From: Burkholderiales bacterium | GTDB lineage: Bacteria > Pseudomonadota > Gammaproteobacteria > Burkholderiales > Burkholderiaceae_C | DNA length: 64,000 nucleotides | Assembly: GCA_016192425.1 (NCBI GenBank) | Contig: JACPUE010000009.1 | Location: 62,001-126,000 of the forward strand | Reading direction: 5' to 3' | In this document: positions 1-64,000 of the stretch, one piece after another | How the letters are laid out: every line of letters starts with the position of its first letter | Position numbering within the stretch: the first letter of the stretch is position 1 | Notes under the pieces: model-generated | The model's input: only the letters and a program-made list of their open reading frames with translations | Told to the model about the DNA's origin: nothing | The model's database searches: none | Translations under genes and position numbers: made by a program

Positions 1-875
1 ACACCCTGCACCAGCACCTCGAAGTGCAGGTGCGACCCGGTGGAGCGTCCGGTGCTGCCCACTTCGGCAATCTTCTGGCCACGGCGCACCAGGTCGCCGC
101 GCTTGACCAGCACCTTGGAGGCATGGGCATAGCGGGTCACGAGCTGGTTGCCATGGTCGATTTCGACCATATTGCCGAATTGCGGGTGGTATTCCTGGGT
201 GACCACCACGCCTGCGGCGGCAGCCACGATGGATGCCCCCGTGTCAGCCGTGAAGTCCAGCCCCGCATGCAGCGCCGACTGCCCGGTGATGGGGTCTATG
301 CGCCAGCCGAACCGCGAGCCGACGTCCTTGCCCGGCGCGGGCGACTCGGTGGGCACCATGTGCTTGCGGATGTGCTGGTCAAAAAGGCGCGACTCCAGCA
401 CCGTGAGCAGGTCGATGCGCTGGCCGCTGATCTGGTCCAGTTCCTGCAGAGTGGCGTCGAGTTCTTCCATGCTGAGCAAGCGCCCCGCCATCAGCGCCCC
501 GCCCAGGCCCGGTGCACGGCCCGCTGGCTTGGCTGCCGTGGGCTCTATGCCCGCCAGCCCGGAAACGCGCTCGCCCAGGGATTCCAGCTCGACCATGCGC
601 GCCTGCATTTCGCCCAGCTTGCGCGCCATGGCGTCGAGGTTCTGGCGCATGAAGCGGTCGCGCTGGGCGAATTCATCCTCCACCACCAGACGCACCAGCG
701 AACCCACCACGGGCCAGCCTTCGCGCGCGCCCTTGAGAAACACCAGGTGGTACAGCAGCGCGGCCACTGCCATCAGCACCAGCGATGCACCCAGCATCGC
801 CGCCATCAAGCGCGTACCGGTCAGATGGATGGTGCGGCTGCGGCATAGCCGCGAGTCCATGATAATCAACTGCAT
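1..875 (-). CDS. M23-family (LytM-type) metallopeptidase, C-terminus beyond the window
   Basis: Reading the minus strand from ATG at 875 gives a basic N-terminus, one membrane-spanning stretch (about residues 15-40), a coiled-coil-like region, and then a peptidase M23 fold. The visible M23 signatures are HAGLDF with the metal-binding His and Asp, GNMVEIDHGNQLVTRYAH, and GSTGRSTGSHLHFEV with the HLHFEV metal/catalytic motif. M23 enzymes cleave peptidoglycan cross-links, or act as non-catalytic activators of amidases. Here HxxxD and HxH both look intact, so catalysis is plausible. A single N-terminal anchor places the domain in the periplasm. The gene is divergent from the DciA-like gene, an arrangement commonly found next to secA in Burkholderiales. 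The stop codon lies outside the window. Confidence 0.85.
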   Translation of the reverse strand, partial: MQLIIMDSRLCRSRTIHLTGTRLMAAMLGASLVLMAVAALLYHLVFLKGAREGWPVVGSLVRLVVEDEFAQRDRFMRQNLDAMARKLGEMQARMVELESLGERVSGLAGIEPTAAKPAGRAPGLGGALMAGRLLSMEELDATLQELDQISGQRIDLLTVLESRLFDQHIRKHMVPTESPAPGKDVGSRFGWRIDPITGQSALHAGLDFTADTGASIVAAAAGVVVTQEYHPQFGNMVEIDHGNQLVTRYAHASKVLVKRGDLVRRGQKIAEVGSTGRSTGSHLHFEVLVQG

Positions 876-902
876 TCCTGCTTCCTGTGTCCTTGACCGA
901 AC

Positions 903-1202
903 ATGCTCCGCCGCCACCACGCCATCACGCTGCAGCAGGCTGCCGATGAGTCACCCACATTGGCCAAGCTGGCTGCGCTCACGCGCGAGTCCAGCGAACG
1001 CCTCAAGGCGGTGGAGCCGCTGGTTCCACCGGCGCTGCGCAGCGCACTGCAGGCCGGGCCCATCGAGGGCGACACCTGGTGCCTGGTGGTCAAAAGCAAT
1101 GCAGCCGCCGCCAAATTGCGCCAACTGTTGCCCGCCTTGCAGGCCCACCTGCGCAGCAAGGGCTGGCAGGTTAACGCCATTCGGCTGAAAATCCAAACCT
1201 GA
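903..1202 (+). CDS. DciA-like DUF721 protein
   Basis: A 99-residue protein matching the DUF721/DciA family, with an N-terminal helical part and a C-terminal KH-like core around WCLVVKSNAAAAKLRQLLP and LRSKGWQVNAIRLKIQ. DciA proteins are the ancestral loaders or operators of the replicative helicase DnaB in bacteria that lack DnaC. This protein is short and carries essentially the domain alone. Only 27 bp separate its start from that of the divergent M23 peptidase, so the two must share a promoter region. The family call is good; the helicase role is taken from the family and not shown by the sequence. Confidence 0.75.
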   Translation: MLRRHHAITLQQAADESPTLAKLAALTRESSERLKAVEPLVPPALRSALQAGPIEGDTWCLVVKSNAAAAKLRQLLPALQAHLRSKGWQVNAIRLKIQT

Positions 1203-1230
1203 GGTCTCGTCCGATCAGGGTTTTCCCCAA

Positions 1231-2868
1231 TCAGCCCCCGGCTTCATGGCTGCGCAAAGCCCGGCTGAGCAGCACCACCGGCACCAGCCCCACCAGCACC
1301 AGCGCCAGCGAGGGCAGCGCCGCCTCGCCCAGCCGCTCGTCGCGTGCCAACTGGTAGGCCACGACGGCCAGCGTGTCGCTGTTGAAGGGGCGCAGCACCA
1401 GGGTGGCGGGCAGTTCCTTCATCACATCCACAAACACCAGCAGCGCCGCCGCCGCCGTGGAGCGGCGCAGCAAAGGCCAGTGCACCCGCGCCAGCAAGCG
1501 CGCGCTGCCAGCGCCCAGCATGCGGGCCGAATCGTCCAGGCTGGCCGGGATGCGCGCATACCCGCTCTGCACCGATTGCAGCGCCACCGCACAAAACCGT
1601 ACCAGGTAGGCCCACACAATGCCCAGCGCCGTGGTGGTGACCAGCGCCCCCACGCCCCACTGCGGCGCCAGCGCCTGCAGCCAGCCCACGGGCAGCAGCA
1701 GCCCCACCACGATCACCGCACCCGGCACCGCATAGCCCAGGCTGGCCAGGCGCACCACGCCGCGCGTGAGCAGGCCAGCGCCGCGCCGCACCGCAAACGC
1801 CAGCGCCAGCGCCACCGCCACCGACAGCAGGGCCGTGATGCCGCCCAGCCGCATGCTGTTCCAGCCCCAGGCCAGAAAGCGGTCCCAGGGCAGCACCGAC
1901 CAGTCGGCCACCAAGGGCCGCAGCATGAACAGCACAGGCGCCACAAAGCCCAGCAGCACCGGCAGGGCGCACACCGCCCAGGCCAGCGCAGCACGGCCTC
2001 CGCACAGGCGCACCGGCGTCGCCTCGGCCGACCCGCCCCGGCCTGCACCCGAGGCCGCAAAGCGCATGCGCCGCTGCGCGCGCTGCTCCAGCCCCAGCAG
2101 CACCAGGACCAATGCCAGCAGCAGGGTGGAGAGCTGCGCCGCCGCCACGCGGTTGTCCATGGCCAGCCAGGCCTTGTAAATGCCGGTGGTGAAACTCTGG
2201 ATGCCAAAGTAGCTGGTCACGCCAAAGTCGGCCAGGGTTTCCATCAGCACCAATGCCACCCCGGCGGCCACCGCCGGGCGTGCCAGCGGCAGGGCAATGC
2301 GGGCAATGCGCCGGGGCAGCGGAGCCCCCAGCATGCGCGCTGCTTCCATGAGGTGCGCTGCCCGCTCGCCCAGCGCGGTGCGTGCCAGCAGGTACACATA
2401 GGGGTACAGAGAGACGACAAACACCAGCACCGCCCCCCACAGGCTGCGCACCTCGGGGAGCAGGCGCCCTTCCCAGCCCAAGGCCGTGCGCAGGCCCACC
2501 TGCAGCGGGCCGCTGAACTGCAGGAAATCGGTGTAGGCATAGGCCGTCACATAGGCCGGCATGGCCAGGGGCAGCAGCAGCAGCCATTCGAACGCCCGCC
2601 GCCCTGGAAAACTGAACAAGGTGACCGCCGCCGCTGCAGCGCTGCCCACCACGGCCGCCCCCAGGCCCACCCACAGGCACAGCCACAGCGTGGTCCAGAC
2701 ATAGCCCGGCAGCACGGTGGCCGCCATCTCGCGCAAGATGGCCCAGGCCGGTGCGCCGCCCTCGCCCCAGGGCCACCAGGCGCCCAGCAGCGCCAGCACC
2801 GGCAGCGACAGCGCGCCCGCCAGCAGCAGCAAGGGAAAGGGGCGCAAAACGGCGGACAGGCGTGGCAA
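1231..2868 (-). CDS. Fe(III)-type ABC transporter permease (FbpB/SfuB-like)
   Basis: A 545-residue integral membrane protein with about twelve hydrophobic segments, made of two fused permease halves. Each half carries an EAA loop that would dock on the ATPase: EAARMLGAPLPRRIARIALP near residue 180 and DSARMLGAGSARLLARVHWP near residue 450. The duplicated architecture and length fit the FbpB/SfuB/AfuB family, which imports ferric iron across the inner membrane from a periplasmic binding protein. No binding-protein gene is visible here, so it must lie elsewhere. The gene is divergent from its likely ATPase partner, with a candidate Fur box between them, which supports an iron role. Thiamine or putrescine permeases of the same superfamily are the main alternative. 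Confidence 0.85.
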   Translation of the reverse strand: MPRLSAVLRPFPLLLLAGALSLPVLALLGAWWPWGEGGAPAWAILREMAATVLPGYVWTTLWLCLWVGLGAAVVGSAAAAAVTLFSFPGRRAFEWLLLLPLAMPAYVTAYAYTDFLQFSGPLQVGLRTALGWEGRLLPEVRSLWGAVLVFVVSLYPYVYLLARTALGERAAHLMEAARMLGAPLPRRIARIALPLARPAVAAGVALVLMETLADFGVTSYFGIQSFTTGIYKAWLAMDNRVAAAQLSTLLLALVLVLLGLEQRAQRRMRFAASGAGRGGSAEATPVRLCGGRAALAWAVCALPVLLGFVAPVLFMLRPLVADWSVLPWDRFLAWGWNSMRLGGITALLSVAVALALAFAVRRGAGLLTRGVVRLASLGYAVPGAVIVVGLLLPVGWLQALAPQWGVGALVTTTALGIVWAYLVRFCAVALQSVQSGYARIPASLDDSARMLGAGSARLLARVHWPLLRRSTAAAALLVFVDVMKELPATLVLRPFNSDTLAVVAYQLARDERLGEAALPSLALVLVGLVPVVLLSRALRSHEAGG

Positions 2869-2930
2869 GAGAGCGTCTCGAAGGGCTGCGGGGAGGGGAT
2901 TCGGCCCGGCAAAAGACGCCAGCCAAGGGA

Positions 2931-2949
2931 AATGCGAATTCTACGCATT
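2931..2949. promoter_or_regulatory. Candidate Fur box between the divergent iron-transport genes
   Basis: AATGCGAATTCTACGCATT is a 19-bp imperfect palindrome with 6-bp perfect outer arms (AATGCG/CGCATT). It closely resembles betaproteobacterial Fur sites of the AATGCGAATNATTCGCATT type. It lies 63 bp before the permease start and 26 bp before the ATPase start, and covers the -35 position of the candidate ATPase promoter. Iron-bound Fur sitting here would repress both directions. Confidence 0.65.
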
Positions 2950-2962
2950 CGAACCTCCCGCC

Positions 2963-2968
2963 TACAAT
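2963..2968 (+). promoter_or_regulatory. Candidate -10 hexamer of the iron ABC ATPase gene (leaderless-type spacing)
   Basis: TACAAT matches the sigma-70 -10 consensus at five of six positions and ends 6 nt before the ATG at 2975. There is no Shine-Dalgarno sequence in between. If used, transcription would begin at or next to the start codon. No good -35 hexamer is seen; the expected position is covered by the Fur-box candidate. Confidence 0.4.
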
Positions 2969-2974
2969 GCGGGC

Positions 2975-4041
<1,067 letters not shown>

Positions 4042-4045
<4 letters not shown>

Positions 4046-4105
4046 CAAAAATCGGCTCCAGCGCTTATGCAGCAAGCGCAATGCGCTATATTTTTTATAG
4101 CAAAT
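4042..4105 (+). repeat. Dispersed two-hairpin repeat, family A, copy 1
   Basis: This copy starts at the stop codon of the ABC ATPase gene. It has two predicted stems: GCGCTT (4061-4066) with AAGCGC (4074-4079), and GCTATA (4085-4090) with TATAGC (4096-4101), then CAAAT. The same layout recurs at 8779-8846 and 29177-29240 with different paired bases. It is much more AT-rich than its surroundings. The remaining sequence up to 4217 holds a C5/G5 hairpin near 4140-4157 and nothing else I can name. Confidence 0.7.
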
Positions 4106-4217
4106 AGCCCCTGCTGCATCTGCCCGCAGCGCGTGCACCCCCACGGCCTGCGGGGGCGTCATGCCGGCGTCACGGCACCTGTCCAGAATGAATTGCATCT
4201 GGTTACAGGTTGCCTCC

Positions 4218-5522
4218 ATGAATTCTTTGGAACGCCTTTATGAATCGCTCGCCGCAGGCGCAGCCGACAAGCGCCACACGCACGCTGCACTGGCCACGCG
4301 CGCCGAGCATTTGACCGCACCCGCCGAACCTGTCACGCCCGAGCACACCAACGACGACGTGCGCCAGCTCTTTGCCCAGAACGAGGTGCAGGAAACCCTG
4401 GCCGTGGTGGAGAACGGCCAGCCCATCGGGCTCATCAACCGCCACATCTTCATGGAGCAGTACGCCCGCCCGTTCGCGCGCGATGTGTTCGGGCGCAAGA
4501 GCTGCATCGCCTTCATGGACAAAAGCCCGGTGATCGTGGACCGGGGCCTGCCCATCGAGACGCTGGTCAGGGCCGCCGTCGAAGCGGGCACGCGCGTGCT
4601 CAAGGACGGCTTCATCACCACCGCCGAGGGCCAGTACCTGGGCCTGGGCACGGGCTATGCGCTGATGAAGGCCATGTCTGACATCGAGGCCGAAAAGACG
4701 CGCCAGCTGCTCTCCAGCATTGGCTATGCCAGCCTGATCCAGCGCTCGCACCTGGCCGAGTCCGACCTGGCGCTGCGTGAAGGGCTGCCCGACCACGCCC
4801 TGCTGTGGCAGCCGCGCGATGTAGTCGGCGGCGACGCCTACTTCTTCCGCCGCACGGCGGCGGGCCTGGTGGGCTGCGTGTTCGACTGCACGGGCCATGG
4901 CGTGCCAGGCGCGTTCATGACGCTGATTGCGCTGTCCTTTCTGGAACAGACCGTCACCCCGGAGTGCGAGAGCTTCGACCCCGGCGCCACACTGGGCGCC
5001 ATGAACCGCTACATCAAGCGCGTGCTGCAGCAGCGCCAGCGCGAGGGCGACAGCAGCTACGGCAGCGGCAGCCGCCCATCCAACGACGGGCTGGACGCGG
5101 CGCTGTTCCTGCTGGCGCCCGATGGCGCTTCGCTGCAGTTTGCCTCGGCCCGGCTGCACCTGCTGATTGCGCCCGACGATGGCAGCGCGCTGCGCACCAT
5201 CGACGGCGACCGCGACGGCATCGGTTACGCCGACACCGCCGACGACCAGGCTTGGACCACGCAGCAGGTGGTGCTGGGCGGCCCCAGCCTGCTGGTGATT
5301 CCCACCGACGGCGTGATCGACCAGATCGGCGGGCCGCGCCAGATCGCCCACGGGAAGCGGCGGCTGGTGCAGTTCATGGAGCAGCGGCGCGGCGTGAGCG
5401 CGCGCGCCCTGTGCGCCGAGTTTGCCGAACACTTCCACCAATGGCAGGGCCTGGAGCGGCGCCGCGACGACGTGTCGTTGCTGACCTTCCGCTGCGGCGC
5501 ACCCGCGCAGGAGCAGGCATGA
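4218..5522 (+). CDS. SiaA-like PP2C/SpoIIE-type serine phosphatase with N-terminal CBS-like domain
   Basis: A 434-residue cytoplasmic protein. Residues about 40-150 resemble the CBS-type sensor region found on phosphatases and diguanylate cyclases (GLINRHIFMEQYARPF, GRKSC). Residues about 180-425 are a SpoIIE/PP2C phosphatase with GGDAYF, the metal-site motif DCTGHGVPGAFMT, and a late DGVIDQ Asp. ATG at 4218 is preferred over an upstream in-frame start because the upstream stretch has no family similarity. The stop overlaps the next start (ATGA). By analogy with Pseudomonas SiaA it would dephosphorylate the SiaC-type protein encoded two genes on. Unlike Pseudomonas SiaA, it has no visible membrane/HAMP sensor. 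Confidence 0.8.
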   Translation: MNSLERLYESLAAGAADKRHTHAALATRAEHLTAPAEPVTPEHTNDDVRQLFAQNEVQETLAVVENGQPIGLINRHIFMEQYARPFARDVFGRKSCIAFMDKSPVIVDRGLPIETLVRAAVEAGTRVLKDGFITTAEGQYLGLGTGYALMKAMSDIEAEKTRQLLSSIGYASLIQRSHLAESDLALREGLPDHALLWQPRDVVGGDAYFFRRTAAGLVGCVFDCTGHGVPGAFMTLIALSFLEQTVTPECESFDPGATLGAMNRYIKRVLQQRQREGDSSYGSGSRPSNDGLDAALFLLAPDGASLQFASARLHLLIAPDDGSALRTIDGDRDGIGYADTADDQAWTTQQVVLGGPSLLVIPTDGVIDQIGGPRQIAHGKRRLVQFMEQRRGVSARALCAEFAEHFHQWQGLERRRDDVSLLTFRCGAPAQEQA

Positions 5523-6100
5523 GTCCGCAGGAATTCGAACGCTTCCAGCACAACTCGCAAGACTGCGGCGTGCTGTTGTACTACGCAGGCGAATTCACGC
5601 CCGCGATGATTGCTGCGGCGGCCGACTCCCTCAAAGGCCGCCTGGCCAGCGAAGAAGCCGGTTCGGCCGCCAAGCGCAAGGTGTTTTCCACCTTCATCGA
5701 AATGGCGCAGAACGTGCTGCACTACGCCGCCGCCAGCGCCACGCTGGGCAATGGCGCGCCAGTGGCCAGCGGCGCGATTGCCGTGGGACGCGAGCGTGCG
5801 TCCTGTGCCGAAAGCCACTACTGGCTGGTGTGCAGCAACCCGGTGCACGTGGAGCACATCGCGCGCCTGACCGAGAAGCTCAGCGCGCTGCGCTCCATGA
5901 GCCTGGCCGAAATCAAGGAAAGCTACCGCACCCAGTTGCGCAACAGCGAGCACGCAGACAGCGACGCCATCAGCCGCGGCGCGGGACTGGGACTGCTGAC
6001 CATTGCGCGCGACGCCAGCGCGCCACTCGAATACAGCTTTGCTTCCACCCCCGACCCGCAGGCGCGCACCGCACTCTTCCATGTGAAGGCGCGCATCTGA
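5519..6100 (+). CDS. SiaB-family protein kinase
   Basis: A 193-residue protein of the SiaB/DUF6272 family, which has a GHKL-type ATPase fold. The N-box-like helix is FSTFIEMAQNVLHYA (about residues 57-71), and the ATP-lid glycine motif is RGAGLGLLTIARDA (about residues 155-168). SiaB-type kinases phosphorylate the small SiaC partner and so oppose the SiaA phosphatase. The start overlaps the phosphatase stop by four bases, indicating translational coupling. The order phosphatase-kinase-partner matches the characterised siaABC module. Confidence 0.8.
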   Translation: MSPQEFERFQHNSQDCGVLLYYAGEFTPAMIAAAADSLKGRLASEEAGSAAKRKVFSTFIEMAQNVLHYAAASATLGNGAPVASGAIAVGRERASCAESHYWLVCSNPVHVEHIARLTEKLSALRSMSLAEIKESYRTQLRNSEHADSDAISRGAGLGLLTIARDASAPLEYSFASTPDPQARTALFHVKARI

Positions 6101-6137
6101 ATCCGTTTTCGACTTTGCCTTTGTAGAGGAGCCCACC

Positions 6138-6527
6138 ATGCACAACCTGCACATCGAGCGCAGCAACGTCACCCCTGAAATCCTGTTCATCCCCGCATCG
6201 CAGCGCATGGAGATTGCCGGCGAGTGCTACCCCGAGAACCCCCTGCCTTTCTTCCAGCCGCTGCTGCACACGCTGCAGCAGTACTTCGAGCAGCAGCGCC
6301 CCGCGCGCTTCGAAGCCCACATGCAGCTGCAGTACATCAACAGCGCCTCGACCATGGGCCTGCGCGCGCTGTTTGCGCTACTCGACCGCGCAGGCCGCCA
6401 GGGCACGGACATCCGCGTGGTCTGGGCCTACGACGCCGAGGACGACGCCATCGAGGAACTGGGCATGGATCTGGTGGAGGACTACCACCACATCCAACTG
6501 GAACGCCAGCCGCTGAGCCTGGCCTAG
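6138..6527 (+). CDS. SiaC-family regulatory protein (DUF1987)
   Basis: A 129-residue protein of the DUF1987/SiaC family. A Shine-Dalgarno GAGGAG stands at 6126-6131, ahead of ATG 6138. The likely phosphoacceptor segment is QYINSASTMGLRALF, with Ser71/Thr72 in the place of the modified Thr of Pseudomonas SiaC. In that system, unphosphorylated SiaC binds and activates the diguanylate cyclase SiaD. No SiaD gene follows here; the next gene is convergent and overlaps the stop by four bases. The target is therefore unknown. The only GGDEF protein in the window is about 26 kb away and is membrane-bound. Confidence 0.8.
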   Translation: MHNLHIERSNVTPEILFIPASQRMEIAGECYPENPLPFFQPLLHTLQQYFEQQRPARFEAHMQLQYINSASTMGLRALFALLDRAGRQGTDIRVVWAYDAEDDAIEELGMDLVEDYHHIQLERQPLSLA

Positions 6528-7261
6528 CCTTTGCGCAGCGCGTCCACCACCTGGTGCAGGTGCTGGGCCCAGGCGCGGCGGTCGCGCTCGCCGGCAGGCT
6601 CGGGGCTGCCAAAGTGCAGCACGGCATCGATGGCCGGGCACGAAAGCGTGCGCCAGACCGAGCCCACCAGGGTCTCTTCGCCCTTGTAGCTGGGGTAGTA
6701 GCAGGTCTCGCCCGTGGCACGCTCCACAAAGCGCAGGCCCACGGGCTGCACCGAGGCGTGCGCCTCCAACGCCGCCTGCAGCAGGTTGGCGTGGAAGGGC
6801 AGCAGGGTGCGGCCGTCGCCCGTGGTGCCTTCGGGGAACACTGCCAGCACTTCACCCTCCTGCAGTGCCTTGCGCATGGCGTGCACCATGCGCATGGCGT
6901 CGCGCCGCGAACTGCGCTCGATGTACAGCGTCCCCGCCGCCGTGGCCAGGGCACCAATGAGGGGCCAGCCCTGCACGTCGGACTTGGAAATGAAGCGGCA
7001 ATAGCGCGCCGCATGCAGCACCGGAATGTCGAGCCAGGAGATGTGGTTGGCCACCAGCATCACCGGCCCCTGCACCGCAGGCTGGCCCTGCACCACCAGG
7101 CGAATGCCCGCATGGCGCAGCAGCGCCAGCGACCAGGCCTGCACGCGCGCCTGTTGCTGCGCGGGCGAGAGCGTGGGAAAGCGCAGCGCCACGACCCCCA
7201 GGCCGTGCAGCAGGTGCACGATCAGGCGCACAACGCGCCAGCAGGCGACAAAGCTTCGCAT
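6524..7261 (-). CDS. plsC: 1-acyl-sn-glycerol-3-phosphate acyltransferase (PlsC family)
   Basis: A 245-residue membrane-associated acyltransferase with one N-terminal hydrophobic helix. The catalytic block I is NHISWLD (about residue 90), the substrate-binding block is VFPEGTTGDG (about residue 165), and a basic IERSSRRDA segment lies between them. The enzyme adds the second acyl chain to lysophosphatidic acid in phospholipid synthesis. The gene ends overlap: its stop shares four bases with the convergent siaC stop. It lies at the end of the minus-strand pyr gene run, separated from pyrX by about 220 bp containing a repeat. A second, distinct acyltransferase lies at 26506-27363. Confidence 0.88.
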   Translation of the reverse strand: MRSFVACWRVVRLIVHLLHGLGVVALRFPTLSPAQQQARVQAWSLALLRHAGIRLVVQGQPAVQGPVMLVANHISWLDIPVLHAARYCRFISKSDVQGWPLIGALATAAGTLYIERSSRRDAMRMVHAMRKALQEGEVLAVFPEGTTGDGRTLLPFHANLLQAALEAHASVQPVGLRFVERATGETCYYPSYKGEETLVGSVWRTLSCPAIDAVLHFGSPEPAGERDRRAWAQHLHQVVDALRKG

Positions 7262-7346
7262 GGTGAGAAATTGGCAAGGTGTCTGGCCGCTGGCGGGCGC
7301 CAGGCTGCATATCAGTTATCCATTCCGCGAACGCACCACCCGCAGC

Positions 7347-7473
7347 GCATGAAACCGGCGCGCCCCAGGCCAGGGCTCCCGCGCAAGGGCCGCCCCGCCG
7401 CGCTGGGAGCGTCCCCCATCCGCGAGCGAAGCGAAGCAGAGAGGGGGGAAGGCCCGTAGGGCCTCAGGGGGGT
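7347..7473 (-). repeat. Dispersed structured repeat, family B, copy 1
   Basis: This copy lies just after the stop codon of pyrX (minus strand) and fills most of the pyrX-plsC gap. On the plus strand it shows three nested or serial stems: GCTCCC with GGGAGC, TCCCCCATC with GAGGGGGGA, and GGCCC-GTA-GGGCC. The same three stems occur at 8869-9008 and 27438-27551 with compensatory base changes. The conserved core includes GCGCAAGGGCCGCC. Confidence 0.75.
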
Positions 7474-7481
7474 GTTTCACT

Positions 7482-8777
7482 TCATTCCCGCTCGAAGGCT
7501 ACCTGCCCGCCCACCAGGGTGCAGCGCACCCGCGCGGGCAACTCGTAGCCCGAGAACGGCGTGTGCTTGCCTTGGCTGCGCAGCGCGGCGGGCTCGGCCA
7601 GCCAGTGCGCACCGGGATCGACGATGCACACATCGCCCACCCCGCCCTCGACCAAACGGCCGACGCTGGCCTGCAGGGTGCCCAGCGCCGTGCCAAGCAC
7701 GGCAGCAGGCGCACTGGTGACCACGGCCAGCGCACGCTGCAGCGGCACGCTGTCGTCCTGCGCCCACTTGAGCGCCAGGCTCAGCAGCAGCTCCAGCCCA
7801 GTGGCGCCGGGCTCGGCCTCGGCAAACGGCAGGGTCTTGGCATCCTGCTCCACCGGGGTGTGGTCGGACACCAGGGCGTCGATGGTGCCGTCGCGCAGCG
7901 CGGCGCGCAAGGCGTCGCGGTCGCGCTGCTGGCGCAGCGGCGGTGTGAGGCGCGCACGGCTGTCGAAGAAGCCGATGTCATGGTCCGTGAGGTGCAGTGA
8001 GTTGATGCTCACATCGCAGCTCACCTTGAGCCCTGCGGCCTTGGCCTGGCGCACCAGATCCACGCCTGCCGCGCTGGAGAGGCGGCACAGGTGCACGCAC
8101 GCATCGGTGGCCTTGAGCAGTTCAAAAATGGTGTGCAGCGCAATGGTTTCGGCCGCCACGGGCACGCCGCTCAGGCCCAGGCGCGTGGCCAGCGGGCCGC
8201 TGGCGGCCACGCCCGCGCCCAGGTGCAGCTCCTGCGGGCGCAGCCACACGGTGTAGCCGTAGGTGGCGGCGTACTGCAGCGCGCGCTGCAGCACCTGGGT
8301 GCTGGCCAGCGCCACGTCGGCCTGGCTGAAGCCCACGCAGCCCGACTCGGTGAGCTCGGCCATTTCGGTGAGCACCTCGCCCGCCAGGCCGCGCGTGAGT
8401 GCGCCCAGCGGGAACAGGCGCGATTGGTGGAGCTTTTCAGCGCGGAACTTGAGCATTTCCACCAGGCCGGGCTCGTCGAGCACCGGGTCGGTGTCCGGCG
8501 GGCACACCAGGCTGGTGACGCCACCGGCCACAGCGGCGGCCATTTCGGATTCGAGCATGCCTTCGTGCTCGTGCCCCGGCTCGCGCAGGCGCGCGGCCAG
8601 GTCCACCAGGCCCGGCAGCACCAGGCAGCCCGAAGCGTCGATGCTGCGGTGGGGCGCAAAGTCGGGCGGCACGCGGTTCACACCTACGATGCGCCCCGCA
8701 GCGAGGGCAATGTCGCAGGTTTGGTCAAGGCCCGAGGCGGGGTCGATCACCCGGCCGTTCTGGATCAGAATTTTCAT
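7482..8777 (-). CDS. pyrX: Dihydroorotase-like protein, probably non-catalytic (PyrX/PyrC')
   Basis: A 431-residue amidohydrolase-fold protein aligned end to end with type I dihydroorotases. The metal-binding HxH of active enzymes (as in PGLIDIHVHLREPG) reads GLVDLAARLREPG here, so both histidines are lost. The later SDHAPH motif reads SDHTPV. It lies directly downstream of pyrB. In Pseudomonas and relatives a comparable inactive PyrC' is a structural partner that holds aspartate carbamoyltransferase in a dodecamer, and that is the likely role here. A working dihydroorotase should be encoded elsewhere. Its start codon directly follows a family A repeat. Confidence 0.85.
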   Translation of the reverse strand: MKILIQNGRVIDPASGLDQTCDIALAAGRIVGVNRVPPDFAPHRSIDASGCLVLPGLVDLAARLREPGHEHEGMLESEMAAAVAGGVTSLVCPPDTDPVLDEPGLVEMLKFRAEKLHQSRLFPLGALTRGLAGEVLTEMAELTESGCVGFSQADVALASTQVLQRALQYAATYGYTVWLRPQELHLGAGVAASGPLATRLGLSGVPVAAETIALHTIFELLKATDACVHLCRLSSAAGVDLVRQAKAAGLKVSCDVSINSLHLTDHDIGFFDSRARLTPPLRQQRDRDALRAALRDGTIDALVSDHTPVEQDAKTLPFAEAEPGATGLELLLSLALKWAQDDSVPLQRALAVVTSAPAAVLGTALGTLQASVGRLVEGGVGDVCIVDPGAHWLAEPAALRSQGKHTPFSGYELPARVRCTLVGGQVAFERE

Positions 8778-8778
8778 G

Positions 8779-8846
8779 ATTTCAAGCCAAATTGGCCGCC
8801 AGCGCTTATGGAATAAGCGCTAGTAGCTATTAAATTAATAGCAAAT
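8779..8846 (-). repeat. Dispersed two-hairpin repeat, family A, copy 2
   Basis: This copy lies immediately before the pyrX start. Stems are AGCGCTTA (8801-8808) with TAAGCGCT (8814-8821), and GCTATTA (8826-8832) with TAATAGC (8836-8842). It would form two hairpins in the 5' leader of pyrX if pyrB and pyrX are cotranscribed. Together with a family B copy it fills the whole pyrB-pyrX gap. Confidence 0.75.
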
Positions 8847-8868
8847 GGTTTCACTTTATATCCGTGAT

Positions 8869-9008
8869 GCATGAAACTGGCGCACCCCAGGCCAGGGCTC
8901 CCGCGCAAGGGCCGCCAGCATTCCCACGTGCGGGCGCTGGGAGCGTCCCCCTGCCCGCAGCGCACAGCGCTGCGAGAGCGGGGGAAGGCGCGCAGCGCCA
9001 CAGGGGGG
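8869..9008 (-). repeat. Dispersed structured repeat, family B, copy 2
   Basis: This copy ends exactly at the pyrB stop codon. Stems are GCTCCC with GGGAGC, TCCCC with GGGGA enclosing an extra CGCAGCGC-ACA-GCGCTGCG hairpin, and GGCGC-GCA-GCGCC. The last stem differs in its base pairs from copy 1 (GGCCC/GGGCC) but stays paired. The first 45 bases are almost identical to copy 1. Confidence 0.75.
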
Positions 9009-9980
9009 TCACGCCTCATTCCCCGCCACGATGGACATGACCGCCATGCGCACGGCGATGCCGAAGGTCACCTGCGGCAGGATCACGCTTTGCGGCCCAT
9101 CGACCACGGCGGAGTCGATCTCCACGCCGCGGTTGATGGGGCCGGGGTGCATGACGATGGCGTCCGGCTTGGCCCAGCGCAGGCGCTCGGGGGTCAGGCC
9201 GAAGCTCTTGAAGTACTCCTGGCTCGACGGCAGCAGCGCGCCGCTCATGCGTTCGTTCTGCAGGCGCAGGGCGATAACGACGTCGGCGTCCTTGATGCCC
9301 TCTTCGAGCGTGTGGAACACGCGCACGCCCATGTCTGCCAGGTTGGACGGCACCAGGGTGCGCGGCCCCACCACGCGCACTTCGGCGCAGCCCAGGGTGG
9401 TCAGGCCGTGGATGTCCGAGCGCGCCACGCGCGAGTGCAGCACGTCGCCGACGATGGCCACGGTGAGGTTGGAAAAATCCTTCTTGTAGTGCCGGATGGT
9501 GTACATGTCCAGCAGGCCCTGCGTGGGGTGGGCGTGGCGCCCGTCGCCTGCGTTGATGACGTGCACATGCGGCGCCACGTGCTGGGCGATCAGGTAGGGT
9601 GCGCCCGATTCGCTGTGCCGCACCACGAACAGGTCGGCCGCCATGGCCGAGAGGTTGGCGATGGTGTCCAGCAGCGACTCGCCCTTGCTTGCCGAGCTGC
9701 GCGCGATGTCGAGGTTGAACACGTCGGCCGACAGGCGCTTGGCGGCAATTTCGAAGGTGGTGCGCGTGCGCGTGCTGTTCTCGAAGAACAGGTTGAACAC
9801 GCTCTTGCCGCGCAGCAGCGGCACCTTCTTGACTTCGCGCTCGTGCACGCTGACGAAGTTGGCCGCCGTGTCGAGGATGTGCGTGACGATGTCGCGCGGC
9901 AAGCCCTCGACGGACAGCAGGTGGATCAGTTCGCCGTTGCGGTTGAGTTGGGGGTTGCGGTGGTGTCGCACGGAATTCAC
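9009..9980 (-). CDS. pyrB: Aspartate carbamoyltransferase catalytic subunit
   Basis: A 323-residue enzyme for the first committed step of pyrimidine synthesis, joining carbamoyl phosphate and aspartate. The carbamoyl-phosphate loop is [16 protein letters not shown] (about residue 68), and later motifs are [11 protein letters not shown] and [10 protein letters not shown]. The reading starts at GTG 9980, whose first base overlaps the pyrR stop (GTGA), so translation is coupled to pyrR. No pyrI regulatory subunit is present; the neighbour is the degenerate dihydroorotase that probably assembles with it. Confidence 0.93.
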
Positions 9981-10498
9981 GCCTCCTGAACCTGGAACAC
10001 AAAACTGCCGCCGTCGGTGCGCGCCAGCGCCAGCGACTGGCTCGCGGGCAGCGTGACGCGTGCGGCGGCAAAGTCGGGCTGCACGGGCAGTTCGCGCCCG
10101 CCGCGGTCCACCAGCACGGCCAGGCGCACGCGTGCGGGACGGCCGTAGTCGTACAGCTCGTTGAGCACGGCGCGCACGGTGCGGCCGGTGTAGAGCACAT
10201 CGTCCAGCACCAGGATGTCGGCGCCGTTCACATCGAAGGGCAGCGCGGTGTGCGCGCTCGACGCCAGGCCGCGCTGGGCAAAGTCGTCGCGGTGCATGGC
10301 CGAAGACAGCACGCCCGGCGCGCCCTCCAGGCCCAGGTCCTGTTGCAGGCGCTGCGCCAGCCAGGCACCGCCGGAGGCGATGCCCGCCAGGCGCGTGTGC
10401 GGCTCGCGCAGGCTGCGTACGCCGCGCAGCAATTCGCGGTACAGGGCCTCGGCGTCGAGCACCAGGCTGCCCTGCGCGCCCGAAGAAGCTGTGGTCAT
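9977..10498 (-). CDS. pyrR: PyrR-type bifunctional regulator / uracil phosphoribosyltransferase
   Basis: A 173-residue type I phosphoribosyltransferase fold with the PRPP loop [16 protein letters not shown] (about residues 95-110) and the substrate end [16 protein letters not shown]. In Gram-positive bacteria PyrR binds pyr mRNA to cause attenuation. Proteobacterial homologues sit beside pyrB, but I see no attenuator hairpin pair before pyrB here because the genes overlap. Its job may therefore be enzymatic, or it may regulate at another site. ATG at 10498 overlaps the ruvX stop by four bases. Confidence 0.88.
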
Positions 10499-10920
10499 GA
10501 AAGACTCCTCAAAAACTGTTCCAGAATGATGCAGGCCGACGCGGCATCGGCGTCGCGCGCGTTGGCGGCCAGCGCCTCGGTGGTGCTGTAGCGCTCGTCC
10601 ACCTCGTACACCGGCAGGCCAAAGCGCCCGCGCAGCTGGCGCGCAAAGCGCTGCGCGCGGCGGGTGTTGTCATGGCTGGCGCCGTCCGGGTGGTAGGGTA
10701 CGCCCACCACCAGCGCATCGGGTTGCCATTCGGCAATCGCCCGAGCCACCGGGGCAAAGCGCGCATCACCCTCGGCCTGGATGGTGGGCCGGGGCGACGC
10801 CGTGCCCAGCATGCGTGTACCAAAGGCCACGCCGGTGCGGCGCAGCCCAAAATCGAAAGCGAGAAAGGTCTGGAAATGCGCGGGAACGGCAGCGGAGGCG
10901 GACGGGGCCGGTGCGCTCAT
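10495..10920 (-). CDS. ruvX: RuvX/YqgF putative Holliday junction resolvase / pre-16S rRNA nuclease
   Basis: A 141-residue RNase H-fold protein. [16 protein letters not shown] holds the first catalytic Asp, [10 protein letters not shown] the second motif and [10 protein letters not shown] the third acidic pair. In E. coli the family member (YqgF) matures the 16S rRNA 5' end; a role on Holliday junctions was proposed from structure. ATG at 10920 is chosen because it overlaps the yqgE stop (ATGA) and begins a stretch that aligns with the family; the open frame itself runs further upstream inside yqgE. Confidence 0.88.
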
Positions 10921-11498
10921 GCGTGCCCCGCCCCCGGCGAGATCTGCCACGCCTGCAGGCCCAGCAAGCCCAGCGCGCTGTCGTAGCGCTTGTCGATGGG
11001 GGTGTCGAAAATCACCCCCAGGTCGGCGCCCACGGTCAGCCAGGTGTTCTCGGCCAGTTCGGATTCCAGCTGGCCCTCGCCCCAGGCCGAATAGCCCAGC
11101 GTGATCAGCACACGCCGTGGGCCCGCGCCCGTGGCCAGGGCTTCGAGCACGTCCTTGGAGGTGGTCATCTCCAGCCCGCCGCCCGGGATGACCATGGTGG
11201 AGGCGTAGGCGGATTCTTCGCCCTCCTCGCCCTGGGCCTGCATGGGCTCGTGCAGCACAAAGCCGCGCTCGGTCTGCACCGGCCCGCCCAGGAACACCGG
11301 CGCATCGCTCAGGTCGGGCCTGCCCAGGGGCAGATCGACCTTTTCGAACAGGCCCTGGAGCTTGATGTCGGTGGGTTTGTTGATGATGAGCCCGAGCGCG
11401 CCGCGCTCGCTGTGCTCGCACAGGTACACCACGCTGCCCGCAAAAGACACATCCTCCATACCGGGCATGGCGATGAGGAAATGGTGTGTCAGGTTCAT
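10917..11498 (-). CDS. yqgE: YqgE/AlgH family protein
   Basis: A 193-residue protein of the UPF0301/AlgH family, with the opening LTHHFLIAMPGMED and the conserved segments GLIINKPT, VFLGGPVQ and GYSAWGEGQLE. The molecular role of the family is not settled; the gene is widely kept next to ruvX. ATG at 11498 is preferred because the family begins at MNLTHHFL. An alternative ATG at 11519 stands only 6 nt after a -10-like TAAAAT and would add seven residues. It is the first gene of a tightly overlapped run yqgE-ruvX-pyrR-pyrB and is divergent from phrB. Confidence 0.85.
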   Translation of the reverse strand: MNLTHHFLIAMPGMEDVSFAGSVVYLCEHSERGALGLIINKPTDIKLQGLFEKVDLPLGRPDLSDAPVFLGGPVQTERGFVLHEPMQAQGEEGEESAYASTMVIPGGGLEMTTSKDVLEALATGAGPRRVLITLGYSAWGEGQLESELAENTWLTVGADLGVIFDTPIDKRYDSALGLLGLQAWQISPGAGHA

Positions 11499-11539
11499 GG
11501 GCGCAGAATGGGCGGGCATCGCCCAATTTTACGGTCAAC

Positions 11540-13012
11540 ATGTCCGCTCCCTACCGCACGGGGCTGGTCTGGTTCCGCCGCGACCTGCGCGCGCAAGACC
11601 ACGCTGCCCTGCACCATGCCTTGCAGCAGTGCCAGCAGGTGCACTGCGCCTTCGTCTTCGACCGCACCATCCTCGACCTGCTTCCGCGCAGGGACAGGCG
11701 GGTGGAGTTCATCCGCACATCGCTGGTGGAGCTGGACGGCCAACTGCGCGCCCTGGCGGGCCACCCGCAGGCGGGCCTGATCGTGCTGCATGGGCATGCC
11801 GACACCCTCATCCCGGAGCTGGCCCAGGCGCTGGGCGCAGAGGCCGTGTTCACCCACCATGACGACGAGCCCGCCGCACTGGCACGCGATGCGCGGGTGC
11901 GCACGCAACTGGCACTACAGCGGCGCCCACTGCACACCTGCCAGGACCACACGGTATTCGAGCGCAGCGAACTGCTCACCCGCACCGGCAGCCCCTACAC
12001 CGTGTTCACACCCTACAAAAAGGCCTGGCTGGCGCGCATCGACGACGCCAGGCTGGCCCCCTGGCCGGTGCAACCCAGCGCTGCAAGGCTGGCACCACGG
12101 CCTGCCGAGCACTGCGGCCCGGTGCCCACGCTACAGCACTTGGGCTTTGAACCCGCCGACCTGGACCTGCGCGTCCTGCCTGCGGGCAGCCAGGGCGCGC
12201 AGCAACTGCTGCAGGACTTTGCGGACCGCATCGACCGCTACGACCAGGCGCGCGACTTCCCCGCCATCAAAGGCCCCAGCTACCTCAGCACCCACCTGCG
12301 CTTTGGCACGGTGTCGGTGCGCAGCCTGGCGCGCATGGCGCTGGAGCGCGCTCACCAGGGCAGCACCGGCGCCGCGGTGTGGCTCAGCGAGCTGGTCTGG
12401 CGCGACTTTTACTTCCAGATCCTGCACCACCATCCGCATGTGGTGGAGCGCAGTTTCAAGCCCGCCTACGACGCCATCGCCTGGGAGACGGGCGCGCAAG
12501 CCCAGGCGCACTTTGCCGCCTGGTGCGAGGGACGCACCGGCTACCCGCTGGTGGATGCGGCCATGGCACAAATCCTGCGCACAGGCTACATGCACAACCG
12601 CCTGCGCATGGTGGTGGCCAGTTTTCTGACCAAGGACCTGGGGATCGACTGGCGCTGGGGCGAGCGTTTTTTTGCGCTGCACCTCAACGACTACGACCTG
12701 GCAGCGAACAATGGCGGCTGGCAATGGGCCAGCTCCAGTGGCTGCGATGCGCAGCCCTACTTCCGCATCTTCCACCCCGTTACGCAAAGCCGCCGGTTCG
12801 ATCCCCAGGGCCGCTTCATCCGCCGCTACCTGCCTGCGCTGGCCGCATTGCCCGATGCTGCGCTGCATGCGCCCTGGGAGGCCTCGCCCCTGGAGCTGCA
12901 GGCTGCGGGCGTAGTGCTGGGGCGCGACTACCCCCACCCCATCGTGGACCATGCGGCGGCGCGCGAGCGCACCCTGCAGCGCTATGCGGTGGTCAAGGCG
13001 GTGGCAAGCTAG
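11540..13012 (+). CDS. phrB: Deoxyribodipyrimidine photolyase
   Basis: A 490-residue cryptochrome/photolyase. The N-terminal alpha/beta antenna domain starts GLVWFRRDLRAQDHAALHHA. The FAD-binding helical domain carries GYPLVDAAMAQILRTGYMHN and RWGERFFALHLNDYDLAANNGGWQW, which are hallmark photolyase blocks. The enzyme reverses UV cyclobutane dimers using light and reduced FAD. ATG at 11540 begins the similarity; earlier in-frame codons overlap the divergent yqgE region. Its stop overlaps the convergent pilU stop by four bases. Confidence 0.92.
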   Translation: MSAPYRTGLVWFRRDLRAQDHAALHHALQQCQQVHCAFVFDRTILDLLPRRDRRVEFIRTSLVELDGQLRALAGHPQAGLIVLHGHADTLIPELAQALGAEAVFTHHDDEPAALARDARVRTQLALQRRPLHTCQDHTVFERSELLTRTGSPYTVFTPYKKAWLARIDDARLAPWPVQPSAARLAPRPAEHCGPVPTLQHLGFEPADLDLRVLPAGSQGAQQLLQDFADRIDRYDQARDFPAIKGPSYLSTHLRFGTVSVRSLARMALERAHQGSTGAAVWLSELVWRDFYFQILHHHPHVVERSFKPAYDAIAWETGAQAQAHFAAWCEGRTGYPLVDAAMAQILRTGYMHNRLRMVVASFLTKDLGIDWRWGERFFALHLNDYDLAANNGGWQWASSSGCDAQPYFRIFHPVTQSRRFDPQGRFIRRYLPALAALPDAALHAPWEASPLELQAAGVVLGRDYPHPIVDHAAARERTLQRYAVVKAVAS

Positions 13013-14175
13013 GGGGAGGCGCCTGGAGCGGGCTCCGCGCTGTCCTGCACTTCTGGCGCCATCTGCATGCCTTCCACCCCCAGCGAGGCGCCCGAGGCCA
13101 GGCGCATGCGCAAGCCCATGTCGGTACGGTTGTCGGCATGGGCGACGGCTTCGGCCTGGGTGATGGCGCCGCTTTCAAACAGCGCGTAGAGCGCCTGGTC
13201 GAAGGTGCACATGCCCACCTCGCCGCTGCGCTCCATGGCAGTGCGCAAGCCCTCGATCTGGCCCTTCTGGATCAGGTCGGAGACATAGTGCGACAGCAGC
13301 ATGACCTCCACCGCTGGCACCCAGCCGCCCTGCGCACCGGGCACCAGGCGCTGCCCCACGACGGCCTTGAGGTTGAGCGACAGGTCCATGAGCAGTTGCC
13401 GGTGCGCCTCTTCGGGAAAGAAGTTCAGCACCCGCTGCACGGCCTGGCTGGCGTTGTTGGCGTGCAGTGTGGACACGCACAGGTGGCCCGCTTGCGCATA
13501 GTGCAGCGCATGCTGCATGGAGACGCGGTCGCGGATCTCGCCGATCATGATCACGTTGGGCGCCTCGCGCATGGCGTGGCGCAGGGCCTCGTCGTACGAC
13601 AGGGTGTCCAGCCCCACTTCGCGCTGCGTGACCAGTGACTTCTTGTGCGCGTGCAGGTATTCGATGGGATCTTCCACCGTCAGGATATGGCCTGCCGTGC
13701 GCTCGTTGCGGTAGTCCAGCATGGAGGCCAGGGTGGTGGTCTTGCCCGAACCTGCCGCGCCGACCACCAGGATCAGTCCGTTCTTGAGAAACGCCAGATG
13801 CTTGAGCACGGGCGGCAGGTGCAAGGCGTCGATCGACGGAATCTGCGGCGACACGTAGCGCACCACCATGCCGACCTGCCCACGCTGCAGGTGCACGTTC
13901 ACCCGAAAGCGTTCGGCGGGGCTGGTCTGGTAGGCGAGGTCGCATTCCATGCGCGCCTCGAACTCGGCTATCTGCGATGCGCGCATGACCGAATACGCCG
14001 CCTCACGCACCTGCTGGGGCGTGAGCGGTTCGTGCGGGAGGGCGACGAAGGCGCCCTGGCGCTTGAGCGTGGGCGGCGCCCCGACCGTCAGGAACAGGTC
14101 GGAGGCGCCTTCCTGCGCCATTCGGGCCAGGCAGGCCTGCAGCCAGGGGCAGGCGGCGGCGGGCGGTGCATCCAT
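13009..14175 (-). CDS. pilU: Type IV pilus retraction ATPase PilU
   Basis: A 388-residue GspE/PilT-family hexameric ATPase. Walker A is GAAGSGKTTT (about residue 140), the Asp box is ILTVEDPIEY, Walker B is NVIMIGEIRD and the His box is GHLCVSTLHANNASQA. The segment NFFPEEAHRQLLMDLSLNLKAVVGQRL and the long C-terminal tail are more like PilU than PilT. PilU works with PilT in pilus retraction. An upstream TTG (14199) is in frame, but ATG 14175 is preferred. It follows the chemosensory kinase gene on the same strand with a short gap, so it may be the last gene of that operon. Confidence 0.87.
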   Translation of the reverse strand: MDAPPAAACPWLQACLARMAQEGASDLFLTVGAPPTLKRQGAFVALPHEPLTPQQVREAAYSVMRASQIAEFEARMECDLAYQTSPAERFRVNVHLQRGQVGMVVRYVSPQIPSIDALHLPPVLKHLAFLKNGLILVVGAAGSGKTTTLASMLDYRNERTAGHILTVEDPIEYLHAHKKSLVTQREVGLDTLSYDEALRHAMREAPNVIMIGEIRDRVSMQHALHYAQAGHLCVSTLHANNASQAVQRVLNFFPEEAHRQLLMDLSLNLKAVVGQRLVPGAQGGWVPAVEVMLLSHYVSDLIQKGQIEGLRTAMERSGEVGMCTFDQALYALFESGAITQAEAVAHADNRTDMGLRMRLASGASLGVEGMQMAPEVQDSAEPAPGASP

Positions 14176-14202
14176 GGGTTCGCCTGCTCCCGCCAGCAAC
14201 CT

Positions 14203-17200
14203 TCAGGCAGGAGCGGCCGCCTGCGCCTGCTGGGCGTAGTGCTGGATCAGGCTCAGCAGCTCGTCGTCCGAATAGGGCTTGCCGAGGTAGTGGTTCACGC
14301 CCAGTTCCATGGCATGCTCGCGGTGCTTCTGGGCGATGCGCGAAGTGATCATGATGATCGGCAGATCGTGCAGGCTGGCATCTGCGCGGATGTTGCGCGC
14401 CAGGTCGAAGCCGTCCATGCGCGGCATTTCGATGTCCGACAGCACCACCGTGGGCCGCTCTTCCTGGAGCTTTTCCAGGGCCTGCAAACCATCGGCTGCC
14501 AGGGCCACGCGATAGCCCTCGCGCTGCAACAGGCGCTGCGTGACACGGCGCACGGTAATGGAGTCGTCCACCACCAGCACCAGCGGCACCTGCCCTGCGG
14601 CCGGTGCGGCCAGCGCGGGGGTGGCAGTACCCGTATCGGACACGACCGTGACCGACACCGCACCCAGCGGCAGGCTGCTGGCCGTTGCGCGGATCTGCTC
14701 GCCGTACACCGTGGCCAGTGCCACCGGGTTGTAAATCAGCACCACCGCGCCCGAGGCCAGCACCGACATGCCCGCAAGGCCCGGCAGGCGCGAGAGCTGC
14801 GGCCCCAGGTTCTTGACCACCACTTCGCGGTTGCCCAGCACTTCGTCCACATGCATGGCGATGCGCTGTGCCGCGCTGCGCAGAATGACCACGGGGCGGG
14901 TCTTGCCCACGGCTGGTTCGTTGCTGTGCTGGGATGCCTGCAGCAGCGCCCCGCACCAGAAGAAGGGCAGGCTTTCGCCAGCCATTTCAAATGCGCCGCT
15001 GCGGTACGCCGCTTCAAGCTCGACCGAGGGCACGCGGCGCACGATTTCCACCAGGTTGGCAGGAACGCCGATGGCCAGATCGCCTGCGCGCAGCATCACC
15101 ACCTGCGTCACCGCTGTGGTCAGCGGCAGCACCATGCGGAAGGAGGCGCCCTTGTCCTGTTCGGTCTGGGTTTCGATGCGTCCCCCCAGAGCGTTCACCT
15201 CGGCACGCACCACGTCCATGCCGATACCGCGCCCTGCCAGGCTGGACACTTCGGAGGCTGTGGAAAAACCCGGCGTGAAGATCAGGTTGGCTGCTTCGGC
15301 ATCGCTGACGGAGGCGTCGGCAGCAAGCATGCCCTGGGCCACCGCCTTGGCACGGATGGCAGGAAGGTTGAGGCCCGCGCCATCATCCCGGAAGGCGACC
15401 GACACGTCGTTGCCTTCGTGGTGCAGGTCAATGGTGATGGTGCCCGATGCCGGTTTGCCCTTGACGGCGCGCTGGTCAGGAGACTCGATCCCGTGCGCCA
15501 CGCAGTTGCGCAACAGGTGCTCGAACGCAGGGGTCATGCGGTCCAGCACGCCACGGTCCATCTCGATGGAGCCGCCGGTGATGTCCAGCTTGATCTGTTT
15601 GCCCGTCTCCTTGGCGGCCTGGCGCACCACGGCGTACAGGCGCTCGGAGATGCCCTCGAACTCCACCATGCGGGTGCGCAGCAGGTCGCGCTGCAGCTCA
15701 CGCGCCTGTCGGCCCTGAGCAATGAGGTCGTCTTCAGTGCCTTCCATGGCGCGCAGCAGGTTGCGCTGGATGGTGGCCACGTCGTTGACGGACTCGGCCA
15801 TCATGCGGGTGAGTTCCTGCACACGCGTGAAGCGGTCGAACTCCAGCGGATCGAAGCCCGCCGCCGTGTCCTTGGACTGCGCCAGGCGGGACTGCATCTG
15901 TGATTCGGACTGGAGTTCGATGTCGCGCAATTGCTGGCGCAGACGCTCCAGGTTGCCGGTCAGGTCTGCCATGGAGCCGCGCAGTTGGGCCAGGCGCGCT
16001 TCCATGCGCGAGCGGGTGATCATCACCTCGCCCGCCTGGTTGACCAGCCGATCCAGCAGCTGGGCACGCACCCGCACCGAATGCGCGGCTGCCGGACGTG
16101 CGGGTGCAATGTCCAAGCCCTGCGGCCGGGCCAGCAGCGGACGGACCGGAGCAGGCGCAGCAGGGGCTGTTGCGGCAGGGGCCGCTTCGCTCACAGGCGC
16201 TGCCGCTTCAGGCGTTGCGGGCGCTTCGTCGGCACGGGCGGGGGTGACCACCACAGCCTCTGCCGGCGCCTGGGCACTGATGGCCCGCAGCGCGCCAAAG
16301 TTGGCCTGCAAGCCGTCGAAGCTGCCCAGCAAGGGCTCCACGTCGGCAGACTGCACGGTTTCCACATCGATCTGCTCGATGGCGGATTCGAGCCGGTGGG
16401 CCATTTCGCCCAGGCGCATGGCGCCGGCCAGGCGGGCACTGCCCTTGAGTGTGTGCAAGGCACGCAGCACCTCGGTGCGCGCACCCATGTTGTCTGGGCG
16501 GGCCGCCCACTGGCGCAGTGCTCCACCCAGGGCGGGCAACAGTTCTGCCGCTTCTTCTTCGAAAATGGGGAACAGATCGGGGTCGATCACGTCCACCGCA
16601 TCGATATCGTCGTCGATGTCCAGCGTCACACCGGAAAGCTCCGGCGCAGGGGCAACGGCCTGCGCTGGCGCCACCACCGACAAAGGCGGCGCCACGGGCG
16701 CATGGACCACCTGCGGCGGCATTACGGGCGCGCTTTCCTCCTGCACGGGGGGCGTGGTTTCGGCCGCAGGCCCCTCGGCCTTGGCAGCCTCTTGCGCCAG
16801 CATGGCCTGGGCGTTTTCGATGCGCCAGGCTTCCATGGCCTGCTCGGCATCTTCTACCGGCGGCGACTGGGTGCTGACAACCTCGGTTTCAAGAATCCGG
16901 CGCAGGGCTTCAAGCACATCGGGCTGCGCCTCCTTGAGGAAGCCTGCCGCAAATTGATGCAACAGACGGCGGATGTCTTCTGCGGCATCCAGGAAGGTTT
17001 GTGCGTCTTCTGCCGTACCGCGCGCCTGCAGCTGCACATGCTCCAGCGCATGTTCGAGCAGACGGGCTGCATCCGACAAGGCGTTGAAACCCACCGTGGC
17101 CGAACTGCCTGCCAGCGAATGGGCCAGGGCCACTGCCGTATCGGGCAGCGGCTCCTGCAACTCCATCGACCATTCCTGCAGGCTGGTGACCAGGCGGCGT

Positions 17201-20200
17201 GACCACTCGTCTGCTTCATTGAGGTAGACGTTGTAGAGCGGGATGCTGATGTGCAGATCGCCGATGACCTTGACCGTCTCGTCCATGGGCACGGGAGCCG
17301 AAGGTATCTCGGCCTGCGTCGGCACTTCCTCCGGAACCTCTTCTGGCGCCAGTTCTGGAACCGGGGTTGGCGCCAGGGCCACTTCGGGCTCCGGCTCTGC
17401 CTCCAGCACCGGGGGCAAGGTCTCGGGCCCTTCCTGGTCCAGGGGTTCCAACTCTGGCAGCGCATCCAGCGATGGCAGCTCTTGCGCAGCCGTCTCGCCA
17501 GAAAGCTCGACCGGCTGTGGAATCAGCTCCGGCACATCGAGCAAGAGATCGACGGTCTGGGCGGATACCGCCGCTTCGGGCGCCACTTCGCCCTGTGTCC
17601 CCAGGGCGGCAGAGAATTCCGAGAAATCGATGTCTTCCGCCAGTGCAAGCGGTACAGGTTCTTCGGCAGGAACTGCGGCTCCAAGCTCGGGGAACTCCAG
17701 CGGTGCGGTGTCCGAGAAATCGGGCATCGGCACGGATTCTTCCTCGGGTGTGCGCTCGGTCGCCTGGACATCCGGGGCGGCTTGCGTCGCCTCCATGGCC
17801 TCTGCCACGGGAATAGACGGCAATGGGCCAGGAAGCACCAGTTCGACCAGCTCGCCCCGCAGGCGCAAGGCATCGGCAGCCGCCGAGAACGCCGACGCCT
17901 GCCAGGCATCCGCCTGTCCCTGCTCGATGTCATCTGCCCACCGGACAAAGGCATGCAGTGCCTTGTCTGACAGATCCATCAGCGGTGGCTGCATGGGTTT
18001 TTGCTCTGCCAGCCAGGCATTGAGCAGTTGCTCCATGGACCACGCTGCTTCGCCGAATTCGTTCAGGCCCACCATGCGCGAACTGCCCTTGAGCGTGTGG
18101 AACGCACGGCGCAAGGTGGTTTGTTCGCTCAGGTCTCCGGGCTCGGAACGCAAGGTCTGGATGGCGGCCAGACCGTTCGCCACCACTTCCCGCGCCTCCT
18201 CCAGGAAGATGCCCAGCAGTTCTTCGTCCTCTTCATCAGCACCGGCCGCAGGAGCCGCAGCAGGAGCGGCCACCGGCACCGATACGGGTATGGTGGCCAG
18301 GGCATCGAAGGCGGGCGCTGCGGGCGGCGCCGTCATGTCGGCGGCTGCCTCCACGAGGGGCGCGTGTTCAGGAATTGCAAGCTCCTGGACCGGCGCAGGC
18401 GGCAGCAGTTCATCCATGAGTGCCGCGGGAGGCGATGCCGCCAGATCGGCCACGACCTCCGGACTTGTCGGCTGCGCAGGCGGCACGTACAAACTGGAGC
18501 GTGGCACCACATCGGGCAGCGGCACGGGCGCGCGCTCCTCGAGCTTGTGCGCCAATGCATCAGGGCTTTCGTCCTGGTCGGTGGCGCGCGGACGCGAACG
18601 GCCCATCAGCAGGCGAAGCTCTCCCAGCTCCTCGTCATAGACAAAGAGCTTGCGCGCCATCGCACGCTGGTAGCTCAGCATGTCGATGAGGAAACCCAGG
18701 GCGCCCAGGCTGTTGCCCAGCTTCTCGAAGGTCTGCTTGCGCTCGGCTTCATCTGCGGGCTCATTGACCATCAGGCGTTCGACGGTATCGCGCATGCGCA
18801 GCACCGCGACAGATGCCTGATCCAGGCCCAGCACCGAGAGCACGCCGCGCATCTGGGCAAGCCGCCCTGGCACACTGGCCAAGGGAGACACATCGGCCGG
18901 GTTACGGAAGAACTGATCCATCGACCGCTCTGCCTCACCCAAGGTGGCGCGCAACTCATCCACCACGCTGCCCATGGTCTGGTTGTCGCTGACCCTGCGG
19001 TACAGATCCTCCATCCAGGGTTCGAGCGGTTCAGGTTCGGCCCCGCCGCAGACGGCATCGAGGCGCTGTGCCAGATGGGTTGAGCGTTCGAGCAATTGCT
19101 CTTCAGGAGTATCGGTTTCCTCCAGGGCTGCCTGGAGGTAGAGCACCGAAGTGGCCACTTCCATGGCCAGTGCCGGCGCAGGCGGCTCACCGCTGCGCGT
19201 CGTCTGCTCTACAGCGCGGGTCAGGGCCTGCGCCAGGGGTTCGCTGCTGCGATGGAGTTTGCGCAGGGAATCGCACACCAGCGAAAACTGGTCTGCGGAC
19301 GGCTTGAGCTTGTTGCGATCTCCGCCAGCGAATGCGGACCAGGTTTCTGCAGCGGCCGAAATACGCTTGCGGGCCTGCGCCAGCACGGCAGGATCAAACC
19401 GGCCAAACCGCCGGGCTTCGTAATCAACCGGAATGGAGCGGTCAAGACCAAAGGCCTTGCGCACCGCAGCCAGACACGGAAGATCCATTCCCTCCGGTGG
19501 CTTGGCCTGTGCGCAGAAGAACAGCAAGTCCTGCACCAGGCGGTCTGCCACACCTGCATCGCCCCGCGCCAAAGTGGCGTACTGGATCAGGATGCGCGAA
19601 GCCACCCGCTTGGCATACACATCGGCAGCAACCAGCCCACGGCTGAAGCCTTCAAAAAAGCCCGCGCAGATTTTCCAGAAGGCGCGCACCTGCCGATCGG
19701 CCTGGCCCGCAGCCAAACCCAGCGACAGCTCGCGCAAGTCCCGTGCGGCACCGACATTCCCGTCCTTGACGATGCGCAGCACCGCATGGTCGAGACGTGC
19801 ACGCGCCGCAGGCCCATAGGCGATGGACGTTGCAGGCAAGGGCGTGTCCGGCTCCCGGAACCGGCGCTCCACGGGCCAGAGATCCGCCGGGTGGACACGC
19901 TCCACGCCTGTCAGAACCTGGACATCGCGGTACTGGGGAAACAAGGCCACAGGCGAGACCGGCTTGCTTGCCAGCACACTCTCCAAAAACTCGCTCAGCG
20001 CGAAACTGGCGCGCTCGATGGCGCCTGCAGCATCGTCCGTGCAGAGCTCCGGGCGCTGCACAAAGCGCTGCACTGCAGATTCCATGGCCCGCAGCACAAG
20101 CGCCGGAGAGGCCATGCCCACCATCTCGAGAGCGCCCCCCGACTGGTGAAGCAACTGGCGCGCCATGCGCAAACTGGAAACATCCAGGCTCGCCAGATCG

Positions 20201-20364
20201 GATTCGCGGGCCAGGTCGGCCTCATGGACAAACCGGCGCAATGCTTTGACAGCGCCATCCAGGGATTTGCGCAGTTCTTCCAGCACCCACGCCAAAGGCC
20301 CCAGATCCTGCTCGGACTGGGTGCCTTCTGCCTGCGGTGCGTTGACGGCGTCGAGAGATGACAT
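14203..20364 (-). CDS. chpA: ChpA/PilL-type hybrid chemosensory histidine kinase with multiple Hpt domains
   Basis: A 2053-residue CheA-like kinase controlling type IV pili. The N-terminal half holds several histidine-phosphotransfer modules. The clearest phosphoacceptor sites are FHTLKGSSRMVG (about residue 756), AHSLAGSSATVG (about 1080) and LHTLKGSARLAG (about 1304), and a weaker one is LLHQSGGALEMVG near residue 75. Long acidic Pro/Ala-rich linkers separate them. Then come a dimerisation helix, the GHKL ATPase domain (HLLRNCVAHGIE near 1622; FRDDGAGL; GRGIGMDVV), a CheW-like domain (about 1760-1890) and a C-terminal receiver (VVDDSITVRR; SDIEMPRMDGF with Asp near 1977). The layout matches Pseudomonas ChpA. 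It should receive signal from PilJ through PilI and phosphorylate PilG and PilH. Confidence 0.92.
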   Translation of the reverse strand: MSSLDAVNAPQAEGTQSEQDLGPLAWVLEELRKSLDGAVKALRRFVHEADLARESDLASLDVSSLRMARQLLHQSGGALEMVGMASPALVLRAMESAVQRFVQRPELCTDDAAGAIERASFALSEFLESVLASKPVSPVALFPQYRDVQVLTGVERVHPADLWPVERRFREPDTPLPATSIAYGPAARARLDHAVLRIVKDGNVGAARDLRELSLGLAAGQADRQVRAFWKICAGFFEGFSRGLVAADVYAKRVASRILIQYATLARGDAGVADRLVQDLLFFCAQAKPPEGMDLPCLAAVRKAFGLDRSIPVDYEARRFGRFDPAVLAQARKRISAAAETWSAFAGGDRNKLKPSADQFSLVCDSLRKLHRSSEPLAQALTRAVEQTTRSGEPPAPALAMEVATSVLYLQAALEETDTPEEQLLERSTHLAQRLDAVCGGAEPEPLEPWMEDLYRRVSDNQTMGSVVDELRATLGEAERSMDQFFRNPADVSPLASVPGRLAQMRGVLSVLGLDQASVAVLRMRDTVERLMVNEPADEAERKQTFEKLGNSLGALGFLIDMLSYQRAMARKLFVYDEELGELRLLMGRSRPRATDQDESPDALAHKLEERAPVPLPDVVPRSSLYVPPAQPTSPEVVADLAASPPAALMDELLPPAPVQELAIPEHAPLVEAAADMTAPPAAPAFDALATIPVSVPVAAPAAAPAAGADEEDEELLGIFLEEAREVVANGLAAIQTLRSEPGDLSEQTTLRRAFHTLKGSSRMVGLNEFGEAAWSMEQLLNAWLAEQKPMQPPLMDLSDKALHAFVRWADDIEQGQADAWQASAFSAAADALRLRGELVELVLPGPLPSIPVAEAMEATQAAPDVQATERTPEEESVPMPDFSDTAPLEFPELGAAVPAEEPVPLALAEDIDFSEFSAALGTQGEVAPEAAVSAQTVDLLLDVPELIPQPVELSGETAAQELPSLDALPELEPLDQEGPETLPPVLEAEPEPEVALAPTPVPELAPEEVPEEVPTQAEIPSAPVPMDETVKVIGDLHISIPLYNVYLNEADEWSRRLVTSLQEWSMELQEPLPDTAVALAHSLAGSSATVGFNALSDAARLLEHALEHVQLQARGTAEDAQTFLDAAEDIRRLLHQFAAGFLKEAQPDVLEALRRILETEVVSTQSPPVEDAEQAMEAWRIENAQAMLAQEAAKAEGPAAETTPPVQEESAPVMPPQVVHAPVAPPLSVVAPAQAVAPAPELSGVTLDIDDDIDAVDVIDPDLFPIFEEEAAELLPALGGALRQWAARPDNMGARTEVLRALHTLKGSARLAGAMRLGEMAHRLESAIEQIDVETVQSADVEPLLGSFDGLQANFGALRAISAQAPAEAVVVTPARADEAPATPEAAAPVSEAAPAATAPAAPAPVRPLLARPQGLDIAPARPAAAHSVRVRAQLLDRLVNQAGEVMITRSRMEARLAQLRGSMADLTGNLERLRQQLRDIELQSESQMQSRLAQSKDTAAGFDPLEFDRFTRVQELTRMMAESVNDVATIQRNLLRAMEGTEDDLIAQGRQARELQRDLLRTRMVEFEGISERLYAVVRQAAKETGKQIKLDITGGSIEMDRGVLDRMTPAFEHLLRNCVAHGIESPDQRAVKGKPASGTITIDLHHEGNDVSVAFRDDGAGLNLPAIRAKAVAQGMLAADASVSDAEAANLIFTPGFSTASEVSSLAGRGIGMDVVRAEVNALGGRIETQTEQDKGASFRMVLPLTTAVTQVVMLRAGDLAIGVPANLVEIVRRVPSVELEAAYRSGAFEMAGESLPFFWCGALLQASQHSNEPAVGKTRPVVILRSAAQRIAMHVDEVLGNREVVVKNLGPQLSRLPGLAGMSVLASGAVVLIYNPVALATVYGEQIRATASSLPLGAVSVTVVSDTGTATPALAAPAAGQVPLVLVVDDSITVRRVTQRLLQREGYRVALAADGLQALEKLQEERPTVVLSDIEMPRMDGFDLARNIRADASLHDLPIIMITSRIAQKHREHAMELGVNHYLGKPYSDDELLSLIQHYAQQAQAAAPA

Positions 20365-20406
20365 GGATTGGTTCCCGGCTGCACTGAGCCCGAAGTTGGT
20401 TTGTCG

Positions 20407-22668
20407 TCAGGCAATCTTGAATCGCGACACGGACTGGCGCAGTTCCTCGGCCATGGTGGAGAGTTCTCGCACCTGCTGTGCCGTGGCCCGCGTACCCTCA
20501 CCGGTTTGCTCGGTCACCGCGAAGATGTGCTGGATGTTGTCAGCCACTTCGTTGGCGAGCGATGCTTCGCGGGAGGTCGAAGAGGAAATCTGCTCAATCA
20601 GATCCGCCAGACGGCGCGACACGCGGTCGATTTCGGTCAGCGCCGTACCCGCGCTGTCGGACAGGCGCGCCCCTTCCACCACACCCTGCGTGGAGCGTTC
20701 CATGGCGGCCACAGCATCTTGCGTGTCGGTCTGAATGGCTTTCACCAGGGCAGAAATCTGGCGCGTGGCGTCTGCGGAGCGTTCAGCCAGCCGCTGCACT
20801 TCCTCGGCCACCACGGAGAAGCCTCGGCCTGCTTCACCGGCGGACGCTGCCTGGATGGCGGCGTTCAGTGCCAGCACGTTCGTCTGCTCGGTAATGTCGG
20901 AAATCAGCTCGGTGATTTCACCAATCTCCTGCGAGGATTCACCCAGGCGCTTGATACGCTTGGAGGTTTCCTGGATCTGGTCACGGATGGAGTTCATACC
21001 GCCAATGGCGTTCTGCACGGCCTGCAGGCCCGAATCAGCAGCTTGCAGCGATTGGCGTGCCACCTGGGCAGATTCTTCGGCCTGCACGGACACGTCGTTG
21101 ATGCGGCCTGCCATGTCCAGAACCGACTGGCCGGTCTCGCGGATTTCGCGCAACTGCTCGGTGGAGGCCGCAAGAAGTTCCGTGGAGGTGTTGTCCACCA
21201 TGGCCGTCGTCTGCGCCACCCGGGTCGCCGTCTTCTGCACGCTGCCCACCAGCTGCCGCAGTTCCTCCACCGTGTAGTTCACCGAGTCTGCAATGGCGCC
21301 GGTGATGTCTTCGGTCACCGTGGCTTCCTGTGTCAGGTCACCTTCGGCAACCTGCTGCAGTTCGTTCATCAATCGCAAAATGGCGGCCTGGTTGGCGTCG
21401 TTGATACGCTTGGCTTCCTGTTCCTGGCGACGTGCATCGCGCTGCTGCATTTCGGCCATTTGCTGGCGGTGGCGGCTGTCAAGCAGTTGCACACGAGAAA
21501 TGCCCACACCGCACAACAGCACGAACATACCAGCCAACACCAGCGCACCCAACTGGCCTGCGCCCACACCGGTCTGGGCAGACAGCTTGTTCTGCAGCGT
21601 TTCCAGCTGGCGGCGCAGCGGCTCGCTGTCGCCGATGATGGCTGTCTGCGCCTCACGGGCCGACACCAGGCCCTGCAGGTTGCCCAGGATGGCGCCTGCC
21701 TGGTTGCGGGTGTCCTCGTACAGCTTGATCAGTGCGGCCAGTTGCTCGCGCGTCTGTGCGTCCTTGGTGGCTGCGAGGCGCAGCTCAGGGCTGCCATCCA
21801 GCAGGCCTTGGGCAATTTCCTTGAACGAGTTCAAGTCCTTGCCCAACAGGAACACGGCTTCGGGGCTTACGCCTTCAGACGTCTGGAACTCGTTGGCCGA
21901 TTTGCCGATACGCTGGGTCAACATCACCAACTGACCGGCAGCAGAAATCTCGGACGCCGAAGCGTTTTGCTGCAGCTTGAGTGAAGAAATGGTTTCAGCG
22001 ATTTCCAGCAGGTCGGAAGACTGGCGGTTGATGGTTCGCAGTGCGTCCCCCACCTGTGTCAGGATTTTTTGCTGGCCCATCACGACGGCGGCATTGCGCT
22101 CGGCGCGCTCCATCAGCGGGGTGACGGCTTCGAGTTCAGGCTTGTACGGCTCGCCCAAGGACTGCACGCCCAGTTCGTTGTCGCCGCTGTTGAGGGCGCG
22201 CACGTTGCGCGCCAACACGCCCGAGCTTTCCACCACGTCAGGGAAGGCCTGGGGACTGCCCACCAAGGCCTGCGATACCGACTTGGCCAGTCGCTGCGAC
22301 TGCATCAGGGACTGGCCCGTGGCCGCAAGCTGCTGTGCCGTGCGGTCGGCCTGCTGCAGCACCCAGCCAGCGATCAGGGCCAGCAGCACCACACCCAGGG
22401 CCAGCAACATCAGCAAGCGGCGCTGGTGGGCCGCCGCCGTTGCCTGGCCCAGCACGGGCAGCACAATCAGGTCAGCTTCCGAATCTGCCGAAGGCAGTTC
22501 GCTGGCAGGGGCGTCCGGGTCTCCCTGCACACTGTTGAGCGCATCAGCCTGGTAGGGCCTGAGCTCGTCCAGGGCGAGCAGATCCTGGTCCGAGGCGGGC
22601 CCTGCATCGGTCTGCGGGGCATCCGACTTGCGGTTGAACAGATTTCCAATTTTGTTGACAACAGACAT
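20407..22668 (-). CDS. pilJ: Methyl-accepting chemotaxis protein PilJ
   Basis: A 753-residue transducer. There is an unusual roughly 80-residue acidic cytoplasmic N-terminus, a transmembrane helix (about 87-106), a PilJ-type periplasmic region (about 110-370), a second transmembrane helix (about 378-398), and a long coiled-coil signalling domain. The hairpin tip holds NAAIQAASAGEAGRGFSVVA and EEVQRLAERSADATRQI. Pseudomonas PilJ senses pilus or surface cues and controls ChpA. The genes pilG-pilH-pilI-pilJ-chpA run in the same direction with 0-42 bp gaps. Confidence 0.92.
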   Translation of the reverse strand: MSVVNKIGNLFNRKSDAPQTDAGPASDQDLLALDELRPYQADALNSVQGDPDAPASELPSADSEADLIVLPVLGQATAAAHQRRLLMLLALGVVLLALIAGWVLQQADRTAQQLAATGQSLMQSQRLAKSVSQALVGSPQAFPDVVESSGVLARNVRALNSGDNELGVQSLGEPYKPELEAVTPLMERAERNAAVVMGQQKILTQVGDALRTINRQSSDLLEIAETISSLKLQQNASASEISAAGQLVMLTQRIGKSANEFQTSEGVSPEAVFLLGKDLNSFKEIAQGLLDGSPELRLAATKDAQTREQLAALIKLYEDTRNQAGAILGNLQGLVSAREAQTAIIGDSEPLRRQLETLQNKLSAQTGVGAGQLGALVLAGMFVLLCGVGISRVQLLDSRHRQQMAEMQQRDARRQEQEAKRINDANQAAILRLMNELQQVAEGDLTQEATVTEDITGAIADSVNYTVEELRQLVGSVQKTATRVAQTTAMVDNTSTELLAASTEQLREIRETGQSVLDMAGRINDVSVQAEESAQVARQSLQAADSGLQAVQNAIGGMNSIRDQIQETSKRIKRLGESSQEIGEITELISDITEQTNVLALNAAIQAASAGEAGRGFSVVAEEVQRLAERSADATRQISALVKAIQTDTQDAVAAMERSTQGVVEGARLSDSAGTALTEIDRVSRRLADLIEQISSSTSREASLANEVADNIQHIFAVTEQTGEGTRATAQQVRELSTMAEELRQSVSRFKIA

Positions 22669-22689
22669 GGGACAGCCTTACAGAAGAAC

Positions 22690-23217
22690 TCAAGCACTGA
22701 TGCTCAGAAAAGCGTTGTTTTGCGACAGGGCTTGCAAATTCAGCTCCTGCCAGCGATGACCTTCGGCATCGATGTAGGTCGAACCAAAAAATGAGGGGAC
22801 GTCTGGCGTCGGCGGCTCGGAGGCCACAAAGGCATCGGTTCCGCGCAGGCCGGCCAGACGATCGACCAGCAGCGCCGCATTGACCTCCAGCGCCGGGTTG
22901 AGTGCCAGCAAGCTCGCCTCGGACAAGGCCTGCTCCGTGCGCAGGGGCACCTGGCCCAGCATGCCTGCCAGATCCACCACGCCGGTGAGTCCGCCGCGCA
23001 GATTGGCCACGCCCATGAACCATTTTTGCGTGTAAGGCACAGGCTGCACCACGGTCCAGGGAAAGATCTCTCCCGCATGGCCCAAGGGCAGAAGGTATTT
23101 GTTGCCGGCAGCCTCGACGGCCAGCCAGGAAGAAACGGACAAGCCCTCGGTGCGCGCCGCCTGCAGGCGGCTGGCGAGTCGGATCTGTAGTTCTCGTAGT
23201 GCTTCGCGATTGGCCAT
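22690..23217 (-). CDS. pilI: CheW-like adaptor PilI
   Basis: A 175-residue protein with a single CheW fold. Typical segments are SVSSWLAVEAAGNKYLLPLGHAGEI, WFMGVANLRGGLTGVVDLAGMLG and ALLVDRLAGLRG. CheW-type adaptors join the receptor tip to the kinase P5 domain. It lies between pilH and pilJ (21 bp before pilJ), as in other Chp operons. Confidence 0.88.
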   Translation of the reverse strand: MANREALRELQIRLASRLQAARTEGLSVSSWLAVEAAGNKYLLPLGHAGEIFPWTVVQPVPYTQKWFMGVANLRGGLTGVVDLAGMLGQVPLRTEQALSEASLLALNPALEVNAALLVDRLAGLRGTDAFVASEPPTPDVPSFFGSTYIDAEGHRWQELNLQALSQNNAFLSISA

Positions 23218-23236
23218 ATCAGGACTGCAGGCTTTT

Positions 23237-23602
23237 TCAGTTCAGTGCGTCGATCTTGGCCTGCAGTTCAGCCGGATCGACCGGTTTGGTGATGTAGCCG
23301 CGCGCGCCCTGGCGCATGCCCCACACCCGGTCGGTTTCCTGGTTCTTGCTGGTGCACATGATGATGGGTACATCGGCGTACTGGGGATCACGGCTGATGG
23401 CACGCGTGAGCTGGAACCCGTTCTGGCCGGGCATCACGACGTCCATGAGGATCAGGTCGGGCTTTTCCTCTGCCAGGCGGCGGAACGCTTCTTCTGCGTT
23501 TTCCGCCGTACGCACCTGCATGCCTTTTTTCTGCAGCAGATCGGTGAGGAACATCAGCTCGGTCTTGGAATCGTCCACGACAAGCACTTTTTGAATAGGC
23601 AT
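23237..23602 (-). CDS. pilH: Response regulator PilH
   Basis: A 121-residue single receiver domain. The acidic pocket is VVDDSKTE, the phosphoacceptor Asp is in LILMDVVMPGQNGFQ, the switch Thr/Ser is in IIMCTSKNQ and the conserved Lys is in GYITKPVD. There is no output domain. PilH is generally linked to pilus retraction control, or acts as a phosphate sink for the Chp kinase. ATG 23602 overlaps the pilG stop as TGATG; a GTG three bases earlier is possible. Confidence 0.88.
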   Translation of the reverse strand: MPIQKVLVVDDSKTELMFLTDLLQKKGMQVRTAENAEEAFRRLAEEKPDLILMDVVMPGQNGFQLTRAISRDPQYADVPIIMCTSKNQETDRVWGMRQGARGYITKPVDPAELQAKIDALN

Positions 23603-24000
23603 CACACTGCTCCTTGATCGGGGTTGCCATACTGCTGCACGGCCTGCAGCAACTGGTCTTTGGTAAATGGTTTGGTCAGGTAATCCTGGCAGCCCACCAT
23701 GCGCCCCCGCGCCTTGTCAAACACACCGTCCTTGGAGGACAGCATGACCACCGGGGTGTTCGCAAAGCGGGAATTGCGCTTGATGATGGCCACGGTCTGG
23801 TAGCCGTCGAGCTTGGGCATCAGGATGTCGCAAAAGATCAACTGGGGATGGTAATCGTTGATTTTTGCCAAGGCATCGAACCCATCGTCCGCCAGCACGA
23901 CCTCGTGTCCGCCCTGCTTGAGAAAAATCTCCGCGCTGCGCCGGATGGTGTTGCTGTCATCCACCACAAGCACTTTGAAAGGTGCGCCAGTTGTAGTCAA
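23602..24000 (-). CDS. pilG: Response regulator PilG
   Basis: A 132-residue single receiver domain: VLVVDDSNTIRRSAEIFL, phosphoacceptor Asp in LIFCDILMPKLDGYQ, VVMLSSKDG and the Lys in DYLTKPFTKDQLL. PilG-type regulators promote pilus extension and, in Pseudomonas, feed into cAMP signalling. The best start is TTG at 24000, with GGGAG about 9 nt upstream; no nearby ATG fits. It is the first gene of the pilGHIJ-chpA-pilU run. The 229 bp before thiD's chosen start hold its promoter region; I see no further gene there. Confidence 0.88.
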   Translation of the reverse strand: MTTTGAPFKVLVVDDSNTIRRSAEIFLKQGGHEVVLADDGFDALAKINDYHPQLIFCDILMPKLDGYQTVAIIKRNSRFANTPVVMLSSKDGVFDKARGRMVGCQDYLTKPFTKDQLLQAVQQYGNPDQGAV

Positions 24001-24229
24001 TTGTCACTGCTCCCGATGGGAAAAATAAACAACGCTGGCAAGTACCGAGCCCGGGATAACCCTGGAATCCTCCCCCCTGCCTGCAACGCATGCGGAAACC
24101 GCAAGCCTGCCCTAGTGTTGGTCACAGCTTAAGGGGCCTTCACATAGAATGCAACGATTGTATCTAGCCATCTGCGCTGGTTCGCGCTGGTTTTCTGCTT
24201 TTGCGATCCCCTTCACAACGCACCGGGCC

Positions 24230-25177
24230 ATGTCTCACCAGCCGCTCCCCCCCTCCACAGAAGATGAACGCAGCGAGGACGCGCCCATGCATCCCGCCTG
24301 CGTGATGGTGTTCAACGCTTGCGACCCCAGCGGTGCCGGTGGGCTCACGGCCGACATCGCCACCATTGCCTCGGTAGGTGGCCACCCGGTGGCTGTGGCC
24401 ACAGGGGCTTACGCACGGGATACCGCGCGGATCTACGAGCATTTCTGCCTCGACGACGAGGCCGTGACCGAGCAAGCCCGCACCGCCCTGGAAGACCTGC
24501 CGGTGCAGGTCATCAAGGTGGGTTTTGTCGGTAGTGCCGAAAACATCAGCGCCATTGCAGAACTGTCCAACGACTACGCCGAACTGCCCCTGATCAGTTA
24601 CATGCCCGACCTGTCCTGGTGGCAGGAAGACCAGATCGACCAGTACCTCGACGCGTTCCGCGAGCTGCTGCTGCCGCAAACCTCGGTGTTGGTTGGAAAC
24701 CACAGTACCCTGTGGCGCTGGCTGTTGCCCGAGTGGAGCAACGAGCGCAGCCCCTCGGCACGCGACCTGGCAGCAGCCGCTGCAGAGATGGGCGTGCCCT
24801 ACACCCTGGTGACTGGCATTCCCCAGCCGGACCAGCAGATTGAAAACGTGCTCGCCAGCCCTGAAACCGTGCTGTGCCACGCCCGGTTCGAGCTGTTCGA
24901 CGCCACCTTCACCGGCGCAGGCGACACGCTGACCACGGCCTTGGCCGCCCTGCTGGCCTGCGGGAGCGACCTGGCCACGGCCTGCACCGAGGCGCTGGAA
25001 TACCTGGACCGCTGCCTGGATGCAGGCTTTCGCCCCGGCATGGGGCATGTGATACCCGACCGCATGTTCTGGGCCGAGCCCGAAGAAGCGGACAATCCCG
25101 CATCCGACGAAGACGACAAAGACGACCAGCCCAGCCTTGAAGGCTATGGCTTTCCCTCCCATGACACCAAGCACTGA
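24230..25177 (+). CDS. thiD: Hydroxymethylpyrimidine/phosphomethylpyrimidine kinase (ThiD-like)
   Basis: A 315-residue ribokinase-fold protein. [24 protein letters not shown] is the ThiD substrate/GAGG segment near the start, and [18 protein letters not shown] (about residue 220) is the ATP/anion-hole motif with catalytic Asp. The enzyme phosphorylates HMP and HMP-P for thiamine synthesis. ATG 24230 is preferred; ATG 24149 is in frame but adds a stretch without family similarity. The C-terminal 30 residues are a very acidic tail ([16 protein letters not shown]). The gene end overlaps the hemL start region. No thiamine riboswitch signature is visible upstream. Confidence 0.8.
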
Positions 25178-26468
25178 CCTCAACCTTCCCCTGTTCGAAC
25201 GCGCCAAGGCCGTGATTCCCGGCGGCGTCAACTCTCCCGTGCGCGCCTTCCGTGCCGTCGGCGGCACGCCGCGTTTCGTCAAGCGCGCCCAGGGCGCCTA
25301 TTTCTGGGACGCCAACGGCCAACGCTTCATCGACTACATCGGTTCCTGGGGCCCGATGATCCTGGGCCACGGCCACCCGGCCGTGCTCGAAGCCGTGCAG
25401 AAGGCCGTGCTCGAAGGCTTCTCCTTCGGCGCGCCCACCGAGCGCGAGGTCGAGCTGGCCGAGGAAATCCTCTCCATCATGCCCTCCATGGACATGGTGC
25501 GCCTGGTCAGCTCGGGCACCGAAGCCGGCATGAGCGCCATCCGCCTGGCGCGCGGTGCCACGGGCCGCAGCAAGATCATCAAGTTCGAGGGCTGCTACCA
25601 CGGCCATGCCGACGCCCTGCTGGTCAAGGCCGGCTCAGGCCTGGCCACCTTCGGCAACGCCACCAGCGCTGGCGTGCCGCCCGAGGTGGTGCAGCACACG
25701 CTGGTGCTCGAATACAACAACGTGCAGCAGCTCGAAGAAGCCTTCGCGCTGCACGGCAAGGACATCGCCTGCCTGATGATCGAGCCCATCGCGGGCAACA
25801 TGAACTTCGTGCGCGCCAGCGTCGCATTCACACGCCGCTGCCGCGAGCTGTGCACGCAGTACGGCGCGCTGCTGGTGTACGACGAGGTGATGACGGGCTT
25901 CCGCGTGGCGCTGGGCGGCGCACAAAGCGTGTATGCCAAGGCCATCCCCGGCTTCGAGCCCGACCTCACCGTGATGGGCAAGGTCATCGGCGGCGGCATG
26001 CCGCTGGCGGCCTTCGGCGGCAAGCGTGCGGTCATGGAACACCTGGCGCCGCTGGGCGGCGTGTACCAGGCAGGTACGCTGTCGGGCAACCCCGTGGCCA
26101 CGGCCTGCGGCCTGGCCACGCTGCGCGAGATCCGCAAGCCCGGTTTCTACGAAGCGCTCTCGGCCTCCACACGTTCGCTGATCCAGGGCCTCAAGGCTGC
26201 CGCCGACGCCGAGGGCGTGCCCTTCAGCGTCGATAGCGAAGGCGGCATGTTCGGCTTCTTCCTGATGCCCGAGCTGCCGCAGAACTATCCCCAGGTCATG
26301 CGCACGGATGGCACCCGCTTCAACCAGCTGTTCCACGGCCTGCTGGACCGGGGCGTGTACATCGCGCCGGCACTGTACGAGGCCGGGTTCGTCAGCGCCG
26401 CGCACACGGCGCAGGACATCGCCGCCACGGTGGATGCCGCCCGTGCAGTCTTCCAGTCCTTGCGCTGA
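25161..26468 (+). CDS. hemL: Glutamate-1-semialdehyde 2,1-aminomutase
   Basis: A 435-residue PLP enzyme of fold type I that turns glutamate-1-semialdehyde into 5-aminolevulinate for haem synthesis. Landmarks are [59 protein letters not shown] and the PLP-lysine segment [19 protein letters not shown] 25161 gives the family N-terminus ([16 protein letters not shown]); ATG 25146 is also possible. Either start lies inside the end of thiD, so the two genes are probably coupled, as is usual in Burkholderiales. Confidence 0.93.
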
Positions 26469-26505
26469 AGCCCGGCGCACTGCTCCTCTCCCCCTCCTCC
26501 TGCGA

Positions 26506-27363
26506 ATGTCGGCCCTGAAGCTCGTTTTCTCAGCCATCGTGCTGGCGCTCAACACCCTGCTGTTCTGCGCCTCGATGACGCCCTTTGCGCTCATCAAACT
26601 GCTGCTGCCTTTTGCCCCGGTGCGGCGCGCCACCGACCGGGTGCTCAACTTCATCCCGCAGTTGTGGATCAGCGTCAACAACTTCTGGCTGATGGCAGTG
26701 AACCGGTCCCGCTGGCAGGTCAGCGGCCTGGAAGGCTTGCGGCCCGACGGCTGGTACCTGGTGACCAGCAACCACCTGAGCTGGGTGGACATCGTGGTGC
26801 TGCAGCGCGTGCTCAACCGCCGCATCCCCATGCTCAAGTTCTTCCTCAAGTACGAGCTGATCTACGTGCCCGTGCTGGGCCTGGCCTGGTGGGCACTGGA
26901 CTTCCCGTTCATGCGCAGGGGCGGCGGCGCCAACGCGCGCAAGGACCTGAAGGCCGCACGCGAGGCCTGCGAGAAATTCCGCCTGCTGCCCACTTCGGTG
27001 ATGAGCTTTGCCGAGGGCACGCGCTTCACGGCCCCAAAGCACGCCGACCAGCAATCGCCCTACCAGCACCTGCTGCTGCCCAAGAGCGGCGGGCTGGGCA
27101 TGGCGCTGAGCACCATTGGCGAGCTGTTCACCGGCCTGGTGGACGTGACCCTGGTGTACCCCAACGGCACCCCCACCTTTGTGGACGCCATGTCGGGGCG
27201 CCTGGGGGATGTGGTGGTGGTCGTGCGCCAGCAACCCATCCCGCCCGAGCTGTTCAAGAACGGCGCGCGCCAGCGCGCCCAGCTGCAAAGCTGGCTTGAT
27301 GGCGTCTGGCAATCCAAGGACGCCCTGATCGCTCAGATCAAGGCGACGCCCCCCGCTCCTTGA
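26506..27363 (+). CDS. Lysophospholipid acyltransferase family protein (YihG-like)
   Basis: A 285-residue membrane acyltransferase. An N-terminal hydrophobic helix is followed by the catalytic block SNHLSWVDIVVL (about residue 88), FMRRGG, the block SFAEGTRFT (about residue 167) and a late NGTPTFVDAMSGR. It belongs to the LPLAT branch that includes E. coli YihG, with HxxxD spacing and no extra domains. The role is probably remodelling of phospholipid acyl chains. It lies 37 bp after hemL on the same strand and is distinct from the smaller PlsC at 6524-7261. Confidence 0.78.
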   Translation: MSALKLVFSAIVLALNTLLFCASMTPFALIKLLLPFAPVRRATDRVLNFIPQLWISVNNFWLMAVNRSRWQVSGLEGLRPDGWYLVTSNHLSWVDIVVLQRVLNRRIPMLKFFLKYELIYVPVLGLAWWALDFPFMRRGGGANARKDLKAAREACEKFRLLPTSVMSFAEGTRFTAPKHADQQSPYQHLLLPKSGGLGMALSTIGELFTGLVDVTLVYPNGTPTFVDAMSGRLGDVVVVVRQQPIPPELFKNGARQRAQLQSWLDGVWQSKDALIAQIKATPPAP

Positions 27364-27437
27364 GCCACAAGAGGGCTGTTGGCGGCCGGGCCGCGTGCTG
27401 AGTCCTTTGCGTTCCCCCTGCCCTCAGACCAGGGCGC

Positions 27438-27551
27438 GACCCAGACCAGCGCCCCCGCGCAAGGGCCGCCCCGCCGCGCTGGGGGCGTCCCCCCTCCGCG
27501 AGCGAAGCGAAGCAGAGAGGGGGGAAGGCGCCGAAGGCGACTCAGGGGGGT
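27438..27551 (-). repeat. Dispersed structured repeat, family B, copy 3
   Basis: This copy lies 9 bp beyond the purH stop codon, in the same orientation relative to the gene as copies 1 and 2. Stems are GCCCCC with GGGGGC (GCTCCC/GGGAGC in the other copies, a compensatory change), a perfect TCCCCCCTC with GAGGGGGGA, and CGCC-GAA-GGCG. The loop GCGAGCGAAGCGAAGCAGA is identical to copy 1. Confidence 0.75.
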
Positions 27552-27560
27552 GCCCCCCCA

Positions 27561-29159
27561 TCAATGCCGGAAATGGCGCACGCCCGTGAACACCATGGCC
27601 ACGCCGCGCTCGTTGGCGGCGTCAATCACTTCCTGGTCGCGCATGGAACCGCCGGGCTGCGCCACGCAGGTGGCGCCCGCATCGACCACCACGTCCAGCC
27701 CGTCGCGGAACGGGAAGAAGGCATCGCTGGCCACCACCGTGCCCTGCAGGCTCAGCTGGGCCGCCTCGGCCTTGATGCTGGCGATACGTGCCGAATCCAG
27801 GCGGCTCATCTGGCCCGCGCCCACGCCCATGGTCATGCCGTTCTTGCAGAACACGATGGCGTTGCTCTTGACGTACTTGGCCACCTTCCAGGCGAACAGC
27901 AGATCGTTCAGTTCTTCAGGCGTAGGCTGCTTGATGGTGACCACCTTGAGGTCGGCCAGCGCCAGTTCGTGGTTGTCGGCCGTCTGCAGCAGCAGGCCCG
28001 AGCCCACGCGCTTGGCGTCCATGGCGTTGCGGCCCTGGTCCCAGGCGGATGCGCCGCCCTGGGGCAAGGCAATTTTCATCAGGCGCACGTTGACCTTGGG
28101 CTTGAAGACCTCCAGCGCCTCGGGCGTGAAGTCGGGTGCCATCAGCACTTCGACGAACTGCTTGACCACGGCCTCGGCCGCCGCCTTGTCCACCGTGCGG
28201 TTGAAGGCGATGATGCCGCCGAAGGCGCTGGTGGGGTCGGTCTGGAAGGCCTTGCTGTAGGACTCCAGCGCATCCTTGCCCACGGCCACGCCGCAGGGGT
28301 TGGCGTGCTTGACGATCACGCAGGCGGGCGCGTCAAAGCTCTTGACGCATTCCCAGGCGGCATCGGCGTCGGCGATGTTGTTGTACGAGAGTTCCTTGCC
28401 CTGCAGCTGCACGCCGGTGACCAGCGAGCCGGGCGCGGGGTGCAGGTCGCGGTACAGCGCGGCCTGCTGGTGGCTGTTCTCGCCGTAGCGCAGATCCTGC
28501 ACCTTGGTGAAGATGCCGTTGCTCTGGCCGGGGAACAGCGCACGCTGGGGCACATAGGACTCGGACAGCTTCTCGGCCTCGAAGCTGACGGACGACAGGT
28601 AGTCACTGATCGCACCGTCGTACTGCGCGATGCGGTTGAACGCAGCCACCGACAGCGCAAAGCGCAGCTTGTCGGACAGCTTGCCGCCGGCCTTGAGTTC
28701 GGCCAGCACGGCCTCGTACTGGTCTGCCGAGGTGATGACGCCCACGTCCTTCCAGTTCTTCGCGGCGCTGCGCACCATGGCGGGGCCGCCGATGTCGATG
28801 TTCTCGATCGCGTCGGCCAGCGTGCAGCCCGCCTTGGCCACGGTGGCCTCGAACGGATAGAGGTTGACCACCAGCAGGTCGATAGTGGCTATGCCGTGTT
28901 CTTTGAGCGCCGCCATGTGCGCAGGCAGTTCGCGGCGCGCCAGCAGGCCGCCGTGCACCTTGGGGTGCAGGGTCTTGACGCGGCCGTCCAGCATCTCGGG
29001 GAACTGGGTGACCTCGGCCACCTCGGTCACGGGCAGGCCCTCCTTGGCCAGCAGCTGGGCGGTGCCGCCGGTGGAGAGCAGCTTGATGCCCAGGGCGTGC
29101 AGGGCACGCGCGAATTCAACGATGCCGGTCTTGTCTGAGACAGAGAGAAGTGCGTTCAT
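27561..29159 (-). CDS. purH: Bifunctional AICAR formyltransferase / IMP cyclohydrolase
   Basis: A 532-residue protein carrying out the last two steps of IMP synthesis. The N-terminal MGS-like cyclohydrolase domain (about 1-200) opens [18 protein letters not shown] and includes LLSTGGTA and [14 protein letters not shown]. The C-terminal formyltransferase domain has the catalytic [11 protein letters not shown] (Lys-His) and [12 protein letters not shown]. It is flanked by repeats: a family A copy at its start and a family B copy after its stop. Confidence 0.95.
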
Positions 29160-29176
29160 GGTGGAGGTGGTGGGTT

Positions 29177-29240
29177 TAAATAAAATCGGGCTCTAGCGCT
29201 TGTCCATCAAGCGTAAGCAGCTATTATTTTGATAGCAAAT
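29177..29240 (-). repeat. Dispersed two-hairpin repeat, family A, copy 3
   Basis: This copy fills the gap between the fis stop codon and purH. Stems are AGCGCTT (29195-29201) with AAGCGT (29209-29214), and GCTATTA (29220-29226) with TGATAGC (29230-29236). It ends at the fis stop codon, as copy 1 starts at a stop codon. Confidence 0.75.
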
Positions 29241-29473
29241 CACAGCAGCTTGTGCTCTACCAGTTTCTTGCGCAGCGTGTTGCGGTTCAGGCCCAGCCAT
29301 TCGGCCGCGCGCGACTGGTTGTGGTCGGCGTGGCTCATCACCACTTCCAGCAGCGGTTTCTCGACCACGCGCACCAGCATGTCGTACATGCCGTCGGGCG
29401 TCTCGCCGCCCAGGTCGCGAAAGTAGCCCTGCAGGCTCTCGCGCACGCATTCCTCGATGTGTTTCTTGCTCAT
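29240..29473 (-). CDS. fis: Fis-family DNA-binding protein
   Basis: A 77-residue protein with the Fis core: SLQGYFRDLGGETPDGMYDM, the dimerisation helices VEKPLLEVVM, and the C-terminal helix-turn-helix HNQSRAAEWLGLNRNTLRKKL. ATG 29473 overlaps the dusB stop by four bases (ATGA), which fixes the start; the open frame runs further into dusB. The dusB-fis pairing is conserved across proteobacteria, where Fis acts as a nucleoid-shaping global regulator. Confidence 0.92.
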   Translation of the reverse strand: MSKKHIEECVRESLQGYFRDLGGETPDGMYDMLVRVVEKPLLEVVMSHADHNQSRAAEWLGLNRNTLRKKLVEHKLL

Positions 29474-30519
29474 GCGGCCAATCCCTCTTGTTCTTGTGGC
29501 TCTGCGTCCAGGCCGTGGCCGGGGGCAGGCAGGCGGTCCATGCGCTCGCCCAGAGCGTCGAAGAACCCTGCCACCGCCTCCCATTGCACGCGGCTGTCGG
29601 CAATGGTGTTGATGTGTTGTCGAAAATCCTCGCCCCCCGGCAGGCCGCGCACATACCAGCCAATGTGCTTGCGCGCACTGCGCACGCCGCTGGCTTCGCC
29701 GTAGAGCTGGTAGTGGTCCTGCAGGTGGTCCAGCAGCAGGCGCCGCACCTCGGCCACCAGCGGCGGCGCCAGCTGCTCGCCCGTGGCCAGGAAGTGGCCG
29801 ATCTCGCGGAAGATCCAGGGCCTACCCTGGGCTGCGCGGCCCACCATGAGGGCGTCCGCCCCGGTATGGGCCAGCACCTCGCGCGCCTTGTGCGGGCTGG
29901 TGATGTCGCCGTTGGCCACCACCGGAATGGCGACCTGCGCCTTGACGGCGGCAATGGTGTCGTACTCGGCCTGGCCCTGGTAGCCCTGCTCGCGCGTGCG
30001 CCCGTGCACGGTGAGCATCTGCACGCCCACGTCCTCGAACCGGCGCGCCAGCGCCACCGCATTGCGCTGCTGAGCGCTCCAGCCGGTGCGCATCTTGAGC
30101 GTGACGGGCACGTTCAGCGGCGCGCAGGCCTGCACCACGGCCTGGGCAATGGCCACGGCCAAGGCTTCGTCCTGCATCAGCGCGGAACCGGCCCATTTGT
30201 TGCACACCTTCTTGGCCGGGCAGCCCATGTTGATATCGATGATTGCAGCGCCGCGGTCCACGTTGTAGCGCGCCGCATCGGCCATCATGCCGGGCTCTGT
30301 GCCTGCAATCTGCACGGCAATGGGGCCGGGCTCGCCGGCGTGGTCGGCGCGGCGCGAGGTCTTGAGGCTGTTCCACAGATCAGGCCGCGAGGTCACCATT
30401 TCGCTGACCGCGTAGCCCGCCCCCCACTGCTTGCACAGGCGCCGGAACGGGCGGTCGGTAACCCCGGCCATCGGCGCGACGAACAAGCGGTTCGCCAGGA
30501 GGTGGGGGCCGATGCGCAT
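29470..30519 (-). CDS. dusB: tRNA-dihydrouridine synthase B
   Basis: A 349-residue FMN-dependent TIM-barrel enzyme reducing uridines in the tRNA D-loop. Landmarks are LFVAPMAGVTDRPFRRLC, the catalytic Cys in INMGCPAKKVCNKWAG, the Lys in VTLKMRTGW, HGRTREQGYQG and MVGRAAQGRPW for FMN phosphate. It overlaps fis by four bases. The roughly 110 bp to the divergent yqaA start hold both promoters. Confidence 0.93.
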   Translation of the reverse strand: MRIGPHLLANRLFVAPMAGVTDRPFRRLCKQWGAGYAVSEMVTSRPDLWNSLKTSRRADHAGEPGPIAVQIAGTEPGMMADAARYNVDRGAAIIDINMGCPAKKVCNKWAGSALMQDEALAVAIAQAVVQACAPLNVPVTLKMRTGWSAQQRNAVALARRFEDVGVQMLTVHGRTREQGYQGQAEYDTIAAVKAQVAIPVVANGDITSPHKAREVLAHTGADALMVGRAAQGRPWIFREIGHFLATGEQLAPPLVAEVRRLLLDHLQDHYQLYGEASGVRSARKHIGWYVRGLPGGEDFRQHINTIADSRVQWEAVAGFFDALGERMDRLPAPGHGLDAEPQEQEGLAA

Positions 30520-30614
30520 GGTGGGGAAAGCTGTGGGTGCTGAAAAAGGAGGCAGGATTGTAGCTGCTTAAACTTTCAGCAAACGGAATCATCCAGCACA
30601 TGCGCCGCAGCCCC

Positions 30615-30620
30615 TACACT
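30615..30620 (+). promoter_or_regulatory. Candidate -10 hexamer of yqaA (leaderless-type spacing)
   Basis: TACACT stands 8 nt before the ATG at 30629, with no Shine-Dalgarno sequence in between and no clear -35. It matches the arrangement before the genes at 2975, 36425 and 49985. Confidence 0.3.
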
Positions 30621-30628
30621 CGCCTTCC

Positions 30629-31093
30629 ATGGAATCCTGGATGCACGCCCTGCTGCAATGGCTGGCCCTGCCGCAATTCGGCCTGAGCACCGTGTTCATC
30701 GTGGCGTTGGTGTCGGCCACGCTGTTGCCCCTGGGCTCGGAGCCCGCGGTGTTCGGACTCATCAAGCTCAACCCCGAGCTGTTCTGGCCTGCCATTGTGG
30801 TGGCCACCGTGGGCAACACGCTGGGCGGCGGCATCAGTTGGTGGATGGGCCTGGGCGCCCACAAGGCGGTGGACCGCGCCCGTGGCTACCACCGCGAAGC
30901 CCATGCCCTGGCCTGGCTGCAGCGGTTTGGTGCCAAGGCCTGCCTGCTGAGCTGGCTGCCCGTGGTGGGCGATCCGCTGTGCGCCGTGGCGGGCTGGCTC
31001 AAGCTGCCGTTCTGGCCTTGCATGGCCTACATGGCGGTGGGCAAGTTCCTGCGCTACCTGGTCATGACCTCGGCGCTGCTTTACTTCGTCTGA
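30629..31093 (+). CDS. YqaA/DedA-like membrane protein
   Basis: A 154-residue integral membrane protein with about four hydrophobic segments. The glycine-rich turn VATVGNTLGGGISWWMG and the later LLSWLPVVGDPLCAVAGWLKLP match the YqaA branch of the DedA/SNARE-associated superfamily. DedA-family proteins are linked to lipid-carrier transport across the inner membrane, but the YqaA branch has no assigned substrate. Its end overlaps the convergent neighbour by 13 bp. Confidence 0.75.
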   Translation: MESWMHALLQWLALPQFGLSTVFIVALVSATLLPLGSEPAVFGLIKLNPELFWPAIVVATVGNTLGGGISWWMGLGAHKAVDRARGYHREAHALAWLQRFGAKACLLSWLPVVGDPLCAVAGWLKLPFWPCMAYMAVGKFLRYLVMTSALLYFV

Positions 31094-32655
31094 ACCATCG
31101 GCAGCAGGCGGTCCCAATCGACCGCCCGCGTGGTATCCACCTGCAGCACATGGCCTTGCTCGGCAGCGGCAAACGGCTGGCGCGCGGCCCATTGCGCCTG
31201 CAGCACCGCCTCGTCGGCCTCGGACGGATCGCCGCCCGCCTGTTGGCGCGCACGCACGCGCTCACGCAGCACGGCCAGCGGCGCCTCGAACGCCAGGATG
31301 CGGCAGACCACGCCCAGCTCTTGCGCCAGGGCCAGAAACGGCGCACGCATGGCCGGGTCCAGAAAGCTCGCATCCACCAGCACGGTGTAACCCGATTGCA
31401 GCAATGCGCAGGCCTGCTGGCGCAGGTGTCCGTAGGTGCGCTGGGTGGCCTGCGCGGTGTAGATACCGCCCCCGATGGCTGCGCTGTCCGCCCCGGGGGC
31501 CAGGCCGAAAAGGCGCTTGCGCTCCACATCGGCACGCAGGCGCACTACGCCACGCGCTTGCACCAGGACCAGGGCCTGCGTGCTTTTGCCCGAGCCCGAC
31601 AGGCCATGGGCAAGCCACAGCTCCACGCTGCGGGGCTGCATGCACTGGCGGGCGAGCGCCAGGTAGCGCGCGCATTCGGCGCATGCTGCGGCCTGCGCAG
31701 GCGCAGGCAAGGCCTGGGTAGCGCGCATGCCCGCCACCCGCGCACGCACCAGGGCGCGGTACACGGTGTAGTAGCGCAGCACGGACAGCCCGGCAAAGTC
31801 GCCCTCCTGCGCCAGCCAGGCGTCCAGAAAACGCCAGGCCAGATCGGCCCGGCCACGCGCCTGCAGGTCCATGACGAGAAAGGCGATATCAGCCACCACG
31901 TCGATCCAGCGCAGCGCTGGGTTGAACTCGATGGCATCAAAGGCCTGCGGCTGCCCGTCCAGCAGCACCAGGTTGCCCAGGTGCAGGTCGCCGTGGCATT
32001 CGCGCACCCGCCCTGCCAGGCGCCGCGCCTCGAACACCGGCGCCAGGGCATTGCCCTGCTCCCGGCACCAGGGGCCCAGCTGCTGCAGCGCGGGCAGCAG
32101 CGCATCCCATCCGCCATCGGCCAGGGCCTGCAAGGCCACCAGGCAGCCGTGCACCGGCGCCTGCACCGCCTGGGGTGTGCCCCAGCCCTGCGCGGGGCTG
32201 GCCACGGCAGCCGTGGCATGGAAGCGGACGATTTCGCGCGCCAAGGCATCCATGTGCGCACCACCCAGCTGCCCGGCCTGCAGGCGCTGCAGCAACAGGT
32301 CTTCCTGCGCAAAGCGGCGCATGCAGACGGCAGGCTCGGCGTGTTGGGGGGCCTGCTCCAGGGGCTGCAGCCGCAAATCCTGGGCAGCAGTGCCCGACAA
32401 CCCCACCAGCCCCAGGTACAGCTCCGGTGCGGTACGGCGGTTGATGCGCAGTTCCTCTTCGCAGGCGGCACGCCGCAAGGCGCGGGTGCTGAAATCGAGG
32501 AAATCGAGCTTCAGGGGCTTCTTGAACTTGTACACACGGTCTCCCGCCAGCAGCAGCCAGGAGATGTGGGTTTCGATCCAGTCCACCCCTGCCACACCGG
32601 GGCCGAAGACAAGAGGCTGGCCCTGCAAGGCGCGCAGGCGCTGCTCGGCCTGCAT
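31081..32655 (-). CDS. Aminoglycoside-phosphotransferase-like / P-loop kinase fusion protein
   Basis: A 524-residue two-domain protein. The N-terminal part (about 1-330) has a kinase-like phosphotransferase fold with ECHGDLHLGNLVLL (catalytic Asp) and FDAIEFNPALRWID (metal Asp region). The C-terminal part (about 345-524) is a small P-loop kinase with Walker A AHGLSGSGKST and a VDASFLDP segment. This fusion is widespread in proteobacteria, but its substrate is not known to me. ATG 32655 is chosen because earlier in-frame codons lie inside the upstream diguanylate cyclase gene. The 10-bp gap suggests cotranscription with that gene. Confidence 0.75.
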   Translation of the reverse strand: MQAEQRLRALQGQPLVFGPGVAGVDWIETHISWLLLAGDRVYKFKKPLKLDFLDFSTRALRRAACEEELRINRRTAPELYLGLVGLSGTAAQDLRLQPLEQAPQHAEPAVCMRRFAQEDLLLQRLQAGQLGGAHMDALAREIVRFHATAAVASPAQGWGTPQAVQAPVHGCLVALQALADGGWDALLPALQQLGPWCREQGNALAPVFEARRLAGRVRECHGDLHLGNLVLLDGQPQAFDAIEFNPALRWIDVVADIAFLVMDLQARGRADLAWRFLDAWLAQEGDFAGLSVLRYYTVYRALVRARVAGMRATQALPAPAQAAACAECARYLALARQCMQPRSVELWLAHGLSGSGKSTQALVLVQARGVVRLRADVERKRLFGLAPGADSAAIGGGIYTAQATQRTYGHLRQQACALLQSGYTVLVDASFLDPAMRAPFLALAQELGVVCRILAFEAPLAVLRERVRARQQAGGDPSEADEAVLQAQWAARQPFAAAEQGHVLQVDTTRAVDWDRLLPMVQTK

Positions 32656-32665
32656 GCCAGGGGGG

Positions 32666-33973
32666 TCAGCCTCTGCTGGAGGCAAAGCGCCGCTCCGGCT
32701 CCAGCGGGGAGGGGAGCGTGACCTCGGGCTCGAGGTCTTCTTCCTCGTCGGGGATGCGCTCGACCGTGACCGAGGGATCGCCCTTGCGGGTCGGCTCCTC
32801 CACCACCACCTGGTTGCGCCCGCCTTCCTTGGCCAGGTAGGTGGCAGTGTCGGCGCGCGAGAAAAACTCCAGCACCGACTCGCCGGGCACATACTGGGTG
32901 ACGCCGATCGACACCGTCACCTTGCCACGCATGAGCCCATTCCAGGCCTGCGCCTCGACCTGGGCGCGGATGCGCTCGCAGGTGTTGAGCGCGGGCAGCA
33001 GCGAGGTCGCGGGGAAGATCAGCAGGAACTCCTCCCCCCCGTAGCGCCCGAAAATGTCCCCTGCGCGCACGTTCTCCTGGGCAACGCGGGCAAAGTGGCG
33101 CAGCACCTCATCGCCGCCCAGGTGGCCCAGCTCGTCGTTGATGCGCTTGAAATGGTCCAGATCAATGACCGCCAGGCACAGGGGAATGCCCGTTTCGTCG
33201 GCCACCTGGCGCTGCTCTTCCAGGGCCGCCACGATGTAGCGCCGGTTGAAGCAGCCCAGCAGGGTGTCGCGCTGCGCGTCTTCCTGGATGTTCTTGATCT
33301 TGCGGCTGGCGCGGTGCAGGATGTGGTGCAGCAACTGCACCTTGGCAATCAGGAACAGGAAAGCCGGAATGGCAGCGCCCAGCGCCAGCAGATGCATCAA
33401 CTCCAGGCGCAGCAAGGCTTCGTTCTGCTGCTCCCAGTAATGCAGGGCCACCACCGTGGCATAACCGGCAATGAAAAAGAAGCCCAGCAGATAGGCCAGC
33501 ACGCGCTGGATGCGGTACATGCCATAGGCCAGGGCCACAAAGGCAAACGGCGCCAGCGCAATCTGGGTGATGGGATCCAGGTAGAACACCACCAGCAACC
33601 CGCTCAGGGCACAGGCCACGATGGGAAACTTGAGCCGCCTCTCGGGCAGCTTGCGGTTCAGGCCCGACTTGAAGATGACCTGAAACATCAGCAGCCCGCC
33701 ACCGATCATGGCGCCCAGCACGGTGACTGTGCGCGTCTGCACCACTCCCATGGCATGGAACACCACCACCACCATGAGGTACAGGCTGACCAGGCTGATG
33801 GCGATCAGCCATTTCTGGAACCGGGTGCGCTGGCCCGGCAGGCGGCGCACATCGACCTCGCGGCGCGACAGGCGCACCACCTCGGCTGCGGAGTCGTCGA
33901 AATCCATGATCGCATCGGTCAGTGGAAAGACGTCCGTGGTCGAGAACTGCGGTTTGCTGCGTGCGGCGAACAT
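32666..33973 (-). CDS. Membrane-bound diguanylate cyclase (GGDEF)
   Basis: A 435-residue protein. There is an N-terminal cytoplasmic segment, about six transmembrane helices (about residues 50-215), a short helical linker, and a GGDEF domain. The active-site loop is FGRYGGEEFLLIFP (about residue 310). The product-inhibition I-site RAGD lies five residues before it, so it should be active and feedback-inhibited by c-di-GMP. Substrate-side motifs LAVIDLDHFKRINDELGH and GVTQYVPG are also present. The C-terminus is an acidic tail. It is the only cyclase in the window and so a possible, though distant, output of the SiaABC module. Confidence 0.87.
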   Translation of the reverse strand: MFAARSKPQFSTTDVFPLTDAIMDFDDSAAEVVRLSRREVDVRRLPGQRTRFQKWLIAISLVSLYLMVVVVFHAMGVVQTRTVTVLGAMIGGGLLMFQVIFKSGLNRKLPERRLKFPIVACALSGLLVVFYLDPITQIALAPFAFVALAYGMYRIQRVLAYLLGFFFIAGYATVVALHYWEQQNEALLRLELMHLLALGAAIPAFLFLIAKVQLLHHILHRASRKIKNIQEDAQRDTLLGCFNRRYIVAALEEQRQVADETGIPLCLAVIDLDHFKRINDELGHLGGDEVLRHFARVAQENVRAGDIFGRYGGEEFLLIFPATSLLPALNTCERIRAQVEAQAWNGLMRGKVTVSIGVTQYVPGESVLEFFSRADTATYLAKEGGRNQVVVEEPTRKGDPSVTVERIPDEEEDLEPEVTLPSPLEPERRFASSRG

Positions 33974-34216
33974 GGATCAAAGGGAAAGAAACAGCCCTGC
34001 CGACCCAAGCCGCCACCATGGCGGCGACATTCGGGTCAACTGTGCGACAGTATCATGCTGGCGCCTGGCAAAAACAACTCCAATGGCTACAAACCGGGCC
34101 CACAAAATCCCAGGGGAAACCATGACACCCCCCCTGTGGAAAGGAAACCGCGCATGTTACGGTTCCTCTCCAAACACCGCCTCGGGGTTTACCAGTAGCG
34201 CTGTGCACCCAATGGA

Positions 34217-35095
34217 TCAACGCCGCACATTGCGGCGCAGGTGGCTCCAGCCTTCCAGGCTGTAGAGCAGCAGCGCCGTCCAGATCAGCCCGAAACCCAG
34301 CATGCGCCCAGCCTCGAACAGCTCGCCAAACCACCACACCCCCAGCAGCAGTTGCATGCTGGGCGAGATGTACTGCAGGATGCCCATGGTGGCCAGCGGT
34401 ATGCGGCGTGCGCCTGCGGCAAACCACAGCAAGGGAATGGCCGTGACCGGACCTGCCAGCATGAGCCAGCCCAGGGTGGCCGTATCGCCCTGTACCAAGG
34501 CCCCCTGCCCCTGCATGGCCCACCAGCCCAGCACGGCCAGCGCGACCGGTGCCAGCACCATGGTCTCCAGCGCCAGGCCCTCCAGCGCGCCGAGCACGGC
34601 CACCTTGCGCAGCAGCCCGTAAAAGCCGAAGGTCACCGCGAGGATGAGCGCAATCCACGGCACCCGCCCGGCCTGCACCGTGAGCCACAGCACCCCGCAG
34701 GCTGCCACGGCCACCGCCGCCCACTGCCCTGGGCGCGGGCGTTCGCGCAAGAACATGAAGCCCAGCCCCACATTGACCAAAGGCAGGATGAAGTAGCCCA
34801 GGCTCGCATCCACCACATGCCCGTGGTGCACGGCCCACACATAGGTGAGCCAGTTGGCCGCCAGCAACAGCGCCGACAGCGCAAACGCGCCCAGCACCCG
34901 GGGCTGGCGCAGCACATCGCGCATCCAGGCCCACTGGCGCCGCAGCGCCAGCACCCCCAGCACCAACACCAACGACCAGAGGGTGCGGTGCAGCACCACC
35001 TCCAGCGCGGGTACGCCGGACACCCGGTGAAAGTACAGCGGGAACAGCCCCCAGGACAGGTAGGCCAGGGCCGCGTAAGCCAGGCCGGGGTTCAC
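34217..35095 (-). CDS. rarD: RarD/EamA-family transporter
   Basis: A 292-residue integral membrane protein with ten predicted helices in two EamA repeats. The opening [26 protein letters not shown] is typical of the RarD branch, as is the HRTLWS motif. RarD-type proteins are drug/metabolite transporters, and their substrate is generally uncertain (chloramphenicol sensitivity was the first phenotype). GTG 35095 overlaps the ychF stop by four bases. The 243 bp upstream of the divergent-side neighbour (33974-34216) hold a GCCGCCA/TGGCGGC inverted repeat at 34009-34025 and no convincing gene. Confidence 0.83.
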
Positions 35096-36186
35096 ACGTT
35101 GAACAGGAAGTTCATCACGTCGCCATCCTTGACGACATAGTCCTTGCCTTCGGCGCGCATCTTGCCCGCATCCTTGGCGCCCTGCTCACCCTTGAACTGG
35201 ATGAAATCCTCGAACGCGATGGTCTGCGCGCGGATGAAGCCGCGCTCGAAGTCACCGTGGATCACCCCGGCCGCCTTGGGTGCGGTATCGCCGATGTGGA
35301 TGGTCCAGGCGCGCACTTCCTTGACGCCCGCGGTGAAGTAGGTCTGCAGGCCCAGCAGCTTGAAGCCTGCGCGGATCAGGCGGTTCAGGCCGGGTTCGTC
35401 CTGGCCCAGCTCCTTGAGGAACTCCAGCCGGTCGGCGTCGTCCATTTCGGCCAGTTCGGCTTCGATCTTGGCGCAGATGGCGACCACGGGCGCATTCTGC
35501 TTGTCTGCGTATTCCTTCAGGCGGTCGAGCAGCGGGTTGTTGTCAAATCCATCCTCAGCCACGTTGCCCACAAACATGGCGCGCTTGGCAGTGATGAGGC
35601 ACAGCGGCTTGAGCAGCGCGCTTTCCTCATCGTTGAATTCGAGCGCACGCACGGGCGTGCCCTGGTCCAGCGCGGCCTGCACGCGCGTGAGCACCTGCAC
35701 CAGCTTGGCGGCTTCCTTGTCGTTGCCGCTCTTGGCCGCCTTGGTGTAGCGCTGCAGGCTCTTTTCCACGGTGCCCAGGTCGGCCAGGCACAGTTCGGTC
35801 TGGATGACCTCGATGTCCGCGATCGGGTCCACCCGGCCCGCCACGTGGATCACGTTCGGGTCTTCAAAGCAGCGCACCACGTTGACGATGGCATCGGTCT
35901 CGCGGATGTGCGCCAGGAATTGGTTGCCCAGGCCTTCGCCCTTGCTGGCACCAGCCACCAGGCCCGCAATGTCCACAAACTCGACGATGGCGGGCACGAT
36001 GCGCTCGGGCTGGATGATCTGCGCCAGCTGTTGCAGGCGCGGGTCGGGCACTTCCACCACGCCCGTGTTGGGCTCGATGGTGCAGAACGGGTAGTTCTCG
36101 GCGGCAATGCCAGCCTTGGTCAGCGCGTTGAAGAGGGTGGACTTGCCCACATTGGGCAGGCCCACGATGCCGCATTTCAGGCTCAT
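35092..36186 (-). CDS. ychF: Redox-regulated ATPase YchF (OLA1 family)
   Basis: A 364-residue TRAFAC-class P-loop NTPase that prefers ATP. G1 is [15 protein letters not shown], Switch/G3 is [17 protein letters not shown], the N(T)KxD-like element is altered as in all YchF proteins, and the C-terminal TGS domain holds ARTSL-like [20 protein letters not shown] and the signature [10 protein letters not shown]. It associates with ribosomes and has been tied to stress responses. It is coupled to rarD downstream; a foldback repeat lies directly before its start. Confidence 0.93.
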
Positions 36187-36227
36187 GGCAGGGCTTTCTG
36201 GTGTCTGTCGGGAAAACCGGCGATTTT

Positions 36228-36396
36228 AGAACCTGTTTGCGATCTTTTCATGGGGTACGCAAGGCAGCATACAGCCACGATCTAGGCGCCTGCCGCAGCC
36301 CATGCTGGCAGCCTGGGCAAGGCGGGCAACAACGAGCGTGGCTGTATGCTGCCTTGCCCGAAGGGTTGCCCCGCGAAAAGATCGCAAACAGGTTCT
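36228..36396. repeat. Long inverted-repeat (foldback) element, MITE-like
   Basis: The left arm, 36228-36279, is repeated in inverted form at 36337-36396. The terminal AGAACCTGTTTGCGATCTTT is matched exactly at the other end, and a second matching block (CAAGGCAGCATACAGCCACG) lies at the inner end. The right arm has an extra 8 bp in the middle. The 57-bp centre contains its own CTGCC/GGCAG hairpin. TTA occurs just outside GAACCTG on the left and CAGGTTC on the right, possibly a 3-bp target duplication. No coding capacity is seen. It occupies the ychF-ubiH divergent promoter region. Confidence 0.8.
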
Positions 36397-36411
36397 TACG
36401 GCCCGCGCTCC

Positions 36412-36417
36412 TACAAT
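36412..36417 (+). promoter_or_regulatory. Candidate -10 hexamer of the UbiH-type gene (leaderless-type spacing)
   Basis: TACAAT stands 7 nt before the ATG at 36425, with no Shine-Dalgarno between. A -35 at normal spacing would fall on the terminal arm of the foldback element (CAGGTT), which is not a good match. Confidence 0.35.
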
Positions 36418-36424
36418 CCCCCGC

Positions 36425-37552
36425 ATGGCGCAATCCTTCGACATTTGTATCCGCGGCGCAGGCGTGGTGGGACGCACGTTGGCCCTGCTGCTGGCACGCG
36501 AGCGGCTTTCGGTCGCCCTGGTGGCCAACCCTGCAGCTCCTGTTTTCGGCACGGATGTGCGGGCCTATGCCCTGAACGCTGCATCGCGCAGCCTGCTGGA
36601 AGGCTTGCGCACCTGGCCCGATGCCGACCACGCCACCCCCGTCACGCGCATGGAAGTGGCGGGCGACCAGGACGGGCGGGTGGTGTTCGACGCCGCCACC
36701 CAGGGCACGGACGCCCTGGCCTGGATCGTCGATGTACCCGCACTGGAAGCGCGCCTGCAGGACGCCGTGCGCTTCCAGCCCCTGGTGGAGGTGGTGACCG
36801 AGCCCGTGGCCGCACCGCTGACTGTGGTCTGTGAAGGCCGCGCCAGCCGCACGCGCGAGGAGTTTGGCGCGCAATTCGACGTGACCCCCTACCCCCACCA
36901 CGCCATTGCCACGCGCCTGGAGTGCGAACACCCCCACGGGCAGGTGGCGCGCCAATGGTTTGCACCGGACAGCAGCATCCTGGCATTTCTGCCGCTCGAT
37001 GGCGCCCAGGGCCACGGCGTGGCCGTAGTGTGGTCCGTGCAGCCTGCACTGGCGCAAGAGCTGCAGGCCCTGGACGACGAAACCTTTGCCCGGCGCCTGC
37101 TGGCCGCCAGCCAGGGAGCGCTCGGTGGCCTGCGCCCACGCTGCGCTCGCGTGGCCTGGCCCCTGCAATACGCCCGGGCGCTGCATTGGTGCGGCACGCT
37201 GGCAGACAAGCCCGGCGCCAGCTGGGCCTTGGCCGGAGACGCAGCGCACAATGTGCACCCCCTTACCGGCCAGGGCCTGAACCTGGGCCTGGGCGACGTG
37301 CAGGCCCTGGCCCAGGTGCTGGCACAGCGCGAAACCTGGCGCAGCGTGGGCGACCTGCGGCTGCTGCGGCGCTACGAACGCCAGCGCAAGACCGCCCTGC
37401 TGCCCATGGGCCTGACCACCGACGGATTGCAGCGCCTGTTTGCGCTGCCCCAGCCGCCCTGGCAGGTGCTGCGCAACTGGGGCATGCTGGGCTTTGACCG
37501 CAGCGGCCCGCTCAAGGAATGGATGGCCCGCCAGGCCATGGGAACGCGCTGA
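36425..37552 (+). CDS. UbiH/UbiF/VisC-type FAD-dependent monooxygenase
   Basis: A 375-residue class A flavoprotein hydroxylase. The dinucleotide-binding motif is CIRGAGVVGRTLALLLARE (about residue 9), a DG-type segment lies mid-protein, and the FAD ribityl motif is ALAGDAAHNVHPLTGQGLNLGLGD (about residue 270). The family hydroxylates the ring of ubiquinone precursors; the specific carbon cannot be told from sequence alone. ATG 36425 matches the family start; earlier in-frame codons lie within the foldback element. dsbC follows after 68 bp. Confidence 0.83.
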   Translation: MAQSFDICIRGAGVVGRTLALLLARERLSVALVANPAAPVFGTDVRAYALNAASRSLLEGLRTWPDADHATPVTRMEVAGDQDGRVVFDAATQGTDALAWIVDVPALEARLQDAVRFQPLVEVVTEPVAAPLTVVCEGRASRTREEFGAQFDVTPYPHHAIATRLECEHPHGQVARQWFAPDSSILAFLPLDGAQGHGVAVVWSVQPALAQELQALDDETFARRLLAASQGALGGLRPRCARVAWPLQYARALHWCGTLADKPGASWALAGDAAHNVHPLTGQGLNLGLGDVQALAQVLAQRETWRSVGDLRLLRRYERQRKTALLPMGLTTDGLQRLFALPQPPWQVLRNWGMLGFDRSGPLKEWMARQAMGTR

Positions 37553-37620
37553 AGCCAAACCACTCCAACGCCCATGCCGCCCCCTGGGCCCCCCTCCCCC
37601 CTCTCGGAAAGACCCGCTTC

Positions 37621-38343
37621 ATGCACGCAATGTTTCCCCTGCTGGCCGCCGCCGCCGCCCTGACCCTGGGCCTGCCCGCCGCCGCGCAGGAAGCCACCAT
37701 CCGCAAATCCCTGGGCGAGCGTCTTCCGCAGCTCAAGTCCATCGACGAAGTCCAGCCCACTGCCATGCCCGGGCTGTACGAAGTGCGTGTAGGCACCGAC
37801 CTGTTCTACACCGACGCCAAGGGCAACTACCTGATCCAGGGCGAGCTGTTCGACACCCGCGCACGGCGCAACCTGACCGAAGACCGCATCAACAAACTCA
37901 CCGCCGTGGACTTTGCGGCGCTGCCCCTGAACGATGCCTTCACCATCGTGCGCGGCGACGGCAAGCGCAAGCTGGCCGTGTTTGAAGACCCCAACTGCGG
38001 CTACTGCAAGCGCTTTGAACGCGACCTGCAGAACGTGGACAACGTCACCGTGTACCTGTTCCTGTACCCCATCCTCAGCCCCGACTCGGCCGAGAAGTCG
38101 CGCAACATCTGGTGCGCCGCCGACCGCGCAGCAGCCTGGCAGGATCACATGGTGCGCGACAAGCCCTCCCAAGCCGCCACCTGCGACACCAGCGCGCTGC
38201 AGCGCAACCTGGCGTTCGGCCGCAAATACAAGATCACCGGAACGCCCACGCTGATCTTCCCCAACGGCACGCGCGTGCCCGGCGCCATTGGCGCCAAAGA
38301 CGTGGAAAAGCGCCTGGCCGAAGCCGAACAGGCCAAGCAGTAA
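37621..38343 (+). CDS. dsbC: Thiol:disulfide interchange protein DsbC
   Basis: A 240-residue periplasmic disulfide isomerase. A signal peptide (about residues 1-22, ending AAAQ/E) is followed by the DsbC dimerisation domain (PGLYEVRVGTDLFYTDAKG). The thioredoxin domain has CGYC at Cys126/Cys129 in FEDPNCGYCKRFE and the cis-Pro loop ITGTPTLIFPNG. It reshuffles wrong disulfides in exported proteins and depends on DsbD, which is not in this window. The M61 peptidase gene begins immediately after its stop codon. Confidence 0.9.
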   Translation: MHAMFPLLAAAAALTLGLPAAAQEATIRKSLGERLPQLKSIDEVQPTAMPGLYEVRVGTDLFYTDAKGNYLIQGELFDTRARRNLTEDRINKLTAVDFAALPLNDAFTIVRGDGKRKLAVFEDPNCGYCKRFERDLQNVDNVTVYLFLYPILSPDSAEKSRNIWCAADRAAAWQDHMVRDKPSQAATCDTSALQRNLAFGRKYKITGTPTLIFPNGTRVPGAIGAKDVEKRLAEAEQAKQ

Positions 38344-40149
38344 ATGGCGCGCACCCCATCCGCCACCCCCGCCGCGGTGCACTACCGCATTGAGGCACCC
38401 GACCCGCGCAACCACCTGTTCCAGGTCACGCTGACCATGGCCAGCCCCGCTGCAGCGCAAGAGCTGGTGCTGCCGGTGTGGATTCCGGGCAGCTACCTGG
38501 TGCGCGAGTTTTCGCGCCACCTGCAGGATGTGCAGGCGCGCCAGGGGCGCAAGGCCTGCGCGGTCACGCAGATCGACAAGCACCGCTGGCGCGTGGACTG
38601 CCAGCCCGGCAAGCCGCTGGAGCTGCGCTACGCCGTGCACGCGCACGACGATTCGGTGCGCACCGCCTGGCTGGACAGCACGCGTGCCTTCTTCAACGGC
38701 ACCAGCCTGTGCCTGCGGGTGGAAGGCCAGAACGCACAGCCGTGCAGCGTGGATATTAATGCTCCTGAATTGATAGCTGGCAGCGCAGATTGGCACTGCG
38801 CCACAGCCCTTATTCCTCAAAAAATCAACGCCCAGGGCTTTGGCCGCTACCAGGCCCGCGACTACGACCACCTGGTGGACTGCCCGGTGGAGATGGGGCC
38901 GTTCTGGAGCGCGCGCTTCACGGCCTGCGGCGTACCGCACCGCGTCGTCGTGGCCGGAGCGCCCGCATCGTTTGACGGCCAGCGGCTGGTGCAGGACATG
39001 CGCCGCATCTGCGAAACCACCATCCGCTTCTGGCATGGCGAAGGCCCTGCCCCCTTCGACAACTACCTGTTCCTGCTCAACGTGGTGAATGAAGGCTTTG
39101 GCGGACTGGAGCACGGCAACAGCACCGCACTCATCTGCGGCCGCCGCGACCTGCCGCGCCAGGGTGAAGCCAAGCTGACCGAGGGCTACACCACACTGCT
39201 GGGCCTGGTGTGCCACGAATACTTCCACGCCTGGAACGTCAAACGCCTGCGCCCGGCCGAACTCACGCAGTACGACTACACGCAAGAGAACTACACGCGG
39301 ATGCTGTGGTTCTTTGAAGGCTTCACCAGCTACTACGACGACCTGCTGCTGCGCCGCGCCGGGCTGATCGACCACGCCAGCTACCTCAGGCTGCTGACCA
39401 AGGCCGTGCAGCAGGTGCTGCAGACACCGGGGCGCGCGGTGCAGACCGTGGCGCAGGCCAGTTTTGACGCCTGGATCCGCTACTACCGGCCCGACGCCCA
39501 CACGCCCAACAGCACGGTGAGCTACTACACCAAAGGCGCGCTGGTGGCCCTGTGCCTGGACCTGTGCCTGCGCCGCGAGGGCCGCACCACCCTGGACGAA
39601 GTGCTGCGCGCCCTGTGGCAGCGCAGCGCGGGCGGCCCCATGGACGAAGCCCTGCTGCGCGAGGTATTGCAGGCCCTGGGCGGACGCAGCTTCGACGCCG
39701 AGCTGGACGCCTGGGTGCACTCCACCGCCGAGCTGCCGCTGGCCGAGCTGCTGCAGGCCCACGGCATCGCGCTGCAAAGCGACGCCCCGCAGCCCGCACA
39801 GCGCCTGGGCCTGCGCGTGACCGAGGGCAGCGCCGTGCTTATCAAAACCGTGCTGCGCGGCGGCCTGGCCGAGCAGGCAGGCATGGCACCGGGCGACGAA
39901 TGGCTGGGCATCGAGGTGCAAGGCCAGGGCTGGCGCATCACCCACCTGGACGACCTGGCCCTGTACGCAGGCAAAGCCCCCCAGGTGACGGCACTGGTGG
40001 CACGCGACCGCCGCCTGCTGCGCCTGCCGCTGGCGCTGCAGCGCCCCGCACGCAGCAAGCGCAAGGCCAGCGCGCCCGAGCCGCCCGACACGGTAACGCT
40101 GGCCGTCACCGATGCAGCGCGTGCCGCGCGCTGGCTGGACGGCAGCTGA
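38344..40149 (+). CDS. M61-family (glycyl aminopeptidase-like) peptidase with PDZ domain
   Basis: A 601-residue metallopeptidase. The N-terminal beta domain is followed by a gluzincin active site CHEYFHAWNVKRLRP with His291, Glu292 and His295, and the nearby FEGFTSYYDDL supplies the third ligand Glu. A PDZ domain (about 480-560) includes GLAEQAGMAPGDEWLGIE. No signal peptide is visible, so it is probably cytoplasmic. The start abuts the dsbC stop (TAA ATG). Residues about 137-160 are encoded by an AT-rich block resembling a family A repeat, which may have been inserted in frame. Confidence 0.87.
   Translation: MARTPSATPAAVHYRIEAPDPRNHLFQVTLTMASPAAAQELVLPVWIPGSYLVREFSRHLQDVQARQGRKACAVTQIDKHRWRVDCQPGKPLELRYAVHAHDDSVRTAWLDSTRAFFNGTSLCLRVEGQNAQPCSVDINAPELIAGSADWHCATALIPQKINAQGFGRYQARDYDHLVDCPVEMGPFWSARFTACGVPHRVVVAGAPASFDGQRLVQDMRRICETTIRFWHGEGPAPFDNYLFLLNVVNEGFGGLEHGNSTALICGRRDLPRQGEAKLTEGYTTLLGLVCHEYFHAWNVKRLRPAELTQYDYTQENYTRMLWFFEGFTSYYDDLLLRRAGLIDHASYLRLLTKAVQQVLQTPGRAVQTVAQASFDAWIRYYRPDAHTPNSTVSYYTKGALVALCLDLCLRREGRTTLDEVLRALWQRSAGGPMDEALLREVLQALGGRSFDAELDAWVHSTAELPLAELLQAHGIALQSDAPQPAQRLGLRVTEGSAVLIKTVLRGGLAEQAGMAPGDEWLGIEVQGQGWRITHLDDLALYAGKAPQVTALVARDRRLLRLPLALQRPARSKRKASAPEPPDTVTLAVTDAARAARWLDGS
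38752..38822 (+). repeat. Degenerate family A-like repeat inside the M61 coding region
   Basis: The order TATTAAT..., TTGATAGCTGGCAGCGC, a short loop, ACTGCGC, then ...CAAAAAATC follows the minus-strand order of family A copies (TTAATAGCTACTAGCGC, loop, AAGCGC, ... GAAATC). The block is clearly more AT-rich than the flanking codons. It encodes roughly INAPELIAGSADWHCATAL and keeps the frame open. Chance resemblance is possible. Confidence 0.4.
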
Positions 40150-40279
40150 GGCCACGCTGCGCTGCAGGTCTGCAATTGCGCAGACCCGCAGCGCAGGAAT
40201 GCACAGCCTGCAGGGGGCTTTTGGGCGCGGTGCTTGGGTATAGTCCCAAGGCTTGTCCAGGAACCTCAACGGAGACCCC

Positions 40280-41059
40280 ATGACGTACGAATGCATCGAA
40301 GTCCGCACCGAAACCGACAAGGTCGGCATCATCCAGCTCAACCGCCCCAAGCAGCTCAACGCGCTGAACGACCAGCTCATGGACGAGCTGGGCCAGGCGC
40401 TCAAGGCCTTTGATACGGACGAGAAGATCGGCTGCATCATCGTGACCGGCAGCGAAAAAGCCTTTGCCGCCGGTGCCGACATCACCGCCATGGCCAAGTA
40501 CAGCTTTGCCGACGCCTACAAGGGCGACTTCATCACGCGCAACTGGGAAACCATCCGCTCCATCCGCAAGCCCGTGATCGCCGCGGTGAGCGGCTTCGCC
40601 CTGGGCGGCGGCTGCGAGCTGGCGATGATGTGCGACTTCATCATCGCCGCCGACAACGCCCGCTTCGGCCAGCCCGAGATCAAGCTGGGCGTGATTCCCG
40701 GCGCGGGCGGCACGCAGCGCCTGCCGCGCGCCGTGGGCAAGTCCAAGGCCATGGACCTGTGCCTCACAGGCCGCATGATGGACGCCCAGGAGGCCGAGCG
40801 CGCCGGGCTGGTCAGCCGCGTGGTGTCCTACGACAAGCTCATGGACGAAGCCCTGGGCGCCGCCCTGGCCATCAGCGACTTCTCGCAAATCGCCGTGATG
40901 GCTGCCAAGGAGGCCGTGAACCGCGCCTACGAAGGCACGCTGTCCGACGGGCTGATGTTCGAGCGCCGCCTGTTCCACGCCCTGTTTGCCACCCAGGACC
41001 AGAAGGAAGGCATGGACGCCTTCGTGAACAAGCGCAAGGCGCAGTTCCAGCACCTCTAA
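40280..41059 (+). CDS. Enoyl-CoA hydratase
   Basis: A 259-residue crotonase-fold enzyme. The oxyanion and catalytic segments are [29 protein letters not shown] (first Glu) and [22 protein letters not shown] (second Glu). With both Glu residues present it should hydrate 2-enoyl-CoA in fatty acid beta-oxidation. ATG 40280 has GGAGA at 40271-40275. A TATAGT -10-like hexamer lies at 40239-40244 without a good -35. The 130-bp gap from the M61 gene holds nothing else. Confidence 0.9.
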
Positions 41060-41078
41060 AAAACTCTGGCCTCAGGAT

Positions 41079-41106
41079 TTGTCGCCCGGATTTTTTGTTC
41101 TATAAT
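41079..41106 (+). promoter_or_regulatory. Promoter of tRNA-Met
   Basis: -35 TTGTCG (41079-41084), a 16-bp spacer, and a perfect -10 TATAAT (41101-41106), with the tRNA 5' end 10 bp downstream. This is the best sigma-70 promoter in the window. Confidence 0.8.
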
Positions 41107-41116
41107 TTCGGTCTTC

Positions 41117-41193
41117 GGTGGTATAGCTCAGTTGGTTAGAGCGCAGCATTCATAATGCTGATGTCCCAGGTTCAAGTCCCGGTACCACCACCA
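41117..41193 (+). tRNA. tRNA-Met (anticodon CAT)
   Basis: A 77-nt cloverleaf. The acceptor GGTGGTA pairs with TACCACC, the D-arm has GCTCAGTTGGTTAGAGC, the anticodon stem-loop GCATTCATAATGC presents CAT, the T-arm has GGTTCAAGTCC, and the discriminator A is followed by an encoded CCA. The acceptor begins with a G-C pair. This looks like an elongator Met or another CAT-bearing tRNA, not the initiator, whose first pair is mismatched. Confidence 0.95.
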
Positions 41194-41199
41194 AACACC

Positions 41200-41233
41200 A
41201 AGCCACGGGCTCGCAAGAGCTTGTGGCTTTTTT
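41200..41233 (+). terminator. Rho-independent terminator after tRNA-Met
   Basis: The inverted repeat AAGCCAC...GTGGCTT with the inner stem GCTC/GAGC is followed by a T run. It lies directly downstream of the tRNA. Confidence 0.85.
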
Positions 41234-41277
41234 CTTGCGCCGTAAAATTCGCGCTTTTCAGCCCCTGGATACACACC

Positions 41278-41697
41278 ATGCCCCGCTGTACTTCTTTCGT
41301 GCGCCAGATGGCGGCCACCCTGGCGCTGGGCGCCTGTGCATTGATGGCGGCAGCCCCCGCCAGCGCACAAAACAACCAACCCATCACGCTGAATGGGCTA
41401 CGCAATTTTCCGGAGGCCGCTTTGCGCGGCACGCTGGTCGTCACGTCAGCCACCACCGCCAGCATCAACGGCAACGCCATCCGCATGGCGCCCGGCATGC
41501 GCCTGCTGAGTCCTGACAACAGTCTGGTCATGCTGCACACCATGACAGGCCAGGAGCTCACGGTCAACTATCTCATCGAATACAGCACCGGCATGCTGCT
41601 GACCGCCTGGATCCTGACCAAGGCCGAGGCCGCGCAGGCGCGCGCCGGCAGCAACGCCACCACCGTCAACTACAACACGGGCGGCGCCAGCCAATAA
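41278..41697 (+). CDS. Small secreted protein of unknown function
   Basis: A 139-residue protein with a clear signal peptide (about 1-31; hydrophobic core [20 protein letters not shown], cleavage likely before QNN). The mature part is about 108 residues, rich in Thr/Ser/Ala, with a repeated theme of short beta-like stretches ([33 protein letters not shown]). The C-terminus is [17 protein letters not shown] do not recognise a named domain. The gene follows the tRNA terminator and precedes miaB by 77 bp. Location is periplasmic or extracellular by inference. Confidence 0.7.
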
Positions 41698-41774
41698 ACC
41701 TTTTTCCCGTGCCGCAGGCGGTGCGCCATCGCATCGCCCGCTGCGCCATTGCACCAGCCCCCGCGAGATCCGCC

Positions 41775-43124
41775 ATGGCTAAAAAAATCTACATCAAGAC
41801 CTTCGGCTGCCAGATGAACGAGTACGACTCGGACAAGATGGTGGACGTGATGCACGCTGCCGAGGGCTACGAAACCACGCAGGACCCCGAAGAGGCCGAC
41901 CTGATCCTGTTCAACACCTGCTCGGTGCGCGAGAAGGCGCAGGAAAAGGTGTTCTCCGACCTGGGCCGCGTCAAGCACCTGAAGGAGCGCGGCGTGAAGA
42001 TCGGCGTGGGCGGCTGCGTGGCCAGCCAGGAGGGCGAGGAGATCATCAAGCGCGCGCCCTATGTGGACATCGTCTTCGGCCCGCAGACCCTGCACCGCCT
42101 GCCCGAGCTGCTGAGCGCCCGCGTGCAGCAGGACCGCCCGCAGGTGGACATCAGCTTCCCCGAGATCGAGAAGTTCGACCACCTGCCCCCGGCGCGCATG
42201 GAGGGTGCCAGCGCCTTCGTCTCCATCATGGAAGGCTGCAGCAAGTACTGCAGCTACTGCGTGGTGCCCTACACGCGCGGCGACGAGATGAGCCGCCCGT
42301 TCGACGACGTGCTGGTGGAAGTGGCCGACCTGGCCGACCAGGGTGTGAAGGAGATCACCCTGCTGGGCCAGAACGTGAACGCCTACCGCGGCGCCATGGG
42401 CGGCACCAGCGAAGTGGCCGACCTGGCGCTGCTGCTCGAATACGTGGCCGATATCCCCGGCATCGAGCGCCTGCGCTTCACCACCAGCCACCCCAACGAA
42501 TTCACGCCGCGCCTCATCGACGCCTACGCACGCATTCCCAAATTGGCCAACCACCTGCACCTGCCGGTGCAGCATGGCAGCGACCGCATCCTCATGGCCA
42601 TGAAACGCGGCTACACGGCCATGGAATACAAGAGCACGGTGCGCAAGCTGCGCGCCATCCGCCCCGACCTGGCCATGAGCAGCGACTTCATCGTCGGCTT
42701 CCCTGGCGAGACGGAGGAGGACTTCGCCAAGATGATGAAGCTCATTGACGACATCCATTTCGACAACTCGTTCAGCTTCATCTTCAGCCCGCGCCCCGGC
42801 ACGCCCGCCGCCAACCTGCACGACGACACGCCGCACGAGGTCAAGCTGCGCCGCCTGCAGGAGCTGCAGGCCGTGATCAACGGCAACATCAAGAGCATCA
42901 GCGAGGGCCTGGTAGGCAAGGTGCAGCGCATCCTGGTCGAGGGCGCCTCCAAGCGCGACAGCAACGAACTCATGGGCCGCACCGAGTGCAACCGTGTGGT
43001 CAACTTCGCCGGAGGCGCCCGTCTCATCGGGCAGATGGTGGATGTCACCGTCACCGAGGCCAAGACCTACACGCTGCGCGGCGAGGCGCACGGCATGGAA
43101 GGCGTTAACGCAGGTACGCACTGA
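41775..43124 (+). CDS. miaB: tRNA-2-methylthio-N6-dimethylallyladenosine synthase MiaB
   Basis: A 449-residue radical-SAM methylthiotransferase. The N-terminal UPF0004 domain holds the auxiliary cluster cysteines in TFGCQMN, FNTCSV and [10 protein letters not shown]. The radical-SAM CxxxCxxC is [19 protein letters not shown]-terminal TRAM domain ends the protein ([16 protein letters not shown]). It methylthiolates i6A37 in tRNAs reading UNN codons. ATG 41775 starts the family consensus [11 protein letters not shown]; upstream in-frame codons have no similarity. Confidence 0.94.
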
Positions 43125-43159
43125 ACACGGGCAATCTGTGACATACGCCACGTTTGCGC

Positions 43160-43221
43160 GATGAATGCAATTTTCATCCTCTCCACCAAAAGCACTACAT
43201 TTTCGATAGCAGCAAATGTAG
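43160..43221. promoter_or_regulatory. AT-rich intergenic stretch with two inverted repeats before the C13-peptidase cluster
   Basis: GATGAA (43160-43165) faces TTCATC (43173-43178), and CTACATTT (43195-43202) faces AAATGTAG (43214-43221). Both are in a 246-bp gap that is much more AT-rich than the window average. They may be operators or hairpins for the uncharacterised cluster downstream. No known binding-site consensus is recognised. Confidence 0.35.
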
Positions 43222-43370
43222 AAAAATAGAGCGTCACAGTGGTCTTTTACGACCAAAACAGCAGCAACACCAGCCGATAAGGCGAGCAGATGCTTTATTA
43301 CGATAGAGGGCTGCGCTATGGCTGACAGCACCGCCTGCGCCCCCTGTTCTGTTCTGGATTGAGATTGCCT

Positions 43371-44237
43371 GTGAACGCCTATCGTCTCGCCCCATCTTCG
43401 TTGCTGCGCACGCAGCGTCTGGCCCGGCTTGGTGCCGCTGCATGCGGGCTGGCGCTGACGGCTTGCACTGCCCCACCCAAGCCACCCGCACCCGAGCCAA
43501 CCCCAGCGCCTGCACCTGCACCTGCACCAGCCTCTGCCGCACCTGCACCGCGCCTGATTTTTGCGGGCTTTGCGATGCACTCGCAGTCGGATGCGTTTCG
43601 CAACGATGTGCTGGCTGCCGAAAAACTAGCCCGCGAAATTGACCCGAACGCCCTGATGCTGAAGCTGGGCAACCCCACGCGCAGGCAGACAAGCGACTGG
43701 CCCCAGGCTACCCAGGAAAACCTGGAACTGGTAATGACCAAAGTGGCCGAGGTGGCGCGGCCACAAGACCGCTTGCTGCTACTGATCTCCACACACGCCA
43801 ATCCTGGCACGCTGAACGTGCAGGCAGGCGGCAAAAACCTGCCACCGCTCACCGCACAGAATCTCAGCGCTGCCATGGCATCAGTGCAAAATATCCCGAC
43901 CATCGTTGTGCTGTCCGCCTGCTACAGCGGCTCTTTCGTCAAGCCGCTGCAGGCACCCAACCGCGTCGTGCTGGCGGCCACCGATGTGAACCGCATGTCA
44001 TTCAAGTGCCAATATCCTGCAGAGCACACCTATTTTGGTAACGCACTGTTTGGGCAAGACCAGGCAGCACAGCGCTCGGTGACGCAGTGGATGGGCACGG
44101 CCCAGAAAACCATTGAGGCGCAAGAAAAGCACAAGCGCATGCCGGCCTCCCGCCCCATCATGGCGGTAGGTGATGATGCCAAGGGCTGGGCACAACGGTC
44201 GCTGAAAGACTGGCTGCAGCCCTACGAGGCTCGGTAA
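43371..44237 (+). CDS. C13 (legumain/caspase-like) cysteine peptidase family lipoprotein
   Basis: A protein of about 288 residues. The N-terminal signal ends in the lipobox LTAC, followed by a Pro/Ala-rich linker. The rest is a clan CD peptidase core: the catalytic-type His142 in LLLISTHANPGTL and Cys184 in VVLSACYSGSF, the xACxSG pattern of legumain/caspase-fold enzymes. The usual HG after the His is HA here. GTG 43371 is chosen; TTG 43359 is also in frame. Lipidation places it on the periplasmic side of a membrane. Substrate and activation are unknown. It begins the co-directional cluster that runs to 48437. Confidence 0.65.
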   Translation: MNAYRLAPSSLLRTQRLARLGAAACGLALTACTAPPKPPAPEPTPAPAPAPAPASAAPAPRLIFAGFAMHSQSDAFRNDVLAAEKLAREIDPNALMLKLGNPTRRQTSDWPQATQENLELVMTKVAEVARPQDRLLLLISTHANPGTLNVQAGGKNLPPLTAQNLSAAMASVQNIPTIVVLSACYSGSFVKPLQAPNRVVLAATDVNRMSFKCQYPAEHTYFGNALFGQDQAAQRSVTQWMGTAQKTIEAQEKHKRMPASRPIMAVGDDAKGWAQRSLKDWLQPYEAR

Positions 44238-44338
44238 GCCACTGGCACCAGCCCCACCAAGAATCCGCCCATGCGCACAACGGCACGCATGCGGCGCCCC
44301 CAGTCTCCTGTCAACTCTTGCACACTGGATTGCACGCC

Positions 44339-46618
44339 ATGGATGCCATCACCGCAGCCCCACTGCCTGCCAACGCTTCACTGCAGGGTCCGCTGCTGGA
44401 AGCCTACCTGGACGAAGCGGAAACGCTGAGCGAACAAACATCGCCCGGTCTCAGCGACAACGAAGCACTGCGGGCGTTGCTGCATGCACAGACGATGCAA
44501 CCGCAGACGCTACCCGAGCTGTTTCGCATCTGCAATCTGTGGGTGCATACAGGCGAGCCGCAGCACGCTCTGGCCGCGCTGAATACCCATGGGGAAGCGC
44601 TGGTGCAAGACCTGCCTGCGGCCGAGCAGCACGAGGCTCGCATATCCTTGGGTTTTTACCACCTGAAGGCCACCTGCGCACAACCCGCAGACACCGCATC
44701 GATGCAAGCCTGCATGCAGGCCATGCAAACCCTGCTGACCACACCAGCGGTGGATCAGCAGTCAGACCACGCATGGGAGTACTTGCAGGCGCAGGCGGAA
44801 GAATACGGGCAGCACGACACTTGGCGCGCCTGTGTGCTGGCCCGGCACAGGCTGGCCACGGCCCAACCTGCGCGCAAGCTCTTTCGCGCCTGGGACGATG
44901 CCGTGCTGGCCCTGCGACTGGGCCAGGCATGTGCGGACCAAGGGCAATCGGCTGCAGCGCATCAGCACGCCTTGGAGGCCATTCGCAGCCTGCAACATGC
45001 CGCACCTGGGCAAGATGTGGATCATGACGACTGGCTGCGGCTGGGCGAGCGCCTGGCTACCCTGATGCCACAAGGCATGGAGACCGTGCGCCAGCAGGTG
45101 CAAGCGCGACTGCCCGCTGCCATGCCGCTGCCACAACAACGTGACGTGTGGGTGAAGATGGAACGGCTGATGGCCCAGGCCCAGCATGCGCAAGGGCAAC
45201 TGGAGCAGGCCTTGGTTCATGCCCGGGCGGGACGTTTTGGTCTAACCAGCGATTCCGGTGAAACGTTCAGCAGCCTGGTGATGGACTGGCTGATGGAGGC
45301 TGGGCGCGACGAGGATGCCGCCCAACTGGCGCTGGAGTGCATTGCCAACGAACGATCTCCCAGCGATCAGCACGCCGCCCAACGGGCCAAGGAGCACCTG
45401 GACAAAGCCGCTGCAGCCACCCCGCTGACCGCCACCTGGCACACCGCCCTGGCCTGGGCCGCGCATATGCCCGATACCGACGGGATTTGCGGCGACGAGG
45501 AGGCCAACGCCTTCAAAGAGCATCATCTGCAAATAGCCCTGGCGCTGGAGCCCCACCATCCAGGCGCATTGGCCTTGCAAGGGCTGATGGCCTATCAAAA
45601 GCGCGACTTCGGCCAAGCCCTGCCCCTGCTGGAGCGCGCCGCCCGCAATCCAGCCTTTAGCACCTGCGATGTGCTCAAGGCCCTGTGGACCTGCCGCGCC
45701 CGGCTGCACGGCATCGACAAAGCCATTCAAATGCCTTTTGTGACGGCCCAAAGCGGGGGCTGGTGCTACAACATGGGTGTGTGGATCGACATGCAATGGC
45801 AGGACGAGATGGAGATGGAGCCCTGGCCCGAGACTGCGGCGACAGACTTGGCCGCCCGCTATTACGAGCTGGGGCAACTGCACTTTGAGGCCTTTTTTGC
45901 CACGGGCGAGGGCACGTTCCGCGATGCCGACGTACATGCGTACTCCATGTTGTGCAACAACCTGGCCATCTACCGCCGCTACACCCAGCAGCAGTACGAC
46001 AAGGCCATTGAGCTGCATCGCAAAGGCCTGGACGCCAGCCCCTTTGCCGAGCACTGGGACGGGCTGATGAAGTGCCAAATCGACGCCGAGCGCAAGGCCG
46101 ACTTCATTGCCACCGCTGACACCCTGTGGCACTACGCACAAGACTATGGCTACGGACGCCACAATCCGGCCTGGTACTTCAAGCGGGTGACCACTGCGCT
46201 GTACGAACTGGACAGGGACAAGGAAATCTCTATCTGGCTGCAACGCCTGCAAGAGTGGTGGCAAGCGCTGGACAGCGATGAACGCGAAGACCCGGACACA
46301 TTGGAAGACTACCTTGGAGCGCAACTGGTGATCTTGCGCGACATGGCCTGGAGCCAGCCCGCCGATGTGCTGCTGCGACTGCAAAGCGTGCTGCCCGAAG
46401 CCCGCAAATTCCCTCTTCCCGGTGTCTGGCGGCTGGCGGGGGTGGCATTGGAGCGCGCCGGACAATTGGAGCAAGCCATGACCTGGTACGAAGACGCCCT
46501 GAAGAAAGTGCGCCCCGGCAACGAAAATGATGTCGAACAGGCCGGATACACCCGCGAAGAAATCGCGCGGTGCAAAAAGAAAATCCGGGCGGCCAAGCCC
46601 TGGTGGAAGATCTGGTAA
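44339..46618 (+). CDS. Large helical-repeat (TPR-like) protein of unknown function
   Basis: A 759-residue soluble protein, acidic and almost wholly alpha-helical in character. Degenerate TPR-type spacing shows in segments such as HHPGALALQGLMAYQKRDFGQALPLLERAA (cut here in reading at about residues 410-440), YDKAIELHRKGLDASPFAEHW and LAGVALERAGQLEQAMTWYEDALKK. No catalytic motif or signal peptide is seen. The C-terminus is basic (CKKKIRAAKPWWKIW). ATG 44339 is chosen over an upstream TTG. Its stop overlaps the next start as TAATG. It is likely a scaffold for the partners encoded beside it; function unknown. Confidence 0.6.
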   Translation: MDAITAAPLPANASLQGPLLEAYLDEAETLSEQTSPGLSDNEALRALLHAQTMQPQTLPELFRICNLWVHTGEPQHALAALNTHGEALVQDLPAAEQHEARISLGFYHLKATCAQPADTASMQACMQAMQTLLTTPAVDQQSDHAWEYLQAQAEEYGQHDTWRACVLARHRLATAQPARKLFRAWDDAVLALRLGQACADQGQSAAAHQHALEAIRSLQHAAPGQDVDHDDWLRLGERLATLMPQGMETVRQQVQARLPAAMPLPQQRDVWVKMERLMAQAQHAQGQLEQALVHARAGRFGLTSDSGETFSSLVMDWLMEAGRDEDAAQLALECIANERSPSDQHAAQRAKEHLDKAAAATPLTATWHTALAWAAHMPDTDGICGDEEANAFKEHHLQIALALEPHHPGALALQGLMAYQKRDFGQALPLLERAARNPAFSTCDVLKALWTCRARLHGIDKAIQMPFVTAQSGGWCYNMGVWIDMQWQDEMEMEPWPETAATDLAARYYELGQLHFEAFFATGEGTFRDADVHAYSMLCNNLAIYRRYTQQQYDKAIELHRKGLDASPFAEHWDGLMKCQIDAERKADFIATADTLWHYAQDYGYGRHNPAWYFKRVTTALYELDRDKEISIWLQRLQEWWQALDSDEREDPDTLEDYLGAQLVILRDMAWSQPADVLLRLQSVLPEARKFPLPGVWRLAGVALERAGQLEQAMTWYEDALKKVRPGNENDVEQAGYTREEIARCKKKIRAAKPWWKIW

Positions 46619-47736
46619 TGACAGTGCCTGCCGCATCGCACAGCAGTTATGGTGCGCGTAATGTCATCAACGCCCCGGCCTTGCGGGCGGCCATTGCGCA
46701 GCGCAGCCGTGAGCGCCAAGATGCGGCGGAGGTACAGACTTGGCTGCTGAACCATTTTTACCGGCACCTGGTGGGCAATCTGCAAGCACCCGCCCCCAGC
46801 CTGCAGCCAGTGGCAACGCTGGAGCAGGCCCAAACCCTGCTGCGCCCGGCACCGCTGCCCGCGTGGATCGGGCCGCGTCTGAAAAACGCCGACAGCTCCC
46901 CCCTGTGGTGGCTTGACCCCCAAGCCCCCGAGGTACTGGCGCTGGAGACCCGGCTGGTCGAGTTTTTACAGTCGCGCCAGGGCACACCGCTACAGGGCAA
47001 GCTGCAGCGCATCAACGCCCCGCAGGCGATGGCCCTGTGGGACGCCGAGCACGCTACCATGCATGCCAAGGCCGCTGCGGGCTGGCGCGAGCACTGTCCC
47101 GATGCCGTGCGCGAGGTGTGCGCTTTTGCAACGGGCCGCTTTGTCGAACTGCGCCCTGAGAGCCCCCACCTGCGTGAGGAAATGGCCTACGAGAGCCAGA
47201 TGATGCGCCACTGCCTGGGGCAGTTTGCCACGCGCCGCACCCTCAGCGGTGGCTACGGCGAGCAATATGCCAGCGCCTGCGAACAAGGCCGCATGCGGCT
47301 GTTTTCATTTCGCAGTGCGCAGGGCGCGCCGCACATCACCATCAGCGCACACACAGAGGCCGACGGCACACTGCGCATCGACCAGATCAAGGGCAAGCAA
47401 AACCGGGCCCCAATCGCCCGGTATCGCGAAGAAGTGCTGACACTGCTGAACCTGCTGCCCACCACCAACCCCACCCCGGCCGATGCGCTGGCCATGGGCG
47501 TTGCGCGCACTGCCAAGGGCTGGCAGGCGGTATCCAACATCACCGATGATGCCGAGCAGTTGGCGCTGGTACGCCAGCAGCCCGCCCTGGTGCGAGAGCT
47601 GCCACCAGCCGCGGCCCTGGTGCACTGGGTGGTGGCCGCCCAACGCCCCGAATTACTGGATGGCCTGACGCTGACGCCCGCGCTGCAACAGGCCCTGGAA
47701 CTGGCGGCCCACACATCGCCAGGAGGGGCGGCGTAA
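46618..47736 (+). CDS. PcfJ-like domain protein of unknown function
   Basis: A 372-residue soluble protein. The recognisable part, about residues 190-275, resembles the PcfJ-like domain: MRHCLGQFATRR (compare the H-C-x-G core), then GRMRLFSFRSAQGAPHITIS and RIDQIKGKQNRAPIARYRE. This combination is found in uncharacterised chromosomal and plasmid proteins and I know of no biochemical function. The N-terminal 150 residues are helical and carry no known motif. Both ends overlap the neighbours as TAATG, so it is translationally coupled to the TPR-like and DUF1266 genes. Confidence 0.55.
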   Translation: MTVPAASHSSYGARNVINAPALRAAIAQRSRERQDAAEVQTWLLNHFYRHLVGNLQAPAPSLQPVATLEQAQTLLRPAPLPAWIGPRLKNADSSPLWWLDPQAPEVLALETRLVEFLQSRQGTPLQGKLQRINAPQAMALWDAEHATMHAKAAAGWREHCPDAVREVCAFATGRFVELRPESPHLREEMAYESQMMRHCLGQFATRRTLSGGYGEQYASACEQGRMRLFSFRSAQGAPHITISAHTEADGTLRIDQIKGKQNRAPIARYREEVLTLLNLLPTTNPTPADALAMGVARTAKGWQAVSNITDDAEQLALVRQQPALVRELPPAAALVHWVVAAQRPELLDGLTLTPALQQALELAAHTSPGGAA

Positions 47737-48437
47737 TGGGCACCTTCATTCTGGGCTTGGTCTGCTGGCTGCTGCTGTGGCTGGCATGGCGCGTGGTGCG
47801 CTGGATGCTGGGTCCGTTTCTGCGCTGGTACGCACGCCCCCGCCAACGCCGCCAATACGTGCTGCCCGCCCACTGGAACTGGACGCTGGCACTGGCCGAT
47901 CCGATGGCCTTTGCCCAGATCCAGGGCGGCTTTGCGGACGCCCGCATGCCCAGCCTGCGCTCCGAACTGCAAAGCAGCCTGCGCCCGGCCCTGCTACACC
48001 AGCTGGGCCTGCGCGCCGACATGATCGATGCACAGATTCAGGATGCCCTTCCACGACGCCTGCGCGCACACTGGTTTCGGCTGGACCTGGACACCCTGCA
48101 CAAAGACGACGACGCCCGCGACGCCTTGGCACTGGCCTGCGCACGCGTGGCATTTGCTGTGCGCACTGCAGCCCTCCTGGGATGGATTGACGCCGACACA
48201 CAGTGGGAGCTACTGCACCACAATGCCCTGCGCGCAAGCGAATGCTTTGACAGTTGGAGCGACTACGGCCATGCCCTGGCCCGAGGCCGCCAGCAGTGGA
48301 TTGCCAAGGGCCGTGCGGACAGCCTGGGCTGCGCATTCACCCCAGCCGATGTGAACGCTTGGCTGGCCAACCGGGATCATCCCTGGCACTGGCTGCCCTG
48401 GCCCCTGCCGACGCCCCCCGAGCGCCCCCAGCGCTGA
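47736..48437 (+). CDS. DUF1266 domain protein with N-terminal membrane anchor
   Basis: A 233-residue protein. A hydrophobic segment (about residues 3-25, LGLVCWLLLWLAWRVVRWML) is followed by a basic stretch and then a DUF1266-type C-terminal domain: DALALACARVAFAVRTAALLGWID, ASECFDSWSDYGHALARGRQQW and a final W-rich tail. A strong Shine-Dalgarno AGGAGGGG (47721-47728) lies within the previous gene, whose stop overlaps this start. DUF1266 has no established function. It ends the cluster; ffh is convergent after 69 bp. Confidence 0.65.
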   Translation: MGTFILGLVCWLLLWLAWRVVRWMLGPFLRWYARPRQRRQYVLPAHWNWTLALADPMAFAQIQGGFADARMPSLRSELQSSLRPALLHQLGLRADMIDAQIQDALPRRLRAHWFRLDLDTLHKDDDARDALALACARVAFAVRTAALLGWIDADTQWELLHHNALRASECFDSWSDYGHALARGRQQWIAKGRADSLGCAFTPADVNAWLANRDHPWHWLPWPLPTPPERPQR

Positions 48438-48462
48438 ATTGCAAGCTTTTCAAGCTGCTCCC

Positions 48463-48505
48463 GCTCAGCCAGTTTTATTTTTTAGCTACAAAAACAGTAG
48501 CAGAA
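48463..48505 (-). repeat. Partial family A-like repeat at the ffh 3' end
   Basis: On the minus strand GCTAC-TGTTTTT-GTAGC directly follows the ffh stop. It resembles the GCTAT/ATAGC hairpin of family A copies. The second hairpin is poorly conserved. The A-rich side after the stem on the minus strand argues against an ordinary terminator for ffh. Confidence 0.35.
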
Positions 48506-48506
48506 C

Positions 48507-49895
48507 TCAGCGAGGGCCGCCAAAAGGCATCTTGGGCATGCCGCCGCCCAGGCCTTTCATGCCGCCCATGCGCTTCATGAGCTTCATGAGGCCGCCGCCC
48601 TTCATCTTCTTCATCATGTCCTGCATCTGCTCGAATTCCTTGAGCAGGCGGTTGACATCGTGCACCTGCACCCCGGCGCCTGCGGCAATGCGCTTCTTGC
48701 GCGTGGCCTTGATGAGCTCGGGCTTGCGGCGCTCCAGCGGAGTCATGCTCTGGATGATGCCTTCCTTGCGCTTGATGTCCTTCTCGGCCTTGTCCAGGTC
48801 CACCTGACCGGCCTTGGCCGTGAGCTGCGCGGGCAGCTTGTCCATGAGGCTCGACAACCCGCCCATCTGCTTCATCTGCTGGAGCTGGCCCAAGAAGTCG
48901 TTGAGGTCGAAGCCGTCGCCGCTCTTGACCTTGGCGGCGAGCTTCTGCGCAGCCTCCATGTCCACGCCCGCGGCCACCTGTTCGACCAGGGCCACGATAT
49001 CGCCCATGCCCAGGATGCGGCCGGCATGGCGCTCAGCGTCGAACACCTCCAGGCCGTCGATTTTTTCGGACACGCCCGCGAACTTGATCGGCGCGCCCGT
49101 GATGGCGCGCACCGACAGCGCCGCACCGCCGCGCGAGTCGCCGTCCAGCTTGGTCAGCACGATGCCGGTGAGCGGCAGCGCCTCCTTGAATGCCTTGGCG
49201 GTGTTCACCGCGTCCTGGCCCTGCATGGCGTCGACGACGAACAGGGTCTCGACCGGGTTCAGCGTGGCGTGCAGGTCCTTGATTTCCTGCATCAGCACCT
49301 CGTCGATGGCCAGGCGGCCGGCGGTGTCGACCAGCAGCACGTCGAAGTAATGCTTCTTGGCATAGTCCAGCGCCGCCACGGCGATGTCGTGGGGCTTCTG
49401 GTCGGGCGTGCTCGGGAACCACTCGGCACCCGCCTGCCTGGTCACGGTCTTGAGCTGCTCGATGGCCGCCGGGCGGTACACGTCGCCGGACACGGTCAGC
49501 ACCTTCTTCTTGCGCTTTTCGATCAGGTGCTTGGCTAATTTTGCCGTGGTGGTGGTCTTGCCCGCACCCTGCAGGCCGGCCATCAGGATCACGGCGGGCG
49601 GCTGGGCGGCGAGGTTGATGTCGCTCACCCCCTCGCCCATGGTGGCGGCCAGCTCGCGGTTGACGATGCCCACCAGCGCCTGGCCCGGCTTGAGCGAGCC
49701 CAGCACCTCCTGGCCCAGCGCCTTTTCCTTGACGCGGGCGATGAAGTCGCGCACCACGGGCAGGGCCACGTCGGCTTCGAGCAGGGCCATGCGCACCTCG
49801 CGCAGCATGTCCTGCACGTTGGATTCGGTGATGCGGGCCTGGCCGCGCATCTCCTTGACGAGGCGCGAGAGTTTTTCGGTAAGGGCGGAGGCCAT
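48507..49895 (-). CDS. ffh: Signal recognition particle protein Ffh
   Basis: A 462-residue SRP54 GTPase. The N domain is followed by the G domain (GLQGAGKTTTTAKLAKHL near residue 108, DTAGRL, TKLDGDSRGGAAL) and the methionine-rich M domain (about 300 onward), ending in GGGMPKMPFGGPR. Ffh binds signal sequences and 4.5S RNA and delivers ribosomes to FtsY. ATG 49895 begins the consensus MASALTEKLSRLVKEMRG; a much longer open frame upstream has no similarity and overlaps the divergent gene. Confidence 0.95.
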   Translation of the reverse strand: MASALTEKLSRLVKEMRGQARITESNVQDMLREVRMALLEADVALPVVRDFIARVKEKALGQEVLGSLKPGQALVGIVNRELAATMGEGVSDINLAAQPPAVILMAGLQGAGKTTTTAKLAKHLIEKRKKKVLTVSGDVYRPAAIEQLKTVTRQAGAEWFPSTPDQKPHDIAVAALDYAKKHYFDVLLVDTAGRLAIDEVLMQEIKDLHATLNPVETLFVVDAMQGQDAVNTAKAFKEALPLTGIVLTKLDGDSRGGAALSVRAITGAPIKFAGVSEKIDGLEVFDAERHAGRILGMGDIVALVEQVAAGVDMEAAQKLAAKVKSGDGFDLNDFLGQLQQMKQMGGLSSLMDKLPAQLTAKAGQVDLDKAEKDIKRKEGIIQSMTPLERRKPELIKATRKKRIAAGAGVQVHDVNRLLKEFEQMQDMMKKMKGGGLMKLMKRMGGMKGLGGGMPKMPFGGPR

Positions 49896-49971
49896 GTCGG
49901 GGGTTCCAGGATAGTCCGCAAAGGGCTGCGGAAGGAGGGTTCGCGCCAGGCCGCATGGCCGGGGCGAAAGG

Positions 49972-49977
49972 TACACT
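49972..49977 (+). promoter_or_regulatory. Candidate -10 hexamer of ypjD (leaderless-type spacing)
   Basis: TACACT stands 7 nt before the ATG at 49985, with no Shine-Dalgarno between and no clear -35. This is the same arrangement as before 2975, 30629 and 36425. Confidence 0.35.
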
Positions 49978-49984
49978 GTGCAGC

Positions 49985-50782
49985 ATGATTTTAGCGAGTA
50001 GCTCCCCCGTGGGCCTGTGGCTCGGGCTGGCCGCTGCCGTGGCCTACGCCGTACCGGCGCTGGCAGCCACGGCGCTGCAGGCACGCAGCGCGCGCGCAGC
50101 CTTGTGGCTGGCCTGGGTTCTGCACGGCAGTGCACTGGCCTGGGGCATGCTGGAAACCACGCCCCGCTTTGGGTTTGCACCAGCACTGTCTGTCACGGCA
50201 TGGCTGGTGCTCACCGTGTATGCCATCGAACGCCAGTTGTTCCCCCAATTGCAGGCGCGCTGGGCGCTGGCGGCGCTGGGCAGTGTGGCCGTGCTGCTGG
50301 CGTTGGTGTTTCCGGGCAGCGCATTGCCCCTGTCGGCAACAGCCTGGCTACCACTGCACCTGGCGCTAGGCATTGCAGCCTATGGCCTGCTCGCAGCAGC
50401 CGTGGTGCATGCCGCCTTGATGACGCACGCCGAACGCCGCATCCGGCTGGCCGAAGACCCCCACAGCGGCATGCCTTTGCTCACGCTGGAGCGCCTGACA
50501 TTCCGGTTTGTCACCGCAGGCTTTGTGCTGCTGACCGCAACGCTGGCCGCAGGCATGCTGTTCAGTGAAGCACTCTACGGCCGCGCCTGGCGCTGGGACC
50601 ACAAGGCGGTGTTCTCCATGCTGTCCTGGATCACCTTCGCGGCGCTGCTGGTGGGCCGCAAGCGCTTTGGCTGGCGCGGCCGCAGTGCCGTGCGCGTGCT
50701 GTACGCGGGCGCCTTGCTGCTGCTGCTGGCGTATGTGGGATCGCGCTTTGCGCTGGAAGTCGTCCTGGGGCGCGCCGTATGA
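49985..50782 (+). CDS. ypjD: CcsA/YpjD-family inner membrane protein
   Basis: A 265-residue protein with about eight transmembrane helices. It matches the cytochrome c assembly (CcsA-like) family as found beside ffh in proteobacteria (YpjD). The C-terminal WRWDHKAVFSMLSWITFAALL resembles the haem-handling WxWD region of the family, and conserved histidines lie in LHLALGIAAYG and the first loops. Its precise role is not established in this branch. It overlaps the next gene by four bases. Confidence 0.8.
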   Translation: MILASSSPVGLWLGLAAAVAYAVPALAATALQARSARAALWLAWVLHGSALAWGMLETTPRFGFAPALSVTAWLVLTVYAIERQLFPQLQARWALAALGSVAVLLALVFPGSALPLSATAWLPLHLALGIAAYGLLAAAVVHAALMTHAERRIRLAEDPHSGMPLLTLERLTFRFVTAGFVLLTATLAAGMLFSEALYGRAWRWDHKAVFSMLSWITFAALLVGRKRFGWRGRSAVRVLYAGALLLLLAYVGSRFALEVVLGRAV

Positions 50783-51006
50783 AGTACCTTGTGCTGTTGG
50801 GCGTGCTGGCGCTGGCCTATTCCCTGTGGCGCCAGCAAAGGTGCAGCCCCCCTCCTGCCCAGCGGACACCGCCCCGCCCCACGGCAGCCCCGCAGGACAT
50901 GGTGGCCTGTGCCCATTGCGGTGTGCACCTGCCCCGCGACGAAGCCATCACCCACAACACGCGCCACTACTGCTGCACGGAGCACCAGCAACGCGATGCA
51001 CGCTGA
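50779..51006 (+). CDS. PP0621-family small metal-binding-type protein
   Basis: A 75-residue protein with an N-terminal hydrophobic helix (KYLVLLGVLALAYSLW), a Pro-rich linker and a C-terminal treble-clef-like motif CAHCGVHLPRDEAI...HYCCTEH, suited to zinc binding. The family is conserved between ypjD and pilS in many beta- and gammaproteobacteria. Function unknown. Start and stop overlap ypjD and pilS respectively, so the four genes ypjD-PP0621-pilS-pilR appear coupled. Confidence 0.8.
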   Translation: MKYLVLLGVLALAYSLWRQQRCSPPPAQRTPPRPTAAPQDMVACAHCGVHLPRDEAITHNTRHYCCTEHQQRDAR

Positions 51007-52717
51007 GCCCCAGCCTACTGCCTGGCCCCTGCCGTCCCCTGGCGCCGACGACACACCGTTCTTGCGTCTGTGGCACGGCTTCCTGACCGGGCGCGTCATG
51101 GTGGCCTTGGCGCTGCTGCTGTTGATGGCGGCAGGCCTGGTGCTGAACCAAAGCACCGCCCCCTGGATGCTGGCACTGTGCCTGGGCTATCTGGCAGCCA
51201 CCACCATGGTGCGCGTTATGTCCCGGCACCAGGCGCCGCGCCCCCAGGCCGGTTTGCACTGGCTGCCCACCATAGGCGTGGACCTGGCGGTAGTAGCCGT
51301 GCTGCAACTGCTGTACAGCGGTGGCATCAACTTCACCCCGCTGTTTGGTTTGCCCATTTTGATGGCGGCGGTGCTGGGAACCCTTACCCTGGCACTGGGC
51401 ACGACGGCCGCCGCCACGCTCCTGCTGCTGGGCTGGGCCGCCTGGATGGGCACTACCACCGCCGGTGGCGACGCGGCGCCGCGCTACCTACAAGCAGCAC
51501 TCACGGGCACAGGCTACTTCATCGTCGCGTTCCTCACGCACCAGTTGGCCACACGCCTGGTGCGCGAACAACACTTGGCCCAAACCAACCGCATGGCGGC
51601 ACAGGTACAGGGACAGGTCAGCGGCCTGGTGATCAAAAACCTGAACGACGGCGTGCTCGTGGTGGACGAGTCTTTCACGGTGCGCATGGCCAACCCGGCA
51701 GCGCTGGCGCTGCTGGGCTGTGCCGCCCACTTGCAGCCTCCGTTCAGCCTGATGGAGAACCGCTACTGGCATCCCTTGATGCTGCTGGCACGCCGATGCT
51801 TCCGCCAGGGCCAATCGCAGGTGGCCGACGTCAACCTGCTGGCAGAGGGCCAAAGCCCCGTGGGCCTGCATGCCCAGACCTGGCTGACCTCTGCAGGCCA
51901 GGAATACGCCACCACAGAGGAAGAACGCCTGTGCGTGGTGTTTCTGCACGACCTGCGCGAGATGCAGGCCCGCCTGCGCACCGAAAAGCTTGCCGCCATG
52001 GGGCGCATGTCGGCTGCCGTGGCCCATGAAATCCGCAACCCGCTGGCCGCCATCGTGCAGGCCACCGCCCTGCTCGAAGAAGACCTCAAGGACCCCGCGC
52101 AGCGGCGCCTGACCCAGATGGTGCAGCAGAACGCCGACCGGCTGGCGCGCATTGCCGAGGAGATCCTGGACATCGCGCGCGTCAAGCACCAGATCAGCCA
52201 TGCAAGCCCCTCCACCATTGCGCTGGACGACAGCGTGGCGCAGGTCTGGCACGACTGGCGCAGCCAGGATCCCGCACACAGGCGCGGCCAGTTCCATCTG
52301 GGAGCGCAGGGCACCCATGTGGAGTTCGATCCAGAGCACCTGCGGCGCGTGTTGGTCAACCTGCTGGACAACGCACTGCGCTACATGGGATCCGAGGAAG
52401 ATTCCCTTCAGTTGTCCACGCGGGTGACGGCGTCGGGCCGCGCGAGCGTACAGGTCTGGAGCGACGGCGCGCCGCTGGACCAATCGATTGAGCGGCACCT
52501 GTTCGAGCCCTTTTTCTCGTCCGAAAGCCGCTCCAGCGGCCTGGGCCTGTACATCTGCCGCGAACTGTGCGAGCGCCACGGCGCCACCATCGACTACCAG
52601 CGCACGGGCCGCGCCACCCAGCGCGGCGATATGCAGGGCAACGCCTTCACGGTAAGCTTCCGCAAGACCGGGCGGCTGAAGGAGCCCACGTCCTTGTTTG
52701 ACACCGTTGTAGTTTGA
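50996..52717 (+). CDS. pilS: Sensor histidine kinase PilS
   Basis: A 573-residue kinase. About six transmembrane helices (residues 30-190) form the sensor. Then come a PAS domain (LNDGVLVVDESFTVRMANPAALALLG), the phosphoacceptor His344 in AVAHEIRNPLAAIVQA, and the GHKL ATPase domain (LVNLLDNALRYM; SSGLGLYICRELCERHG). PilS controls pilin transcription through PilR, in Pseudomonas by sensing pilin in the membrane. ATG 50996 lies within the end of the PP0621-family gene. PilR begins 6 bp after the stop. Confidence 0.9.
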   Translation: MHAEPQPTAWPLPSPGADDTPFLRLWHGFLTGRVMVALALLLLMAAGLVLNQSTAPWMLALCLGYLAATTMVRVMSRHQAPRPQAGLHWLPTIGVDLAVVAVLQLLYSGGINFTPLFGLPILMAAVLGTLTLALGTTAAATLLLLGWAAWMGTTTAGGDAAPRYLQAALTGTGYFIVAFLTHQLATRLVREQHLAQTNRMAAQVQGQVSGLVIKNLNDGVLVVDESFTVRMANPAALALLGCAAHLQPPFSLMENRYWHPLMLLARRCFRQGQSQVADVNLLAEGQSPVGLHAQTWLTSAGQEYATTEEERLCVVFLHDLREMQARLRTEKLAAMGRMSAAVAHEIRNPLAAIVQATALLEEDLKDPAQRRLTQMVQQNADRLARIAEEILDIARVKHQISHASPSTIALDDSVAQVWHDWRSQDPAHRRGQFHLGAQGTHVEFDPEHLRRVLVNLLDNALRYMGSEEDSLQLSTRVTASGRASVQVWSDGAPLDQSIERHLFEPFFSSESRSSGLGLYICRELCERHGATIDYQRTGRATQRGDMQGNAFTVSFRKTGRLKEPTSLFDTVVV

Positions 52718-52722
52718 TTCCC

Positions 52723-54216
52723 ATGAACGCCCCTGCCGCATCCATTCTGGTGGTCGATGACGAGCCCGACCTGCGCACGCTCTACGAACTGACCCTGCTG
52801 CGCGAGGGCTACCACGTAAGCACCGCCGCTACGCTGCAAGAGGCGCACGAGCATTTGCAGACCCAGCGCTTTGACGCGGTCATTACCGACATGCGCTTGC
52901 CCGACGGTTTTGGCATGGAGCTGCTGCACGCGCTGCGCGACCAGCAGCGCCCCGAGCGCTGCGTGGTGATGACCGCCTATGGCTCGGCCGAAAACGCCGT
53001 CGAGGCGCTGCGCTCAGGTGCATTCGACTATCTCACCAAGCCGGTCGATCTGAAGCAGTTCCGCTCCGTCGTGGCCTCGGCCGTGCAAGGTGGCGAGGGC
53101 GTACCCGCCCCACGCAGCCAGCGCGCGGCCGTCTCGCGCAACGAGGCAGCGGCAGGTGTGGCCAGCAGCAACCCGGCCCTGGACCGCCTGGTGGGCGAAT
53201 CCGAGACCATGCGCACCGTCAAGCAGCGCGTGGCCAAAGTGGCCCAGGGCATGGCGCCCGTGCTTATCCGGGGCGAATCGGGCACCGGCAAGGAACTGGT
53301 CGCCCGCGCCCTGCACTCCAGCAGCCAGCGTGCAGCGGGGCCCCTGGTGGCCGTCAACTGCGGCGCCATTCCCGAGAACCTGCTCGAAGCCGAGTTTTTT
53401 GGCGCCCGCAAGGGCTCGTACACCGGCGCAACCGCCGACCGCGTGGGCTACTTCCAAGCCGCGCAGGGCGGCACGCTGTTCCTGGACGAAATAGGCGACC
53501 TGCCGCTGTCCATGCAATCCAAATTGCTGCGCGCGATCCAGGAACGCAGCGTGCGCCCCCTGGGTTCCACGCAAGAAGAAACGGTGGACGTGCGCATCCT
53601 CAGCGCCACGCACCACGACCTGGCTGCCGCCGTGCAGGCCGGACGTTTCCGCCAGGATTTGTACTACCGGCTCAACGTCATCGAGATCATCATCCCTCCC
53701 CTGCGCGAGCGCAAGGAAGACCTGCCCGCGTTGTGCCAGGCCCTGCTGGAGCGCATTGCGCGCGAATCCCATAGCCCCGTGGCCCACCTGACGCCCGCCG
53801 CCCTGGCCGCCATTGCCAGCTACCCGCTGCCAGGCAACGTGCGCGAACTGGAAAACCTGCTGCACCGCGCAGTCGCCCTGAGCGAAGGCGACGAACTGCA
53901 TGTGGACCCCTTCACCGGCAACGGCGCCCCTGCAGAAGCCTTGGCGCCCTCACCCACGCCAAGCGGCCCAGCCACCGCCCCATGCGCATCCAACGGCAGC
54001 GATGCCGCCCCTGCCCCCCCCTTGCCCAAAGACCTGCAGGCCTGGCTGGACCAGCAGGAACGCGACATCCTGGTGCGCGCACTGCACGCCAACCACTTCA
54101 ACCGCACGGCCACGGCCACCCAGCTGGGCATCAGCCTGCGCCAGATCCGCTACCGCATTGCACGGCTAAACATCCAGGGCCCGCAGGATGATCCGCATGC
54201 CGATGCCGAGCACTGA
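52723..54216 (+). CDS. pilR: Sigma-54-dependent response regulator PilR
   Basis: A 497-residue NtrC-type activator. The receiver has VVDDEPDLRTLYEL and phosphoacceptor Asp in AVITDMRLPDGFG. The AAA+ domain has Walker A GESGTGKE (about residue 183), the sigma-54-contacting loop as GSYTGA (usual GAFTGA; about 232) and Walker B GGTLFLDEIGDLPL. A Pro/Ala-rich linker precedes the Fis-type helix-turn-helix HFNRTATATQLGISLRQIRYRI. With PilS it should drive pilA expression from a -24/-12 promoter elsewhere. Confidence 0.92.
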   Translation: MNAPAASILVVDDEPDLRTLYELTLLREGYHVSTAATLQEAHEHLQTQRFDAVITDMRLPDGFGMELLHALRDQQRPERCVVMTAYGSAENAVEALRSGAFDYLTKPVDLKQFRSVVASAVQGGEGVPAPRSQRAAVSRNEAAAGVASSNPALDRLVGESETMRTVKQRVAKVAQGMAPVLIRGESGTGKELVARALHSSSQRAAGPLVAVNCGAIPENLLEAEFFGARKGSYTGATADRVGYFQAAQGGTLFLDEIGDLPLSMQSKLLRAIQERSVRPLGSTQEETVDVRILSATHHDLAAAVQAGRFRQDLYYRLNVIEIIIPPLRERKEDLPALCQALLERIARESHSPVAHLTPAALAAIASYPLPGNVRELENLLHRAVALSEGDELHVDPFTGNGAPAEALAPSPTPSGPATAPCASNGSDAAPAPPLPKDLQAWLDQQERDILVRALHANHFNRTATATQLGISLRQIRYRIARLNIQGPQDDPHADAEH

Positions 54217-54796
54217 GCCTGTTGCGCAGCCCTGGCAAGGCGGCTGGCACACCGGAGCCCATACGCTCGTCTCCCCCCATTTCGGCCTGCGGCCTGGCGG
54301 CGCCCTGGTCGATCTGATCGTGGTGCACTCCATCAGCCTGCCGCCGGGCGAGTATGGCGGGCACGCCGTGCAAGACCTTTTCATGGGCCGCCTCGACTGG
54401 GATGCACATCCCTACTTCCAGGGCATCCGGGGCCTGCAGGTATCGGCACATTTCTTCATCACCCGCGAGGGCACGCTGTGGCAGTTTGTCGATTGCGACC
54501 AACGTGCCTGGCACGCCGGGCGCTCCAGCTACCGGGGCCGCACGGAGTGCAACGACGACTCCGTAGGCATTGAACTCGAAGGGCTGGAAGGCCTGCACTT
54601 CGAACCCGCACAGTACGTAGCCCTGGCCAGCCTGTGCAAGGACCTGGCGCTGCGCTACCCGATTGGCCACGTGGCCGGGCATGAACACATTGCCCCCGGC
54701 CGCAAGGCCGACCCGGGCGTGGGCTTCGACTGGCGCCACCTGCAAGACCTGCTCGGCTGGGCGCCAGAGCGCTTCCCAGCCACCACGCGGGGCTAA
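54188..54796 (+). CDS. ampD: 1,6-anhydro-N-acetylmuramyl-L-alanine amidase AmpD
   Basis: A 202-residue zinc amidase of the amidase_2 family that recycles cell-wall muropeptides in the cytoplasm. The zinc ligands appear in VVHSISLPPGEYGG (His) and in GHEHIAPGRKADPG (His and Asp); NDDSVGIELEG is the central motif. There is no signal peptide, consistent with AmpD and not AmiD. Three in-frame ATGs (54188, 54197, 54203) are possible starts, all inside the end of pilR. The pilR-ampD order is conserved in Burkholderiales. Confidence 0.88.
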   Translation: MIRMPMPSTEPVAQPWQGGWHTGAHTLVSPHFGLRPGGALVDLIVVHSISLPPGEYGGHAVQDLFMGRLDWDAHPYFQGIRGLQVSAHFFITREGTLWQFVDCDQRAWHAGRSSYRGRTECNDDSVGIELEGLEGLHFEPAQYVALASLCKDLALRYPIGHVAGHEHIAPGRKADPGVGFDWRHLQDLLGWAPERFPATTRG

Positions 54797-54869
54797 ACCC
54801 CATCACTCCTGTGTCCAGGCCTGCACGCGCAGGCCGGGTGGTGCGCTGCACGTTTTTTTCATCCCAGAT

Positions 54870-54885
54870 ACACTACATATGGTGT
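54870..54885. promoter_or_regulatory. NrdR box 1
   Basis: ACACTACATATGGTGT matches the palindromic NrdR consensus acaCwAtATaTwGtgt at nearly all positions. It lies directly upstream of the candidate -35 of nrdA. Its start is exactly 31 bp from box 2, about three helical turns, as is typical of NrdR box pairs. Confidence 0.85.
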
Positions 54886-54886
54886 T

Positions 54887-54914
54887 TTGATTTCAATCAA
54901 GCATTACCTATAGT
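54887..54914 (+). promoter_or_regulatory. Candidate nrdA promoter
   Basis: -35 TTGATT (54887-54892), a 16-bp spacer, and -10 TATAGT (54909-54914). The -10 lies inside NrdR box 2, so NrdR binding would block RNA polymerase. The leader to the GTG start is about 80 nt. Confidence 0.6.
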
Positions 54915-54916
54915 GT
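54901..54916. promoter_or_regulatory. NrdR box 2
   Basis: GCATTACCTATAGTGT matches the right half of the NrdR palindrome well (TATAGTGT) and the left half weakly. The 15-bp gap to box 1 is canonical. The box overlaps the candidate -10. Confidence 0.75.
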
Positions 54917-54999
54917 TCGATTGATTACCATCAATTCTCCACGCGGCGCATTCTGCGCTGTTCCTTGTCTGTATTCAGCCCACTCCTTTGGAGGACACC

Positions 55000-57909
55000 G
55001 TGCCCACCACCCAGCCCAGCCCAGCTCCCGCGCTCCAGACGCCGCCCTTGGCGCCCATGGCCCCCCCCTCACCCCACGCTCTGCCCCTGCAGGGGGCGCA
55101 GAGCCTGTCCCACTACCAGATCATTCGGCGCAACGGCGCGGTGGTTCCATTCGATCCCCCCAAGATCGCGGTGGCGATGATGAAGGCCTTCCTGGCAGTC
55201 CATGGCACACAAGGCGCCGTATCGGCCAGCGTGCGCGAGGTGGTGGAGGAACTCACCCATTCCGTGGTGCGTGGGCTGCTGCGTTCACGCCCCCATGGAG
55301 GCACCTTCCACATCGAGGACGTGCAGGACCAGGTGGAACTCGGACTGATGCGCGGCGGCCACCACGAAGTGGCCCGCGCCTACGTGCTCTACCGCGAGCA
55401 GCGCGCCCAGGAAAGGCAGCGCAGCGCAGCGCCACCCGGCGATGCCCGCCCCACCCTGCATGTGACGGACGGCGCACAGCGCAGGCCGCTGGACGTGCAA
55501 GGCCTGCAGGCACTGGTGGACTCGGCCTGCGCAGACCTGGCCGCCGCAGTGCAGCCAGCACCCATCGTGCAGGAAACCCTGCGCAACCTGTACGACGGCA
55601 TTGCGGTGCAGGACGTCCACAAGGCCGCCATCCTGGCCGCACGCACCCTGATCGAGAAGGAGCCCGGCTACACCTACGCCACGGCGCGCCTGCTGCTGCA
55701 CTCCATTGTCCGGGAAGTGCTGGGCCACGAGCAGACGCACGCCGAGCTGGCCCCGCACTACGGTGAACAGTTTGTCCAGGGCCTGCGCAAAGGGGTGGAG
55801 CACCACCTGCTGGACGAGCGGCTGCTGCAGTTCGATGTGCAGCGCCTGGGCGCAGCACTGGTGCCCTCACGCGATCTGCAGTTCGACTACCTGGGGCTGC
55901 AAACCCTCTACGACAGGTACTTTCTGCATGTGCAGCAACAGCGCTTCGAGCTGCCCCAGGCCTTTTTCATGCGCGTGGCCATGGGGCTGGCGCTGAACGA
56001 GATCGACCGCGAGGCCCGCGCCATCGAGTTCTACGAGGTACTTTCTTCCTTCGACTTCATGTCGAGCACACCCACCCTGTTCAACAGCGGAACGCCGCGC
56101 CCGCAGTTGTCGAGCTGCTACCTCACCACCGTGCCCGACACGCTGGACGGCATCTACGAATCCATCAAGGAAAACGCCCTGCTGTCCAAGTACGCAGGCG
56201 GCCTGGGCAACGATTGGACGCGCGTGCGCGCACTGGGCAGCCACATCCAGGGAACCAATGGCCAATCCCAGGGCGTGGTGCCTTTCCTCAAGGTGGTCAA
56301 CGACACCGCCGTGGCCGTGAACCAGGGGGGCAAGCGCAAGGGCGCAGTGTGCGCCTACCTGGAGACCTGGCACCTGGACATTGAGGAATTCCTGGATCTG
56401 CGCAAGAACACAGGCGACGACAGGCGCCGCACGCACGACATGAACACGGCGCACTGGATCCCTGATCTGTTCATGAAGCGCGTGGCTGAGAACGGCCTCT
56501 GGACCCTGTTCTCGCCCGCCGACGTGCCCGACCTGCACGACCGCTACGGCGCCGATTTCGAGGCGGCCTACCTGGCCTGTGAAGACAAGGCACGGCGCGG
56601 CGAAATCCACCCCGCCAAGACCGTGCAGGCCACGGACCTGTGGCGCAAGATGCTGACCATGCTGTTCGAAACGGGCCATCCGTGGATCACCTTCAAGGAC
56701 GCCTGCAACGTGCGCTCGCCCCAGCGCCATGCGGGGGTGGTGCACTCGTCCAACCTGTGCACCGAGATCACCCTCAACACCAGCGACCACGAGACCGCCG
56801 TGTGCAACCTGGGTTCGGTCAATCTGGCACGCCACATCAAGGATGGCAGCATCGACCATGACAAGCTGCAACGCACGGTGGCCACCGCCATGCGCATGCT
56901 GGACAACGTCATCGACATCAACTACTACGCCGTCAAGAAGGCGCGCGATGCCAACCTGCGCCACCGTCCGGTAGGGCTGGGCCTGATGGGATTCCAGGAT
57001 GCGCTGCATGCGCTGCGCATCCCCTATGCCAGCGAGGCCGCCGTTGCTTTTGCCGACCACTCCACGGAGGCGCTGTGCTACTACGCCTACTGGGCATCGT
57101 CCGACCTGGCGGCAGAGCGTGGACGCTATTCCAGCTACCCCGGTTCTCTGTGGGACCAGGGCATCTTGCCGCCCGACAGCATCGACCTGCTGGCGCGCGA
57201 GCGTGGCGGCCATGTGGAAGTGGACCGCAGCGCCACGATGGACTGGAACGCGCTGCGCCGCAAGATCGCCCGCGACGGCATGCGCAACTCCAACTGCGTG
57301 GCCATTGCACCCACAGCCACCATCTCCAACATCGTGGGGGTGGACGCATCGATCGAACCCTGCTTTGGCAACCTGTCGGTGAAATCCAACCTCTCGGGCG
57401 AGTTCACCGTGATCAACCAGAACCTGGTGAACGAGCTCAAGGCACTGGGCCTGTGGGACGAGGTGATGCTCATGGACCTCAAGCATTTCAAAGGCTCGCT
57501 GGTACCGATCGACCGTGTGCCGCAAGAGATCAAGGTGCTCTACGCCACCGCGTTCGAGATCGATCCACACTGGCTGGTGGAAGCTGCCGCACGCCGACAG
57601 AAGTGGATCGACCAGGCGCAAAGCCTGAACATCTACATGGCCGGCGCATCGGGCAAGAAGCTCGATGCGCTGTACCGGCTGGCATGGCTGCGCGGTCTCA
57701 AGACCACCTACTACCTGCGCACGCAGAGTGCCAGCCACGTGGAGATGAGCACCGTGAACAAGCGGCAGCTCAACGCTGTCTCCACCGATCTGGATGCGCA
57801 GGCCCTGGCCGCTAGCACATCAACGGCAGACACACACGATGGCGACATGCCCGCCAGCGATGTGCGCATGTGCGCCATCGACGACCCTTCCTGCGAAGCC
57901 TGTCAGTGA
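55000..57909 (+). CDS. nrdA: Ribonucleoside-diphosphate reductase class Ia, alpha subunit
   Basis: A 969-residue enzyme that reduces ribonucleotides to deoxyribonucleotides. An ATP-cone allosteric domain (about 38-130, IIRRNGAVVPFDPPKI) precedes the catalytic barrel. Active-site residues appear in PQLSSCYLTT (first redox Cys), NLCTEITL (radical Cys and Glu) and AVCNLGSVNL (second redox Cys). Radical-transfer tyrosines are in LKTTYYLRT. The tail CAIDDPSCEACQ carries the CxxC pair for thioredoxin-type re-reduction. GTG 55000 is chosen for the Shine-Dalgarno GGAGG at 54990-54994; an upstream TTG (54988) is in frame but contains that site. Confidence 0.95.
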   Translation: MPTTQPSPAPALQTPPLAPMAPPSPHALPLQGAQSLSHYQIIRRNGAVVPFDPPKIAVAMMKAFLAVHGTQGAVSASVREVVEELTHSVVRGLLRSRPHGGTFHIEDVQDQVELGLMRGGHHEVARAYVLYREQRAQERQRSAAPPGDARPTLHVTDGAQRRPLDVQGLQALVDSACADLAAAVQPAPIVQETLRNLYDGIAVQDVHKAAILAARTLIEKEPGYTYATARLLLHSIVREVLGHEQTHAELAPHYGEQFVQGLRKGVEHHLLDERLLQFDVQRLGAALVPSRDLQFDYLGLQTLYDRYFLHVQQQRFELPQAFFMRVAMGLALNEIDREARAIEFYEVLSSFDFMSSTPTLFNSGTPRPQLSSCYLTTVPDTLDGIYESIKENALLSKYAGGLGNDWTRVRALGSHIQGTNGQSQGVVPFLKVVNDTAVAVNQGGKRKGAVCAYLETWHLDIEEFLDLRKNTGDDRRRTHDMNTAHWIPDLFMKRVAENGLWTLFSPADVPDLHDRYGADFEAAYLACEDKARRGEIHPAKTVQATDLWRKMLTMLFETGHPWITFKDACNVRSPQRHAGVVHSSNLCTEITLNTSDHETAVCNLGSVNLARHIKDGSIDHDKLQRTVATAMRMLDNVIDINYYAVKKARDANLRHRPVGLGLMGFQDALHALRIPYASEAAVAFADHSTEALCYYAYWASSDLAAERGRYSSYPGSLWDQGILPPDSIDLLARERGGHVEVDRSATMDWNALRRKIARDGMRNSNCVAIAPTATISNIVGVDASIEPCFGNLSVKSNLSGEFTVINQNLVNELKALGLWDEVMLMDLKHFKGSLVPIDRVPQEIKVLYATAFEIDPHWLVEAAARRQKWIDQAQSLNIYMAGASGKKLDALYRLAWLRGLKTTYYLRTQSASHVEMSTVNKRQLNAVSTDLDAQALAASTSTADTHDGDMPASDVRMCAIDDPSCEACQ

Positions 57910-57916
57910 TCGTGCG

Positions 57917-57957
57917 CACGCAAGACGCGATCCCTGCATCGCCTTGCGTGTGTTTTG
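57917..57957 (+). promoter_or_regulatory. Long hairpin between nrdA and nrdB
   Basis: CACGCAAG (57917-57924) pairs with CTTGCGTG (57943-57950), with an inner GCGAT/ATCGC stem and a CCCTGC loop, followed by TGTTTTG. The stem is strong but the T tract is short and broken. It may be a partial terminator or an mRNA-processing/stabilising structure setting the nrdA:nrdB ratio. Confidence 0.5.
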
Positions 57958-58039
57958 ACGCAACAAATCCGCGCAGCGCAACGCAAGCGTGCTTTTCTTT
58001 TTGCAGCGCTGCTTTCATAATTCACGCACTGGAAAAACC

Positions 58040-59239
58040 ATGTTGACCTGGGACGAAGAAGTCACCTCCGCATTGGCACCTACCGCATACGCTGGTCTGC
58101 AACAACACCGCGTGGTGGACACGCCACCGCCCACATCCACCACCGCAGCATCCACACACCGCGCTGCTGCAGGCCCCACAGGCCCTGCCTGCACCGCTAC
58201 CGAATCCAGAGCACCCGGCACACACCGCATCCAGGCCGCCGACAAGCGCATCATCAACGGCAAGACCGACGTCAACCAGTTGGTGCCCTTCAAGTACCAG
58301 TGGGCCTGGGACAAGTACCTGGCCACCTGCGCCAACCACTGGATGCCGCAAGAGATCAACATGTCGCGCGACATCGCACTGTGGAAGAACCCCCAGGGCC
58401 TGACCGAAGACGAGCGCCGCATCGTCAAGCGCAACCTGGGCTTCTTCGTCACGGCAGACTCGCTGGCGGCCAACAACATCGTGCTGGGCACCTACCGCCA
58501 CATCACCGCGCCCGAGTGCCGCCAGTTCCTGCTGCGCCAGGCTTTCGAAGAAGCCATCCACACGCATGCCTACCAGTACATCGTCGAGTCGCTGGGCCTG
58601 GACGAAGGCGAGATCTTCAACGCCTACCATGAAGTCCCTTCCATCCGCAACAAGGATGAATTCCTGGTGCCGTTCATCGACACCATCATGGACCCGGCCT
58701 TCCACACCGGCACGCCCGAGAACGACCAGAAGCTGCTCAAGAGCCTGATCGTCTTTGCCTGCCTGATGGAAGGCCTGTTCTTCTACGTCGGCTTCACCCA
58801 GATCCTTGCCCTGGGCCGGCAGAACAAGATGACCGGCGCCGCCGAGCAGTACCAGTACATCCTGCGCGACGAATCCATGCACTGCAACTTCGGCATCGAT
58901 CTGATCAACCAGATCAAGCTGGAGAACCCGCAGCTGTGGACAGCGCAGTTCAAGGAAGAGACCAAGGCCCTGTTCACGCAGGCGGTCGATCTGGAGTACC
59001 GCTACGCCGAAGACACCATGCCCCGGGGTGTTCTGGGCATGAATGCTTCGATGTTCAAAGGCTACCTGCGCTATATCGCCAACCGGCGCGCACAGCAGAT
59101 CGGGCTGGAGGCACTGTTCCCCCACGAAGAAAACCCGTTCCCGTGGATGAGCGAAATGATCGATCTGAAGAAGGAGCGCAACTTCTTCGAAACCCGCGTG
59201 ATCGAGTACCAATCGGGCGGCGCACTTTCCTGGGATTAG
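58040..59239 (+). CDS. nrdB: Ribonucleoside-diphosphate reductase class Ia, beta subunit
   Basis: A 399-residue ferritin-like di-iron protein. Metal ligands appear in [10 protein letters not shown] (Asp), [13 protein letters not shown] (Glu, His), [10 protein letters not shown] (Glu) and [10 protein letters not shown] (Glu, His). The Tyr of EAIHTHAY stands at the tyrosyl-radical position. An unusual Thr/Ala/Pro-rich N-terminal segment of about 60 residues precedes the core. ATG 58040 is chosen; GGAAAAA just upstream is a weak ribosome site. It follows nrdA by 130 bp and is ended by a strong terminator. Confidence 0.94.
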
Positions 59240-59262
59240 TACAGCGCCATGCCACCACACAC

Positions 59263-59312
59263 AACGCCCCACATGCCACGGCACACCATGCGCCGTGTTG
59301 CAGGGCGTTTTT
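59263..59312 (+). terminator. Rho-independent terminator after nrdB
   Basis: AACGCCC (59263-59269) pairs with GGGCGTT (59303-59309), with the inner stem CACGGC/GCCGTG, and ends in a T5 run. It lies 24 bp after the nrdB stop. Confidence 0.8.
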
Positions 59313-59409
59313 GCATTCATGGAGATGGGAGGGTCCCCAACCCCATGGATCGCTTCAGGTCTTGCACAGGCCTGAAGTGCTCTCAATCCAATGACCCAAG
59401 GAGAAAATG

Positions 59410-59955
59410 ATGGCAACTGCGAAGAAACCGGCCGCCAAGAAGGCCGCCCCCGCGAAGAAAGCTGCACCCGCCAAGAAGGCTGCAGCTCCTGCGAAGAAGG
59501 CTGCACCCGCCAAGAAGGCCGCCGCCCCGGCAAAGAAAGCAGCTCCTGCGAAGAAGGCTGCACCTGCCAAGAAGGCTGCTGCTCCTGCAAAGAAGGCCGC
59601 ACCCGCCAAGAAGGCCGCTGCCCCTGCGAAGAAGGCTGCACCCGCCAAGAAGGCCGCTGCTCCTGCAAAGAAAGCCGCACCCGCCAAGAAGGCCGCTGCC
59701 CCTGCAAAGAAGGCCGCACCCGCCAAGAAGGCCGCTGCTCCTGCAAAGAAAGCTGCACCCGCCAAGAAGGCTGCTGCCCCTGCAAAGAAGGCTGCACCCG
59801 CCAAGAAGGCCGCTGCTCCTGCAAAGAAAGCCGCTCCTGCCAAGAAAGCTGCAGCCAAGAAGCCTGCCGCAGACAAACCTGCCGCTGCCCCTGCAGCGCA
59901 GACCACGCTCAACCCCCAGGCAGCCTGGCCCTTCCCTACGGGCGCCAAGCCCTGA
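59410..59955 (+). CDS. Histone H1-like lysine/alanine/proline-repeat protein
   Basis: A protein of about 181 residues, made almost wholly of Lys, Ala and Pro in repeats of the unit APAKKAA (for example APAKKAAAPAKKAAPAKKAA), with no globular domain. The tail is different: KPAADKPAAAPAAQTTLNPQ followed by AAWPFPTGAKP. Such H1-like/AlgP-like proteins bind DNA non-specifically and help compact the nucleoid. AAGGAG (59398-59403) sits 6 nt before ATG 59410, favouring it over ATG 59407. A CTTCAGG/CCTGAAG hairpin (59353-59377) lies in the leader. The DNA is a tandem repeat, so copy number may vary between strains. Confidence 0.85.
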   Translation: MATAKKPAAKKAAPAKKAAPAKKAAAPAKKAAPAKKAAAPAKKAAPAKKAAPAKKAAAPAKKAAPAKKAAAPAKKAAPAKKAAAPAKKAAPAKKAAAPAKKAAPAKKAAAPAKKAAPAKKAAAPAKKAAPAKKAAAPAKKAAPAKKAAAKKPAADKPAAAPAAQTTLNPQAAWPFPTGAKP

Positions 59956-59979
59956 GGTTCAGAACCTGGCTCTGCCCCC

Positions 59980-60008
59980 AACCCGGTGCCCTGCACCGGG
60001 TTTTTTTT
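59980..60008. terminator. Rho-independent terminator after the H1-like gene
   Basis: AACCCGGTGC-CCT-GCACCGGGTT is a 10-bp perfect stem followed by a T8 run on the plus strand. It also lies just beyond the convergent PfkB gene stop and may serve both. Confidence 0.92.
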
Positions 60009-60014
60009 GGCAAA

Positions 60015-60929
60015 TTAGGCTTCGAGTGCCTTTGGACCGAAGTCCAACGTGTAGTTTTGCGGGCCACGCGCCGCAATCTTGAGGGCGCCCATCCGGTTGC
60101 CCAGCTCGGCGCAGCGCACCAAGGGCCAGCCCTGCTCCAGCCCGAACAGCAGAGCGCCACGCCAGGCGTCACCACAACCCGTGGGATCGACCACCGCCGC
60201 GGGAGCCACCGGTGCAACCATGGTGCATTCGCCTTGCACCCAGACCTCGCACCCCTTGCCCCCCAGGGTCACGACCAGCCCCTGCACCTTGCGGGACAGC
60301 CCTGCCAGATCCAGCCCCGTGCGCTCGCACAGCATCTTGCCCTCGTAGTCGTTGACAGTGACCCAGGTGGCCTGCTCCACGAAGCGCAGCAGCTCATCGC
60401 CAGAGAACATGGGCAGGCCCTGCCCTGGGTCGAAAACGAACGGAATTCCAGCTGCGTGCATCTGCTGCGCATGCTGCAGCATGGCGTCCCGGCCGTCGGG
60501 GGCGATGATGCCCAGACGGATGCCCTGCGCGTTCTGGACGCCTATGGTTTGTGTGTGGGCCTGCATCATGGCACCAGGGTGGAAGGCCGTGATCTGGTTG
60601 TTGTCGCGGTCGGTCATGATCATGGCCTGGGCGGTGTAGGTGTCCTGTACCTGCCCCACGCAACGGGTGGTGATGCCCAGCGCCTGCAGGCGCTGCAGGT
60701 AGGACTCGCCATCGCTGCCCAACACAGCCATGGGCACTGCCTCGCCGCCCAGCAAACGCAGGCTGTAGGCAATGTTGCCAGCGCAGCCCCCAAAATCCCG
60801 GCGCAGTGCAGGCACCAGGAACGACACATTGAGGATGTGCAACTGGTCGGGCAGGATTTGCTCGGCAAACCGCCCCTCAAAGCCCATGATGGTGTCAAAG
60901 GCGAGCGAGCCACAAATCAGTACAGCCAT
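60015..60929 (-). CDS. PfkB-family sugar/nucleoside kinase
   Basis: A 304-residue ribokinase-fold enzyme. FGGCAGNIAYSLRLLGG is the first PfkB signature, and VVDPTGCGDAWRGALLFGL (about residue 250) is the second with the catalytic Asp; a Cys stands where many members have Ala. The N-terminal ICGSLAFDTI and the lid segment HILNVSFLVP fit adenosine-kinase-like members. The substrate is not certain (adenosine or a sugar). ATG 60929 is preferred; GTG 60935 is in frame. It is the last gene of the accC-prmA-DUF3426-pfkB direction. Confidence 0.83.
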   Translation of the reverse strand: MAVLICGSLAFDTIMGFEGRFAEQILPDQLHILNVSFLVPALRRDFGGCAGNIAYSLRLLGGEAVPMAVLGSDGESYLQRLQALGITTRCVGQVQDTYTAQAMIMTDRDNNQITAFHPGAMMQAHTQTIGVQNAQGIRLGIIAPDGRDAMLQHAQQMHAAGIPFVFDPGQGLPMFSGDELLRFVEQATWVTVNDYEGKMLCERTGLDLAGLSRKVQGLVVTLGGKGCEVWVQGECTMVAPVAPAAVVDPTGCGDAWRGALLFGLEQGWPLVRCAELGNRMGALKIAARGPQNYTLDFGPKALEA

Positions 60930-60972
60930 AATCACTTTCGTTGTTTCCGCCGCACCGGCAGCGATGAGGAAT

Positions 60973-62499
60973 TCAGGGATAAAAAGCCACCACCCGGTAG
61001 CCCGTGATGCGGGCCCCTGCAGGGCTCAGCATCAGTGTGCGCGAAACACTCCATTCGCCTTGGGCCGCCAACTCGGATGGTGCATTCCAGTGCTTCGGCA
61101 GCAACACACGGCGCAGCACTGGCTGGTCAGCGGCATCGGTCAGAGTCAGTTCCACGGCAGGCATGGCCACCGGGATGGCCGAGCGGTTCTTGAGCACCAG
61201 GGAAAACTGGTATTCGTCACCCCGCAGCTTCTGGAACGAAGAACTGTCCACCTCGACCGCAGCGATATCGCGCCGGGACGACAGCGTGCAGCCCCACTGG
61301 CTGCACAGGGCCTGCAGACCTGGCCGCAACGCGGGAATGCGTGCCGCCAGATCATTCCTTTCCTGCACTGCCACTTGCACTGCCAACAAAACCAGTGCAG
61401 CCACGAGCGTCAAGGAGAGCGTCGCACGCACCCATGGTTTGCGCCAGAAGGCCTTGCGCCGGGCCGCACGCATGAACGACAGCTCCTGCACCCCTGGCTC
61501 AGCCGGTTCCCGATCATCGTCAGAGCCGTCGGGTTCAGGCACTGCCACAGAGACAGAGGGCGGCTCCGGAGCCACACGGGGTGGTGCGGCTTCTTCGGCT
61601 GGCACGGGGGCGGACAGGTCGAGGTCTTGTGCTTTTTCACTGGCTGGCTCAAGCCCGCTCTTCATTGGGGGCTCGACGGACTGCTCCATCGGCTCTCGGG
61701 CGGCTGTAGCGGGCTCCGCAGTACGCGGCGTTGAACGCAAAGGCGCAAAGGCCTTGTCAGACACCTTGGGCAAGAGCTCCAACGCCGGCACCTCGGGCAA
61801 TGGAGCGGGCACAGCGCCCGCCTTTTCAGTATCAGCATCCGGCGCAGGCAATTCATAGCCCGTCTCTGCAGCGGGCGGCAGCTCGATGGACGGCCACTCG
61901 ATCGCCCCCCCCGCCTCTCCCGCTCGGAACTGCTCAGTTGGCACAGGGTCTTGGGGCGGCACATGGGGTGCTTGCATGGCTGGGAGTGGCGACGTGCCGC
62001 TCGCCAGCACCGAGGGCAGCGCCTCCTCTGCGCCACCGGGCACCGTCCCTTGCACCAAGAATGCAGGCACCACCGGCTCCGGCACATGCAACACCGAGGG
62101 AGTGTCTGCCTGCGGCCCCGAAGGCACGGGCACCTGCACCGAAGATTCGACAGCTGGCGCAGCAGCGGCCGTGTCAACAGATGGCAGCGGTGACGCCAGC
62201 GTATTGGCTAAGTGCCTTGGCCCGGACGAAACCTCTGGCGCTCGCGCAGGTTCGGCCTCGGGTGCGCCCCACAGCCGCTCCACCGGCTCCGTGCGCCGTA
62301 CAGGCGCGGGAGGCGCTCGCAAGCGATCCAACGCCATGTCTGGCAGCAAAGGCGCTGGCACGTTCGCCTGCAGGTGGGCCGAGGCATCAAACACCAACTG
62401 GCAATGCCCGCAGCGTACCCACCCATCCGAGATGCGCAACTGGTCTGCCACCACCTTGAACAGGGTTCCACAGGACGGGCAGCGGGTGGTCTGGCTCAT
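60973..62499 (-). CDS. DUF3426 protein with N-terminal zinc ribbon
   Basis: A 508-residue protein. An MJ0042-type zinc ribbon at the start (TRCPSCGTLFKVV...VRCGHCQLVFD) is followed by a long, low-complexity, Pro/Glu/Ala-rich region (about 45-350), one transmembrane helix (about 358-380) and a periplasmic DUF3426 domain (about 390-508; WGCTLSSRRDIAAVEVDSSS, FSLVLKNRSAIPVAMPAVEL). Function unknown. It is conserved directly after prmA in Burkholderiales. ATG 62499 starts at the zinc ribbon. Confidence 0.82.
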   Translation of the reverse strand: MSQTTRCPSCGTLFKVVADQLRISDGWVRCGHCQLVFDASAHLQANVPAPLLPDMALDRLRAPPAPVRRTEPVERLWGAPEAEPARAPEVSSGPRHLANTLASPLPSVDTAAAAPAVESSVQVPVPSGPQADTPSVLHVPEPVVPAFLVQGTVPGGAEEALPSVLASGTSPLPAMQAPHVPPQDPVPTEQFRAGEAGGAIEWPSIELPPAAETGYELPAPDADTEKAGAVPAPLPEVPALELLPKVSDKAFAPLRSTPRTAEPATAAREPMEQSVEPPMKSGLEPASEKAQDLDLSAPVPAEEAAPPRVAPEPPSVSVAVPEPDGSDDDREPAEPGVQELSFMRAARRKAFWRKPWVRATLSLTLVAALVLLAVQVAVQERNDLAARIPALRPGLQALCSQWGCTLSSRRDIAAVEVDSSSFQKLRGDEYQFSLVLKNRSAIPVAMPAVELTLTDAADQPVLRRVLLPKHWNAPSELAAQGEWSVSRTLMLSPAGARITGYRVVAFYP

Positions 62500-62547
62500 G
62501 GGCTGTGGATTGTAGGGCCGACTCGTCGTGTGCGGCACTGTGGCGCG

Positions 62548-63435
62548 TCAGCGCCGGGCGGTCATCAGGATCCAGCCGTCTTCCTGGTCGGCCACCGCAA
62601 GCTCAAGCCATGGGGCGTAGGCCTGCATCAGCTCGTCGGCCTGGCGCTCCAGGATGCCCGCCAGCACCAGATGCCCGCCTTGGGCCACATGGCTGCACAG
62701 CAGCGGGGCCAGCACCCGCAGGGGCGTGGCAAGAATATTGGCCAGCACGGTCTGGTAGGCACCCTGGGCCAGTTCGGGCAGCCCGGTACGCAATTGCACG
62801 CCATTGGCTTGCGCATTGAGTGCTGCAGACTCCACGGCCGCCGGATCGATGTCCACCGCATCGATGTCCGTGGCGCCGAACTTGGCCGCACCAATGGCCA
62901 GAATGCCCGAGCCGCAGCCGTAGTCCAGCACCCGGCCCAATGCGGCCGGGTTGCCCTGGCGCGCGATCCAGCGCAGGCACATGCGTGTGGTGGGGTGGGT
63001 GCCGGTGCCGAACGCCAGGCCGGGGTCCAGGCGGATCACCCGTTGCGCCTGGGCCGGTGGCTCGTGCCAGGTGGGCACGATCCAGAAGTCGGGCGTGATG
63101 TCCACCGGTGCAAACTGCGACTGCGTCAGCCGGACCCAGTCCTGGTCCTGCAGCGGCGCCAGCGCCACCACGGTGCAGCCTTCAAAAAAGTCCTGCACGG
63201 CCAGCAGCGCCTGTGCTTCGAGCGCGGCCTCCTCGGTAGCAAACAAGGCCACCACCTTGCTGCGCTGCCAGCCCGCCTGGGGCGGCGGCATGCCGGGCTC
63301 GCCAAAGAGCGCCTGCTCGGCCTCGGTCTGCGCGTCGGCGTCCTCCACCGACACGCTGAGCGCTTCCAGCGCCTCCAGCGCCTCGCTCAAGGTTTCCACC
63401 CGGTCTTGCGGGCACAGCAGGCTCAGTTCATGCAT
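62548..63435 (-). CDS. prmA: Ribosomal protein L11 methyltransferase
   Basis: A 295-residue enzyme trimethylating ribosomal protein L11. The N-terminal substrate-recognition domain is followed by a linker and a class I methyltransferase. FGTGTHPTTRMCL is the PrmA hallmark, LDYGCGSGILAIGAAKFGA the SAM loop (motif I), AVDIDPAAV motif II and LANILATPLRVLAP motif IV. ATG 63435 begins the family N-terminus (MHELSLLCP); the frame extends further upstream into accC. Confidence 0.92.
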   Translation of the reverse strand: MHELSLLCPQDRVETLSEALEALEALSVSVEDADAQTEAEQALFGEPGMPPPQAGWQRSKVVALFATEEAALEAQALLAVQDFFEGCTVVALAPLQDQDWVRLTQSQFAPVDITPDFWIVPTWHEPPAQAQRVIRLDPGLAFGTGTHPTTRMCLRWIARQGNPAALGRVLDYGCGSGILAIGAAKFGATDIDAVDIDPAAVESAALNAQANGVQLRTGLPELAQGAYQTVLANILATPLRVLAPLLCSHVAQGGHLVLAGILERQADELMQAYAPWLELAVADQEDGWILMTARR

Positions 63436-63470
63436 GATCAGGTTTCCGCCCGGCGGGGTGCCCAAGTCAC

Positions 63471-64000
63471 TCAGCGCTGGCGCTGGGACAGCCACTCTTC
63501 CAGGTAGTGGATGTTGGTGCCGCCTTCCATGAACTTGGCGTCCACCATCAGTTCGCGGTGCAGGGGCACGTTGGTGTTGATGCCTTCGATCACGGTCTCG
63601 GACAGGGCCGTGCGCATGCGGGCCAGCGCCTGCTCGCGCGTGTCGCCGTGCACGATGAGCTTGCCGATCATCGAGTCGTAGTTGGGCGGCACAAAGTAAT
63701 TGGTGTAGGCGTGGGAGTCCACGCGCACGCCCGGACCGCCCGGCGCATGCCACATCGTGATCCGCCCCGGCGAGGGGATGAACTTGTAGGGGTCCTCGGC
63801 GTTGATGCGGCACTCGATGGCATGGCCCCGGATCTCGATCTGGCGCTGGGTGAAGGGCAGCTTTTCGCCCGCAGCCACCATGATCTGCGTCTTGACGATG
63901 TCCACGCCCGTGATCCATTCGGTCACCGGATGCTCCACCTGCACGCGGGTGTTCATTTCGATGAAATAGAACTCGCCGTTCTCGTAGAGGAACTCGAACG
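63471..64000 (-). CDS. accC: Acetyl-CoA carboxylase biotin carboxylase subunit, 5' part beyond the window
   Basis: The C-terminal 176 or so residues of biotin carboxylase. [14 protein letters not shown] holds the Glu/Asn/Arg active-site set, followed by [49 protein letters not shown] and the terminal domain [24 protein letters not shown]. It carboxylates biotin on AccB in fatty acid synthesis. The N-terminal ATP-grasp part lies beyond position 64000. prmA follows 35 bp after the stop. Confidence 0.93.

Follow-up and report, generated by a model that had tools for sequence, protein, structure and literature searches.

A conserved trio of PcfJ-like, DUF1266 and TPR-like genes beside a C13 lipoprotein gene

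Four genes on the + strand stand between the end of miaB (position 43124) and ffh (- strand, stop codon at 48507) in the window, the whole stretch of 64,000 nucleotides analysed here, which originates from a Burkholderiales bacterium (contig JACPUE010000009.1). They raise the question which of them belong together and what their products may do. A preliminary description presented them as a cluster of four co-directional genes flanked by miaB and ffh, with two TAATG stop-start overlaps linking the last three. The coordinates agree with this layout, and both overlaps were re-read in the sequence (CTGGTAATGACAGT and GGCGTAATGGGCAC; Table 1). A promoter and terminator scan of positions 43080-48560 gave no signal exceeding chance. 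GC content varies little along the locus (0.58 to 0.69), which gives no sign of recent import.

Table 1. Coordinates of the genes and stop-start overlaps of the locus in the window
Feature	Position	Strand	Basis and remarks
C13-family lipoprotein gene	43371..44237	+	Pfam match and neighbour comparison; local neighbour, outside the conserved trio
TPR-like helical scaffold protein (TPR-W), 759 aa	44339..46618	+	Weak TPR matches; homologues 5' of PcfJ
PcfJ-like protein, 372 aa	46618..47736	+	N-terminal region without Pfam match; C-terminal PcfJ-type domain
DUF1266 protein, 233 aa	47736..48437	+	Pfam match; N-terminal hydrophobic segment, then basic residues
TAATG stop-start overlap, TPR to PcfJ	46616..46620	+	Read from sequence
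TAATG stop-start overlap, PcfJ to DUF1266	47734..47738	+	Read from sequence

Conserved linkage of the last three genes

Relatives of the last three genes were compared across 57 fetched loci; one scan for relatives used patterns derived from the window protein, which favours near relatives. The DUF1266 gene adjoins the PcfJ gene in 56 of the 57 loci, the exception lying at a contig end; as two pairs of loci come from the same genome, this amounts to 54 of 55 distinct cases. In 34 of the 57 loci, PcfJ is immediately preceded by a TPR-W homologue; a DUF4034 gene follows downstream in 17, and no locus carries both. In three Campylobacterota loci, the helical partner is a DUF4034-like tail fused in frame to DUF1266, and a large helical partner was found at every locus whose sequence extends far enough. 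PcfJ and DUF1266 are themselves fused in one frame in Rhizobium (L063). The stop-start coupling recurs in the other loci: the DUF1266 frame has a start codon that overlaps the PcfJ stop in 39 of 55, and the PcfJ frame has one that overlaps the TPR stop in 22 of 31 (raw counts). Divergence is correlated between PcfJ and DUF1266 (r = 0.958, 40 loci) and between PcfJ and TPR-W (0.955, 21 loci), values that ignore shared ancestry and carry little weight.

Among the 250 family genomes, PcfJ occurs in six. Strong TPR-W matches (E below 1e-260) are present in exactly those six and strong DUF1266 matches in five of them, the sixth again being a contig end. DUF1266 and DUF4034 proteins also occur without PcfJ, so the linkage holds from the side of this PcfJ subfamily only. 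Seen from that side, adjacency is conserved and homologues are not scattered singly, as the proposed co-occurrence check had asked. Judged by sequence comparison, the PcfJ-DUF1266-TPR trio is a genuine conserved unit in distantly related bacteria, and the earlier view of the last three genes as one unit is sustained by distant-lineage adjacency, co-occurrence and gene fusions, more strongly than the sequence of the window by itself would allow. Because the three are found together in distant bacteria and are sometimes fused, they probably form one membrane-anchored protein machine; linkage and fusions give good support to this putative complex.

The trio is rare yet site-stable on chromosomes. 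It was found in two of 274 class genomes, and miaB and/or ffh lie inside the fetched stretch in 28 of the 57 loci. Two genomes of the same genus have no trio in the miaB-ffh interval. In E. coli, 297 of 5426 genomes carry it, always on the chromosome and always as a single copy, and within groups the trio keeps the same chromosomal site. The variability that the preliminary description wished to see checked shows as presence and absence of the locus across species (6/250 family genomes; 297/5426 E. coli genomes).

The three products and their known relatives

The window PcfJ-like protein differs from Pfam PcfJ (PF14284) in scoring below its cut-off of 25 bits (19.6 bits, 8.7e-4), and the E. 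coli trio member lies above it (26.2 bits). At E up to 0.1, PF14284 matches 37 of the 46 relatives in the alignment; it is insensitive for these relatives, because genome G128 carries the trio and gives no match. The model itself was found in three of 150 phylum genomes. H198, C199 and QIKGKQN are invariant across the 46-row PcfJ alignment, and the window protein carries both the conserved His-Cys motif, presumably the one that the PcfJ family description gives as HCV, and the Q.xGK.N region. In PcfJ of pCF10 (PF14284), the C-terminal pattern RHC[VL]G ... R ... P..T ... QI[QK]GK.N is recognisable by eye as well, but the gene of this protein lies on a conjugative plasmid and adjoins an AcrIIA9-family gene, and DUF1266 is not named in the listed stretch. 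Profiles of PcfJ and of DUF1266 had no relative among solved structures at E up to 10.

The DUF1266 protein exceeds the Pfam cut-off of 27 (PF06889; 43.8 bits, 4.2e-11), the match covering model positions 84-175 only. An N-terminal hydrophobic segment satisfies a strict hydrophobicity rule in 31 of 55 DUF1266 proteins and fails it in 24, with the segment of at least L048 clipped by the chosen start. DUF1266 was also found in seven of 170 phylum genomes; five of these lack the trio there and have two DUF1266 matches per frame, and no coupled helical partner was visible by eye beside these five frames.

A relation between TPR-W and DUF4034 was sought and not detected (hhalign probability 1.8), so the large helical partner belongs to more than one family. 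The window TPR-like protein misses the TPR superfamily cut-off (best TPR_2, 21.3 versus 27 bits) and has no Pfam match to DUF4034 (PF13226), and a DUF4034 search of the window's own genome gave no match. The DUF4034-like tails of the Campylobacterota proteins are weakly assigned: with a broad model they reached 15.9, 15.7 and 8.9 bits (best shuffled 5.2), and with a module-only model 7.2, 6.5 and 6.2 bits (shuffled 5.9), with an hhalign probability of 21.5 and no Pfam DUF4034 match. DUF4034 was found in 14 of 398 phylum genomes; 12 of these loci, searched in wider flanks with the trio profiles, held no PcfJ or DUF1266 relative, so DUF4034 is not bound to the trio.

Two further loci invite comparison. 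At the yegQ locus of E. coli and Salmonella, profile and annotation identify the same PcfJ and DUF1266 pair, but the third gene is a downstream DUF4034 gene, which we take to be STM2135, whereas the window has TPR-W upstream. In the accessible literature, this PcfJ/DUF1266/DUF4034 set is not described as a unit. In the open-access literature, we likewise found no paper describing the trio or experiments on the operon as a unit, and nothing on DUF4034 or under the name PcfJ-like. In E. coli K-12 (ybeR-djlB, ybeU-djlC and hscC), DUF1266 genes beside hscC overlap J-protein genes, with a four-base overlap between a DUF1266 gene and that of its larger partner. The partners there are J-domain proteins and an Hsp70, as opposed to PcfJ and TPR or DUF4034 in the trio. 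A hydrophobic segment is common to both arrangements, but in K-12 it is a strong one at the C-terminus of the partner DjlB (none is strong in YbeR) and in the trio it is on DUF1266. Pfam detected no J-domain or Hsp70 in the four window proteins, which do not conform to a chaperone system of the HscC-DjlC type. A study on Dickeya lists a DUF1266 gene beside hscC and a J-protein gene (PMC6329079). In genome G020, a DUF1266 gene was seen by eye shortly 3' of an Hsp70-like gene. The chaperone parallel depends on DUF1266 alone.

Proposed function and alternative readings

We can infer the biochemical function of the trio only weakly. On balance, we lean towards the last three genes being a translationally coupled module for a membrane-tethered complex, likely an accessory regulator of co-chaperone or adaptor type. 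DUF1266 would be its inner-membrane anchor and platform, with the soluble domain expected on the cytosolic side because basic residues come after the N-terminal helix. The PcfJ-like protein, through the invariant His-Cys pair and QIKGKQN, would be the likely effector or catalytic subunit, and the TPR-like protein, or a DUF4034 solenoid in other lineages, may recruit clients. Such a regulator would work on the cytosolic side of the envelope as an accessory co-chaperone or adaptor, resembling, yet differing from, the DUF1266/J-protein/HscC arrangement. A bolder proposal, which we consider doubtful, sees in the trio an undescribed membrane-tethered machine whose PcfJ-type domain, with its invariant His-Cys/QIKGKQN site, would be an enzyme of a new kind. 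DUF1266 would hold this domain at the inner membrane and interchangeable helical scaffolds would direct it, in lineages that range from Campylobacterota to E. coli and Salmonella.

In compact bacterial operons, stop-start overlaps are a frequent feature, and interaction between the trio proteins is deduced from their genes, so the three could merely be co-transcribed with each product acting alone. We regard this as quite improbable, because in distant bacteria the genes stay adjacent even where their order and their place in the genome have changed, and because fused frames of two kinds occur. At the other end, all four genes could make up one envelope-spanning functional unit. The C13 protein matches Peptidase_C13 (PF01650; 49.1 bits, 7.4e-13, cut-off 22.8), and by eye it has an LTAC lipobox and the motifs ISTH and LSACYSG, which we take to be the His and Cys motifs of that family. 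Its gene is located directly upstream of the trio in the window and in three of the 57 fetched loci, all from Acidovorax. In the remaining 54 no C13 gene was detected, although some, L013 and L016 among them, lack upstream sequence. C13 relatives were recorded in 67 of the 250 family genomes (some of these matches being of low complexity), against six for PcfJ; they mostly lie away from the trio and adjoin it solely in the window's own genome. A gap of 101 bases from the C13 stop to the TPR start and the predicted lipoprotein nature of the product also speak against a four-gene unit, which is highly improbable. We accordingly rejected C13 as a fourth member: the four-gene cluster and the idea that C13 peptidases travel with the trio were not supported, while the doubt already voiced about C13 membership proved justified.

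Alternatively, the trio might be a defence module of an undescribed kind, directed against phages or other bacteria, with the PcfJ-like protein as a membrane-acting toxic effector that the scaffold and DUF1266 would sense and hold. Its patchy presence across species would fit this, as would the PcfJ-domain protein of the conjugative plasmid pCF10. In Salmonella Typhi, one report describes putative orphan immunity genes inserted as an islet between yegQ and a function-unknown gene of about 700 aa (PMC7400221); judged by the order of genes in a Salmonella Infantis record, the latter is expected to encode the DUF4034 protein. Neighbouring genes were scanned as 139 of 187 selected ORFs, drawn from 11 of the 14 loci chosen (simple ORF caller; L031, L082, L084 and seven further ORFs left out). 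With PADLOC (E up to 1e-10), mad3 was matched in five of these ORFs, mad8 in three, and RtcR-type, PDC-S01 and AriA in one each. The commonest Pfam families of the 139 neighbours, among the first 25 of 136, nevertheless belong to transport, regulation and metabolism. None of the four window proteins matched a family of the 2023 PADLOC library at E up to 1, and tblastn with the window or E. coli PcfJ had no match in 50,697 phage records. Only eight of 72,556 plasmid records matched, all rated non-mobilizable, and the chromosomal site is constant within groups. A defence-island reading therefore has little support, the defence or secretion neighbourhood that the preliminary description wished to see checked did not emerge from the scanned proteins, neighbours and phage records, and we consider a defence role unlikely.

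As a membrane-tethered complex, the trio would turn PcfJ, DUF1266 and DUF4034, three function-unknown families, into one testable unit, in which the natural fusions suggest contacts between the proteins. Members of E. coli and Salmonella carry it, and genes are routinely removed in these lineages; the defined trio also offers a handle on the role of the PcfJ domain outside conjugative plasmids.

Linkage of the TPR-like, PcfJ-like and DUF1266 genes

The coordinates and sequence of the window bear out the previously described arrangement of four co-directional genes between miaB and ffh, with two TAATG overlaps linking the last three, the TPR-like, PcfJ-like and DUF1266 genes (the trio). A scan of 43080-48560 revealed no sigma-70-like site; by eye, the gap between miaB and the C13-family gene (43125-43370) is AT-rich.

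Features of the window locus
Feature	Position	Strand	Remark
miaB	ends 43124		5' boundary of the four-gene stretch
C13-family lipoprotein gene	43371-44237		co-directional with the trio
TPR-like protein gene	44339-46618		759 aa; co-directional with the other three genes
PcfJ-like protein gene	46618-47736		372 aa; co-directional with the other three genes
DUF1266 protein gene	47736-48437		233 aa, N-terminal hydrophobic segment; co-directional with the other three genes
ffh	stop at 48507	-	3' boundary of the four-gene stretch

The C13 and DUF1266 proteins exceed their Pfam cut-offs and the TPR matches of the TPR-like protein are weak. NCBIfam and PHROGs yielded weak or chance-level matches only for the window proteins (e.g. 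the C13 protein matched a caspase model at 4e-4), and PADLOC models matched none of the four.

PcfJ was found in six of the 250 genomes of the window's family, including the window's own, and at 52 loci in a collection of 84,980 species genomes, searched with patterns from the window protein that favour near relatives. As a PcfJ alignment profile matched in 2/274 class genomes, the trio is rare; genomes were sampled by genus, sparsely in places. The 52 loci and five other stretches gave 57 rows (L008-L064) with a PcfJ relative, for which start codons were picked by our own rule. A DUF1266 relative was detected in 51 rows before and 56 after profile iteration, in all 56 either immediately following PcfJ or joined to it in one frame; the sole exception (L012) stops at a contig edge. 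Counting two same-genome pairs (L010/L035 and L011/L036) once, DUF1266 stands beside PcfJ in 54 of 55 distinct rows. The order is TPR-PcfJ-DUF1266 in 34 rows (Comamonadaceae, Tahibacter and others) and PcfJ-DUF1266-DUF4034 in 17 (Burkholderia, Variovorax, Klebsiella, Superficieibacter and Rhizobium), and TPR and DUF4034 never share a row. The remaining six comprise a contig that begins at PcfJ (L033), two that stop at or just after DUF1266 (L058, L061) and three Campylobacterota. One Klebsiella oxytoca assembly has DUF4034 broken into two frames (L055:11910-14027), likely a pseudogene or assembly error.

Among the 250 family genomes, strong matches to the window-type TPR-like protein (E below 1e-260) occur in exactly the six PcfJ genomes, with three further weak matches; DUF1266 is strong in five of the six (in the sixth the contig ends), and G020 (2.6e-14) and G024 (9e-4) gave weaker matches to it. 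Co-divergence figures for the trio loci carry no correction for shared ancestry. Conserved adjacency, co-occurrence and the fused frames described below support the preliminary description in treating the last three genes as one unit, and on this sequence evidence they are a real module. The inclusion of the C13 gene in that description as a possible fourth member did not hold. C13 relatives occur in 67 of the 250 family genomes, some through low-complexity stretches, and the window's genome is the only one of these in which they adjoin the trio; in the fetched rows the gene lies immediately upstream of the trio in 3/57, all Acidovorax, with miaB absent from the fetched stretch. The C13 gene is therefore a local neighbour, and a four-gene unit is very unlikely.

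Chromosomal sites and neighbours

The fetched stretch includes miaB and/or ffh in 28 rows of the 57 (both in 14), not always directly adjoining the trio: miaB is some kilobases away in L009, L030 and L038. Two same-genus genomes gave no match to the trio between miaB and ffh, whose matches end ~240 to 340 bases apart. In E. coli, 297/5426 complete genomes carry the trio (coverage at least 80%), each time chromosomal and single-copy, in strains including those named UTI89, CFT073, 536 and Nissle; in the two that were inspected, its flanks are yegQ and yegP-baeRS. No match to PcfJ was found in phage records, and 8/72,556 plasmid records had one. In two Salmonella records labelled plasmids (L083 and L163, 300-500 kb), the trio comes after baeR; since they hold mdtBC-baeSR together with the trio, they look like chromosomal fragments. 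One has yegQ directly 3' of the trio and the other a 239-aa TPR gene immediately 3' of DUF4034 (L163:5992-11509; L083:9194-12756). The commonest Pfam families among 139 neighbouring ORFs from 11 loci concern transport, regulation and metabolism, and PADLOC matches were few (mad3 in five, mad8 in three, RtcR-type, PDC-S01 and AriA in one each); proximity to defence or secretion genes finds little support in these neighbours. We read the trio as an accessory, site-stable chromosomal unit, not a mobile defence island.

The Salmonella site between baeR and yegQ is where S. Typhi is described as carrying an inserted islet of putative orphan immunity genes; the islet is flanked by yegQ and by a gene of ~700 aa whose function is unknown (STM2135 in LT2; PMC7400221). 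By gene order in a Salmonella Infantis record, STM2135 should be the DUF4034 gene, in which case STM2133 and STM2134 would be the PcfJ and DUF1266 genes. STM2135 has been called an inner membrane protein (PMC3420936), and STM2133 deletion is listed among hypermotile mutants (swimming 1.08 and swarming 1.55 of wild type, ratios without significance marks; PMC4219756). In strain 042, a DUF1266 gene is listed as raised in the hns and hns2 mutants (PMC7582179), and K-12 YnjI is named as a DUF1266 protein (PMC10044804); we link neither to the trio. Our literature search found no paper treating the three genes as a unit.

PcfJ assignment, fusions and a possible role

The window PcfJ-like protein scores 19.6 bits, below the Pfam cut-off of 25, and its N-terminal half has no Pfam match; the E. 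coli relative exceeds the cut-off. H198, C199, R232, T241 and QIKGKQN (256-262) are invariant in an alignment of 45 relatives and the window protein, and PcfJ of pCF10 has, by eye, the same layout (RHCVG then QIQGKCN). We assign the window protein as a distant PcfJ member. The pCF10 gene directly adjoins one annotated as Cas9 inhibitor AcrIIA9 family (L142:20874-22984).

PcfJ and DUF1266 form a single 637-aa frame in one Rhizobium, and in the three Campylobacterota (L059, L060, L062) DUF1266 is extended by a tail where two DUF4034-like motifs occur in order. With a broad DUF4034 model these tails reach 15.9, 15.7 and 8.9 bits (best shuffled tail 5.2), but with a module-only model just 7.2, 6.5 and 6.2 (against 5.9); L060 had no match to Pfam DUF4034, and hhalign of the whole protein with the DUF4034-like tail was weak (E 0.001, probability 21.5). 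Gene fusions are usually read as contact between the encoded parts, which suggests that PcfJ contacts DUF1266 and DUF1266 the solenoid.

An N-terminal hydrophobic segment was counted in 31 of 55 DUF1266 homologues under a strict rule, the chosen start having cut one off in at least L048. Because arginines follow this segment in the window protein, the DUF1266 domain would lie in the cytosol. Together with the fusions, the hydrophobic start suggests that DUF1266 may be a membrane platform, its domain on the cytosolic side, carrying PcfJ as a putative effector and a helical client binder.

DUF1266 genes recur near Hsp70/J-protein sets: in the K-12 ybe locus, ybeR-djlB and ybeU-djlC each overlap by four bases beside hscC (L135:3712-8664), and in G020 a DUF1266 frame lies, by eye, shortly 3' of an Hsp70-like frame (L141:2702-6376). 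In a list from a Dickeya study, hscC, a J-protein and a DUF1266 gene are numbered consecutively (PMC6329079). Against this hint, other DUF1266 proteins stand without Hsp70/J-protein partners; five loci (L158-L162) have two DUF1266 matches per frame, and L158, L160 and L161 adjoin or lie near an NlpC/P60-like lipoprotein gene (by eye). Taking the Hsp70/J-protein neighbours of DUF1266 elsewhere as a hint, we favour a putative co-chaperone- or adaptor-like role for the trio, which would act on the cytosolic side of the envelope.
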